NCBI RefSeq assembly: GCF_020360975.1
Contig: NW_025408673.1
Span: 2,728,001-2,792,000, forward strand
Source of the DNA: Hirsutella rhossiliensis
Taxonomy: Eukaryota > Ascomycota > Sordariomycetes > Hypocreales > Ophiocordycipitaceae
DNA: 64,000 bases
Reading direction: 5' to 3'
Part shown: positions 1 to 64,000 of the stretch, piece after piece
Layout of the letters: each line of letters begins with the position of its first letter
How positions within the stretch are numbered: position 1 is the stretch's first letter
Notes under the pieces: generated by a model
What the model saw: the letters and a program-made list of their open reading frames with translations, nothing else
What the model was told of the DNA's origin: nothing
Database searches by the model: none
Made by a program: the position numbers and the translations under genes

Positions 1-1
1 G

Positions 2-2254
2 CAGGTCTTGCCTATATACGTTATATTTATTTATAATCGTGGCCTCTAACGAGCTTCGTTAAGTAGCGGCCTTCGTAAAGCTTCCTTATAGAAGCTCAAC
101 TGCCCTATTAAGATTATCGCATCCGTAATAAAGAGATCCTGCTAGAAGTAGACTTTTCGCGTTAACGATAGTCAATATAACCACGGGCAATTAATCGACC
201 CTTTAGCTTATAACGTCTATCGCCGCCGAACCTAAGCATAGTAAGAGCTCGAGAGAAGCCTTTCTAAGCATCGTGCCCTCCTAGCTCGCGAGATAGCCTC
301 GATTATTAGGGACTCTACTAAAGAGAGCTTCTTCCGCTAGCGAGATATATATAACGACCGCTAGAAGATCCGTGCCGCGGCCCTTAGTGGTAAGACTGCA
401 ACCTAGGCCTTTATCGATTACCTCTAACGCGGCGGCCTTAAGCATATAGTTAAATTTAGCGACGATAACGATAAGCAGAAGGTCGAGGCTATCTTCTAGA
501 TATACCCTTAGTGCGAGCAGATATAGAAGCGCTTTCCGGAAGTCTTAGGACTTAATAATATATATAAAACGAACCGGTTTAAGATATATCTCTTCTAGGC
601 CACTAAAGTTACTAATTAACAGTCTATAGCTAACTTCGCTTTTAGCCTTATTAATATAGAGAAGGAGGAAGGGTTCTAGTAGCTTTATAAACGCCTTAAC
701 GAGCTTCGCCTTAAAGTTAGGGTCCCGGCGCCTTCTATAGTTATTATAGATAAGGAAAAAGCCCTTAAAAACGCACTCTTATGCGTTTTCCCTTCGTTAT
801 AGCAATAACTTTACGTTTACTATATTAACGCTAATATTAACGCAAAAATTAAGTTATATTAGAAGGAGCCCGGCGGCGTTAACGATAATAACGATAATAA
901 TAATAACGAAGCTAACGGCGTTAATAGCGCTAACGATCCTACTAATATCTTCCTCGGTAGAGTCGCTACGTAAGAAGAAGCTAAAGACGAGATCTCGAAC
1001 GTATAACCCGTATAACCTAAAGACTATAGCCGCGAAGGGATATTTACTGCTTAGAAGGCCGTTATCTACGCCCTAACTAAGGCAGGCTTCTAGTCGGCTT
1101 AGCGGGCGCTTAATTATAAGTATAGATAATACTAAGGCTATATTATAAGATATATTTCTAAGGAATATATACTATAGCGAGAGTAGTAGGCTTATTACTA
1201 TATTAGCCGCTATCGTAACTTCGGCTAGAGGGTTAATAGCCTAGTCGAGACTATATATAAAGATATAAAGTCGTATTTACTTATAGGCACCGGCGATCTC
1301 TTCTACCTATATACTGCGTTAGAGCAAATAATCGCGAATAAAGAACGCTCCTATATCTAAGAGGCGGCCCGCTAAAAGTCGAGGTAGCGGCTTCTTTATC
1401 TTAGCTAAAAATAGCTAGGTAAGCTAAACGTTAAACTTACCTACTAAGCGGTTGACCTCCTTACTAAGCAACACCGGCTTACCTTAGCCGCGATGCCCTT
1501 AGAGCCTAGGCAAGAGCGGGAGTTATAGCCGCTACCGCATTACACGGGTCGATTTATATAGTAGTAAGGGCTTCCTTATATATATACGATCTTCTAACGC
1601 CTTTAAGCTAACGTTCCGCTTACGAAGTACGATATTTACCCTCGGTGGTGGCTTAAGAAGCCTCTAGTAGAGAAGCCCCCCCTTTTATATACGAATTACG
1701 CTAATCCTTACTATTAGGATCTCGACGAGCTACTTCTTCGAATCCGAGACCCTAATATCGTTTAAAGCCTCCGTAGCCGACCTCGCGTTGCTAAGAATAC
1801 TAGCCTACCTATGCCTTAAGACCTAAGGCCACATCGAGACGAAGACGACGATGCCGCGCAGCTAGCTTCGCAGCCGGCCTCATAGTTGGTTAGAGGCACG
1901 CAGAGACGGCTGCCGCGGTCTAGTCAGGCAAGCACCCGCCGCCTCAACGCCAGCGTACGCCGCACGCGCACACAAGCCGAGATCGATAAAGGAGGCAGTT
2001 AGGGCTCTACCCGGCCGTTATTAGGAAGATCGCGAGCGCGCGCAAATACACGGGGAAGGGGATCTCGAGGGAGACGGGGCAGAGGTGCAAGGGCTACGCC
2101 GGCCTCGTCGGTAGAGGAGGTTATCCCAGCTACGCAGCCCACGCCCACGTAGCCTAGGCCGGACTATTAGCCGGGCCGCAATATACGACGCAATATGCGC
2201 ATATCTCGCGATAATCGCGGAGATGCGTTATTTGAACGAATTAAGGTGCCCTAG
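2..2254 (+). pseudogene. RIP-degraded MULE (Hop-like) transposase, 5' end outside window
   Basis: Cut-and-paste DNA transposase of the Mutator-like superfamily. One frame (codons starting at position 2 modulo 3) stays readable for about 750 codons, with TAA/TAG at positions expected to be Gln or Trp. The MULE core lies at about 530-900: a beta-strand segment near 575, then an acidic 'IIDKEKALKNAL' block near 745-780, then 'VFPSLQQQLYVYYINANI' near 787-850, matching the D...P..H..C..H..N pattern of MULE transposases. A SWIM-like element follows at about 1570-1660 (GLPYIYTIF, then PRWW), where family members usually have C-x-H. The C-terminus (1800-2200) is rich in Arg, Gly and Gln. The TAG at 2252-2254 lies where TG dinucleotides survive, so it may be the true stop. 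The N-terminus and left end of the element are outside the window. Assignment to Hop rather than another fungal MULE is from memory of the C-terminal PRWW motif. Confidence 0.72.
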
Positions 2255-2640
2255 GCTTATGGGTATGTATGATCTTTACGCTGGCGCGGCTCCCTCCTTT
2301 GCCACGTTAGTGCAGCTAAATTGGGTGGCGGGGGCTGGGCGGGCGGGGTACGCGCAGAAAAAGTGGATCGTCTATATAAATAGAGACTTTTGTCTGTGCA
2401 AATAGTAATACTCATAGACAATTGTAGCTGAACGGAAGAACCTTTCGGGACCAGATTTAGGCTGCCGTATAGCCCTGAGACTAGGGAATTCCGTGATACC
2501 TCGAGTAAATCTAGAAGTGTCTTGGTTCCACTGATATTCGTGTTTAAAGGAGGTTGGTCGTGCCGGTGTTCTTAAGAGGTCTTAGCTAGTATTCTAAGCT
2601 AGCTCTGTTCCTTCGATTCCCGATTGTACGATAACCGGCA
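1800..2640. other. Zone of weak RIP
   Basis: CA and TG dinucleotides, nearly absent elsewhere, are common here (for example around 1845-2000, 2223-2400 and 2413-2640). The zone covers the transposase C-terminus, its 3' flank and the right-hand two thirds of the partial copia LTR. It is the least mutated copia LTR sequence in the window. The 2255-2412 stretch between transposase and LTR holds no recognisable gene. A TATA-like box (tatataaatag) sits near 2374. Confidence 0.6.
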
Positions 2641-2794
2641 ACCCGTTTAATATATAATAACATGCAAAATAACGAGCGATTCTTGCTCTATAGGATAAGA
2701 TTTTATCTATAATTAATATACTACTTATTAGCTTATATAATCGGGAGAGTATATTATAGCTGCTTTATTTATAGTAGGAACACCGTTCCTTATA
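2413..2794 (-). repeat. Partial copia-1-family LTR, inverted, lightly RIPed
   Basis: The reverse complement matches the first 382 bp of the 568-bp copia-1 LTR (16989-17370). The LTR start is at 2794, with the shared GGAACGGTGTTCC palindrome at about 2778-2790. Similarity stops at about 2413, so the LTR's last 186 bp are missing or replaced. Many sites that are TA in both copia-1 LTRs are still CA or TG here. No copia coding sequence lies next to it, so it is a solo or truncated LTR. Its start abuts the broken gag at 2795. Confidence 0.8.
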
Positions 2795-3115
2795 ACGCTA
2801 TATCGCGATAGCTATTTAGGCCCTATTTCTCGTCGGTTATAAACTTTATCTATAGCTAGCTAAGGAAGAAGTAAAAGGACTCTAGCTTATTATCCTAAGT
2901 TAGCTAAGAGAGCGGCTTCTACGTTAGTAGTATCGCTACTATAACTAGCGGTATAGAGGTTATAGGGGCTAAAGCTAGTCCTATAGATAGCTCCCTTAGT
3001 ATAGTAAGAACCTCGTCCTTCTTACTAGCTATCGCGCTTTTAATCGCTTCTAGGATAGCTATAATACTCCCTATTCGTCTAAGGAGGGGCGGAGTACTTC
3101 CTTAAGGAGGTAGTA
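2795..3115 (-). pseudogene. Gypsy gag N-terminal fragment, cut at the copia LTR
   Basis: The minus-strand frame contains 'FYFFLSQLQIKF' and 'DEKQGLNSYRDIA' (about 2800-2870). These match the same positions of the gypsy-1 gag ('FYFFLNRLIAKYY', 'NEKQGLNSYKEIA', about 43190-43270). The upstream part reads a helical segment (RIGSIIAILEAIKSAI) near 3040-3085. The fragment ends exactly at 2794/2795, where the inverted copia LTR starts. Its own 5' LTR lies just upstream at 3164-3349. Everything downstream of the gag N-terminus is lost in this window. Confidence 0.65.
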
Positions 3116-3163
3116 CCCTCTTTAAAGAGATATCTATTAAATCTATTAGTTAATAGCTTATAC

Positions 3164-3349
3164 TATTATAGAGTAGGCAGAGGCGTATATATAGGTACTG
3201 TCTATAGGATAATATTAATAAGCTATATAGAGCTCTCTTATACGCGGCTAGCCTATATATATATATATAGGATCCGGCCCTCCGTATATAACTATACGGC
3301 TTAGGCCGTAGCCTAAGCCTATAACCTATAATAGTTAAAGACTCTTATA
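3164..3349 (-). repeat. 5' LTR of a gypsy-1-related element (gypsy-5 fragment)
   Basis: Read on the minus strand it starts TATAAGAGTCTTTA and ends TCTGCCTACTCTATAATA. The gypsy-1 LTR starts TATAAGGGTATTTA and ends TCTGCCTACCCTATAATA. Both are followed by the same leader, GTATAAGCTATT (here 3152-3163). At 186 bp it is slightly shorter than the 199-bp gypsy-1 LTR. It contains a (TA)n run near 3254-3270. Adjacent gag remnant in the same orientation supports the call. Confidence 0.65.
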
Positions 3350-3997
3350 TCTAAGAGCTTAACCCTTTCCTTTAAATTTAATATAATATTAGTTTTAGCT
3401 TTTAGTATCTTAAAGTAGCTATATATAGCTTATTACCTCTAGGGTTACTATATTTAAGTATAGAGAAGTATACTACTAAAAGAAGGCTAAGAAAATAATA
3501 TAATATAGTAGTAAATAGCTTTATTAAAGAGCTATTTATAAAGATAATAAAACTATTAAGAATAAGATAAAGTAAAAAGGCTAAGGTAAGAGAGATATAT
3601 TATATATTATAGATACTAGTAGTTTAAAGTAAGGAAATATTATAAAGTAAATAAAGGCTAGTATTTAAGTATAGTCTATATACTTAAGTTAATAAACTAT
3701 AAAGGGGAAAGGGGAAGTATAAGTAATAAGTATAATAGCTATATAAATATAAGCTTATCTAGCTATATAACTAAACCTTATTATACTATATAAGTAGGCT
3801 AAAAGTAAATTAGTAGTCGTTATAGCTATTAGCCTATATATAATAAACCTTAGATTTAACGTTTAAGATAATAATAACTATATATTATCGCTTACGTTAT
3901 ATTAAAAAGCGTTACTTTATAAATAATACTTAATATTATACCTAGGTATAAGGAACTTAAATAAGACCTATATAAATAAGTAAGTAATTAAAAATTA
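3350..3997. other. No recognisable gene
   Basis: Very AT-rich RIPed DNA with stops in all frames. I could not match it to any element in the window or to a known protein family. Confidence 0.5.
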
Positions 3998-4101
<104 letters not shown>

Positions 4102-4193
4102 ATTAATATTAAGATTATACTAAGGACCTAGCTAAAGGTATCTAGAACTTTAATATTAAATAAGAAGGAAAAACTAAAGTACTTAAGGGAAAA

Positions 4194-4262
4194 CTATTAT
4201 AAAAAAAGTAGTAGCTACCTATTAGATTTAAGTAATAGCATTAATTAACGTATATAGTATAC
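4194..4262. repeat. Short dispersed repeat, the 'empty site' of LINE-1
   Basis: The left half (ACTATTATAAAAAAAGTAGT...) matches 33307-33348. The right half (...AGCATTAATTAA then TATATAGTATA) matches 40038-40070. Those two places are the outer flanks of LINE-1, so this copy is a paralogous uninterrupted version of the LINE-1 target. The identity of the parent repeat is unknown. Confidence 0.7.
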
Positions 4263-4308
4263 GCGATATACCCCCTTAGGGATACTAGGTTAACTCGTCC
4301 TAGTATAC

Positions 4309-4722
4309 TTTAACGGTAACTACGGCATATACCTAAAAGCACACCTACGCTAACGGCAACAGCAGCAGCTATATACCGAAGGACGAGGGGGTCTAAGGGG
4401 AACGAAGGAAAAGAGAAAGCACTAGGCAGGGCAAGGCAAAGGCAAAGAGGGCTAAAAAGGTATATTAGCAAAAGAGGATATAGAAGAAGATAATAATATA
4501 AGATGCTGTCTGCTTGCTAAGGAGGAAAAAAGACCTCTTTTATAGACCGAACTTTCCCTCCTTCTTCCCTAGACGAATAGGGGCCAAGGGATCATCTAAT
4601 TAAGAAGAGGGCTAGCTAGGGACTCTGCCAAGGATCCTACTAAGGACCCTGCCAAGGACCCTACTAAAGACTCTGCTGCGCGGGCTGTGTATGTTCCTTA
4701 GGGTATAGATGCCCCCGTTAAA
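4309..4722. mobile_element. MITE-like repeat, copy 1 (414 bp)
   Basis: Non-coding repeat bounded by an 8-bp inverted repeat, TTTAACGG at 4309 and CCGTTAAA ending at 4722. Copies 2 (6621-7040) and 3 (32701-33113) align along the whole length. Shared internal landmarks are a GGGGGTCTAAGGGGAACGAA block, a GGACCCT/GGATCCT tandem (4630-4665) and the right end GTATAGATGCCCCCGTTAAA. This is the least RIPed copy and still has several CA and TG sites. No direct target duplication was found at its edges. A 72-codon minus-strand open frame at 4612-4830 overlaps its end and is not a gene. Confidence 0.65.
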
Positions 4723-4724
4723 CT

Positions 4725-4755
4725 CCTCTATAATAAAGAATAGACGCCCTCGTCT
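4725..4755. repeat. Dispersed motif ending in a short hairpin, copy 1
   Basis: CTCTATAATAAAGAATAGACG followed by CCCTCGTCT; AGACG pairs with CGTCT. Near-identical motifs occur at 6167-6198 and, RIPed, at 25089-25119. It begins 2 bp after MITE copy 1. Function unknown. Confidence 0.5.
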
Positions 4756-4804
4756 GCTAGGTAAGCAAGTAGGCAGGCAATAGCTGAGGAATAAAGAAAC
4801 AGAT

Positions 4805-4834
4805 AAGCAGGCAAGCAGGCAAGCAGGCAAGCAG
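4805..4834. repeat. (AAGCAGGC)n short tandem repeat
   Basis: Nearly four copies of the 8-bp unit. It is unusual here because it retains CA dinucleotides. Confidence 0.85.
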
Positions 4835-4840
4835 AGAGGA

Positions 4841-5319
4841 ATAGACTAAAAGCTAAGAAATAGGCTAACGGGAGACTAAGGAATAAACTAAGCAACGGGG
4901 TAATAGGTTAACTAGAGACTAACGGTAAGAAATAGTAATAAATAGAAGAGAGATCCTTATAGGTAAGGGAAAGAAGAAGCTAACGAGGAAGGTAGAGGGA
5001 AGAAATCTTAAAGAAAAAGGGGGAAAAAGTCCTTAAAGAAATACCTAGAAAAATCATTTAAAATTTAAAAATTATACCCTCTTTTCCCCTAGCGACTTTT
5101 ATATCTAGCTAGCTTTACCTAGGCAAATACCTATGCCTAGGAGGAGAATACCGGAGATTGCTATTCTTATCTTATTTATTTTAGGTATTTCGAAAAGAGG
5201 GATTTTTTATACTTTCGTTAAGACTGCTTAAAGGTGCCTGCCGCGTCGGCTGCTGCGGACCGTGCCGGGAAGGGTAGAAGGAAGGATCTCTTACGTATAC
5301 TATTATTGCTATCGGAAAG
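4841..5319. other. No recognisable gene
   Basis: Purine-biased, AT-rich DNA with stops in every frame. Near 5085 and 5175 there are short pyrimidine tracts. No match found to the elements in this window. Confidence 0.5.
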
Positions 5320-5598
5320 GTCGTCTATCACGGAAGTCGTCTATTAAGGAAAAAGGTCTATCGAGGAAGAAGCTATCTACTAGAAAGGTTCGTCTACTAT
5401 AAAGGAATTTATCTGCCGAGAGAAGACTATCTACTAGGACGGAAAAGGTTGTCTATCGGCACTGTCTACTAAGGAAGAAATCGTCTACCGGGACGGAAAA
5501 GGTTATCTATCGGCATCGTCTACTAGAGAGGAAATCGCCTGCCGGGACGGAAAAGGTTATTTATCGGTACGTCTGCTAGGAAATCTACTAAAAAGGGG
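5320..5598. repeat. Minisatellite, 54-bp unit
   Basis: Three good copies of a 54-bp unit begin with GGACGGAAAAGGTT at 5437, 5491 and 5545. Upstream (5320-5436) looser versions share TCGTCTATC / TCTACTA words. The 54-bp period is divisible by three, so it could once have coded an 18-residue repeat, but no host reading frame could be recognised around it. Confidence 0.75.
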
Positions 5599-5744
5599 GA
5601 AATAAGGCAAAAGAGAGGTGCCTATAGTCTCTAGGTACGTAATCGGATAGTTAGAATAGGTGCTAAGGGAAGCCTTTAGTCCGGGCTATTAGTGCCGAAG
5701 GAGCCGTTAGGACTATCTAATCGTGCGGGAAGGAATAAAATTAA

Positions 5745-6060
5745 AGGAAGCTGCCGTACTAGACGAAGAAGTCTGCCGTGCTAGAGGCGAAGACTGCCGT
5801 GCTAGAGGCGCTACCGAGGAAATTATCGAAGATTGCCGAAAGAAGAGACTGCCGAAGAAGAAGACTACTAAAGAAGACTACTACGGAAAGAGCTTATAAA
5901 AGACTATAGCCGAGGGGGCTATCGAGACCGTAGCTAGGGAAGCTATCGGGACTATAGCCGAAGGAGCTATCGAGACTAGAGCTAAGGAAGCTATCGGGCT
6001 ATGGCCGAAGGAGCTATCGAGAATATAGCTAAGGAAGCTATCGGGCTATAGAGACTGCTA
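5745..6060. repeat. Two degenerate tandem arrays
   Basis: 5745-5820 repeats GACTGCCGTGCTAGAGGCG. 5900-6060 repeats a 47-48-bp unit with GCTATCGAG at 5918, 5966 and 6013, alternating with AAGCTATCGGG. Between and after them (5599-5744, 6061-6340) I see only similar purine-rich low-complexity sequence and no gene. Confidence 0.7.
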
Positions 6061-6166
6061 GTCCTATAGAGCTATCGGTCCTATAGAAGCTACTAAAGAA
6101 GTTATTATATTAGTAGAGAAAGAAAACCTAGAAAATATCCGCTACTACTACTTACGTAGGTGTCTT

Positions 6167-6198
6167 CCCTCTATAATAAAGACTAGACGTCCCCGTCT
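6167..6198. repeat. Dispersed hairpin motif, copy 2
   Basis: Same motif as at 4725-4755: CTCTATAATAAAGACTAGACG followed by TCCCCGTCT. Confidence 0.5.
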
Positions 6199-6342
6199 AT
6201 AACTAAAGCAGCTACCGTAGATAGAGCCTACTAGAGAGCTCTATCGAAAAAGAAAGCTCTACCTAAGAGGAAAGTTCGGTTCGTTAAAAAAAGAAAGTTC
6301 CGTCTAGTATAAGGGACTCCGGCTAGGGAAGGGGACTTCGGC

Positions 6343-6440
6343 CGGGATAGGGGCAAGGGACAGGGGCAGGGGCAGGGGCCATAGTCTAGGCTAACGGCTT
6401 AGCCACGGTCTAGGCCAACGGCTAGACTAACGGCTAGGGG
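6343..6440. repeat. Short GC-rich tandem repeats
   Basis: GGGGCAGGGGCA units at 6350-6380, then CTAGGCTAACGGCT / CTAGGCCAACGGCT units at 6386-6440. Low complexity, non-coding as far as can be seen. Confidence 0.7.
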
Positions 6441-6469
6441 GAAAGAAAAAAGTCGATAAAATCTTTCCC

Positions 6470-6620
6470 TACCTAGCGCTTATCTCGATAGGAAAAGTAC
6501 GGCAATACCGGCATAGTTCGTTTAGCTCTGCCCTTCTCGTATCTTCTTCCTCTTCTCGAGAGATAGAGAGAGAGAGATAGAGGGAAAGGGAAATAGAAGC
6601 TTTACGCCCTAGAGACTAGT
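6470..6620. repeat. Direct repeat A, left copy (151 bp)
   Basis: Starts TACCTAGCGCTTATCT, contains a (GA)n tract near 6563-6588 and ends CGCCCTAGAGACTAGT directly at the left end of MITE copy 2. The right copy is at 7042-7192. Confidence 0.8.
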
Positions 6621-7040
6621 TTTAACGGTAGCTGCGGCACACACCTAAAGACATACCCACGCTAACGGCAATAGTAGTAGCTAGATACCGAAGGACGAGG
6701 GGGTCTAAGGGGAACGAAGGAAAAGAGAAAGTACTAAGCAGGGCAAGGTAAAGGTAAAGAGGGCTAAAAAGGTATATTAGTAAAAGAGGATATAGAAGAA
6801 GATAATGCTAATACTGTCTGCTAGCTAAGGAGGAAAAGAGACCTCTTTTATAGACTAAATTTTCCCTCCTTCTTCTATAGATAAATAGGGGCTAAGGGAT
6901 TATCTAATTAAGAAGAGGGCTAGCTAGAGACTCTGCTAAGGATCCTACTAAGGATCCTACTAAGGACCCTACTAAGGACCCTACTAAAGACTCTGCTACG
7001 CGGGCTATATATTCCTTAGGGTATAGATGCCCCCGTTAAA
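6621..7040. mobile_element. MITE-like repeat, copy 2 (420 bp), between direct repeats A
   Basis: TTTAACGG at 6621 and CCGTTAAA ending at 7040, with the same interior as copy 1 including the GGATCC(T)ACTAA tandem (6940-6985). It is flanked by the two 151-bp direct repeats A, so the whole block 6470-7192 has a terminal-direct-repeat (TRIM-like) outline. Copy 3 carries only the inner ends of A, suggesting that A plus core may be the real unit. Confidence 0.65.
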
Positions 7041-7041
7041 T

Positions 7042-7192
7042 TACCTAACGCTTATCTTAACGGGAAAGGTATAGTAGCACCGGCGTAGTTCGTTTAGCTC
7101 TACCCTTCTTATATCTTCTTCCTCTTTTTAAGAGAGAGAGAGAGAGAGAGAGAGGGAAAGGGAAATAGAAGCTTTACGCCCTAAAGACTAGT
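7042..7192. repeat. Direct repeat A, right copy (151 bp)
   Basis: Same length and order as 6470-6620, including the (GA)n tract (7131-7155) and the end CGCCCTAAAGACTAGT. It is followed by TTTAATAGGGACGAGGGTA, which resembles the first bases of another RIPed core. Confidence 0.8.
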
Positions 7193-8453
7193 TTTAATAG
7201 GGACGAGGGTATATACCTAAAGTACGCGTAGTATACGGCTAAGGATTAATAGAGTAATTAACTATATAATTATCTAATTATCGGTCCTATATATAGCTCT
7301 AAGGGTCTTAGGTTATTAATATAAGTCTTAGAGATTTCTTTACTTTATACCTCTTTATCTTTACTAAAGTTACGTAACTAGCGGCCTTTACTTTAAAGGG
7401 GAAAAATAAAAATTCGAATTAACTATAATTAAGGAAGATACTTAATTAAATAATTTAAGCCTATATAAAGCCTTTAAGTATACTTAAAGGGAAGTTAGAT
7501 AGGGAGTACTAGGGGTCTTATCCTTTTAATAGGCTAATATTTATAGGGGTGCGATCTTACCTATTAAACTCTTCCTTAGCGACTTTCCGACCTAAGATAC
7601 TAATAGAAAGGGCGCGATAATAACGGGTAAGGCTCTCTTCCTAAGTATATAAGTAAGTAAATAAACTATTAATAGAACTTTTCTCCTTTACTATAATCCC
7701 TTCCCTTTACGTTATTTATTCCCTCCTTTACTTATAAGCTACTTATTTAGCTCTTTCTTATCTTTACTTATATACTTTCTTCTTTAAATAATTATCTACT
7801 ACCCCTTATATATACTCTTAAGTATTCGCGCTTATTATTCTTAGGGGCGTTAAGGAAATAAAGTAGTTAGCGTCTTTATTAGTCTATAGCTTTAGGTATA
7901 GCTAGATTAAATAATCTATAAAATCTTATAAACTAATTATTATCGCGTTACTAATAGTCCTATATAAATATATAAAATTATAGTCGTTAATATCCTAGTA
8001 GTAGTTTTAATATATTCCTAGGTTTTTAACTCCTTTAACCTAGGAGGGTTTAAAGCTTAGTATAAACCTTATAGGGACTATAGCTAAAGAGGCTATTATT
8101 ATACTTTATTTTTAGGGAGTAATAGGGCGCGCTATAAGCGTTACTAAAGTCTTTAGCCTTAAGGTAATTAACCGAGCGCCTAGTAATTTTAAAGTCCTAG
8201 GGCGAGTTAGTAGCCGCGCTATCTACCTTTCTTCCTTACTAGCTTCTTATTAAGTTATTAGTAGGGGTATAGTTATAAGTCTTTCGCTCCTCTATACGTT
8301 TAGAGGAGTTATTAGTAGTAGGTAAAGAGTAAGCTTAATTAGCTATATATTTAAGGGGGATAATAAAGGCGTCGTTTCTATATAAATAAAGGGACTAGTA
8401 AGGGCGCTTAGCTCTCTCCTTTATAGACTCTAAGGTAGGGATCCTATCTTAAG
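7193..8453 (-). pseudogene. Unidentified RIPed coding-like remnant
   Basis: On the minus strand, 8060-8450 reads about 130 codons with stops mainly at plausible Gln positions, including 'DSAATNS' and 'RRSVNYLKAKDF'. Below 8050 the frame shifts or weakens. I do not recognise the product. The host sequence is interrupted at 8458/15718 by gypsy-2 and again at 16988/23041 by copia-1, so its pieces should be joined conceptually with 15723-16983 and 23046 onward. The plus strand is also partly readable, so strand is uncertain. Confidence 0.3.
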
Positions 8454-8458
8454 GTTAC

Positions 8459-8715
8459 TATTACGGGCTATGCCTATAAAGGGCTAAGGTTATACTATAG
8501 TAACTATACCGAAGTCGGGGTAAAGTAAACCTATATATAGGCAGAGCTCGACCTAAACTTAGGCCGAATAGCACTTAAATATAGGTCGAGCTAAGGACTA
8601 AGGAAGATAGATAACTATCGCGACTAAGATAAAGTTTTCCTCCTTTCTCCTTAGCTTTAAATAAATAATTATTCGGCCCTATACTACTATACTAAGTATA
8701 CGCTAGCCCTTAATA
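8459..8715 (+). repeat. gypsy-2 5' LTR (257 bp)
   Basis: Aligned end to end with 15461-15717. It retains more GC than its partner (for example CTCGACC versus CTTAACT words), so RIP hit the two LTRs unequally. Confidence 0.92.
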
Positions 8716-9099
8716 TATCTAAAGCTCCTTTTAAAAAAAGCTATAAAGCTTAAAGAGAGATCGGACTAAAAGGATATAATATAGATATCCTAACGACTTA
8801 AAAGAGGGAGAATAGGCCTAAGGACGGTAGGGAGAAGCGATAAGATAGCTAGACGCCTAGCTAATAATAGAGTAAGTAATACTCTCGCTATAAGTAAGAG
8901 AGGTAGAGATAAGGCATTAAGTAATATAGAGCTAACTATAGATATAGGAACTAATTAGCTAGATTAAGAGGATATACTAAAGGATAGATAAACCGATAAG
9001 AATAGGTATATAGGAGGGGGCTAAGGGCGGGATAAGTAGTTTAATACTGCCTTTAAGGGCGATAGGGGGGGCAGTAACGCTTATAACTAAGGGGGAGAT

Positions 9100-12000
9100 A
9101 GTAGGGAAAAATAGCTATAGGAAGCCTCTCTTAAGCCTAGGAAAATTTAACGGATAATAACGGCACTATACCCTATAAGTATAATATATATAAGAAAAGT
9201 ATAAGATTAATAAAGAATTCTTCTTAAGCTTAAGAGAAATCTTTTACCTTATCTATAATTACCTAGACGCTAGGCTATAATAAACGGTCGCTATATACTA
9301 TAGAATAAGAGTTAAGAGGGGCTATAATTAAAAAGAATTCCTAAAGTACTTTAACTTAATCTACCTTAACGTAGATATCTAGTTATATATAGCGGCGGCG
9401 ATCTAAATAATAAAATAAAGGGAGAGTTAAACGTTTATAGCGTTCCTTTTAAAGTTTAAGTAAAGACTCTTTAAGGCTAGAGGCAGGTCCTAGCTATACG
9501 ACGTTTAGATCGTCTTCTTAGAAAGGGCTCTAAGAATCTAGCTTTATAAGGCGTTAGCTATAATCGACTTCCCTATATTAAGCTTTGCTATATATATTAA
9601 TTAAGTAGCGTAAATAGTAGCTAAGCTAAAGAGGGTCTAGTAAATAAGATAACCCCCTTTAAACTAAAGGAAACTAGTAGATATATACCCCTAGGAAAGA
9701 AAGGATAAAGCTAGGGATACCTTAATAACTAGTATTAACGCCTTAGATAAATAAAGGGAGGGGTAGAGCTAGCTAGAGAATTAGATATACCTTAACTATA
9801 GAGTTAAAGGATATATCGCGCTTTATTATAAGAAAAGGAGGTAGGAACCTTAGAAGGCGGGCATAATAAAGGACGAGAGGGGCGTTAAAGATAATAATAA
9901 CTTAGAAAAAAGGGAACCTTAGCGTAAAGTTAAGTACTAAGGGTAAAAGAGAAATAATAAGAAGCTTAGAAGTTAACGAGGAACTACTTTATATTAAGCC
10001 TAGTAATACTAAGGTTAAGTATTAATAGGAAGAAGGGACTTAACGCGCTTATAAATACTAGCTATAATTACTATACTATAATAAGTAAGAGGGTAGTAAT
10101 AAAGCTATAGATACCCCTTACTAATAAGAAGAAAAGATAACTAAGGCTATTCTTAAAAGATACTCTAGCCTTATAAATAAAAGGAATTATAGTATTTAAG
10201 ATAGATATTAATAGCTATATAAAGTAGACTTTTATATATATAGTCCTTAGGCTAAGCTATAATATATTCTTAGGGAGGCTATAAATAAAAAAGAACTAAG
10301 TAATATATAACGTAGTAAGGGATCGGATTTAGTATAATAAAGCTAAGATCTAAATAGGCTTATAAGGATCGGAAGTAATAAGGAGGGTAGAATAGATTTA
10401 GGGGGTAAGGATTATTAGTATAGTAGTATTTATAGTAGAATCTTAAAGAGAGAGGGCGGTAAGGGACGATAAAGGAAAGCGGAGGATAGTTAATATCTAG
10501 GTAATTATAATAAAGGATATAAAGAGAGCGCTCTAGCTAAAGATAGCGGTAGACCTAGCGGACTATATCTTAAAGTAAGCGCTAAATATATACCTAGACC
10601 TCTTTATACTAAAAAAGGCTTTAAATATACCCATATATAGGCTAGGGGTAGACTATAAGATTAACTTAATACTAAATAAGGATAAAGTAAAGCCCCCCTT
10701 ATTATAAGGACCCTTTTATAATATATTAATAGAGGAACTCTTAGTACTAAGAAAGACCCTAAGCGAGCTAATAAAAGTAAACTTAATCCGCTTAAGTAGC
10801 TCCTTAGCCGCGGCCTTTATACTTTTTACTTAAAAGTTAAATAGTCGCTTACGATTTTACTATAACTATTAGGCCCTAAACGTAATTATAAAAAGAGATA
10901 GGTACGCGCTACCCTTAATTATAGAGATATTATAGATACTTATAAAAGTAAAGTAGTTTATAAAGCTTAATATTATAGTAGCGTTTTATAAGATCTAAAT
11001 AGTAAAGGGCTATAAGTTTAAGATAGCCTTTTAAATAAGGTTCGGATTATTTAAGTAGTATATATACTTATTTAGCTTAATAAGAACGCTAGCTACCTTT
11101 TAATAATATATTAATAAAGGACTAAGGGAATACCTATATAAGTTTATTATAGCGTATATAAATAACGTTTTAATTTACTTATTAGGGTCTCTTTAAGACT
11201 ACTAAGAGAAGGTATTAAGAGTACTTTAGAAGCTATAAGAGGTTAGCTTAATACTAAACTTAAGAAAGTATGACTTTATAATAAAGGAGGTTAAGTACCT
11301 AAGCTTTATTATATAGGTAGGGGGTAAGGTTTAATATAACTTAAAGAAGATCTAGGTAATATAAATATAGTAGGTACCTTAGAATATAAGAGGAGTCTAG
11401 AGCTTCCTTAGCTTTATAAACTATTACTAAGCCTTTATACTACTTTATATAGAGGTATTAGTATACTTAGATAGCTTTTATAAGAAAGGCGTAATCTTTA
11501 AGTAAATAAATAAGTACTAAGTAGCGTTTAAGTTTATTTAGAACGCTTTTTATAATACCTTAGTACTATAACTCTATAACCTAGAGAGAGAAATATACTT
11601 AAAGGCAGACTATTTTAAGTATATAATAGGGGGGGCGCTAATATAAGTAGGGCTAGATAGTATATAATACTTAGTAAGATTCTTTTTAAAAAGACTAAAC
11701 CTAGTAAAGTATAACTACTTAGTCTATAATAAGGAGATACTTATAATTATATAGTACTTAGACTTTTAAAGAGTAAAACTTTAAAATATACCTACCTTTA
11801 TAGTACTAACTAACTATAATAACCTAAGGTACTTTATAATAAAGAAGAAGTTAAATAAGAGATAGAGCTAATAAGTAATAAAGCTTATATCCTATAACTT
11901 TATACTAGAGTTTTAGCTAAGGAGGCTAGTAGTAGTACTTAACGCGCTTATCTTATTATAAGTAAGATCGGCCGGCGGGCGAAATAAATAAAAAGGAGAT

Positions 12001-13860
12001 AGAGCGGGTAGTTTAGATAATTTTAAAAACTATATACTTATAAGGCTGCTTAGTCCCTATTAAGGGCTAATACGCCGACTTACTAGGACGCTTAACTTAA
12101 GATAGGGCGGTAGTAGCGGCGCTATAGGTAGGTAGAGGAGAGGTAGGCGTACTAGCGTATATTAGCGGAGCGGAGGGGCCCGCTAAATAACTTAAAGAGG
12201 AGGCGAATAAAGGTAATAACTAACTAAAACTTAACCTAAACTTAGGCTAAAATATACCCTAGGAATAAGCTAACCTTATATTAGTATTTAATAACTAAGA
12301 GCTATAAGAGAAATAGATAAAGGTATTAAGGAAAGATAAAGAATACTAAGCGGTTTTTAAGTAGTATATAAAAGAGAGAGATAGCTAGTACTAAAATAGT
12401 AACTAAAGGTATAGCTAAGTAAATATATAATCGATATTAAGAAATAGTTATACTTTTAAGATAAGCTATAGGTACTAGGGAGGCTAAAGTATAGCGAAGG
12501 AGAAGGGGCTAAGAAATAAGATATACTTTAAGTATAGATAGCTTAGCGGACATATAACTTAATAGCGGTAGGATACTTAGGGAGAGAGGGGACCTTAGTA
12601 ATACTAGCTTAAGAATTCTTCTAGCCTAGCTAGTTAATAATAGTAAGGCGGCTCGTCGCTAACTATAAACTATATAAAAGGGGGTATATATAAAGGTAAC
12701 TTTAAAAGGGACTCTTAAAGCCCTTACTACTACTATCTTAACTATTTATATACTTATTAATAGACTTTATAGTTAAACTACTACTAACTAAGATAAAAAG
12801 CGTAAAGTGCCTTTAAGTAATTATAGACTAGTTAATAAAAGTAATAACGCTTAAAGTAATACCGATAATAAAAGTAGTAATATATATAATAAGGTTCCTT
12901 TAAGCTTACTTTTACTTTTATAGGATACTAAGGTTATTTATATTAAATAAAAGGATAAACTAAATAAGAAGCTTTTAAAGGGAGTTTTATAAATAAATAA
13001 AAATATAAAGGAAGTTAAGTTTAGTATACTACTTATAGATAGATAAGTTAACTAAGCGTATAAACTAAGAACTATAAGCGTACTTTTAAGTATACGTTTA
13101 CTATAGCTAGGATAACTAAGAAGCATAGCTATTATATATATAAGCTATACTAAATAACTATATAGCGTCGATAATAAGTATAAGCTTATTCTTTATAATA
13201 TATAGATATAATATCGAGCCAGTTTAAATAGCGAGATTAAAAGGGCTGCTAGCGCTAAAAGTAAGGTGGGTAAGGGAGCTCGCTTAAAAGATAAAAGAGG
13301 TAACCGACTTCCTATAAACCGCTATTATCGCAGCGTAAGTAAGATAAAAGAAAATAGCGAACTAAAAAAGAGCCCTTATAAAGAAGTTTAAAGTAAGCGA
13401 TAAAGTATAGGTAGATATAGCTAAATATATAACTAACTAGCTATATAAAAAGCTTAACTAGCTATATTAAAAGTATACTATAATAAAGGTAGTAAGCCTA
13501 TATATAGTTAAGCTCGATATACTAAGAAGGGTATATAAGAGGCTTTATATAGAATTTCTCTACTAGGTAGTAAAGAACTTATTACTTAGATAAGTAGTTA
13601 ATAACTATTAACTACTACTAGTAATTAAGGAGGATAATAAGCTTAAGTATATCGTTAAAGAGATCTAGTAAGCGTAGTAAAGGTAAAAGGGAAGGGGTAA
13701 ATAGTAATAGGTACTTATAAAATAATAAGGGTATATAAACCTATTATAGTACCCGCTAAATAACTTTTAAGAGATAGAAGCCTTAAAGGGATTTAAGAGA
13801 TAGTAGGGAAATATAAGGGAGAATAATAAAGGAGGGGTAAGAGAAAGGGACTAAAAGAAG
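9100..13860 (+). pseudogene. gypsy-2 gag-pol polyprotein remnant
   Basis: RT at about 10690-11330 shows 'LRFYYNYQALNV' (10849) and the catalytic box now read 'YINNVLIYL' (11155; YVDD-type in active copies, both Asp now Asn). RNase H follows at about 11590-11960. Integrase at about 12560-13350 has 'LAYLGREGTL' and 'IDFIVKLLLTK'. A C-terminal chromodomain lies at 13621-13790 ('EDNKLKYIVKEI', then 'KGRGK', 'QGYINLLQYPLNNF'). RT and chromodomain are in the same frame (1 modulo 3) across 2.8 kb, showing no net indels. The gag part (9100-10300) is recognisable only by position. Stops replace Gln and Trp. Confidence 0.85.
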
Positions 13861-14160
13861 GGCGGAAGATAAAGAAGGGGAGATAAAAGATAGGAGGGGG
13901 AGAAAAAGAAAAAGATAAGAGTTAAGGAACGCTTACTAAAAAATAAGAAAAGGATAAAAAAAAACTATAGTATTAAAGGGAAATAATAAAAGATAGATAA
14001 GAGATAGATATAAGATAGATAGTAATAAAAGATAGATAAGGATAAGGATAAGGGTAAGATATAATAAGATAAGATAAATATAGTAGGATATACTAAGGAT
14101 ACTAACTTAATTTTAACTAACTATAAACGCCCTTTAACTACCGCTTAATTACTCTAAGAT

Positions 14161-14552
14161 TATTAAAAGACGCGGTTATTAAATATATATTATTTATAGC
14201 GTACTTATTAAAGCGCGCGTTTTACTTTTACCTACGTAGCGTAATAGTCTTTACGATAGTTATAAGCCTAGGAGGGGATAGTATACTACCCTTATAACTT
14301 CCGGTAACTACGCGCGGTATAGGTTTAATCCCTTATAGACGACTACCTCTCTTAGATTTCCTTAGGTTATTAGCGTAGCGCTTAGTATTTAACTCCTACG
14401 TTTTAGGCTATAAGGTCTAGGGCTCCTAGCGGAGCCGCGATCCCTAAGGGGGTATATTAAAAGCCGCGGTTATTAGATATATATTATTTATAGCGTACCT
14501 ATTAAAGCGCGCGTTTTACTTTTGCCTACGTAGCGTAATAGTCTTCGCGATA
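14161..14552. repeat. 98-bp direct repeat pair inside gypsy-2 tail
   Basis: 14161-14258 and 14455-14552 share TATTAAAAG(A/C)CGCGGTTATTA through TCTT(TA/CG)CGATA, with a handful of transitions. The spacer is 196 bp, twice the repeat length. It lies between the chromodomain and the antisense frame. Confidence 0.9.
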
Positions 14553-14699
14553 AAGATATTAAGGTATATCTAGGCCTAGCGTATAGATATAGTAGCGCGG
14601 GTAAGCTTAGTATACTAAAATAATAGTTAGAAATAAATAATAAGATAAGGTTAAAGGGGGAATAGAGTATATATATAAAGGTCGCTTTAGTAATTATTA

Positions 14700-15240
14700 A
14701 ACGTCTTTTAAGATATATAGTCTTAGAGGGCGTTAGTAGTAGCGATTATATCCTTAGTATACTATTATTATATTAGCGTCCTATTAAATAAAGTTAAGGG
14801 AGAGTAATAAATAAAAAGGTAGTATAATTTAATATAAGTATAAGTAAAGTAGTTATAAGTATATAGTAACGCTTAATTTTAATAGGTACTATACTACGTT
14901 TTAATATTTAGCGATATTATTCGGCCTATATAAGTAAGATAAGGTAACTACTATATAACATTACTATAGGTTATACTATGCTTACTAAGAGATATAAGCG
15001 GACGTATTAACTAGCGCGAGGGTAGTAGAGTATAGTTACTTAGTATACTAAGAGGCAGGGTACTACTATATAAAGTAAAGAAGCTAGCGGACGTATAAGG
15101 GCCTATAGTAGTTATAATATAGTATAGCGCGGTAATAGAAGTTAAGTAAAGTAAGGGCGCGTATATAAAGGGAGTAAAGCTTAAAGAAGGTAAATAAAAG
15201 AAAGAGGGAGAAGGGAAAGAAAAGAGGTATTTATACGCGG
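14700..15240 (-). pseudogene. gypsy-2 antisense accessory frame with Cys-like motif
   Basis: On the strand opposite gag-pol, a frame from about 15240 down to 14700 stays readable with stops at likely Gln. At 14866-14950 five Tyr codons (TAT/TAC, RIP products of TGT/TGC) are spaced C-x2-C-x12-C-x2-C-x6-C when read as Cys. The third Cys of a six-Cys cluster is not seen. Position and spacing match the antisense frames of gypsy-1 and gypsy-4. Product unknown; weaker than those two. Confidence 0.4.
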
Positions 15241-15460
15241 TAGGGCACGCGTATAGTTAGTAAGGTATAAGGGTATATATATAGAAGAGGGAGAAATAAA
15301 GCGGAATAGGTATATAAAAGGGCGGTATATAAAGGGATAGAGCGAGCGTAAAGTAAAAGGAAGTAACTACGCGCGCTAAGGAAAAAGGGGAAGGTAATAA
15401 TAAAAAGGTAGTAAGAAAGGAATAAAAGTACTATTAATAAAAAGGGGAGAGTAAGGGTAA

Positions 15461-15717
15461 TATTATAGGCTATACTTATAGAAGGCTAAGGTTATACTAT
15501 AGCGACTATACTAAAGTTAAGCTAAAGTAGACCTATATATAAGTAGAGCTTAACTTAAACTTAAGCTAAATAGTACTTAAATATAGGTCGAGCTAAGGAC
15601 TAAGAAAGATAAATAACTATTATAACTAAGATAGAGTTTTCCTTTATTCTCCTTAGCTTTAAATAAATAATTATTCGGCTTTATACTATTATACTAAGTA
15701 TATACTAGCCCTTAATA
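15461..15717 (+). repeat. gypsy-2 3' LTR (257 bp)
   Basis: Partner of 8459-8715, same length; the differences seen are almost all C/T or G/A. Followed by GTTAT, the RIPed target duplicate. Confidence 0.92.
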
Positions 15718-15722
15718 GTTAT

Positions 15723-16983
15723 TTAAGGAAAGGCTACTTAGTTTAAATAAAGAGCTTAATTTAGTTAACGCTTAAGGTAATAAAGGTCTAAGCTTATTCT
15801 TAATTCTTATTAGCGTTATTAAATAGTTAGGGGTCTTTTTAAAGAGGAGTTTTATAAAGAAATCGTATATAGCTTAAGTAATTAAGTTAAGTTACTTTAT
15901 AAAAGCAGCTAGTATAGTTAGCTCTTTTCTTACTTTCCTTACTATATAAGCTAGTTTTATATCTCTTAAAAGTAATAGTTTTTATCCGCTAAGCTTATTT
16001 AAGAGGTTAACTACTTCTAGGACTTCTTAAAGGTCTTATTCTTCTTAATCTCTTAAGATAATATAGTTATATTAATAAATCCGTTTATACCTAAGAATCC
16101 TTATAAGAAAGACTTTACTAAAAGTTATTAAACCTTAATTAAATAGTATCTTTTATAGTTATTTAACCCTACTATTAAACTACTAAGAAACTCCGCTACC
16201 TTATAATATCGCTTATATATACTTAAGTTCGTTCGCTATAATAGCTTAGATTCTATATATTAGCCTATTAATATAGCCTTTTATACTTATCCTCTTATTT
16301 AGCTTAAAGAAATAATAGTCTTAGTATAAGATTTTATTTATTTATAGGGCTTCTTATATTACCCTTTACCTTTACTCTAGAATTACTTTAACCTTTAAAT
16401 ATCGCTACTTAATTATCTTAAGGTATAGCCTAACTATACCTTTAACTTAGTATTAAATTATTATTAAGGCTAAGTAGCTATATTCCTACCCTTCTTACTA
16501 AGCGGTATAAGGGACTAGTATATAGGTAAAGCTATAAGGAACTTAGAGGATATAAAGAAACTACTACTATACTTATAAGAACGTATAAAGTCTAGTATAC
16601 TATTCTTCTTTTTAAGTATTAAAAATAACTAAGTTTCCTTCCCTATAGTCTTAAAGGAACGCTCCTTAATAAAGTATACCTTTATCTAGTCTTATTAAAA
16701 AGTTAATAGCTTTAGTTATATACCTTTATTTATATATAAAGTAACTAAGGTTAAAGGTAGAAGTAGTAAACTTAATTAAATACTCCTTATTATTTAGGTA
16801 TTTATAGTACTTTATATATCTATATTTTATATCTTTATAAGGTTCCCCTTAGTAGTTAGTATAAACTAATAATAAGTAAGGTAAGGGGTATACTATATTC
16901 TTAATACCTCTTATTAAGATTTTAATTATCTTACTAAGGCTAAAGCTTATAGCTTATTATTTATTAATAGCTTTATAAAGAAA
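15723..16983. pseudogene. Unidentified RIPed remnant between two insertions
   Basis: Host sequence left between gypsy-2 and copia-1. A plus-strand frame from about 16050 to 16960 reads over 250 codons with stops mostly at possible Gln or Trp. The minus strand is also readable at 15730-15980. I recognise no family on either strand, so neither strand nor product can be assigned. Confidence 0.3.
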
Positions 16984-16988
16984 GTTAT

Positions 16989-17556
16989 TATAAGGAACGG
17001 TGTTCCTACTATAAATAAAGTAGCTATAATATACTCTCCCGATTATATAAGCTAATAAGTAGTATATTAATTATAGATAAAATCCTATATTATAGAGGAA
17101 GAATCGCTCGTTATTTTATATATTATTATATATTAAACGGGTTGCTAGTTATCGTATAATTAGGAATCGAAGAAATAGAGCTAGCTTAGAATACTAGCTA
17201 AGACCTCTTAAGAATACTAGCACGACTAACCTCCTTTAAACACGAATATTAGTACAACTAAGACACTTCCTAATATACTCGAGGTATTACTAAATTCCTT
17301 AGTCTTAGGGCTATACGGCAGCTTAAATCTAGTCCCGAAAGGTTCTTCCGTTTAGCTATAATTGTCTATATAAGACAGTATGTCCGCTAGTAAATAAAGC
17401 AAGGATTATTAACTTTAATACCTCTTTTATATACTAATATATTACTAATAAATTCTATTAAAAGTCCTACCTTATACTCCTTCTTCCCTTTTATTACGTA
17501 GTCTTATATTATTCCTTAATTTCTTAAAATTCCGCTTTTACTTATATACCTTTAGA
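16989..17556 (+). repeat. copia-1 5' LTR (568 bp)
   Basis: Aligned with 22473-23040 over the full length. Contains the inverted repeat GGAACGGTGTTCC near its start (16994-17006). Confidence 0.93.
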
Positions 17557-17570
17557 GGTTATAAGCCTAG
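17557..17570 (+). promoter_or_regulatory. Probable primer-binding site of copia-1
   Basis: GGTTATAAGCCTAG starts immediately after the 5' LTR. The same word, GTTATAAGCTTAG on the minus strand, immediately follows the 5' LTR of copia-2 (60376-60388). Which tRNA it matches was not determined, because RIP may have altered it. Confidence 0.5.
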
Positions 17571-17689
17571 CTTACTCCTTTTAAGCCGGGAAATTAACTT
17601 ATACCTTTAAAATTCCTTATCGAAATACCCGATTAAAATTCCTTTCGAAAATCCCCTTAACGACTTCTTCTACCTTCCTACGCTCTTAA

Positions 17690-20600
17690 ACTCCCGTCTA
17701 AACTTCTCGATCCCTATAAACGAAATAATACTAAATTTATATAAAATAGGTAGATAGAAAGAATATAAATTCTCTAGACTTAAGGGAAATTTAAATTATA
17801 CTCTTTAGACTATAAGGATAAGAGCTATCCTTACTAAGGAAAAGCTTATCGCTACCTTAGAGCAAGAAAATTATATAAAGACTATAGAAGCTTTATCCTA
17901 GATTTTTCTTTAAGTTAAAGATAGCCCTTTAATGCAAATTAAGCATTTAATAAATACTAAAGCTGCTTAGGATAAGCTTATAAAGCTATATAATCCGTCG
18001 AATTTCTCGTTAAATTATTTACTTATAAAGCAGCTCTTTAATCTTAGTCCCTTAAGCTCTAATTTAGAGAAATACGTTTATAAAGTAAAGGAAATCTATA
18101 AGGATTTAAAATCGTGTAATATAGAAATTCTAGAAGTTATTCTTATAGTATAGATTCTTAATTGCCTTAATAAGGAATTTAGAAGCTATATTATAAATAT
18201 TATATAGAGCCTTAGGTATAATTCTACGGCGTTTACCCTTAAATGCCTAATAGCTAGTCTTTTAGACAAAGCTAGAAGAATAAAGGATATAGATAAATCT
18301 TTAGAGAAAGCCTTCTTAATATAAAGGAAGCCTTAGAATTCCTATAGAAATTCTATAGATACTCCTTATTATAAGGAATATAAAAACTAAGGAGTTTTAT
18401 AGTAAGTTACTATAAATTATACCTAAATAAGGCTCCTACTTATTAGGTTTTAAATAAAGGAAAAAAGGACGATAGGACTAGAATTTCTAAGAAGAGAAAA
18501 TCTTCTTCTTTATCTTTTTCTTTTAAGAAGAAATCACTTTTTAGTAGTGTTTCTACTACTAATAAAAGAAGGAAGGCTCGAATTATAGAGCTAGAGTCCG
18601 ATTCGGACGATAGTAATAAGGTCTTAAATATAGCTTCGTAAGAAATATAGACCTAGATATCGACCTTATAGACCTTTCTAGGGCTCCGACCCCTATATAA
18701 ACGTCTAAGGATTTAGAGGTAATTTTAACCTCTATAAGTACCCCTATAGTAGAAGCTAATAAAGATTCTCTTTTAGGACCTCTAGAAGACTCGATTCCTA
18801 GAATAAAGAAATTAGTTTTAAAGGTAAGAGAAAGAGGATTTCCTAGTTATAAGAATAAAAGGATCTTTAATTTTATTTATAATACCGGAGCTACTAGGTA
18901 TATAGTATTAAATAAGAATTTCCTTATTAACTATAAAGAAATTAAGTCTAAAGTTTACTAGGGAAAAGCTTCCTTTATATTAGTAAAAGGAAAGGGGGAC
19001 TTAGTATTTAAGTTCCCGTATAATAGTAAAAGGTATATTCTTTAAAACTACTTTTATATACCTAAATTAAGGGTAAATGTACTATCCTAATCTTATTTTA
19101 ATAATACCTATGCCTTAATAGGAGGAAATAAAGTTCTTTTATTAGATAATAAAGCTAAGGTCCTTACTAAAGGATTTCTTAGAAATAAATTATATTATAT
19201 TCCTATAGAACCTTTATTAGAAAGCTAATTAATCCTTATTACGTCTTTAAAGATAAAGGATATAGATTTTTATACTTAGCACTTACGCTTAGGGCATATA
19301 AATAGTAAGGCTATTTTAGAAATATTAAAAAGATATAATAAGGATATAAAAATACTTTTAAAAGAGGAAAATAAAATAAGATAATACGAAATATATATTA
19401 AAGGTAAAGCAACGAATAAGGTTAATAAATAATATTCGTATAAGTCTTATACCTATTTAGAAAAAATAGTATTAGATATTTAAGGGCTAATTAAAGTGCC
19501 TACTTATAATAAATATTACTATTATATTTCTTTCTTAGATATAGGAACCTAGTATCTAGAAATATACTTTTTTTTAAAAAAGAGGGAAGCTTTAAATAGG
19601 TTCCTAGAATTTAAAAATAGGGTAGAAAATAACCCTAAAAATACTAGGATTAGAGAAGCATTTTCTAATAATGCTAAAGAATTTATATATAAAATAAAGC
19701 TCTATTACGAAAGAGAAGGAATTACCTTTAATTCTAGTCCTCCTAGGACGCCGGAATCTAATAGTAGAATAAAAAGAATAAATCGTACTATATTAAAAAA
19801 AGTATAGGCTCTTCTATTTACTACTAGGCTTCCTAAATATCTATAGGGAGAAGCTATTTTAATAGCTACCTTCTTATATAATAGATTACTATATTCTACG
19901 ATAGGATTTAAAAGTCCTATAGAAAGGAGGGATAATATAATACTACCCTTCGAGACCTTAAATAAAATAAAGACCTTTAGAAGCCTTATATATTATAAGA
20001 ATAAAGACCTTAAAGATAAGCTAGATAATAGAGCTTTTAAGGGAATAATAGTAGGCTATTTAGAAAATATATATAAAATCTAGGATTTTACTAAGAGAAA
20101 GATTACTATCTTTAAAGATATTACTATACTAGAAAATAAATTTATAAATATTCTAGAAATTTCTAGTAGTAATAATACCTTTAATTTAAATTCTATTCTA
20201 AATAAAGATAAGCTAGAAAGCTATATCCTTATAGAGGAAGCTACTAGAGAACCTAGAGATAAAAGTCCCTCGCCCTCTATAAAAGAAGAGTCTTTAAATA
20301 ACGATCCTATTCCTACTACTAGTAAAATAGTAGTAGAAATACCTAAGAAGCTAGAAGGGTTCGATTCTAACTATATTAAATACCTTAACGTTAATTTATT
20401 TCTAAACTACGATTTTATAGAGTTAATTCTAGCTAGTATAAAAAATTAGGATCTAAAAATTCTAAAGACCTATAAATAGGCAATAAATAGCCCTAAAGTT
20501 ATATTTTAGAAAGAAGCTATAATTAAGGAAATTATCTAGCTAATTAAATATAAAACTTAGGAATTTTCCGACCTCCTTAGGGATAGGGAGGCTATAGGAG

Positions 20601-22099
20601 GCCGCTAGGTCTATACTATTAAGAAGGATAGTTAAAATAATATAATAAAATATAAAGCCCGTTTCGTAATATAGGATTTAAGTAGATCTATAGCTTAGAT
20701 TTCTAGATACCTTCTTAACTATAGCTAGACCTAAATCTATTAGAATTCTACTTATTTTAGCTATTATCTATAAATTTAAAGCTTTATAAATAGATATAAT
20801 AAATGCCTTTATATATACCGATATAGATAGTAAAGTATATATCGATCTTCCTATAGGCTACGAAGAATACGCTTTTAAAGAATATTATTTAAAATATAGA
20901 TTAGCTTATAAAGCTAAAGGAATTAAATTAACTAAATTCCTAGACCTATATAAAACCGGTTAAATAAAGGTAAAGCTAAAGAAAGCATTATATAGCCTAA
21001 AATAAAGTCTTAAGCTTTAGTATAATTATTTAAAAATTATACTAAATAAACTTAGATTTCTTCCTCTTTTAATAGATAAAGGAGTATTTATAAATAATAA
21101 CTATAGTATAGCCTTAGCGATTTACGTCGACGACTTTCTTATAGTAGGGCCCTCTAAATCTATAATAGAAGAAAGATTATTTAAAGAATTATCTAGATTC
21201 TTAGATTTTACTATCTTAGGAGATATAAAAGACGTCTTAGGTCTTAATATTATATTAAACCGAGAAAATAAAGAGCTATCTATATCCTAAGAAAATTATA
21301 CCTTAATTAAATAAAAGGAATTTAATAAAGAAGGTTTAGGAACTTCGAATTTACCTACTATAGTAGGCTTTAAGCTTATAAAAGCAAAGGAATTACCTTC
21401 TAAGGAAGATATATTGCAATTTTAGAAAGAAATAGGATCTCTATTATACTTAGCCTTATTTACTAGGCTATATATCTTATATTATATAATTTCCTGCGCT
21501 AGATTCGCGGCTAAGCCCGACTAGACGTATTTTAAGGCTTTAAATATAATTTAGAAATATTTAAATAAATTCCCTAGCCTAAAGATTAAATATAATTGCA
21601 ATATCCCTTTTACCTATCTATATATAAAGGGTTTTACTAACTCTAGCTAGGCGTTAGATTTAACGGACGGAAAATCCTTTTCCGGTTACTATTTTTATAT
21701 ATATAATAATATAATAAGCTAGGCTTGCTCTAAGTAGAAAGCTATTACCCTCTCTACCTATAAAGTAGAGTATATTAGCCTTAGGGAGGTAAATAAAGAA
21801 GCTATTTATTTAAATATACTTTTTAAAAATATTACTAAGGATCTATCTATTAAGATTCTTAATACTATACCTCCTATTTTAACGGATAATACTACTACTA
21901 TTAAATTAGTAGAAAATCCGGAATTTTATAAAAGGTCTATATATATAGTATTAGCCTATTACTATACTAGAACTAGTATAAGAGAAGGGGAAATTAGAGT
22001 TTTTTATATTAAATTAAAAGATAATATAGCTAATATTTTTATAAAGGAATTAAGACCTAGATTACTCTATAAATTTAGAGACGGTCTATCCTTAATATA
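17690..22099 (+). pseudogene. copia-1 gag-pol polyprotein remnant
   Basis: Gag (about 17700-18420) has the helical 'LEKYVYKVKEIYKDLKSC' pattern of copia gag (UBN2-like) and may end in a degraded zinc knuckle near 18360. Protease/gag-pre-integrase: 'HLRLGHIN' at 19280. Integrase: 'FLDIGTQYLEIYF' (first Asp, 19537), 'AFSNNAKEF' (second Asp now Asn, 19658), then 'NSRIKRINRTIL' with the Glu region changed. RT: 'DIINAFIYTDID' near 20790 and catalytic 'YVDDFLIVG' at 21123, still intact. RNase H: 21655-21830 ('TDGKSFSGYYFYI', 'STYKVEYISL'). Ends near 22099. The frame is shared over long stretches; stops sit at Gln or Trp codons. Confidence 0.9.
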
Positions 22100-22472
22100 A
22101 GTTCCTAAGCAATTAAAAGGGGTTTTTAGATATTTCTTATACTTTCTATATCTTTCCCTTACTAGGTTTTTCCTTTTTAGGTTTCCTAGAGAAATATTTA
22201 CTAGGTTTTTATCTATTAAGATTTTCCTAGCAATAATAGGTTTTACCTTATATAAGGTTATCCTATAAATAATTATTATAACTATAGATTTTTCCTACTA
22301 TAGGTTTTTCTATTAGTATATACCTAAGGATTATTTTTCCTAAGAAAGAATAGGTTTTTATATATCCTATTAAGGTATAAGAATAGTTTTCCTAAATTAG
22401 GTTTTTACCCTATATATATACTACTATAAATAAATTAGTAAAGAGTATATAAATCTACTCTTTAAGGGAGGC

Positions 22473-23040
22473 TATAAGGAACGGTGTTCCTACTATAAAT
22501 AAAGTAGCTATAATATACTCTCCTAATTATATAAGCTAATAAGTAGTATAATAATTATAGATAAAATCCTATATTATAGAGTAAGAATCGCTTATTATTT
22601 TATATATTATTATATATTAAACGGGTTGCCGGTTATTATATAATCGGGAACTAAAGAAATAGAGCTAGCTTAGAATACTAGCTAAGACCTCTTAAGAATA
22701 CCGGTATAACTAACCTCCTTTAAACACGAATATTAGTAGAACTAAGACACTTCCTAATATACTCGAGGTATTACTAAATTCCTTAGTCTTAGGGCAATAT
22801 AGCAGCCTAAATCTAGTCCTAAAAGGTTCTTTTATATAGCTATAATTATCTATATAAGATAGTATGTCCGCTAGTAGATAGATCGAGGATTATTAACTTT
22901 AATACCTCTTCTATATACTAATATATTACTAATAAATTCTATTAAAAATCCTACCTTATACTCCTTCTTCCCCTTTATTGCGTAGTCTTATATTACTCCT
23001 TAATATCCTAAAATCTCGCTTTTACTTATATACCTTTAGA
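22473..23040 (+). repeat. copia-1 3' LTR (568 bp)
   Basis: Same length as the 5' LTR, with mainly transition differences. A 64-codon open frame at 22978-23172 starts inside this LTR and runs into flanking DNA; it is not considered a gene. Confidence 0.93.
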
Positions 23041-23045
23041 GTTAT

Positions 23046-25088
23046 ATATATCGACGATATACCTTTCTTAGTAGGCCTTATTCTTAGTAAATCCGTTTAT
23101 ATTTTTAACGCCCTTATATATTATTTAAGCGTCTTTAAAGGTAATATCCCACTATTTAATAAGGCCCGTTAGTATTAAGTACTAACGATCTCTATAAATA
23201 TATTAAGTAGGTTACTTTTACTTATAAACGTTTTATTAGTCTTAGTCTATAAACCTTTTCCTATCTTTAGCGTAAAAGCGCCCTTTACTACCTTTTACTT
23301 TAACTTTACTATAATAAGTAAGTTAAATAAAGCTCTTACTCTTAAATAATAATACGCTAAAGAAAATAATAGTATTCTTAAGGAGGTCTATAGCTAGGCT
23401 TAGGATACTATTTAGGTTCGCCGCTATATCTTAGGAAAGGGTATAGTAAGCGAAAAAGAAAGAGAAGTTAAGATTAAATAGTAAGGGTAAGTAGTTTTAA
23501 GTTATAACGTTAAGATACTAAGAGGGTTATATATATATATATAAGAGTTATATTAATAAAGGGGATTATTATAAGTAAGGAAGCGTATAAAGTATATATA
23601 TATATATATAGAAGGAAAAAAAAGGAAGAAAGAAGGAGGGTATAGTAAAAGAAATAAATAGTTATTAAAGCGTATAGTTATTAATTACTTTAACTAGCCT
23701 TTATAGTAGTAAGGTCTTAAGCGTATTTAAGAGTTACGCTTAAATAGCTTCTTTTACTAGTTATTAATTAAGGAGCTATTTAATCTCTACCTTTTTCTTC
23801 CTTTCTTTACTTTTTTTATTCCTCTTCTTTCTTTTCTCTTCTCTATCTTCTTTATTTTTCTAGACCGCTACCTCTTATCTTCTTCTTTTACGACTACCTC
23901 TTCTTCTTTATTATATCTTATAAGACCGCTAAACCTAAAACTAAAGAGCTATTAGATATTATTAACCTCTTTTTAACTACTCTTTTATAACCTTTCCTTA
24001 TTACTACTACTCTTCTTACTTAGAATTATTATACTAAGGTCTTTCCTCTTTATATAAAATACTTTTAAGTAATAACTATCTAATTTATTTAATCTCGCTT
24101 AGCTCGTTTTAACTATCTTCTTTTATAGATCTATAGTTACTTTAAGACCTAGGTCTATAATAGAAATAATATTAGTTAATAAGGGTTTTTAATTTATATA
24201 GAAATTGCCTTTTAGTTATAGGTTTTATTAAAAGCTCTTAATATTATTAGGATTAAAGTATATAGTCGCTCTCTTTTCTCTTACTTTTTTAAGAGCACGC
24301 TAAGTTAGTATAATTAAATCGTCTTTTATACCCTTTATTATAGATATTAGCTAGTAACCTATATCCCTATAAAGATTACTTATTTACGCGGATACTTCTT
24401 TTCTTAGCTTAGTTTAAAGTAATAAGAATACTTTTAAGTAGTCTTAATTACTTTATATAGAACTTATAACCCTTGCCTTTATTAAGGGTATATTTAAACT
24501 TATTAAACGACTAAACTTCCGCTTATAAGTACGTTATATTTCCTTTTTATAAGTATATCTTTCTTTTAAGTACTATTAGCGGCTCTTATACTAACTATAT
24601 CTAGGATTTAACTAAGGCGCTTATTTATAAATAGTAGTACTTCTCTAGATATTATAGAGCTACTTATAACCTTAATAGATTTACTAACTATATATATAGT
24701 TATAATTTCTATACTAACCTTAAGACTAATAAGTTTTATAATAAGTATATTAGTAATAAGACCGTCCCTTATCTTCTTTATAATATCCTTAATCCCTTTA
24801 GTCCTACTAAGGATTTAAAGGAAAAGGAGGAAATTAACCTTATACTTATTTTACCTAAAAAGAGATTATATAGGTTTAATAAGCTCTTTCTTAAGTAATA
24901 ATTAAATAGTCTTTAAGTTCGCTTTATAATAGTAAATAATAGGTTTACTAAGAGTAAGTAGCCTTATTTAGTCGCTATCTTTAATAGTAAAAGTTTTTCT
25001 CTTAAGGTTATATATATTTAGTTTAATAAGTCGAAAATATATTAAAATTTATCTTATAAGCGTGTTTATTTTCGCTATAGTAGGTCTC
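23046..25088 (+). pseudogene. Unidentified RIPed remnant right of copia-1
   Basis: Contains (TA)n runs at 23530-23545 and 23590-23612 and a long pyrimidine tract at 23780-23920. The plus strand at 23290-23520 reads a charged stretch ('AKENNSILKEVYS', 'KGIVSEKEREVKIK') that faintly recalls the C-terminus of pogo/Fot1-type transposases. A second frame at about 24600-25085 reads 'KTVPYLLYNILNPFSPTKDL' and 'VNNRFTKSKQPYLVAIFNS'. I recognise neither with confidence. The reading stops at the dispersed hairpin motif at 25089. Confidence 0.25.
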
Positions 25089-25119
25089 CCCCTTTATAAT
25101 AAAGAATAAACGTCCTTAT
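25089..25119. repeat. Dispersed hairpin motif, copy 3 (RIPed)
   Basis: CCCTTTATAATAAAGAATAAACG then TCCTTATTT corresponds to 4725-4755 and 6167-6198 with C-to-T and G-to-A changes. The hairpin arms no longer pair. Confidence 0.4.
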
Positions 25120-25739
25120 TTATAAAGTAAAAAATCCTATTTTTAAAGGAGGTAGGTAGTAAGAATATTTATTTTCTTATTTTATTATTTAATTATATCT
25201 TTATTTATTATCTTTAAGGTAGTAAAGGGTAGGTTATTATTAAGGAAGGGTAGGAAATATTATCTTTATTTACTTAGGGAGCTTTAAGTAGAAAATTTAA
25301 AAAGATAAGGCAGTAGGTAAAGCGCTTATAAATATCTTAGCTATTATAGTTATCCTTTAATTAAATAGTTAAACGGTGCCCTAGTTTACTAGTTAGGTTC
25401 TAGCGTGCTTCTTATAATAGTTATAGATTTTTATCTTTACTACCTTTTCCTCCCTAGCTCTTTTTTACCTCCTCCTTTTCTTATTAAATTAGCGTTTTTA
25501 AGGCTCTTATATAAAGATCCTTTTTTATTTTACTAAGTTATAGTAGCTAAACCTTAATTATATACCTTAGGCCTTTCTTAGGTATCTTTAATTACTTTTC
25601 TTTCTCTTCTTAGCTTTAATCCTTTTAAGGTTTATTAAGGAGTTATTATAACTATAGTACTATTTAATTTAAGGCTTTTCTACTTAGTAAGAGTAGTAAA
25701 TTATTTACTTTATTTATTATTTCTCCCTTCCTCCTCTTA

Positions 25740-28700
25740 TTAAGAGTAATCTTATCTTAAAGTAACTAGTTATCCTTGGTAAAGTACTACTAACCTTCTT
25801 TATCCTTTTTAAACTTCTTTAAATACTCTTTTAAGATTATCTTATTAAGTACGATTCTATTTAAAGTCTTAATCTTATACGCCCTAAACTACTCTAAGCG
25901 CGATACTACTTAAAAGGGACTATTCTACCTTATTTAATACTTAGCTTACCTCCCTAGATTATTTAATTATCTTATATTAAATAGTAAGATAAGGTCTTTA
26001 AGCTATAGGCTTTCTTTTTTTATTATATACTTATTAGCTTTATCTATCCTTTTTATTAATCGATTTTAATATCTTATTACTTTTCTCTTAGCTTCTTTTA
26101 TATCTTTTTCTTTCCTTTTTAAAACTTATACTTATACTTTAAATAATTCTTCTTTTATCTTTACTTTATCTTAGTCGATTAATCGCTAAGTTAGGTATTT
26201 TACCTTAAGAGGTAGTACTAGTTCTTATCTATATAATAAGTAGAAAGCTAATATTCTATAAGACTCTTTAACTATTATTTAGTTTATAAGGATTACTTAG
26301 TTAAGGTATTTAATTTACTTACCCTTTTTCTTTACTATTTTTATAAGTACTATAATTAACCTTTAGTACTTTTATTTTATTACCGCGTTTACCTTTAGAT
26401 TATATACTAAAGTTTAAATAACTTTAACGCCTATATCCTTTAAGATATACTTAAAGTCTTTCTTTATTTTAGGCCCTCTATTAATTATAATATATAGTAT
26501 TACGCTATACTTATAAATAATAAAGAGTATAAATTTAGTTATAGCTCTTATAATAATTTCTTTAACTAAGGTTACTTTTACTTATTTAGTAAGGTCGTCT
26601 TATACTTTTATAAGGTATAAATACCTATAATTAAATAATATATACTAGCTATTAAAGTAAATTTTACTTATAAGATAGCTAGGTATAGTTATAGTTATAA
26701 CTTCTTAGGGTCTCTTAGTTATAAAGTATTAGTATTCTTTATAGGAAGAGATTATACTATAAATATCGTTTTAAAGGCTAGCTTATTAATACTTATTCTT
26801 TATAAATATATATATAACTTATTATTCTTTATATTTTATTTATATATAGTACTTTATAATAATCTTTTTTTATTCTTTTAAGTCGTCTATAACTAGTATA
26901 GGTCCCCTTTCTTCCTTTTTAAGGAGTTATTAAAGCTTTTAATTTTTAATATAGAAATTTAAACTCTTTAAGTATAACTTCCTATAGTCTTATTTAAAAA
27001 GGCCCTTTAGCCGTTTTAACGTTTAAAGGAAGTCTATAATTATCCTTAATTTCTTTAAGTAGTCCCCTTTTAGCTTAGTTCTTTATACTACGTTTAAGTA
27101 AAAGTTTATAAACTCTTTAATATCTCTTTCTATTTCCCTATTTTAATTAGTTAAAAGGTCCTTTAGGCTTTCTTAAGAGTCTATTAGCTATATTATTCTT
27201 CTTACCTTTAATATATTATATAGTAAAGTTAAAAAGGAAAATATAGCTTATTTAGTAAGTTACTATAGCTTTAAGGACGTCTTTAAGGGCACCTTTTAGT
27301 TAATCGACTAAGACCTATACGTTAGTTTCTAAGATAAAATATACGCTATATAGGTATATTCTTAGTCTCTTAATCGTACTTAATATAGCCCTATACTCCC
27401 TTTTTATTATATTATATTTAGTTTCTATTAATAACTATATTTTACTTTTAAACCTTATAAGGCGCCTCTTTTTATTAACGATTTATATTAAGACTACTCC
27501 TTAGCTAAGTAGACTAGTATTATATATTAGAATAATATCTCTTTTTCTTAGGCTAATATTAAGGGATACTAAAAAGACTAAATTAATAATAGCTTCTTTA
27601 AGGGCAGCTATCGCTTTTACTTATTTATCTCCTTACTCTTAGTAAACCTTTTTCTTTTATAGGTTTATAAAGGGTTTTACTAAGATAGCGAACTATTTAA
27701 TTTAGATTTAATAGTATCTTATAGTACTAAGGAAAGCTTTAATATATATTATATTAAGGTATCTTATCTATTCCTTAATCTTAATAACTTTAGCTTTTAT
27801 AAGGCACCTTTTATATATTTTATAGATATAACTAATAACTTTAGTTACTTACTAATAGAATTTCGATTTAGCTCCTATAATTATATAACTAAAGAGTTTA
27901 ACGTTAACTAAGACTTTATTAAGGTTAATAAGGTATTTAAAGATAAATCTCCTTACTCTTAGCGCTACCTCTTTATTATTATATATTATATTAGGCCCCT
28001 TAATACCTATATTATTAAGGAAATTCCTATAAATATTTAGAATAAGGTCTTATAGAATTCTTTATATTATCCTTATAAATTAGCCGACTAAGTTTATAGC
28101 CCCTTAAGGGAGTATATATATATATATAAGAGGCTAATAAGTATTATAAATATCGTTAAGTTATAGCTTTTAATATTAACAGGGATCTAATTATAGCCTA
28201 AAGAAAGGTCTAGGAAGGAAAGAAGCTTATATATCGAAAAGTAATCTCTAAACTTATTTATATTTAGCGGTAGGTTTATATCTCTTATTATAATAGTATT
28301 TATATATATAGCGGAATTAATTAAGTATAGTCCTTTATCTTTCTTTATTATAAGGAAAAGGGGGTTTTTATAAGGCCTATACCTTTCTTTAAGGACTTTT
28401 ATTTTTAGTTTAATTTTAAGGATATTAAGAACTTTCTACTTTATTACTTTTAGGTTTAAAATTAAAGCTACTTACTATACCTTATATTCTATTATCTTAA
28501 TAACCTATAAGGGGGCTATAGCTAAGTTAACTCTACCTTTTTTTATAAAGTCCTAGGATAATACTACTTTCTTATTAAATAAAATACTATCGAAGATCCG
28601 GATTTTTACTTTTATAAGAAAGCCCCTAAATTATTCGTAAATTACTTTAAGTCTCTCTTATATTAGCCGCTTTCCTTTCTATATACTTAAGAATTTTCTT

Positions 28701-29800
28701 ATTAAGTATTTTAAGTAAGGTCTAGGCTATATCTTATCTTTAATAGTGTTTTATTTAGTCTTCTTTTAGTTAGGGTCCCCTTTTAGCGTTAAGCCGTTTA
28801 ATAGAATATCGTTAATAAGGTTAATCTTATTTACTTTTCTTTTAAAAAGAGTATTAACTATTAGATTATATAATCTAATAGGTCGTTTCTTCCCTATCTT
28901 AACTTTAACCTTCTAGATCTTTTTAAACTTCTTTCTAGCTCTAGAAATAATTTTCTTAAATTCTCTTATAGCTTCTATAACTATAACTTTAATAATCTCT
29001 TTTACTATTTTAGATTTAATAGCTAGAATCGCCTTATCTCCTTCGTTTATAATTAATTACTATTATACTAGTACTATTAAGGACTTATTTACGCTAGTAT
29101 AAGCTAGGTTAAGGACCTAGTTAGCGCCCTTTTTTTAACTAAGGATCTTACCTCTTAGTAAGAGAATCTCGGCCGTTAAGTATTTTAAAGGGGGTTTCTT
29201 TATAATTATTAAGTAGCTCCTAAGTTATCTTCTTTAACTTTTATTATTAAAGCCTAAAAAGAATTTCTTAGGAGCTAGGTAGCTATTTCCTATATAGTCT
29301 CCTTAAGCTTTAGTCTTTTATATACGTTTTTATTAATTATTAAGGTTATAGTTAAAAAGGATTTTATTATATCGACCTTATCTAGGAGCTCCTATTTAAT
29401 AGCTCTTACTACTAGCGTAACTACTTAGATAGTACTAATTTAATATTTAACCTATATATCGCTATTCTTTAAGGAATAATTAGATAATATATACGCGGCT
29501 TTAATAAATAGTATACCTAAGATAAAAGGGACTAAGACTTTATTTAATATAATATAAAGATAGATTAGTATCTAAGCTATACTTAGATAAAGATTAGTCT
29601 CTACCTTCTTAACTATATTTATAGGGGACCTAGTATATACTATTATTAATGCTCTTATTAGTAGGATTTTAAGCTTATATATATTTATATATCTTTTAAT
29701 AATAAGGTTTCCTTTAGACTTAGTATCGATTAAGGCGCTTAGAACTTTAGCTTTCTAGCTACTAACCTATACTTAAATATAAAGTAGGTCTTTCTTTACT
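25740..29800 (-). pseudogene. gypsy-3 pol remnant
   Basis: Read from right to left. Protease 'ALIDTKSKGNLI' at 29700-29740 (Gly of D-T/S-G changed). RT at about 27870-28600 with 'FLDLSLGYNQIPIN' and the catalytic box now 'NFLNNIGIKGP' (28000-28027). RNase H: 'ILIYNTSLLSQGVVLI' (about 27480-27530), then 'FILETNVQVLVDQLKGALKD' region and 'YIKGKKNNIANGLSRKPKG' (27160-27340). Integrase: 'IINRGPKIKKDF' at 26460-26495 (second catalytic Asp now Asn) and 'YNLKVNAVIKQKYQ' (Glu changed to Lys). After the integrase, 'LKDLILLFNIRQLNNLGRQ' matches the C-terminal SH3-like part of this class. The domain set is typical of a non-chromodomain fungal gypsy lineage. Confidence 0.82.
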
Positions 29801-32640
29801 TAAGCGAGCGGAAGGGTATAAGGACTATATTTATATATATTATAAGAATCGCTATAAGGTCCTTTAAAGTTATTTCTTAGTATTTTATAAAGAGTACTAC
29901 TTCCTATATAATAAATCTATCTTTCCTTAGTCTTATTACCTTTAGAGTTTATTAATTAAATAGTCTTTAAGCTAGTTATATTACGCTAATTATATTAGTT
30001 ATAATCCTAACTTTCTTTAATATTTATTAAACTTTAAGGCACTTATAATTTAATTCTTTATAAGTAAGGTAAGTAAGCTTAATTAGTTCGACTTAGTATT
30101 CTTTATTTTATTCTTTAACTTATACTAAAGCTATTATAAGTTTTCCTTATAAATATTTAAGGAGGAGTAAATTACTCTTTATATTATCTTTAGCTACTTT
30201 TATAACTATTATTATAGCTTTATAAGGTCTTATATTACTCTTTACTTTCTCTAAGGTCTAGAATTTAGTATTTTCTATACCTTAGGCTATATCTATATAT
30301 CTTATACTAAGTCTCTTACTTAGTTAAGGAATAAAGTTAATTAAGTAATTTAAGGGATTAGGATTCTTTTATATATAATTTCTTTAATAATTTTATTTAT
30401 AAGTTTATCGAACTTCTTATTTAGATCTATTCTATATCTATAGTATATAGGAATAATCTTTAGACTAGTTTTTATAATTCTTATTATCTTAATTTCCTTT
30501 ATATCCTCTTTAACTCTTTATCTTTTTCCCTTATAAGTATTAATCCCTATTATAGTTATATAGATTATCTAATTATATATATTACTTTATTATATATTAT
30601 CTATAATTATATTAACTAATATCCTTTTTACTTCTTTTCTTCTATCGCTTACCTTTAGATTTCTTAGCTTTTACTTATATAGGCTTTTATATCTTTTAAA
30701 CTAGTCTAAGAAGCTAGATTCTCTTTAACTAATAGCTTAATTTAAGTAAGATAGTATAACTATAGCTTTAACTTATTTTATAAGTAGTAATATAAAGGAG
30801 TCTAGCTATATATCTACTTAGTATATAATAAGCCTTTAAATATATATACTTATTTAAGAGAACCTATTAATAAGTACTAAGGGAATTACGCTTTTATTAT
30901 CTTTTCTTCTAAGGTAAAGAGTCTTATTTACTACTTTATATATTATAAATCCGATCCTTTAGTCCTAAGAGTATACCTTATACTTATTAAGGTAGTATCC
31001 TTCTTTACTATAATAGAAATATCTTTTAGGCTAGTTAAAAGTATTAACCTAAAACTATATATATTAATTAGATAGGTAGTAAAATCTAATAGTATTTACG
31101 CTACCTTTTTATCTATAACTTAAAGAGTAGGTTTTACTATTAATACGTTTTTATTCCTTATTAAGCTAGTTAAATATCTACTCTTACTAATAAGTATAGT
31201 TAATCTTTATATCTTTAAAGGCTTTTATTAGGCTAAGATCTCCTTTATAGGCTATCTAGGTTTCTTATTTATTTTCCTTAACTCTTTAGGAAGTTTTTCT
31301 TTACCTTTATTAAATTTAGCTTCCTTTATTACTTTATTAATTTCCTTAAAGAGCTAGTCTTTCTTTAGGGTTTTAAACTTTTAATTATAAACTTTAGATA
31401 CTATATCTTATCGCTTAATATCTTAGTAAGGTACTAAATAGTTATTAATTATATAGATAAGGCTTTTATATAAGAGTTTTAAGATAACTTTAAATATCTT
31501 CCTATTTCTCTTTATAACGTTAATAATAAGTTCCTTTAGTATTATATAGTAGATAAAGTATAACTAAACTATAGATTCTTCTTAGCTATTAAGTTATACC
31601 TTACGTTATAAGTATAAGTAAAGACTAAGCTATTTTATAACTTCTATAATAGTCTTAGGCTTTTTAGTATTATAATAGTTTAAGTAGTTATTAGTAGTTT
31701 CTAGTTCTTTAATATTATATACTTAATAGTATTAAAGGAGTTTCTTCTTTACTTTTTCTTAAGTAAGTCTATCTATAAGAATTTTAATAGTAAGGGCTTA
31801 TATAAAGGAGATATAGACTTTAAGCTAGTTTATTTTATCCTTATTATAGATATCGTTAACGTATATCTCTTATTTAAACTTCTTAAGGAATTTAGTTATA
31901 TTTTTACTATTAAATATATTAATAGGTAGGAGTTATAGTTAGTAGAGTCTTCTTATAACTTTATCTTAGCTTTTAGCGAGTATATCTTTAAGTCTATTAG
32001 TAATCTTATTAATATCTACCTTAATTATTTTAGTATTATTAATAGTAAGATTAGATAATCCCTTTTAATAGCTAGCGTTTCTAGATATAATATACCTATA
32101 GATTATAAGGTTACGAAATTTAAAGTTAGAGCTTTTAAAGTTAAAGGATATCTTATTATAACTATCTTATTACTTACTTTCTTATCTATTAAAGGGAGGT
32201 AAGCGTTTTCTATAAGCTACTATATAAAGGAGAGCTAAGGTTAAGGTTATTAAGGTATCCTTTATTAATACCTATATTAGTATTATTAGTATATATATAA
32301 GTAAAAGGTCTTAGTAAGGTTTTAAAATAGTTTAGATTACGCTATTATTATTATTTATATCTTTTAAATTATTATATAAGGATTATAGTTTCTTAACTAA
32401 GTCGCTAGTATTAAGGGTTATAAGGCTAATAATAAGAGCTTAAGGATTTTTAGTATTAGCTTATTACTTTTCCTTTACTATTAGCGAAGGTATTATCTAA
32501 TTATTTATTTCTTAGTAAGCCTATTACCTTATTAGGTCCTTAACTCTAGCTATTAAGGTAGTTATTACTTTAATTATTAAATCCTTAGATTTTATTTTTT
32601 CTAAATAGTACTATTATCTTCTAAGTATTCTTAGCTTTAT
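25740..32640 (-). mobile_element. gypsy-3: Ty3/gypsy gag-pol, LTRs not identified
   Basis: A minus-strand coding remnant of almost 7 kb reads gag (about 30300-32600), protease, RT, RNase H, integrase in Ty3/gypsy order. The reading frame is open apart from Gln/Trp-type stops. It is among the most AT-rich parts of the window. I searched by eye for a terminal repeat between 23200-25740 and 32600-33330 and found none. The 5' side is occupied by MITE copy 3 and then the LINE-1 flank. No chromodomain was seen at its C-terminus (25740-26000), unlike gypsy-1 and gypsy-2. The interval 25120-25740 holds no recognisable gene and may be its 3' UTR. Confidence 0.75.
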
Positions 32641-32700
32641 AAAGCTACTTATTACTATATAAATAAAACAGAATAGTAAGTTTACGCCCTAGAAACTAGT

Positions 32701-33113
32701 TTTAATAGTAACTATAATATATACCTAAATATATACCTATACTAATAGTAATAATAGTAGCTAGATACTAAAGGATAAGGGGGTTTAAAGGGAATAAAGG
32801 AAAAGAGAAAGTACTAAGTAAGGTAAGGTAAAAGTAAAGAGGGCTAAAAAGGTATATTAGTAAAAGAGGATATAAAAGAAGATAATAATATAAGATACTA
32901 TCTACTAGCTAAGGAGGAAAAAAGATATCTTTATAGACCGAATTTTCCCTCTTTCTTTCTTAGATAAATAAGGGCTAAGGGATTATCTAATTAAGAAGAG
33001 GGCTAGCTAAAGACTTTATTAAGGATCCTACTAAGGACCCTATTAAGGACCCTACTAAAGACTTTACTACGCGGGCTATATATATTCCTTAGGGTATAGA
33101 TGCCCCTATTAAA
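32701..33113. mobile_element. MITE-like repeat, copy 3 (413 bp), heavily RIPed
   Basis: TTTAATAG at 32701 and CTATTAAA ending at 33113 correspond to TTTAACGG/CCGTTAAA after RIP. The 5' flank TTTACGCCCTAGAAACTAGT (32681-32700) is the end of direct repeat A. The 3' flank ATACCTAGAT resembles the start of A. Nearly every CA/TG of copy 1 is TA here. Confidence 0.65.
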
Positions 33114-33308
33114 ATACCTAGATATCCTAGACTATAAAGGGAGTTTTTATATAGGTAGGCCCTATACTAAAACCGCGCTTAATTACGCTAGTAAGACTTA
33201 AACTATAAGCCTTTAAGTAGTACGCGCTAGGCTAGCTAAAAGAAGTATATATATAGTTACTAGGAAGTTCCTAAAAAGGTAACCCCTTTACCTAAGCTTA
33301 TAACTATT
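33114..33308. other. Short unassigned spacer
   Basis: Between MITE copy 3 and the LINE-1 left flank. No coding signal or repeat was recognised beyond the possible start of repeat A at 33114. Confidence 0.4.
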
Positions 33309-33351
33309 ATAAAAAAAGTAGTAGCCGCTTATTAAATTTAAGCGATAGGGG

Positions 33352-33365
33352 TTTTTTTTTTTTTT
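33352..33365 (-). other. Poly-A tail of LINE-1 (T14 on + strand)
   Basis: Uninterrupted run of 14 T directly inside the 9-bp target duplication, at the 3' end of the minus-strand element. Confidence 0.85.
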
Positions 33366-33379
33366 ACTTATATATAGCT

Positions 33380-36300
33380 TCTAGGGCTATAGTAAGGTTA
33401 GTAAGGGCCTAGGCCCCTATTAGTAGTCCTAGCTAGCTATAGAGCTTAAGGGCTTATAACTAACTAAGGAAAGGGTAGCTATAAAGGTAATAATAAAGAA
33501 AAGGTTAGTTTAGTTCCTCCTACGCGGTAATTTTCCCCCCTAAGGGCCCTAGGGCCCCTAGGTTACTCCTTTTTAAGCTACTTAGCTATCCCTATCTCTA
33601 TTTTAGCTAAGAAGGTTAAAAGGGATTCCCTTCCTTTCTTAGAGCTATAGAGAATAGGTAGGCTAAGGGCCCCCTTCTATCTCTTAAAGGTCTAGTAAAG
33701 TACCTCTCTTTCCCTCCTATAGTTCGGGTACCTTAGGATAAGGTGCCTAGTTGTATACCTTCCTTAGCCGTAGTAGTAGTTATCTCGGTCTACCTTATTA
33801 GTCCTTTTTAAGAAGGAAAATAAGAAGCTAGCCTTAAAGAGGAGCTAGTAAAAGGCCGAGAGGGTCGGCCTAGGCCTCCCTATAAGGTCCTTTTCTAGGC
33901 TAAGGGCTAGGCAAGGGGTCTTTTAAATAAACGTATAGTGCTTACCTAGGCCCTTAGCCCTAGGGCCTTTAGCCGCCTTAGTAGCCTAGAGTCCCTTTTA
34001 ATAGTCCTTAGTAGCTTACCAGACCTTTCTTTATAAGTAGCTAATAGAAACTAAGGGGGTCCCTTAGGTAGGAGCCCCTAAGCCTCTTTTAGCTAGCTAG
34101 TCGGCTAGCTAGTTACTAAAGATCCCTAGGTAGCTAGGGCACTAGTATAGCTATATATTATAAAAAGCCTCTAAGCTAGATAGGAGCCTTTTAATATATA
34201 TAGCTAGGTCCGAGAAACCTATAACCTTCTTTATAGTAGCTTAGCTATTTATAAAGATATAGGTATCTATAAGGGGGTTAAGAGGGCTAAGCTTTAAAGG
34301 CCGAGGCCTCTTAGCTAGGTCCTCTAAGACCCTTAGTATCGCGAATAGCTCTACGTTAGCTACTTCGATTAAGGGCCCTAAGTTCTTATAGTATGCCTTT
34401 ATAGGCTTATTTTCTAGACCTATTTCGTAGAAAGAGTAAGCGTTAGTCTTTATAAGGGACCCCTTAAGGTACCCCTTAAAGCTATTAGTATAGAAAGCTA
34501 AGGGCTATAACCTAAAGTCTTCTAAGCTAGCTAGGCTAGCTAAGAGGCATTAGTATTACTTTTTAGCTAAGGGCTTAAGGGCCTTTATTATCGTAATAAA
34601 GGCCTTAGGCTCTAAGGCCTATAAGGGCTCCTAGCTAGCTTTCCTTCTTTCTAAGTTATAATTAGGTCCTATAAGGGCTACTAAGCTTTTAAGGAGGCGG
34701 AATAGCTATATATATAGCCTAATATAGCTTAAGGCCCTTAGGTTAAAGCCTAAGTCGGCGAGGTTATCCTATATAGCTAGGTCGTAAGCTTACCTTATAA
34801 GGTAACTAAGTAAGAAGTATAGGTTTTAGAGGGCGTATAGGAGGCATACCCTTTTAAATCGTACCTCTAGTAGTGGTAGGGCCGCTTTAGCTTTTAAAGC
34901 CCTAATAAGGGATCCTTTAAAGGCCCCTAAGACCTTTAAAAGAGCCTAGTTTTATAGCTTTTAAAAAGGCTTTATAAGGCTCTTAGGGGTCTTAGGCCCC
35001 CTATACTAAAGTTAGGCCCTATAGTCTACTATAGAGGTTATATAGGCTTAGTAGAGCTATTTAGAGGCTTTAAATAATAAGCCTTTTTATATAGAGGTTA
35101 AGCGGGATAGTCCTTTAAAGGTAGCTTATATAGATACTACCTTCTTCTCGATATATTATTTAAATAGGAGCCTAGAATTAAAGAAGACCCCTAGCTACTA
35201 TACTAAGGGCTTTACCTTAAAAAATAGGCCTCTTACTATTATACCCTTTAAACTAAGCTACCGTTGCCTACTTATAAGAATATACCCTTATATTCCTATT
35301 TTACTATTATAAAGAAATAATAGGTATAGGGAGGCTTTATAGAATAAGCTAGTAAAAAGAGGCTCTATAATATAGTCTAAGGGAATAACCCTTAAAAGAT
35401 AAAGACCTCTACTAGATATCTATACCTTCCTCTAGGAAAAGCGGGTTAGGATAAGCCTATCCTTATAACTAAAAATATATATAAAATGCATAAGTTAATT
35501 ACGAGCAAAACGGATACCCTATTGCCTGTTTTAGCCTAGCGGTTCCGAAGATATCCGCGATACGAGAATAGGTAAGGCATAGAACATTCTAGTTAAATCT
35601 ACTACTTATACTAGAACCTATAGTCTTACGTTAACCATTACGCTATAATTAGACCACCTACTAAGTTAGGAAGATATACTATAGATAGAGCTTTTTAAGC
35701 ACTATAGAATATACTAGAAAGCTAACTAATTAGTCTACTAGTAGGCGAGCAATAGTCTATAAAAGACGAAGGATTTCCCTAGGAGTAGTAGATAGAATAA
35801 GTAAGTTCGTAAGTATCTTTTATAACGCTATTCTTTTAATATATTATTTAGCCCCTTATATGCTCGTTATAAATTCCGGATGAAATCCTACCTTATACTC
35901 CTTCGACTACTCTTTCCGCTTACGTTATCGATTACCTAATTCTACGCTTATTACTTATACCTTTTTATACTACTAAAGTAAATAAGTTCTATCTTTAAGG
36001 GGTTAAAGTAGACCCCTTAGTCTTTAGCTTATTTAAATAGGTTAGCAGCTATTACTTTTAGCTACCGAACGTTCTTCTTAGCCGAGGTTAATGTTATAGA
36101 GATACTAAAGTTATCTATATAAGATAGCTAGTATCCCTTAGCCGCTAGTATCCCCCTTACGTATAAGAGGAATAAAATAAGGCTAATAGGGGACCCTTAG
36201 GGCACCCCTATTACTAGGTCTATAAGGGGCTAGACTTACCCTTTAAAGGCTAGCTAGATCTTCCTTTTAGTAAGGAAGTAGTCTACCTAGCTTATAAAGG

Positions 36301-38480
36301 CCTTAGGGAGGTTTAATTCCCTTAGGACCCTTATAAGCTATTCCTTTAATACGAAATCGAAGGCGCCCTTTATATCTAATAAGAGGGTACTAGTAATAGC
36401 CTTCTTATTAGACTCCCGCTTCTTTTAGATATAGTATAGAAGGAGGAAGGCTGTGTCTATAGCTAACTACTATTTTTATCCCCCTAGCTATATAGGGTTT
36501 AAAAGCCCGGCCGTATTAGCTAAATAGCTTAGCCGGGTAGCGTATAGCTTTTCGAGGACCTTTCCTAAGTAGTTAAGTAGACTTATAACCCTATAGGCCT
36601 TAGGGATAGTATAGTCTAGCTTATTTTACTTAGGAAGTATAATTCCTATAGCTTCCTTCTACGCCTTAAGGTAGTATCTTTAGTTAAATAAAGCTTTATA
36701 GGCCCTATTAAAGACTATAGGGATAGCCTTATACGCGTATTAGATAGGGAGGAAGCTAAGGGAGTCTAGGCTAAGGGCTTTCTTATTAAAAGAGCTAAAA
36801 ATAGCCCTCTTAATCTTAGGGTCCTTTAGCTTTAGCTAGTCCTACTTAACCGTGCCCTTACTACTTATATAGCTTAGGGGCTCTTCTTTTTTTAGGCTCT
36901 AGGGGGGGCTAAAGGGAGGGCTAGGGCTAGGGTCTAGGGTTAGAAAAAGGGTTATTAGGAAGGCCTCGTATTTTTCTATAAAGGTATTAGCTTTTACCTC
37001 TATCCCTTCTTTTATATATAAGATACTAGGGAGGGTAAGGTTAGCTCTAGCCTTAGTATAAGAAAAGGCTATAAAGATATCCTTTCTTATTACTTTTATT
37101 AAGAAGCTCTCTTAGTATTACTTTTTAATAGCCTTAATAGTATACTTAAAGCTATTTTAGGCCTCTATAAAGCTCTTTTAGCTCTCCTTATCCTAGGCTA
37201 GCCTATAAGCCCGTTAGGCTAAGCTTAGGGCTTTCTAAAAGTAGGTTAGCTTATCGGTCTACTAGGGCTTAGATCCCTTATAAGGCCTCTTTTTTAGTAT
37301 CGCTACGTTCGAGGCCTTTATAAGGGTTCTTATTTAAAGGAAAGCTATCCCTTTTAAGTCGTCTCTTTTTATAGCCCTCTCTATAGCTATAAGGAGGTCT
37401 TATTCCTTCTTAGCTAAGTATTTTAAGAATACCTTTTAGTTTACTTTCCTATAATTATAGGTAGTAGGCCTTGCTAGTAATAGCTTATTAGGGCCCCTTA
37501 AGCTAGCTTTAAAGGCTATAGGCTTATAATCTAAGCCTATAGCTTTTAAGAAGCGGAAGTTAGCCTAGGTTAACTATTTAAAGGGGCTATAGAAAGTAAG
37601 GTCTATAACTAAGGCCCCTTTTAAGCCTTTCCTTTAATAGGTACCTTTTATAGCTATCTTAAGGTCTATTAGTAAGGAAGCCTTATAGCGGTCGAGATAG
37701 CTAATAAGGGCTTTTGCCTTATAGGCCTTAAAGGGTTCTATAAAAGGGTTCTAATAAGGGTAGTATAAGTTAAAGTCCCTTATTAGTAGGAAGGGCTACT
37801 ATAAGAGCTAGGCTATTAATAGTAGCCTTTTTATCGTAAGGGGCCCTTACTAGCCTTAGCTAGCTAGGGCCCCTTTAACCTCTTTTTTATTATATAGGTT
37901 AATAAGGGTAAATAGCTTAGCGCCTTTTACCCTTATAGCCTATATATTAAGATTACTAAAGAGGTCGAAGCTAGGGCTAGCTTCTATCTAAGCTTCCTTC
38001 CTTTTATAAGCTATAACCCTAGGCCTCCTAATAAGCTTAGGAAAGTTAGTAAAGGGGATAAGGGTTATAACGTTATAGGCTAGATACTATATAAGGATAT
38101 AACTATTATCGATCTTATAGAGGTAAGGCTCTTATAATAAGATTAGGTCTACTCTTATTTTTAAGGCTTACTCTAAGATCGATAAGTTAGCTATTTCCTA
38201 CCTATTAATATTATACTATATAATACTAATAAAGTTATAGTTAAGCCTAAGGGGCCTAAGGGGCTTTAAGGGCCTTATAGGTATAAAGGGGCTAAGGCTA
38301 TTAAGTATTAGTTATTCCCTTATAGACTCTATATTATACTTTATTAGTTATAAGGTACTCTCCCTTATAGTTATAGTATTAAACTTTAAAGTAAGAGTAG
38401 CCTTAGCTAGCCTTATAGCTAGGGTAGTTATAGTCCTTAGTTAGGTGCTTTTCTAAGTAAAAGGTATACTTAATAGGCTA
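33380..38480 (-). pseudogene. LINE-1 ORF2 remnant: endonuclease, RT, RNase H
   Basis: Reading right to left. The apurinic-type endonuclease (about 37500-38400) shows 'DFNLYYPYQNP' at 37750-37790, the GDFNxHHxxW motif of LINE endonucleases. RT (about 35900-36950) shows 'KAYRVISLLNYLGKVLEKL', 'LLLDIKGAFDFV' (Asp of motif A intact), 'GVPQGSPISLILFLLY' and the catalytic box now 'YIDNFSIS' (36085-36110). RNase H (34040-34500) shows 'FYTNSFKGYLKGS', 'ANVELFAIL', 'IDTYIFINSQATI' and 'CPSYLGIFSNQLADQLAKRG'. The tail to 33380 has no recognised zinc knuckle. Start and stop codons cannot be fixed because of RIP. Confidence 0.85.
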
Positions 38481-38499
38481 CTAGTAGGTCTAAGGGTTA

Positions 38500-39850
38500 T
38501 AGCTAAAGGAAAGGCACCTATAGTACTATATATATATAGTATATTCCTTATAAGCCTTAACTCGAATCTATAGACCTATTATATAAAGGCTTTTTTTCTA
38601 GTATTTAGCCCTTATAGCCTTTAAAAGGACTATAAAGATAACCGATCCTACCTTCTACGTTAGGCTTAGGGTGCCTAGCTACCTAGGCTGCCCTAAGATA
38701 TTGATCCCGCTAAAGGTTTTAGCTTTTATAGTAAAGATATTAAGGATAGGGGTCTCTAAGAGGTTAAGGATGCTCCGGGCTACTAACTTAGTCTAGCTAG
38801 TAGGAAGGTCGGCCGATTTAATAGGTAGCTCCTTAAGGTATAGGGACTACCTCTCCTATTACTCTAAAAGCTTCTTTGCTATATATAGGGCCTTTATTGT
38901 TATAACTATATTACCTTTATTTAAGGTTAATAGAGCTAATATAGCTAGTTCCCTTATAGCCTTATTAAGCTCGTTATAAAGCGTAATAAGGTTAATAGTT
39001 AGCGTTAGTAATTCCTTCTTTAGCTTTAAGATAAGTTAAAAGTCCTCTTTTACGTTCCTCTTAGCTAAGGCCTTAGCTAGGGTCTTAGCTAGGGCTTTTA
39101 CTAGAGCCTTAGCTAGGGCCTTAGCTAGGGCCTTAGGCGCCTTCTTTATAGTAACCTTAGCCTACGAGCTCGCTTTAAGGTTTCCTTAGGTAGCCCTAGG
39201 CTACTAAGCGGCCTTAGGCTAGTATAAGGGCTATTATAAGGGCTGTTAGCGGTCCGGGGTCCTTATAGCTGCCTTTTTAAGCCCTTCTATAAAAGTCTTA
39301 TAAAAGGGTTCGATTTTTTAGGCTTCCTTAAGGGCCTAGAGGGCCTACTAAAGGAAGCCCTAGGCCTAGTCCCTAGGGAAGGGGTACTAGGGCCGGGGCT
39401 AGGTCTACTATAAGCGTTAAAACGTAGGTCGGATAGGTATAGGGCTAATAAGGCTACTAAGCATAGCTTTCTTTTACCCCTTTACTTACTTTAAGGGCTA
39501 GTTAAGCTAGAAGTAGCTAGCCTAAGATAGGGCTAGGCTAGGCTTAAAGAGGCTAGTCTTTAGTATAGGCTAGGTATTATCTTCTATCTTAATATCCTTT
39601 AGGTCTTAGTCTTAGGTCCTAGGCCTTTCTTCTAGGGTCCTTAGAAGGCGTTAGCCTTTTAGAGCTTCTTTTAAGTAGGCCCTAGCCTTTAAGGTACTTA
39701 TTTCGACCCTTAAGTTAAGGGGGGGGGGGGGTTAAAGTTAAGAGGGCCCTCTTTATATCTAGGCTAGGGTCCTAAGTTAGGTCTAGGCTTAGTCCCGTTA
39801 GCGGGGGGGGGGCATATACCCTTAGTTAGCGAGGGCGGGAAAGAGTTTTC
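38500..39850 (-). pseudogene. LINE-1 ORF1 (gag-like) remnant with Lys-Ala-Leu-Ala repeats
   Basis: Coding remnant upstream of the endonuclease. A near-perfect 12-bp tandem (TTAGCTAGGGCC on the plus strand, 39065-39135) encodes repeated ALAK units on the minus strand, predicting a basic amphipathic helix. G-runs of 13 (39719-39731) and 10 (39803-39812) are C-runs on the coding strand near its start. No CCHC knuckle could be confirmed. Confidence 0.5.
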
Positions 39851-40037
39851 TACCTATATAAAGGAGAACCTCGCTTAATTCGTAATCTTTAGTAGTATAT
39901 TATATACCCGTTAGTAGCTATATAAGGCTATACTTAGGGGGGCGTAATACGCTATTCGTAATAGTTCTAAGTATATACTTTTTCTATATTTTAAGCTTAG
40001 TTTCGAAAAGTTAGCTAAGAAGATATAATAATATCTA

Positions 40038-40075
40038 AAGCGATAGCATTAATTAATATATATAATATATATAAT
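40038..40075. repeat. Right half of the LINE-1 target repeat
   Basis: AAGCGATAG then CATTAATTAA continues the short dispersed repeat seen whole at 4194-4262; the left half is 33307-33348. Confidence 0.65.
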
Positions 40076-41440
40076 AAAAACCCTCCCTTCTTTTAATATA
40101 GGTCTACCTTAAATAGGTCTTAGTAGTAGTATATAGGAAATTTACGCTAGCTACTTTAAGCTTCTTATATACGTTTATATTTTAATATATACTATCTTAA
40201 GCTATAGCCGCTTTTATCTTAAGCGGCCGCGGCCTAAGCTTACTAGCTTTAGCCTAAGGTTATAGGTAGTAGTTTCTTTTTAAGGGCTTAACTTATAAGC
40301 GCTTATATTCTTTATAGCTCTTATATTACTACTATATAGCTATATCTATGTTAGCCTATTAGTTTATTAGTTAGTAAGGTAAGTAATATTTAGTTACTAG
40401 GCCGGGAGCTAGTATAAGTCGCTCTTAAGTAGGGCTAGCTAATCGAAATTTAGTTAGCTAGCTTTATTAATTTAAAATTAGTTCCTATCTAGCTATATAA
40501 CTTCTTAATTAAAGGTATAGCGGCCTATATTTTCTATCTATTATATAGTTATTAATTATATATACTTAGCTTATATATATATATACCTACCCTTTCCTTA
40601 TAGTTTTATTCTTACCTCCTCTTACTTATTTATCTATTATCTCTTTTATAGGCTTTAATTCCTACTTACTTTATTTCCCTATTCTTAGGTCTCTTTAGTA
40701 CTATACTTAAAATTACTTACCTTTATTTTATAATATTTAACTAGGACGCTAACTTAGGTAGTAGTAGCTCGCCTTTTCTTAAGCCCCCTCCTTATTAAAA
40801 GGTCGCTACTATAGTAGGTTTTAAGCGCTTTATCTTATATTTTATATATATTAAGCGCCCTATTAATAAGTATACTTATAAGTCCTTTACTAGCTATTAA
40901 AACTAGTTTTATAAGTATTAGTTTTAGTTTTATCTTAAGTTAGTCTTACTTTTAATACTTTTACTAACTTTACTAGCTATAAAAGCTAAAGTATATATTA
41001 CTTATACTAACTTTAACTAGTTTTATTATTAATTAAGTATCCTTATCTTACTATAATATTATCTAAGTTTAATACTAATTTATATTTAGATTACTTTTAA
41101 GGGTAAAGAAGCTATATATACCCTTTACTAAGCTTAGTCTAAGGTCGACTATCCCTTCCTTATTAAGGTTTTAATATAAAAGCGCTTTTATTACTTTACT
41201 TTAGAAACTTATATTTATACTAGTTAGAAGGCCCTTACTACTAAAGGTAAGGGCGTATTAAATAAGTTTACTCTTAGTTTAAGTATAGTATCTAAGAATA
41301 TTAAGACGCTCGCCTTAGCTTTTACCTATTTTATAGATAATACCTACTATATATATAAGTCCTTAGAAAGTACTTAGGTAAGTTTAGTAATACTATTAAA
41401 ACCCGAGCCTAAGTTAAGCTTAAGTTACTCTTAGTTACTT
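40076..41440. other. No recognisable gene
   Basis: AT-rich RIPed DNA. Some plus-strand stretches (41100-41400) read 30-60 codons between probable RIP stops and may belong to the remnant that follows. Confidence 0.4.
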
Positions 41441-42614
41441 AAAAGACTCTTATAGTAGTTAATAATCTTATTAACTATTTTTATCTTATTATTAGTAATA
41501 ATTATAATAGTAAGAATAATAACGATAATTATACTAAGCTTAGTCTAGCCTCTTTTAGTAAGCGGAAGGGTAAGGGTAAAGGTAAGGCGCTTATTATATT
41601 TAAGGCTTTATTTAAAGCTAAGACTAACGAGTCTACTACTATCTTTATACCTATAGTTATCTTAAAGTTAGTTTAGGATCCTACTATATCCTTCTTTATT
41701 AGCTCTAATACTAAGCTATAGCTTAGTAGTTCTCTTATTACTAAGCCCGCTTTAAAGCGTCCTTACCTTATATTACCTATTAACTCTATTAATACTCTTA
41801 ACTTTATTTAGTAGTATTTTTATAGTTATTATAGTTTAGTTATAGCTAAGATTATTACTAGTCTTAACTTTAATTAGATTTAGAGTTATATTATAGGCTA
41901 TAGTAATTACCTTTACGCTACTACTAATATAAGTCTTACCTTAGTATAGTCCTTAATTATTACTTTATTTTATAAGCTAGCTATTTAAACTAGTTTTAGT
42001 TTAGGTTTAAGGTTAGGTTTAGCTAGCTATTACTAAGCTTCTTATAATAGTAGTAGTCTTTATACTTTTTATAAGTCCTAGGTTACTCTCTCTTATACTT
42101 TACGCGCTACCTTAAAGGGGTCTTATTATTCTTATTATAATAGTAAGGTAAATATTACTATTAATAAGTTAAGCTAGAGTTATAGTTTAAGGGTTAGCTA
42201 TTAGCGCTATCTTAGTTAAGTTTTAAGTTAAGTCTTATTTAGTTATAGTCTTTTAATAGTAAGTTTTATTCTATAGCTATTAAAGCTAGCTTAGTTAGGT
42301 CTCTTTAGTTTTATTTAGTTTATAGTTTAAGTAGTAAGGTTTATACTTAGTTTAAGTTTAGTTTAGTTAATACTATAGTCTTATTATTATAAGTTCTTTC
42401 CCTTTCTTAGGTCGCCTTAATAAGGTAAGTAGCTAACTAAGGTAGTTTTAATTAAGGCCGCTCTATCTTTAATATAACCTTAGGGCTATTATTTAGTATA
42501 TCTATATATAGCCTTTAAGCTAGATTAAACTAATAAAGCTTACTTAAGTAAAAGAACTATTATACTAGTAGCGCTACTATCGTTTTCCTTTAAAGGCTTA
42601 CTTTTATATTATAT
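41440..42614 (+). pseudogene. Unidentified Ser- and Cys-rich coding remnant, interrupted by gypsy-1
   Basis: A plus-strand frame of over 350 codons has stops nearly all at Gln/Trp-type positions. It contains a basic 'SKRKGKGKGKA' run (about 41568-41600), a Ser-rich middle and a cluster of Tyr codons at 41815-41925 (YFYSYYS..., then SYIIGYSNYLY). These would be Cys before RIP and resemble a zinc-ribbon-like W-x-C-x-C ... C-x3-C-x2-C layout. No family was recognised. The frame runs to the gypsy-1 target site at 42615-42619 and may resume after 49500. It could be a captured gene or an accessory frame opposite LINE-2. Confidence 0.35.
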
Positions 42615-42619
42615 ATATC

Positions 42620-42818
42620 TATAAGGGTATTTACCCTTAGTATAGGTCTAGGCATTAGCCTAAACCTTAGCCGATAAGCGTTATAGGTTAAGGCAGGCCG
42701 TACGTATAAACGCGTATTTAGTAGTAGTAGGCGCGGCGTATAGTTAGATCCTATATAGCTTATTATTATAATATAACGGAAGGCACCTACGGTATAACCC
42801 TCTGCCTACCCTATAATA
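42620..42818 (+). repeat. gypsy-1 5' LTR (199 bp)
   Basis: TATAAGGGTATTTACCC ... CCCTATAATA; the TG...CA ends are now TA...TA. The leader GTATAAGCTATT follows directly and is shared with the gypsy-5 fragment at 3152-3163, so it may contain the primer-binding site. Confidence 0.95.
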
Positions 42819-42999
42819 GTATAAGCTATTATTATATTAGACCCGATATTAGAACCTTAGTAGTACTAGCTAGGGTAGTAGTAGTAGCAGCAGCTATTAT
42901 AGGAAGAAGCCTAGTACTAATAGCTACGGCAATAGGCGGAAGAGCTATACTAGCAATACCTATAGGAAGAGGCCTAGTAGTAACGGGATAAATAAGCCC

Positions 43000-44180
43000 G
43001 GTTTATAAAGCTATTCTACTAGATATTATAAGACCTAGACTAACGAGTAACCCTACGCCGGATCCTTAATACCCTCCTAACGCTAGCTCCGATAGATACG
43101 CCCCCCGCTACCGAGAGGTCGGAGCGTAAGGCGGCCCTCGGTAGACGGAAGCTACTACCTTAGCCTACCTAGGACGGTAAGCTAAAGACCTTTTACTTCT
43201 TCCTTAACCGCTTAATAGCGAAATACTATATTAACGAGAAATAGGGCCTTAATAGCTATAAGGAGATAGCTTAGTTCTCGCTCCTCTATACGCTGCCGGA
43301 GCCCTAGATACGGCGAATAGCGGGCTTCTAGGAGCGGGGTAGTCCTAAGGGGACGAAAGACCCCTAAGCATTCTTTAACTACCTAGTCTACGCCTTCGGC
43401 AACGTATAGGAATAGGAGAAGGCATAGGATAGGCTGCGGACCCTTACTTAATAAGAGGGGCAGTCCTTTAGGGAGTTCTTACCGGAATTTAAAGAGACCC
43501 TAACCTAGGCGGCGGGTAATACCGCCTAGGATAACGGCGCTAAGCTTACCTAGCTACGGAACTTAATCTCCCCGGGGCTCCGGGAGCTGCTTATCCCTAT
43601 TATAATGCCCTCTACCTACGAGGGCTACGTAGGCCGCCTTACGAAGGTAGCCTAGGGATATAAGCAGACGCCGCGCTTCTAGAAGCTACGTAAGCGCTTA
43701 GCCTCGAGCGGGACTAACGGGCCGGATAGCTCCTCCTTACTTAACCCGTCTACGCCCGGGCCCGCTCCTAAGTCGGCGGTGGATGCGGACGGCGACGTCC
43801 GGATAGCGGCCATGCGCCCTAAGGGGCGCGGCAATAGCAAGACCCCGGCCGCTCCGCTAGCGGCGTAGTCCGGTAAGACGGCTAAGTAGGTGCCCTATAA
43901 GGAAATTAGCAAACGACGCAAAGAGGGCCGCTATATACGTTACGGCGTAAGCACGTATATAGTTAAGTCTTGCCCCTACCTCCTAGTAAGGAGGCCGGTA
44001 GAGATATAGGTTACCCGCGCCCTATTAGAATCCGACGACGAGGGAGATAGGGGAACCTCCGCTATATACGAAGCGGAGGGAAAAGCTTAGCTCCGGTGCG
44101 AAGGCGGGCCCTAGAGCCTAGTAATCTAACACTAGCTAAGGAGGACCTAGTAAGGCGTATTAAAGAAGAACCTACTTTAA
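43000..44180 (+). pseudogene. gypsy-1 gag remnant with CCHC knuckle
   Basis: Frame 0 modulo 3. Capsid-like part: 'FYFFLNRLIAKYY' and 'NEKQGLNSYKEIAQF' (43190-43290), then 'EGQSFREFLPEFKETL' (43455-43500). A zinc knuckle is at 43932-43974, where Tyr-x2-Tyr-x4-(His changed)-x4-Cys corresponds to C-x2-C-x4-H-x4-C with TGC-to-TAC type changes. The acidic 'ESDDEGD' follows at 44030-44050. Readable overlap with pol extends to about 44180. Confidence 0.85.
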
Positions 44181-47100
44181 TATTAGTTATTATTAACTAG
44201 ACTTACCTCCTCTCCGCCCTTATAGATAAGGGTTATTAGTATTACGCCGCAATTAACGAAGCGAAAGCCCTTAAGCTACGCTTACTAGTAGAGAAGATTC
44301 GCCCTAGGCGTATAAGGGGCGCCTCGGCCGCGATAGAGGGCGCGGTTATTAAAGGCGTCGCCTAGGTAGCTACGGAGGTTAACGGCCTCCCGCGGCTACT
44401 AGTAGTATATATAGTCCCCTAGCTTAAGTTTCCCTTAATTCTTAGGAAGCTATAGTTAACGTATACGAAGTTATATTCGGTGCTATATAAAGGGAGGCTA
44501 TAGTTTAGCCCTATATAGTCCTAGGTCCGGTATAGTAGTAAGGAGGGAGCGCTAGACGCTCTGCCCGACTTATAAGACGCCTAGGAAGTCTTAGCCTCGG
44601 TGTTTATAGGCACGATACGGTAAATCTATAGGCGGAAAGGGCCGGCCGTAGCTATAGCGTCGATCTACGCGGTTAGCCTAGTAGATATTAAGAAAGCGCT
44701 ACGACCGAAGCGCCCTTTATCGGAAGAGGAGCTACGGTAGGCTATCCCGCCGCGGTTCTATAACCTACTACCGCTCTTCTAGAAAAGCGAGGCTAATAAG
44801 TTAAACCCCTATAAGCCGGGCGTAGACTACTTAATACCGCTCCGTATAGGGGACAACGGTAAGGAGCTTCCCCCGCCGTTTAGGCCGCTATATAGTATAT
44901 TACGAGAGGAACTACTAGTATTAAAGAAGTCCCTTACGGACCTCCTTAATAAGGGATTTATTAAGGCTAGCTCCTTTAAGGCGGCGGCTCCGGTCCTATT
45001 TATATAGAAGCTAGGGGGGGGACTTCGCTTCTACGTAGACTACCGAGCGTTAAACGCGATTATACGCCTAGACCGGTACCCCCTTCCGCTTATAAGAGAG
45101 ACCTTCTATAACCTAGTAAAGGCAAAGTAGTTTACGAAGCTCGACGTCGTCTAAGCGTTCTATAAGGTACGAATAGCGTATAGGGAGGAGTAAAAGACGG
45201 CGTTCTATACGAGATACGGCTTATTCGAGTAGATAGTTACCCCCTTCGGCCTAGTAGGTGCCCTAGCTACGTTCTAACGTTATATTAACCGGGTGCTTAG
45301 GGGTTTCCTCGATAAGTTTACGTCTATATATATAGATAATATTCTTATTTATTTAAGCGGGAGCTACGAAGACTATATATAGAAGGTACGGAAGGTACTA
45401 AACCGCCTAGTAGAGCACGGCCTATACCTAGACCTAGATAAATACGAATTTAGCGTTAAGCGCGTTAAATACCTTAGCTTTATTATTATCGCGGGCGTAG
45501 GCGTATAAGTAGACCTAGCTAAGATTTAAGCTATCCGCGACTAAGCGACCCCGATATCGCAATAAGGCGTATAGAGCTTCCTTAGCTTCGCTAACTACTA
45601 CCGGGTCTTTATTAAGGAGTTCTCGCGGATCGTGCTACCGCTTAACGAGCTAACGAGGGATAGGGCCCCCTTCTCTTAGGGACCTATATAAGTAGAGGCG
45701 TTCTAAACCCTTAAGGACTTATTTTCGTAGGCCCTAGTACTACTATAGTAGGACTTCGGCAATCCCTTAACTATAGAAGCGGACTATAGCGGCTATGCAC
45801 TTAGGGGAACCCTATCCTAAGAAGTAAAAGGGTAGAGGAGGCTAATAGCATTCTACTCGCGTAAGCTTACCGCGGCGGAGAGGAACTACCTAATCTACGA
45901 TAAGGAGATATTAGCGATTATTAGCTACCTCGAGTAGTAGTAGGCAGAACTCTATAGCTACGAGAGCTTTAAGATCCTTATAGACTATAGGAACCTCGAA
46001 TACTTTATAACCTAATAGTATCTCTTAGAGCGGTAGGCGCGCTAAGCGGAGTATCTCTCGCGCTTCTAGTTCTATATTAAGTATAGACTAGGCAAGGAGG
46101 CTACGGTCCTAGACGCCCTCTTATAGAGAGAGCAAGACCGGCCTACCTCTATAGACCTTAATACGCGAGATATATAGATAATCCTAGATAAGGCGCTCTA
46201 GACTTACCTTAGCGCTACTCTATTAGGGGCGGAGGGTAACCCCCTAGGAGCGGCCGGGGTCCCGCCCCCCCCTAAGGGTGCGCCCGACGTCCCTCGGCGT
46301 ATCTTCTAAGATAAGGAGCTCTAACGCCTATAAGACTAGCTAGCGGCATAAGATAGCACGTATATAAGCGTACGCCGCGTTATAGAGGTAAGGGCGCGCT
46401 TACTTAACCGCGGCCTTAGTTTAAAAGTCTAAGTAGGCGACTACTATATTAACCCCCGTAGCTACCTTCGCTATAAGGGTAGGCTATAGGTCCTAGGCGC
46501 GCCGGCGATAACAGAGGCCGTCGCTAGGGCGGCCCCCTTAAAAGTCAAGGAGCGGGATAGGTTAAGAGGGCGGATTATATAGATAATCTACGACTTAAGC
46601 GTAATCGGCTATCCCGGCCGCGAGGGCACGCTAGCAGCGATTAGCCGGGACTTCTACTAGCCGCTTATAGTACTATACGTCCGCTATTTCCTCTATAACT
46701 ACGATATCTATAGCCGCTCGAAGATCTAGAGAGCGCTTAAGAGGGGGCTATTAAAGTTACTACCGGTCCCTAACTAGTTCTATACGTATATATAGATAGA
46801 CTTTATTATAGACCTCCCTCTTATAGCGGGCGGCAACCGTAATCTCTAGGTAATTAAGGACCGTCTAAGTAAAGAAGTAGTACTAGAGCTAATACTATCT
46901 ATAGAAGCGGAGGCCTACGCCGAGCGCTTCCTCTAGTACTACGCCTGCTTCTATTAGTAGCTAGCCTCGATTACTAGTAATAAGGGCACTAATTAAACCG
47001 GCCGCTTCTAGTAGCACCTCTATAAGCTACTCTAAGTTACCTAGTTACTAAGTACGGCCTACTACCTATAGACTAATAAGGGGCCCGAACGCCTTAACTA

Positions 47101-48060
47101 GGAAGTCTAAGCCTACCTTTAAGGGGTAATAGCCTATAACTAAGTAGACTAAGATAAATAGCTTCCCGTAGCCTAGATAGCGCTTAACGGTAGGTCGAAC
47201 TTATTTATTAGTATATCCCCCTTCCTTACGCTATATAGGTTTAAACCGCCGTTAGCGTAGCCTATTACCGTAGATATAGGCGCGGAGCGCTACCTAGCTA
47301 GCTCCCTAAAGGGTAGGGCGTCCGCCTTTATATAGAAGCTATAATAAGTTTCGGAGTTCTACTAATCCTCGATAGCGTCTACCGCCTAAGACTAGGAGCG
47401 GTAGGCTAATAAGTCGCGGGATCCTATAGATAGGTTCGCGGCGGGGGATAAGGTTTAGTTAGACCTCTATAACTATAGGTCGATAAGGCTAAAGAAGAAG
47501 CTTAACTAGCTATACGCTAAGTATATAGTAAAGAGGGTGCTAAGTCTATAGACTATAGAGCTAGAGGGGCTGCCCTCTAGTATCTATAGTACGATTAACG
47601 TCGACCTCCTTTATCGCGCTACTATAGACCCCTTACCGGGCTAAGAGATAGCGGATCCTTAACTAGCCGCTATCCTTATTAAGGGGGAGGAGGAGTTCTC
47701 GGTAAAAGAGTTATAGGTAGCCCGTTAAAAAAATATAGGCCGCGGTAGAAGGCGCGAAGTCCTCGTTAAGTAGCGCGGCTACTAAGACCTAACGTAAGAG
47801 CCGGCTTCTAAGTTTAAGGGCGCGGTAGCTCTAGATAGGTTCGAGGCCCTTTATAGGCTAGTAAAGGAAAGCGATAGCCCGGCGAGAGAAGCTACCCCCC
47901 TAGCGGCAAAGTAGCTAGTACCCTAAGACGCGGGGGAGACTATACCCCGCCCTTAAGGAAGCGGCGGGGCACCGGGCCCGCGGCGGTCGCTACGCTAGCG
48001 TAAGCTATAGGCGCACGTTACGGATACCGCGACTACGGATAATAGGCGGGGCGCACTTAG
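44110..48060 (+). pseudogene. gypsy-1 pol remnant: protease, RT, RNase H, integrase, chromodomain
   Basis: Frame 2 modulo 3 throughout, i.e. -1 relative to gag. Protease 'ALIDKGYQYYAAI' at 44215 (D-T/S-G expected; Lys in the middle). RT '[12 protein letters not shown]' at 45023 and catalytic 'YIDNILIYL' at 45329 (second Asp now Asn). RNase H 'IEADYSGYALRGTL' and 'YSRKLTAAERNYLIYDKEILAII' region (45770-45925). Integrase zinc-binding domain 46580-46730, catalytic 'IDFIIDLPL' at 46796, 'SITSNKGTN' at 46967 (Asp now Asn). The chromodomain at 47687-47830 reads 'EEEFSVKEL', 'VARQKNIGRGRRREVLVK', 'RGYQDLTQEPASKF'. Known chromodomains of this class direct insertion to H3K9-methylated heterochromatin. 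The stop is uncertain. Confidence 0.93.
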
Positions 48061-49085
48061 GTCGGCGGTAGTATAAATAAATCGCATTAGCCCTTATAGG
48101 CGCGCTCGAGGGCGTATAGACTAAGCCCGGCGGGCCTTCTTCTTTAGCGGGGTCTTAACTACTAGACGGTTATCCTTATCCTCCTCCTCGTCCTCCTCCT
48201 CGTCCTCCTCCTTAGTATAAGGCGCGGCCCCGGCCTCGAGGGCGTGGATCCGGCCCTCTAGGCCACCTAGCTAAGCGGCGACGGCGGCGGCGTTAGGGAC
48301 GGCGGCGGCGGCGGCGGCGGTGCCGGTGGTGGTAGAGGCGGCGGCGGCAGAGGTAGCGGGGGCGGCCAGGGCGGCGTCGACGGTGCCCCTAAGAGAGAGA
48401 GAGTCAGCGCCGTAGAGAGTATAGGAAAAGGAGCTTACGCACTTAGGCACGAGGGCGGCGCGCTCGAGGAACTATAAGTTACGGTAGGCGGCGGCGGCGG
48501 CGGTTAAGGCGCGCTTAGCCTTATTCTAGTCCTTGCCTAGCTCCGCGGCGCTCTAAGCTACGGTAGTACGGGCAAGGACGGGCGGCGCAACCTTATATAC
48601 GCGGCTAGCCCGGGCGCATAGGAAGCAGCTGCCCTAAGGGCGGCCGGCCTAGTCGGCGCAAGGGAGGGACTACGAGGCATACCGCACGTAAGGGGAATCG
48701 CGGGTAGCGCCCCGGGCTACGGCGCGCTTATACTAGTACGGGGAGTTAATAACACTCGCGAGAATAGGGGCGGAGGGGCTTATAGAGGAGGGCGGCGAGG
48801 ACCCGCGCTTATTATTATCGTCGTTATCGTCGGCGTTATCGCGGCGGCCGGTAGCGGAGAGCGTAGCGGGGGCGGCGGCGGCGCGGGTAGTAAAGTTAAC
48901 GGCCGAGAAGCCGGGCAGCGGGTGGCGCGGAGCGGCGGCAGGCGCGACTAGGGCGGCGGGGGCAGTAGGTGGGGTAGCGGGCGAGGCAAGGGCGCGATCG
49001 ATAAAGTCGTCGATCTCGGCGGAGAAGTAAGACGAGGCGGGGGAGGATATATTAAATTATTTAAATAACTAGCGGGGGTATAGGT
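48040..49085 (-). pseudogene. gypsy-1 antisense accessory ORF with Zn2Cys6-like spacing
   Basis: On the strand opposite gag-pol, one frame reads about 340 codons from 49080 to about 48040 with stops only at probable Trp/Gln codons. The N-terminal part is Ala/Pro-rich ('EIDDFIDRALASP', 49000-49040), with an Asp/Asn run (48815-48850). At 48595-48690, six positions spaced C-x2-C-x6-C-x10-C-x2-C-x6-C are Tyr, Tyr, Cys, Cys, Cys, Tyr; the Tyr codons are RIP forms of Cys. This equals the Zn(II)2Cys6 binuclear cluster consensus. A helical, Leu/Ala-rich stretch (48480-48560), an Ala run from (GGC)n (48290-48340), a second helix and a Gly/Ser tail follow. Its codons match RIP on an antisense gene, not pol. 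Unknown function; DNA binding is only an inference from spacing. Confidence 0.65.
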
Positions 49086-49274
49086 TAGCTCGTATACGGG
49101 CGGCAGCGCACGGCTAGGCGCTAGGAGACTTATAGTTATAGTTACGGCTACTATTACTAATAATAATAATAATAGTATAGTTAAGAGGAAAGAGTAATAA
49201 GAGCGCGCTAGTAGGTTATTTACCTCTTAGCCGCGCGCCGAGGTATAGGATTAACGTTATAAGGGACCGCCCGT

Positions 49275-49291
49275 AAAGAAAGGGGCGGGGA
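49275..49291 (+). promoter_or_regulatory. gypsy-1 polypurine tract
   Basis: AAAGAAAGGGGCGGGGA ends 5 bp before the 3' LTR, the expected place for plus-strand priming. Confidence 0.75.
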
Positions 49292-49296
49292 CCTTA

Positions 49297-49495
49297 TATA
49301 AGGGTATTTACCCTTAGTATAGGTCTAGGTATTAGCCTAGACCTTAGCTAATAAGCGTTATAGGTTAGGGTAAGCTATATATATAAATACGTATTTAGTA
49401 GTAATAGGCGTAGCGTATAGTTAGATCTTATATAGCTTATTATTATAATATAATAGAAGGCACCTATAGTATAACCTTCTACTTACCCTATAATA
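49297..49495 (+). repeat. gypsy-1 3' LTR (199 bp)
   Basis: Same length as the 5' LTR. Differences are transitions of the RIP type, and this copy is more mutated (for example GCAGGCCGTACG in the 5' LTR versus GTAAGCTATATA here). ATATC follows. Confidence 0.95.
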
Positions 49496-49500
49496 ATATC

Positions 49501-52500
49501 TTAGGCCTATATTATAAGAGACTCCCTTACTTTTACTATTAATAGATAGTTAATTATTATATAGTAAATAGTATTTCTTTTTCTTTATAAGTATATATTA
49601 GTAAGACTATACTAAGAACCTATTAGTTTAAAAAGAAAGTTATTAAGCTTAATCTTTTTTAAATATATCTAAGTAATTACTATACTAATATACTTAAGAA
49701 GGCCCTTATAACGGTTTAGTATTATTACTTTATTAAACTATAGTATAAAGTTAATAAGGTAAAGGGTAGTTTATTATTATTAAATTATATCCTCCTTAGC
49801 GTTTTATTAAGTAGCTTATTTTTTATTTAGCTTTTTAAGCGACTTAGCTTTAGTTAAAATATCGTTTAATCTTATCTAGCTCTAGACTCCCTTTATCTAT
49901 TCCGCTAGGGGGGGCTTACTAAGTAGTAGCGCTACTAAGGGCCTACTTTATTTCTAGTATCGCCTCCTTTTAAGTATACCCGCGACCGCGTTAAACGTAT
50001 ATTAAATTTAGCTTAAGAGCCCTAAGTCCTTTAACCTTTAAAAGGTATTTATTATTCTTTAGTTTAAGTAAAGGTTAATTAAGGGTACCTATACCTTTAC
50101 TTTAACTTAGTAAACTAAGGTTATATAGTAAGCGCTTATTACTACTTAAAGGTAAGCTAATTAGTCTTATACTAGGTTCTATATAATCTTATATAGTTTT
50201 CCCTTTATAAGTATTATCTTATAAAATATAACTATAGTATAGGAGATTAAGGACTAGATTACCTTATTATAGACTTTTTTAGCGTATAGTAAGGTATAGC
50301 CTTATATAAATGCTATAAGCTTAGTTAAGGCTATAGTTTAATACTTTATCTTTACTTAAAGCTACTTTAAGTATACTTTTTATTATAATTTCTAGTATAC
50401 TTATACCCTTAGTAAGTAAGCCTCTTAAACTAGTATTACTATATTAGCTTTAAAGTAAACTAGTATTATTATTACCTATCTCCTTTATATAAAGTATATT
50501 AACTCGCTCTTTAATAATTTAAAAGTAACTATAAACTTAGTCGCTTACTTTATATATACCTTTTAAGCCTCCTTAAAATATACTACTATAATAGCCTTAT
50601 TAGGTTTAATACTAACTATATTTATATTATTAGTAAAGCTAATAGTATAAATACTATATATTATATTAAGCTTTTTATATAAAGGGGTTATATAGTATAG
50701 AAATAAGATTAAGGATAAGGGGAAGCTTTAAAAAACTCTTATTAATACTTATATTAGCTTTATAAATCTCTTATTAAAGTAAAAGGTTAATCTTTTATTA
50801 CTTATAAAGCTTTATATTAAGCTTATAAGCTATCTAAGGTATCCTTTAAGTTTTAGTTCCCTTATAAGCTTATTATAGTTAATTATATTAAATATACCTT
50901 TAATATCTAGCTATAAAAAGGATATAATACCCTTTTTAGCTTAGGTTATATATATTAGTTTTATTATTAAAAGGATCGCTACTTTTATAAAGCGCTCTCT
51001 CTTATTCCTTATTTATTTATTTAATAGGATACCGTTCGCTTTTACTACTCTTATAATCCTCTAAGCTAGTATTTACTTAAGTACTTTCCTTACTATATAA
51101 GTAAGAGGGAAATTAGTCTTTATCCCCTTACTATATAGTAAGCTTCTAGCTTCTTACCTAGCTTTTAAATTACTATTATATTTACGCTATAAAACCGCCC
51201 TAGGAAATATAAGAGTTAAGTATAAGCGTTAAAGATTATAGCTAGTCGCTAAACTAAGGCTAGTTTCTACTTTTTAATAAACTTTAAAGGGACGCTATCT
51301 AAACCTATTACTTTCTAGCTTATTATTTTACTTAGTACTACTATAACTTTAGCTAGCTAGATTTATTAGTTAATTATAAGGGTCGCCTTACCTATAAGCT
51401 AAGGTAGCTCTTAAGTTATATTAGCTTTTAGTAAAAAGAACTTAGTAGTTAATATTTAAGCCTTCCTTTTAAGGTTTTTATTAGTTAGTTCTTACCTTCC
51501 TTTAATATTAGTAGGATATAGGTTAGTTTTAATAGTAGCTTATTATAAAGTCTAGCCTACCTCTTTATATTTTAGAACTTAGTATTATTAGCGCTAAATT
51601 CCTTTAAGAACTTATACTAATAAGCCCTCCTTACCTTATAGATAGTTTACTTTTAAGCTGCTATTACTTTATATAAGTCTTTTTAGTTTACCTTACTCCT
51701 TTCTTACTTATACTTCCTCCTTACTTTCTTAGCTTCCTTTATTACCTTTCCTACCTTTATAGTAAACTATATATTACCTTTAAGTAATACTTACCCTTAG
51801 TATAAAACTATAGCTATCGTAATCTATATTAAAGTAAAAAAGATATAGTTTAGGTCCTTGTTAATATCCTTTAATATTTAAAGCGTTAGCTAGTATAGTC
51901 TTAGCTAAGATATAGTCTTAGTTTTAACTAGCTTAGCCTTTATATCTTTTTACCTTAGGGCTAGTTTAAGCGCCTAGGCTTAAGTATCGACTTATAATAT
52001 AATAGTTTAAGGGATATAGTTTAACTTAGTTAGGTCTAAGTTAGGCCTAGTATACTATATTTTAGTCTTTAGTATTACTTAAGCTAGGTTAATAGTATTA
52101 TCTTTTTAGCTATAGAAAAATCTTATATAGTTTTTTCTTAAAGTAGTAAGTTTAAGTTATAGTTTTATTACCTTTTATATAAGTTATATTATACTATCTA
52201 AGGTTCTATTATATTTATCTTAAAGTAGGTAATAAATATTAAAGTCCTTTACTATTACTATAAGGTACTTTAGTTTAATTATACTTAAGTCTTATAATAC
52301 TTTAGTCTTTATAGCCTTTAGTAGTAAGTAAATCGCTTATAGTTTAGTACTATATTTAAAAACTACCTTACTTTAATTTAGTTTAAACTAAGGCGACTAT
52401 ATCCCTAGCCTAAGCCTTTTATATATATATAGTAAATACCTCCTTTCTTTATAAACTAAGCTATAGGGCGCTACTTTAAAAGGTAGGGCCCTGCCTCTTT

Positions 52501-53950
52501 ATATAGCTTTTACTTCTTATAATACTATTAATTTAAAGCTAGCTTATATCTCTTTTATATATTTTAAAATAATACTTTTAGTTATATATAAGTAAGGTTA
52601 AGGTAAAAAGGGTCGTCTATATAAAGAGGGAGGCGCTTTATCTCTTAGCGCTTCTTTACTTACTATACTTATAAATATTATTTATACTTAGTTTAGCCTC
52701 CTTAGCCTTACTAGCTAGTAAGTATTTTAAGCTTAACCTTTTATCTTAGTATAGTTTACTTAGTCCTTACTTTTAAACTATAGTTAAATTAAAAACGCCC
52801 TAGGTTTTAATAGTAAGTAGTACTTATTACTTAGTATATACCTAGGTATTTATAAACTATTATAGTCTTTATAAGTAGTTTTTCCTTACTTTTTCCTAGG
52901 CTTTATTTACTATAAGGTAAGTTTAAGTCTATAATAAGTAGTCCTTTTAATATAAGATATAATTATAAGGGATTTCGCCCTTCTTAGCTTTATATTTATC
53001 CTCCCTTTTATTATATATAATACTCCTATATTAGCTATAAAGTTATATTAATATATACTACTTAGCGATATAGCTATACTTATAGTAATTATAATACTTT
53101 TATAGTTAAACTAATTTATTATAAGGTTTATATTAAAAGATTTATACTTTAAGGACTAATCTTAAGTTATAAAGCTTATTAGCCTCCTTTAAGCTATTAA
53201 CTTTAATAAGTATAATTATTACTATTAATATCTTAGATTAAAGGTATAGCACTTAAGCTTAAAGGACCTTAACTTTATTTACCTCTATAATCTTATAAAG
53301 TAATTACTCCTTATTTACTATTACTACCCTTAAAAGGATATTCTTAGTAACTACTATATATATATAGTAAGTAATTATATCCTCTAGCTTAAATATAGCC
53401 TTAACCTAGCCTTAATCCTTTTAATAAGCTCTTACTAAGGTATTAAATATAACTATAATATCTTTACTTTAAAAGCGCCTTACTATTATAGTATATATAG
53501 CTTTTAAGGCTATATTTACTACCTTTACTATATCCTTTAGTTTATAGCTTAGGATTTTAAGTAATACCTTAGTAAGGACTATAATAATCTTATATTTATA
53601 GCGTAGTAAGACCTACTTTACTATAGCTTTATATTAAGTTAGTCCCTTAGTCTTAGTTATAACCGCGGCCTAGGTTTACTTTAGGCCCCTTAGGCTTAAA
53701 GCGATACTTAGGCGGAGTTCTTCCTTAACTACCTCCTTAATTACTTCTTAGATTATTATCTTAAAGCTCTTATTTATATAGAGTACTACTAATAACGCGC
53801 TACTAGCGCGACTCTTTACTTTAAAGAGCTATTTAACTACTACCTATACCTTATTTTAGGTTTATTAACTCGCTTTATTAAGGTATATAAATTCGGGCAG
53901 CGTCTCTCCGCACTATATACTTTAATCGAGCCTAGTATATTAAGGGCCGC
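49501..53950 (-). pseudogene. LINE-2: RIPed non-LTR retrotransposon remnant
   Basis: Minus-strand coding remnant. Endonuclease (about 51800-52750): 'VKDFNIYYLLQDKYNRTLDSI' region at 52195-52250, matching the GDFNxHHxxW...R motif. RT (about 50450-51050): 'SFLQLDIKGIFNIINYNKLI' (50890-50945; motif A Asp intact), 'PLSLILFLYYITPL' and catalytic 'SFTNNINIV' (about 50620-50650; both Asp now Asn). These match Tad1-like RTs and are clearly diverged from LINE-1. ORF1 would lie at 53000-53950 but is not recognisable. The 3' part, expected beyond the gypsy-1 insertion below 42614, could not be confirmed there, so the RNase H domain and tail are missing or unreadable. Confidence 0.75.
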
Positions 53951-54281
53951 TACTATATATATATACCCCTTAGCCTTGATATAGTATTATTATTAAAGGT
54001 AATTAATACTATTAAATTAATACCTAGTATTAGTTAGTATATTAATCGTAATATATACCTACTAAAAGTATATATTATAAGAGTCTAGGCGGTACCTAAA
54101 TAGTTAATAAGTATAGTTAATTAATAAGCTAGGTAGCTTAGTTAATTTATTACCTTTTATAGTATATATATAATACGCTATATATAGTAAAGGGGGGTAG
54201 TAGCGCGACTATAGCCTATACCCTCTTAAGTCTACTTTATAATATATATTAGTTTTATAAGAATATTTTTTAGTATTATCT
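53951..54281. other. No recognisable gene
   Basis: AT-rich RIPed spacer between LINE-2 and the TTA tract, with some (TA)n runs. Confidence 0.4.
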
Positions 54282-54309
54282 TTTATTATTATTATTCTTA
54301 TTCTTACTC

Positions 54310-54363
<54 letters not shown>

Positions 54364-54444
54364 TTATTCTTATTATTATTATTATTATTATTATTATTCT
54401 TATTCTTATTCTTATTTTTATTCTTATTTTTATTCTTATTATTA

Positions 54445-54531
<87 letters not shown>

Positions 54532-54556
54532 TTATTATTATTATTATTATTATTAG
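54282..54556. repeat. Interrupted (TTA)n / (CTTATT)n microsatellite
   Basis: About 275 bp of TTA units interrupted by CTTATT hexamers. Ends 10 bp before the left LTR of copia-2. Confidence 0.97.
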
Positions 54557-54566
54557 TCGTAGTAGT

Positions 54567-54852
54567 TCTTATAAAGAGAGATATAAGAAGTATATAAAAA
54601 TATATAAAGGTAAAATTAATAGTAAGGGGTTAAATAAGTAGGGCTAAGCTATTTAATTCTTATAGGGGTAGTAATTAAAGTAAGGGAGTAATTATAATAT
54701 TACCTTAATTCTCCTTCTTTCCTCTATCTAACGCCCCTCTTTATACCTATCTAGTATCTTAATTAATAAAGAAGATCCTACTTAAAGAAGCTACTAATAT
54801 CCTTTTAACTACTAAGCTTTTTACCGGTTTTTCCCCTCCTTTCTAGCCGTTA
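54567..54852 (-). repeat. copia-2 3' LTR (286 bp)
   Basis: Aligned end to end with 60389-60674, with few transition differences. It directly follows the TTA microsatellite. Confidence 0.92.
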
Positions 54853-55499
54853 CTAGTATATCCGTTTTATCTCTTACTACCTCTATAGGAAGCTATCGCT
54901 ACTTCTACTTCCCCTTATACCCTTACCCTCCTTTCTATACCTATTTTTAGCTCCTTCTTCCTTCTTCTATACTAAGTATTTTTAGCTTCCTTAGTCCCTC
55001 TTACTAAGGGATATCTCTAAGAACTATAAAATTAAGCTATATTTCGCGATATACCCCCTTAGCTATAGCCTGCCCTTATAGTAAGGGCATAGCTAATACG
55101 GCTTTAGGCTAGTAAGCGTATAAAGGAGGTTCTTAGCTCTATACTTCTCCCTTTACTTAAGGAAAGTAAGGGCCCTTTTAGGTCCCTAGGTTCTTTTAGA
55201 CCTATTTAAGGAATAGGGGCTTAAAGATAGGAAAGTCCTATAAGTAAGGGGGCCTTCTTAGAAGGGAAAAACCTAATTAAATAAGGGGCCCTTTAAAAGG
55301 CAAAACCTCTTCCTTCTTCTTTAGTTATAAACGTTACCTTCTTATATAGGCTATTAGCTCCTCTTATAGACTCTTAAGGTAGGCCTTTAAGGATAGCTTC
55401 TTTTAGATATCTTCTAGCTTAATCGCTATATAAAGATAGCTAGCTTTTACTTTAGTAAGGGCTCCGTAAAACCGTTAGCTTTTATTAATACCTTTAAAA

Positions 55500-58400
55500 C
55501 CTAATAAATAGAAATAAGTCCCCTTTAAACCTCTTAGCGTAGTTAATACTAGTAGATATTAATATATTATAGCTAGGTTAATAGCTTACTATTTTCCTCT
55601 ATAAGAATCTATATAGTCTATATATTATTATATTTTATAGCTAACGCGGTCGGAATTTATAGTTATAAAGATATTAGTAGCTAGCTAAGGAAAATCGCTT
55701 CTTTTAATGCTTTTAAAAGAGCTAGTAGCTCTGCCTCTATACTTAATATAGTAATAGTAGCTTACTTTAAAGCTCTCTACGTAATAGTTCCTTTAAAAAG
55801 GGATATAATATACCCCTATAAGCTCTTTCTACTTAAGGAATTATCTATAAAGGATAAATCGCTTAAATAAAGAAAGATTTCGGTAGCTAATTTCCTTCCC
55901 TACCCTCTTAAGCGTAGACTATATAATCTCGTTAAATAGAGATAAAGGATTGCTTAGTTTACTACTTCTTAGTGCCTAGGGCTAGGATTCTAGTTATACC
56001 TAGCTAGCTAAGAGACCGTAAAAGAGATATCCGGTCTAGTAGAAATAGCTAAAAAAAAGTAAAGAGACTACCTTTTATTAATATTAGTATTTCTCTTACT
56101 CCCTAGCTTAAAAGGATAGATTAAGTAAAAGCTCTTTATTTAATATTAGCGTAAAAGGAAGCTTCTTATTAAGGGAATTAAGGAGGAATTTATAAGCGAC
56201 CTTATCGATATAAGCGCCTTAGGTAAGCTAGATAGTCCGTTAGGACCTATTCTAAAGGATTTATATCCCTAGGAACTACTTTAGCTCCCTTAGCCTAGTT
56301 ATCTTATACCTTTATTATAGGCCTTTTATAGCCTCCTTAGCTATTACTTCTTTCTCTTTTAGGTAGGCTTAGATAATATTATCGACGTAGAAGAAGACCG
56401 TAATTTTACCCTTTTATATTATATATAGTTCCTAAGGGACTTTCTTAAAGCCTAGGGCTTTAAGGGAACCGGTTAAATACTATTACTAAAGAAAGGGTAA
56501 TCTTTATAGTCTATATAGAGCTTTCCTAAGCTATAGAACCTTTCCTAGTTATTAAAAGCTTAGTAGAAAGTATATATAGAAAACTTCTTCTTCCTTAAGT
56601 AAGTAGTTAATAAAGGCGTTAACTATATCTATTTAATTAAGTTCGAGGTTAAATTCTACTACTATAGCTATAAGGGTCTAAAAAGACACCCTTACTAAGG
56701 TAGTTACCTTAGTAGGTAGATCCCCTTTTTCCTATTAATTCCTATAGATAACTAGCTAAGCTTTATACTTTTAAAGGAAGCTATATTTATTAGTCTTATA
56801 GATAAAGACCTACTTATAGCTAAGGACCTATTTTCCTCTTACCTTCTCCTTAAGGACCTCTTTAAAAGACCCTATCTTTTTATATAAGACTAAGTAGTCT
56901 TTTTAAACTTAGAAAAACTAGTCTTTAAAGGGGTGTTTTTCTAGCTACTTGTAGTTTACTAATAGGTCTAGGAGGTCTCTTTTATATACCTTCCTTACTA
57001 ATAGCTATAGCTTAAAAAGCTAGCCTACTATAAATGCTCTATAGGAACCGTCTTTTATAGGCGTTAGATAGAAGTCGGAAAAACAATCGAAATAAAGGAG
57101 AGGTTAGTCTTCTTTTATATCGAGCCCTATACCTTCCTTTACTTCTCGAAGTAAGGATAAAAAAGCAGCCGAGTAATCCTTTAAGAGAGGTGCCTTTCCT
57201 ACCCCCTTAGGGGTCGAGATAGGAAGACTAACTAAAAAAGCTACTTTTAGATCTTCTTCTTATTCTATAAGAGGAGGCATAGGAAGGTAGGCGTATTCTA
57301 GCTCTACCGCTTTCCTATAGTCTCTTTTTTTATCTAGATAATCTAATCTAGTAGCTTCCTTTTCTTTTTCTTTAAAGTTAGCGTTATCCTCGACTACTTT
57401 AATATCGGTTTCTTCTTCCGTTTCCTTATCTAGGACCTCTTCTTAAGACTATTAGGAAGGGGGGATTTAAATCTTCTAAATTAGCTAACTTTATAAGAGT
57501 AAGAGGGGCTATTAATCCCTCTTTCCGTTAAAGAAGCTAGATTCGTCGAAAATTATATCCCTAGTTAAAATAACCTACTATAAAAGAGGAATCTAGATCT
57601 AGAAGATATTTATAGAATTATAATTAATAAGGTAACTAATAAAGGCTCTAGGGTTAAGCTTTCTTTCTTTTTCCTTTTTAGCTATATATCGGTAGTTATA
57701 TTATATACCTTATAGGCATAGGTATAAAGGTAGGCTAGCGAGGCCTTCTTCTTTATAAAGAGCTTAAGGGGGGATTTCTAGTTTATTCCTTAGGTAGTCC
57801 CTCTAAGGGTTAGGTTTTATAAGTAATAAGCGGTTTAAACGACTTCCCTTTAAAGGTCGTAGGGAAGCTTTATAGTAAGTCTTATTATATAGGCCCTTTT
57901 TATTATAGCACCCCTTAATCTTTCTGCCCCTCCGTTCTAGGCCTAGGTATTCGGTACTAATAGGAGGGGTAAAATACCCCTTTTTTAAAGCTAATTTAAA
58001 ATATCCTTCGTAAATAGCTCTCTATTAGACCGTATCTTCTTTACCTTATAGCTAAAGTAGGATTTTATCTAGTTAACGAAGTCTTAGAGGGTAGACTAGT
58101 TATACTTACTTAGGTTAGTCCGTAAGAAATAAGGGAAAACTATCCTTAAAAATACGTCTATAAAAAACATTACCTTAATAAAGCTTTCTTAATCCTTAGA
58201 GACGTCGGTCTAGTCGACTTAAATTTCCTTATATAGCTATTCCGGCTATAAAAGGGTTCGTCTAGAAATTCGTTTTTTAGTCTTTCCTTCGCCGTAGTAT
58301 TTATATTCGACGGTCTTTAGTCCCTTTATTCGTACGCCGTATTATTAGCCTAGCTTATATAAAGCTAGGGGGCCTAGGTAACTAAGTCGTATATACTAAA

Positions 58401-60200
58401 GAAGACCGTTTCCTTAGGTTGCTAAAAGAGGGTCCTTTATAGTAGACCTATTCCTCCTAGTAGGGAAAGCTAACTTCTTAAGAGATTCCTTCTTAAGGAT
58501 AGGTCGGAATTTAAGAATAAATTAACCGAATTTCTCCTTAATAAGTCTAATAGTCTAATTCTTCTAGACTAGCTTTATAGGCTTAGACGTTATATCCTAG
58601 AAGATTCCTTCCTCTTAAAGAAAGTAGAAGGAAATTAAGCTTATTAAAAATTAAGGGTAAAAAGCTACTCTTTTTTATCGAAGAATTTATATAGATCTAT
58701 TAGGTAATTTTATCGTAAAATTTACCCTTTTATATCCCTTTATCTATATAGTTAATTCCCTAGTAATAAGGTATTCCCTCTATACCTTTTTAAAGGACTA
58801 GAATTATAAGAGTATATTATAGATATCGAGGGAAGTACTAGAGTTAAGGATAGCTAATTTTCGTAAGAGATAGTTATAGGGTCTTAATAGGTAGTCTTAT
58901 TAATTTATAGGGAAGATAAATACCGGATTTACTATACTAACGATTTTTACTTAAATTTATAGCTCGAATAAGGGCAGCGGCGTTATTAGTTACTATTTCT
59001 TAGTAACCTAAATCTCGTCTATCTTCTTCTATAATAAGGGGTCCTACTTAAGATACTAATATACTATTTCTTATAGCCTCTTTAAAGGGTTAACTTCTTT
59101 AGGTCGGTTTTCCTTAAAGACCTACTAGTAGTCTTCTAGCTAATAGGGCTTTTTATATATTTAGTAGGTAGGTCGATTCCTCCTTATATATTATTTCTTT
59201 AAGGAGTCCTTATCCTTTTCCGAAAGGCTTACTTAAAAACCCCCCCTTTTTACCCCTTATTACTAATTTTAATAAAGAGGTTAGATTTCGACTAGTTCCT
59301 TATTATTTCGACTAATAAACTAAAAGGTCTATTAAGGGACTAGTTAGGCCGGTCTAACTAATAGGACCGGGGCTAGGCCTAGAGTAAGAGGCGGAGCTAG
59401 GGCCGGGACTAAGGAAGCTATTAAAGACAGGGTTAAGGCTCTTAAGAGAGGAGGAGCTAAAGGAGTAAGAGCCATAGCAGCAGTAGTAAGGGCCGTAGTA
59501 ATAGGGGCTATAAGTCGAACCGTCTAGGTCGAGTACTAGCTATAAAGGAATAAAACTACTTACTATTATACTCTAGTAGCCTCTTTATTTAGTTCCTAGC
59601 TAGCTTCTCGAAAGATAGTTAAGTAACTATTACTAATAGGCTTTATTAGTAGAGATATATCCTATAGCTACTAGCTAGAAAGAGCTTTTATTAAGAAGTA
59701 TTAGTTAGCTTCCTTAAGGATTTCTTCCTACTTAGCTAGCTACGAAGAAGCTAGTAGATTCTTAGTAGAAAAGGCTCTTAAGTAGGCTATATAGGTCTTC
59801 CTAATACGGTTAGTTATATATCCCCTTAAGGGAGCTATTAAGGTCTTAAGCTTTAAAAGCTACTACCTTAGAGTCTCTTTTTTTTAAAGAGAGATTAGCT
59901 TTATAGTACTAATAGATTCTATTATTACTATATAAGTAATAGTTAGTAGCTTCGTCTCGTAAAGGTATTCCTTACGATAACTCTCGTAGTTACCTAAAGT
60001 AGTAGAAAAAGCACTTTACTATATAGAGGTTAGCTAGGAGAAGAGGGAAGCTCCCTTTATAAATTCTATTGCCTTAGGATAAAGAGGGGGCTTAAGAGGG
60101 TCCTACTTATTAAAGAAGACTAAATTAAAGATAGTTCGGTCTATATAAGCCTATAGCTCCTTTACCTACTTATCCTAATCTTAGGGCTCTATAAGAATCG
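55500..60200 (-). pseudogene. copia-2 gag-pol polyprotein remnant
   Basis: Reading right to left: gag (about 59500-60200, weak), integrase (about 58000-59200, recognised by position and scattered similarity), RT (about 56300-57000) with 'NQIDIVNAFINYLL' (56590-56640) and the catalytic box now 'FYVDNII' (56370-56392), and RNase H (55680-55880) with 'TTSSTEAELLALLKALKEAIFLS'-type sequence split by RIP stops. The interval 54853-55500 is 3' non-coding and holds nothing recognisable. Sequence clearly differs from copia-1. Confidence 0.82.
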
Positions 60201-60388
60201 TCTTATAGACTATAGGGACGGTAAAGGAGTCGTTTTTCGATATCGTTATAGTAGAGGGGGGCAGAAAAGTTAGTTAAAAATCGGCTTTTCTAGTAAGAGG
60301 GGTAAAAGGGAGCTATAAGGGATATAAGAAAGGTGCCTTTTATAGTAGCTAGAAGGTATAGGAATACTATTCCTCCTAAGCTTATAAC

Positions 60389-60674
60389 TCTTATAAAGAG
60401 AGATATAAGAAGTATATAAAAATATATAAAAGTAAAATTAGTAGTAAGGGGTTAGATAGGTAGGGCTAAGCTATTTAATTCTTATAGGGGCAGTAATTAA
60501 GGTAGGGGAGTAATTATTATATTGCCTTAATTATCCTTCTTTCCTTTATCTAATACCCCTCTTTATACCTATCTAGTATCTTAATTAATAAAGAAGATCC
60601 TACTTAAAGAAGCTATTAATATCCTTTTAACTACTAAGCTTTTTACTAGTTTTTCCCCTCCTTCTTAGCCTATA
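60389..60674 (-). repeat. copia-2 5' LTR (286 bp)
   Basis: Partner of 54567-54852, identical in length. Its outer end touches the start of the gypsy-4 3' region. Confidence 0.92.
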
Positions 60675-61199
60675 ACGACCGGTGTTATTCCTAAGGGATA
60701 AACCTATCGAGGGGTTTATATTAGTAGATATAATAGGGCGTAGTCTAAGCAATAATAAGTATATTATATTAGTAATAAGTCGGAGGTTATAGACCGTAGA
60801 CTATAACTAGGTAATTAGAATTAAAAATAGAATTATAATAAAGATCTATATTAAAAGCTAGAGAGCTATCTATTTAAAGGAGTAAAAGTAGGTAGCTATA
60901 TATACCTATAGAGACTATCCTTAGATTATAGTCCTAGCCGTAATCCCCTTTATAGCTTACTATAGCTTACTCGTAAGCTATACTCCTAAGTAGTAATCTA
61001 TCTATATAAGGTTTACTTAGCTTATATACGCTCTAGGTAAGCTAAGCCTAAGTAACTTCTTATCCTAACTATTATTCTAAGCCGCCTTATTACGTAAACG
61101 TAGCTAGCTCTCCTATAGCCCGCTAACTATAGTTATAATATAATATCTCCCCTCCTTTTAGTCTTTTTTATAAGACCTACTACTACCTTAGCCGCCGTA

Positions 61200-61960
61200 T
61201 ATAAATATACCCTTATTACGCGTATATATATTCCCCGTTTCGTCCTTTCTATCCCTTAGGATATACTGCTAATAGTATATCTAGTTACGTATCGAAGGAT
61301 CGTTCTTATAAGACCCTTAAGCGTATTCGTTTAGCTAAGTCTATTAATTATCTTAGTTTCGACGTTATACTATATTCTTTTTATTCGTTGCGCGGCTTCT
61401 GCTATAAAATGCTAGAGAAATCTTCTAAGTATACCGAATATATATAGCGGGGTCGTTCCTACGATATATCGGGCATAGCGATTAGCTCCTATAGGTAACT
61501 TCGTTATCTTACTTATTATTTATAGCTAACGTGTTTCCTAGTATCCTAGATAAATCTAAAGTCCGATCGATTAAATAAAGAAAAAGAAATTACTAAGGAG
61601 CGAATATTAAAAGCTTAAGCCGACCTAAACAAAGCCTTAGCTCGTTTAGCGCGGCTTTGCCGTTAAAAGCGCTAGCTAAAGACAAAGGGTACCGAGATAG
61701 TCTATTAAGGCCTTCGTTTCTTAAATAACCTTAATAAGGCTAAGCGCTAAGAATCTAAAGCGGTGGTTTATATTTAGTCTATAAGTAGATTTAATATAAT
61801 TAATTAGAATACTATTAGTTCGTTAGGCGATTTTATAATACCTAGGGTAGATTTTACTAATAGAACTATCGAAGTAGAGAACTATAGTAGGTTAAGTACT
61901 TAAGTAGTTCCTAGGTATTTTCCTTTAGTCTATATCCCTTCTACTTAATAAGGTATTCTT
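61200..61960 (+). pseudogene. gypsy-4 antisense accessory ORF with Zn2Cys6-like spacing
   Basis: Opposite to gypsy-4 pol, one plus-strand frame (2 modulo 3) reads about 250 codons, stops only at Gln/Trp-type codons. Six positions at 61373, 61382, 61400, 61430, 61439 and 61460 (Tyr, Tyr, Cys, Tyr, Tyr, Tyr; Tyr from RIP of Cys codons) give C-x2-C-x5-C-x9-C-x2-C-x6-C. This is one residue from the gypsy-1 arrangement in two loops. A predicted coiled coil follows ('KEKEITKERIL', 'ALARLARL', 61570-61670), then an acidic C-terminus ('DFTNRTIEVENYS', near 61850-61890). Function unknown. The zinc cluster plus coiled coil recalls Zn2Cys6 regulators, but this is inference. Confidence 0.65.
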
Positions 61961-61989
61961 ATTACTAACCTTATTTTCTTATATTTAGT

Positions 61990-64000
61990 ATTTATTTAGC
62001 TTTATATTCTTAATTATTATCGACTTCGATTTTTTCCTATAGTTTAGCGTTTTATAGCGCTAGTTCTAATAATAGGATATAAAATATTAGGTATATCTAT
62101 ATTATTATTAGTAGCGAAAGTTTATAGTTAACTTTTAAAATAGGTTTCTTAACCTTAAACGGTCTAAGTTTCTTAAAATCTAATTTATTACTTAGTCGTT
62201 TTATTTTAATATTTCGTCGTATAAGGTAAACTATATCTCCCTCTTAAAAGATTAGTCCCTATAATCTTTTCCGATTATAGTAAGTAGATATTTATTCTCT
62301 AATAAATTAAAGTTCTTATTATATTTCTTTATAGAATTTTTATAGCTAATCTACTTATAGTATCGCTCGTTCCGCTTATAGTCCTTATTAAGGAACCTTA
62401 AATACTTCTAGGTTATATCTATAATTAGCGTATACTAGTAAGAGCTTAGTTATTTCTATAACTAAGCTATTATAAGCTAGTTACGCTATTAGTAGCTATT
62501 TAACTTAATCGTTTTATTTATAGCTAATATAATATCGTAAATATTATTTAAGCGTTTAGTTAAGTCGTTCTATTTATCTATTTATTTATAAGTAATAAGC
62601 TATACTAAGCTTATATTTCGTCCTTAATTATACTATAAGTGCTTACTAAAATTTAGCTATAAATATACTTCCTTTATTAAAGATAATCTTATTTAATAGT
62701 CCGTAATTACTAATAATTATTTATAGGAATATATATACTAGCTCTTTTATATTACTTACTTTTTTATATAGTAAAAAGGATTTATACTTCGTTAATCTAT
62801 TAGTAATAACGAATATACTATTATATTTAACGTTAGTTATAGGTTCTTTTAATAGTAGTAGCTTTATAATATAGTCGAAAGCTATCGAATCCTATAGTTT
62901 CTCTAATACTAGTAGCGGTTATAATTCTCTATATAGCTTATATCGTTTAGCTTTACTTTATACGTAAAGTTCGTATTCTTTAATAACTTATTATACTACT
63001 TCCTTAAGCTATAAGAAGTTATATTATCGTCTAATCTATTTTATTATTCTTTAGATTCCTTAGTATCTATATATTAAGTATTTATATATATCTTATATAA
63101 CTTTATCTCGTAATACTAGTAGTATTTAGATTTTGTTTTTATATATTAGAATTTCTAAATATTCTATATTATATCCTTTTAGTGCTTTATATTCTTTTAT
63201 CTATTTTAGGATCTTTTAGTATATTAAGTCGTTAGGTTATACTTTAAATATTATATTTAGCTATCGTTATTAGTAGTTCCTATTTTTATTAATTTCTAGG
63301 AGCTATCCTTTCGCTATAGGTGCTCTTATATCGTAGTTACTTTATCGACTAAGGGTATTAGCTCGACCGTTTTCTATTCCTTTTCTATAGATTATTTTAT
63401 AGTTAAATTCTAATAAATATTCGGCCTATTAGATCTATTATCCGTTTAACTATTACGTCGTTATAAAATATAAGATATTCTTATAGTCTATATAGACCTT
63501 AACTTTATATTTACTTTTAAGAAGGTAGTATCGAAATTCCTTAAAAGCTTAAATAATTATAAGGAATTCTTTATTATAGATAAGGTAATTAAGTTCTACG
63601 CTATATAGCATTTTCGAGTAGAATGTAATTAGTTATAGTCTTCCTTTATCGCCCTTTTATTTAATTTATACTCTTAGAGTAAAGTCTAATATATTAGTTT
63701 TAAGTTCGATTTATCGTTTTAGATTAAAGGTAGTTAAGACTAGTTCTTATATAATTATAGTCTTAATATATTCGAAAGCTTCGTTAGCTTTATTATCCTA
63801 TATAAATTCTTTTTCCTTCTTTATTAAGTCGTATAATAGTACTATAATCTTTCTAAAATCTTTAATAAATCGTTAGTAGTAATTTATAAATCCTAGGAAA
63901 CTTTATACGTCCTTAACGTTCTTTAGCGTTAGCTATTCTTTAACTAAGTTAATCTTATCTTATTATATTTATATCTCTCTTAGTAAGATCGTATATCTAA
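61990..64000 (-). pseudogene. gypsy-4 pol remnant: RNase H and integrase
   Basis: RNase H at about 63300-63790: 'LVLTTFNLKRQIELKTNILDF', 'ITFYSKMLYSVELNYLIYNKEFLII', 'YRKGIENGRANTLSR'. Integrase at about 62350-63100: 'SIFVITNRLTKY' (first Asp now Asn, near 62815), 'FNKGSIFIAKF' (S-D-R-G type, about 62660-62695) and 'DRQIKRLN' (near 62560). The RT lies mostly beyond the window. The C-terminus is poorly preserved; no chromodomain was seen. Short segments only are given because the frame is broken by RIP. Confidence 0.82.

Follow-up and report, generated by a model that had tools for sequence, protein, structure and literature searches.

The stretch of DNA analysed here, referred to as the window, comprises 64,000 nucleotides (C7:2728001-2792000) of the 81.8-Mb genome of Hirsutella rhossiliensis, and the same genome was searched for further copies of the feature described below. 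The window contains a retroelement with a 5' LTR at 42620..42842 and a 3' LTR at 49297..49522, both on the plus strand and both with approximate limits, the 5' LTR being defined by local alignment with positions 49297-49522. The alignment of the LTR pair covers 223 positions with 27 transitions and 4 transversions. A purine-rich tract at about 49275-49291 was noticed by eye just before the 3' LTR. Between the LTRs, on the plus strand, a reverse transcriptase (RT) piece of gag-pol (44921..45355; RVT_1, E 2.4e-15) containing stop codons and RNase H pieces (Pfam, E 4e-18 and 3.5e-19) were found. By its LTRs and its RT-RNase H region the element is a Ty3/gypsy element, as the preliminary description had it. 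Its further assignment to the chromoviruses is plausible rather than established, since the gag piece and the chromodomain piece (61 residues, suggestive by eye) gave no Pfam match and the match to the zinc-binding integrase domain H2C2 is weak (Pfam, E 0.03).

The element is heavily altered by RIP, with CpA changed to TpA on both strands. The CpA dinucleotides left in the element (42617-49520) stand mostly in the context GCA (81/97; plus strand 57/66, minus strand 24/31). With this bias TGC cysteine codons would be spared from RIP.

Between the RT and RNase H pieces on one side and the LTR at 49297 on the other, as mapped in the window copy, the minus strand carries the remnant of an antisense gene (48121..49050). 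The codon equivalent to the start, at 49050, is ATA in the window and ATG in L037, another copy in the genome; the stop codon lies at 48123-48121. The frame consists of 309 codons plus the stop. The frame reported earlier is real, its length of roughly 340 codons having been set too high. It is interrupted by eight internal TAG codons and by no TAA or TGA. The frame had been described as broken only at Gln/Trp-type positions, which the copies bear out incompletely: seven of the eight internal stops correspond to a Gln, Trp or Arg codon in one or more of the other copies, and the remaining one (48555-48553) is a stop in all tabulated cores.

Searches of the genome show that the frame is repeated many times. 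A DNA search gave at least 41 matches at 78-100% identity including the window (best 40 of 313 candidates scored). A protein search with a query of 236 residues gave at least 153 matches (best 150 of 639 scored), which fall into two groups, families A and B. Matches of family A span the query, and those of family B are 44-58% identical in most rows and mostly cover the cysteine part onward; a family-B query yielded at least 150 matches (best 150 of 687 candidates). Both families are Ty3/gypsy elements of this one genome with the antisense frame downstream of RT.

For the relative orientation, each frame was paired with an RT listed no more than 8 kb upstream of it. The input comprised 65 hits of family A, from which short pieces and duplicates had been removed; of the 150 hits of family B, the 67 ranked highest together with 14 lower ones chosen in knowledge of the RT list; and 114 of the 150 RTs listed (best 150 of 2371 candidates). 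With this selected input the frame is antisense to RT in 83 of 83 paired copies (25/25 in A, 58/58 in B), a count that stands for the orientation, the paired fraction not being a rate. The median distance from RT to the frame is 2997 nt. With so many copies found, the gene is a recurrent constituent of two related families and not a single-copy capture.

Among the matches listed, none of those covering at least 200 of the 236 query residues is free of stops. All full-length copies listed are disrupted, apparently by RIP, and consequently the gene looks dead in this genome. The copy L037 of family A reads from ATG to the stop codon with one internal TAG, and its GC3 exceeds GC1 and GC2 in each exon. 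For 32 of the 114 RTs no ORF is listed downstream among the matches listed, and six of these 32 are relatives with open RT frames. Such gypsy relatives with open RT frames (for example at C7:2051080, C10:2511771, and C5:571015; 59-69% RT identity) coexist in the genome with the families ruined by RIP. In four open-RT relatives (65-69% RT identity) a filtered tblastn search of the expected 3 kb gave no significant match to the antisense gene (best E 1.9), the yardstick being L037 against a family-B copy (E 2e-12). The gene therefore appears to be an accessory of this lineage that is not essential for gypsy transposition.

The frame can be divided into three putative exons on the minus strand. 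Putative exon 1 (48784..49050, equivalent to L037 1507-1773) is of low complexity and rich in Ala and Pro; because the family-B copies differ by small indels in this part, their exon-1 frame is unsettled. Putative exon 2 (48443..48732) holds a core with six cysteine positions. Putative exon 3 (48121..48388) is Ala-rich and contains a stretch that is heptad-like by eye, an acidic run and a basic C-terminus. Much of the antisense protein is of low complexity. The very end of the family-A frame (48121-48160, minus strand) is a basic run resembling a nuclear signal, which is absent from the family-B copies read.

Putative intron 1 (48733..48783, minus strand, 51 nt) has an altered donor GT in the window copy; the signals are GT..GTTAAC..CAG in L037 and GTAAGT..GCTAAC..TATAG in family B. 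Putative intron 2 (48389..48442, minus strand, 54 nt) reads GTGCGT..GCTGAC..CTCTTAG, and its counterpart in family B, of the same place and length, reads GTAAGT..CTCTAAC..CTAG. Both segments are bounded by GT and AG and have a branch-like motif (CTAAC, TTAAC or CTGAC) inside, each of the two patterns being present in 7 of 8 B copies. At the donor of intron 2 an in-frame stop is found in all eight family-B copies. Retrotransposition would not remove an antisense-strand intron, since splicing would leave this part of the sense RNA untouched. In family B (L061-L068) an AATAAA follows about 29 nt after the antisense stop and is succeeded by a T-rich run in 8 of 8 copies; no AATAAA was found behind the antisense stop in the four A copies checked.

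Several annotated 'hypothetical' proteins look like models over copies of the gene, namely P0001-P0005, which correspond to HRG_005298, HRG_004121, HRG_001916, HRG_003835, and a GCR1-type protein. Intron 1 is removed in the predicted models P0001-P0003 and intron 2 in P0001-P0004. In P0005 (E 0.035) a stretch of family-B exon 1 is fused to an unrelated host protein.

The core of exon 2 had been described as six cysteines with the spacing C-x2-C-x6-C-x10-C-x2-C-x6-C. The positions (48690-48595, minus strand) and the spacing are correct, but the columns in the window read, in order, Tyr, Tyr, Cys, Cys, Cys, and Tyr. Since three columns are Tyr, and since six-frame translation of the window yields 51 matches to the spacing when Tyr is allowed and no match for Cys alone, the motif is not demonstrable from the window alone. 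We therefore turn to the other copies, of which 24 of 30 A loci fitted the extraction pattern and eight B cores were obtained, one of them (L066) being left out of the tabulation. All six columns are exclusively Cys or Tyr in 24/24 A cores and in 7/7 B cores. The number of Cys residues from the first to the sixth column is 1, 3, 2, 8, 6, and 1 in family A (n=24) and 0, 4, 7, 7, 7, and 0 in family B (n=7). L066 has Cys in the first column, and the sixth column is Cys in no B copy. Across the families each column is thus Cys in at least one copy, and all six are Cys together in none of the 32 cores. This mixture of Cys and Tyr is what RIP would make of TGC and TGT codons, and in the core of the window copy TA is present at 23 of 33 scored RIP sites. 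The less mutated copies retain both the frame and the cysteines, as the preliminary description would predict. The middle loop is x10 in family A and one residue longer (x11) in family B. In L037 all cysteines of the frame outside putative intron 2 belong to the motif.

Behind the cysteine core both families have an in-frame stop (48553..48555, minus strand), which is present in 24/24 A and 8/8 B cores. L042, which the A-B core count left out, has Tyr at this position. The core of L037 is mutated at just one of 32 scored RIP sites, yet it contains the stop. The conserved sequence continues in frame beyond it. Three explanations may apply: RIP has struck a susceptible codon in almost every copy, the stop is read through, or one isoform ends here. 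A role as splice acceptor was also considered and rejected: inspection by eye showed no branch site, and no donor would preserve the Cys core together with the frame downstream. The models P0001-P0004 all splice near this stop, and each of the four loses Cys columns.

The strength of constraint on the antisense protein was assessed by simulation. The observed substitutions between families A and B were redistributed randomly over exon 2 and the six frames were scored in 1000 runs. In the antisense frame the comparison of L037 with three B copies gave a mean BLOSUM62 score of 2.97-3.12 against 1.69-1.72 in the simulations; none of the 1000 simulations reached the observed score for any of the B copies. 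Transversions are not produced by RIP, and with transversions only the result was likewise 0/1000. Apart from the antisense frame and the sense frame that shares its third positions, the remaining four frames of exon 2 are at chance. Exon 3 shows weak constraint, the observed score being reached in 15, 154, and 71 of 1000 simulations, and in 225, 417, and 221 with transversions only. Fixed transversions are distributed over the three codon positions as 18/18/28, a modest excess at the third (one-sided Fisher p 0.03), and the transversion-only dN/dS over the core is 0.63-0.66. Constraint on the antisense strand, on which the preliminary description had made its claim depend, is consequently visible in the cysteine exon but weak elsewhere.

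The nucleotide identity between L037 and five B copies agrees with the division into exons and introns. It is 0.67-0.69 in exon 2, 0.63-0.66 in exon 3, and 0.58-0.59 in exon 1, compared with 0.44-0.51 in the introns and 0.45-0.51 in the flanks. When only purines and pyrimidines are distinguished, which makes the comparison independent of RIP, the contrast is smaller: 0.78 in exon 2, 0.80-0.81 in exon 3, and 0.76 in exon 1 against 0.69-0.74 in the introns and 0.69-0.72 in the flanks.

Taken at the level of sequence, the comparison of copies demonstrates the position of the frame, its antisense orientation, its conservation in two families, the constraint in exon 2, and two shared intron-like positions. 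The reading that we favour, and that we hold to be rather probable, is a dead antisense accessory gene of a Ty3/gypsy lineage, which would be spliced and would encode a six-cysteine, zinc-cluster-like domain in a small, perhaps nuclear protein.

We considered four alternatives to this reading. The first is that the domain is a genuine Zn(II)2Cys6 transcription-factor domain, which the element took over from a host gene; it would since have diverged and would recognise specific DNA, for instance the element's own LTR. The cysteine spacing, with an acidic region behind it near the end of the protein, is like that of the fungal Zn(II)2Cys6 factors (PF00172), and to this extent the zinc-cluster claim made earlier stands. 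The spacing agrees with C-x2-C-x6-C-x5-12-C-x2-C-x6-8-C as columns across the copies, and in no single core. The HMMER comparison with PF00172 that had been proposed was negative at E<=10, both with the window reading and with four copy pieces, and in a genome-wide PF00172 search none of the 100 matches listed falls, by eye, at a listed A or B copy (150 of 150 candidates). No other Pfam family was significant, one piece giving two unrelated matches (E 0.89 and 1.5). Against a profile built from 10 host zinc clusters, by which left-out host domains score 38-51 bits, four antisense cores score far lower, with 1.9 (window), 9.2, 9.9, and 11.7 bits. The L037 core is above all 496 full shuffles reported with this profile, but shuffles preserving the cysteines equal the two best cores in 18 and 17 of 500 cases. 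The residues between Cys2 and Cys3 form the DNA-contact loop of Zn(II)2Cys6 domains and include basic residues there; the loop is basic in 10 of 10 host domains read and has no basic residue in the antisense cores.

PDB sequences gave no match to the L037 core, and a single-sequence structure model of the open 165 residues of L037 is unusable (mean pLDDT 50). Protein searches matched only H. rhossiliensis proteins, and among the matches was no described protein resembling the antisense product; as two of the searches had full candidate lists (7996 and 7992, probably taken up by low-complexity words) and the third had 21 candidates, absence elsewhere is weak evidence. A captured Zn(II)2Cys6 domain is thus unlikely, and because membership in PF00172 fails by profile, loop, and shuffles, we speak of a six-cysteine, zinc-cluster-like domain.

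Second, the antisense RNA could matter more than the protein; a convergent transcript would then modulate the sense RNA or supply a silencing pathway, and the frame would be secondary. Other retroelements are known to produce antisense transcripts that are non-coding, according to the accessible part of one source (PMC7264820). In exon 2, however, the constraint is at the level of amino acids, which makes this explanation quite improbable.

Third, the sense strand could be the conserved one, where either pol would extend further or a 3' ORF would follow; the conservation of the antisense frame would then be its shadow. The sense frame with the same third positions is indeed raised in exon 2 (2.62-2.84 against 1.69-1.75, 0/1000; 1-4/1000 with transversions only). 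It nevertheless scores below the antisense frame and contains four stops in 97 codons in L037, one of them TGA, and six to nine in five B cores. The complementary sense frame is nearly stop-free in these cores but under no constraint, and the splice signals sit on the antisense strand. We regard conservation of the sense strand as very improbable.

The weakest alternative is an open frame arisen by chance in GC-rich, RIP-altered DNA, with the cysteine pattern read into it. In its favour, the GC content is 0.65 at 48001-49000. In L037 and L032 stops are no more frequent in the complementary sense frame than in the antisense frame, and in the five B cores examined they are rarer there, so that open length by itself says little; matches to the Cys/Tyr spacing, too, abound in the window. 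Against it stand the protein-level conservation between two families, which no simulation reached, the six columns exclusively Cys or Tyr, and the intron-like segments, which are less conserved and carry splice signals at matching places. These leave the alternative scarcely any credit.

The antisense gene brtn of the Boty-like elements is reportedly due to Zhao et al. 2011. It lies between pol and the 3' LTR in Botrytis, and the available portions of the sources name Boty elements of Botrytis cinerea and Sclerotinia sclerotiorum and, by similarity, of Monilinia (PMC7264820, PMC8365987, PMC4227169, PMC5987419). It is likewise an antisense gene of a fungal gypsy element in the same place, and from these portions we liken the two by position and orientation; no Botrytis protein was among the matches of our protein searches, which were of limited sensitivity. 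The earlier statement that no system of this kind had been described was accordingly too strong.

The antisense ORFs that the preliminary description mentioned between pol and the 3' LTR of plant gypsy elements are borne out for Grande, RIRE2, and Retand, as far as the available text of the sources goes (PMC7264820, PMC11963269). These plant genes, called aORF-3R (Grande gene23, RIRE2, PvRetro13, and TRP28 of Retand), are conserved within families, and a nuclear accessory role has been proposed for them. Place, conservation within families, and a suspected nuclear or DNA-binding role are thus shared with the gene described here. The plant proteins differ, being of TRP28 or SMC-like type, and the accessible parts of both papers describe no six-Cys cluster in them; the words 'intron' and 'zinc' do not appear in the Retand paper (PMC11963269). 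The function of antisense genes near the 3' LTR of retrotransposons is given as not known in the same partial texts (PMC7264820, PMC11963269). Within the open-licence literature, at the level of titles and abstract openings, no retroelement with an antisense zinc-cluster gene was found among the entries listed. The antisense arrangement between pol and the 3' LTR is therefore already known, from plants and from the fungal brtn, and the six-Cys gene with apparent introns is a variant of it.

For the favoured reading, a dead antisense accessory gene, the following mechanism can be proposed. In a Ty3/gypsy lineage of H. rhossiliensis, the space between pol and the 3' LTR would have housed a third gene reading in the opposite direction. 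Its promoter would lie in or just inside the 3' LTR, transcription would run convergently towards pol, and the transcript would be spliced. Provided that translation continues past the conserved stop, the product would be some 270 residues long; it would comprise a single compact, zinc-cluster-like domain with six cysteines, which would presumably bind zinc, and an acidic end. Located in the nucleus, it would most likely have been an accessory factor acting on the element itself; as to the target, our guess would be LTR transcription or the integration complex.

A more far-reaching idea draws on HTLV-1, where antisense transcripts start from the 3' LTR and their product HBZ damps viral sense transcription, according to the parts available (PMC3736048, PMC6950816). 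By analogy, evolution within the lineage may have produced an antisense regulator belonging to the element, spliced and equipped with a novel domain of zinc-cluster type. This regulator would be expressed from the 3' LTR, reside in the nucleus, and act back on the element's sense transcription or its integration. HBZ is likewise an element-encoded product of the antisense strand. The analogy is one of working only and no homology is claimed, as HBZ is a bZIP protein without a Cys cluster and the Pfam results for the frame and its pieces included no bZIP family. We put this idea forward tentatively, as possible rather than probable.

The gene is old enough to be common to two families, and in the copies seen it is dead. 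Besides HTLV-type retroviruses, gypsy elements of plants and fungi are reported to have antisense genes close to the 3' LTR; the present one adds the signature of a small domain and apparent introns. These introns would make antisense expression testable through splice junctions. A gene hidden by RIP is, moreover, recoverable from the conservation between families.
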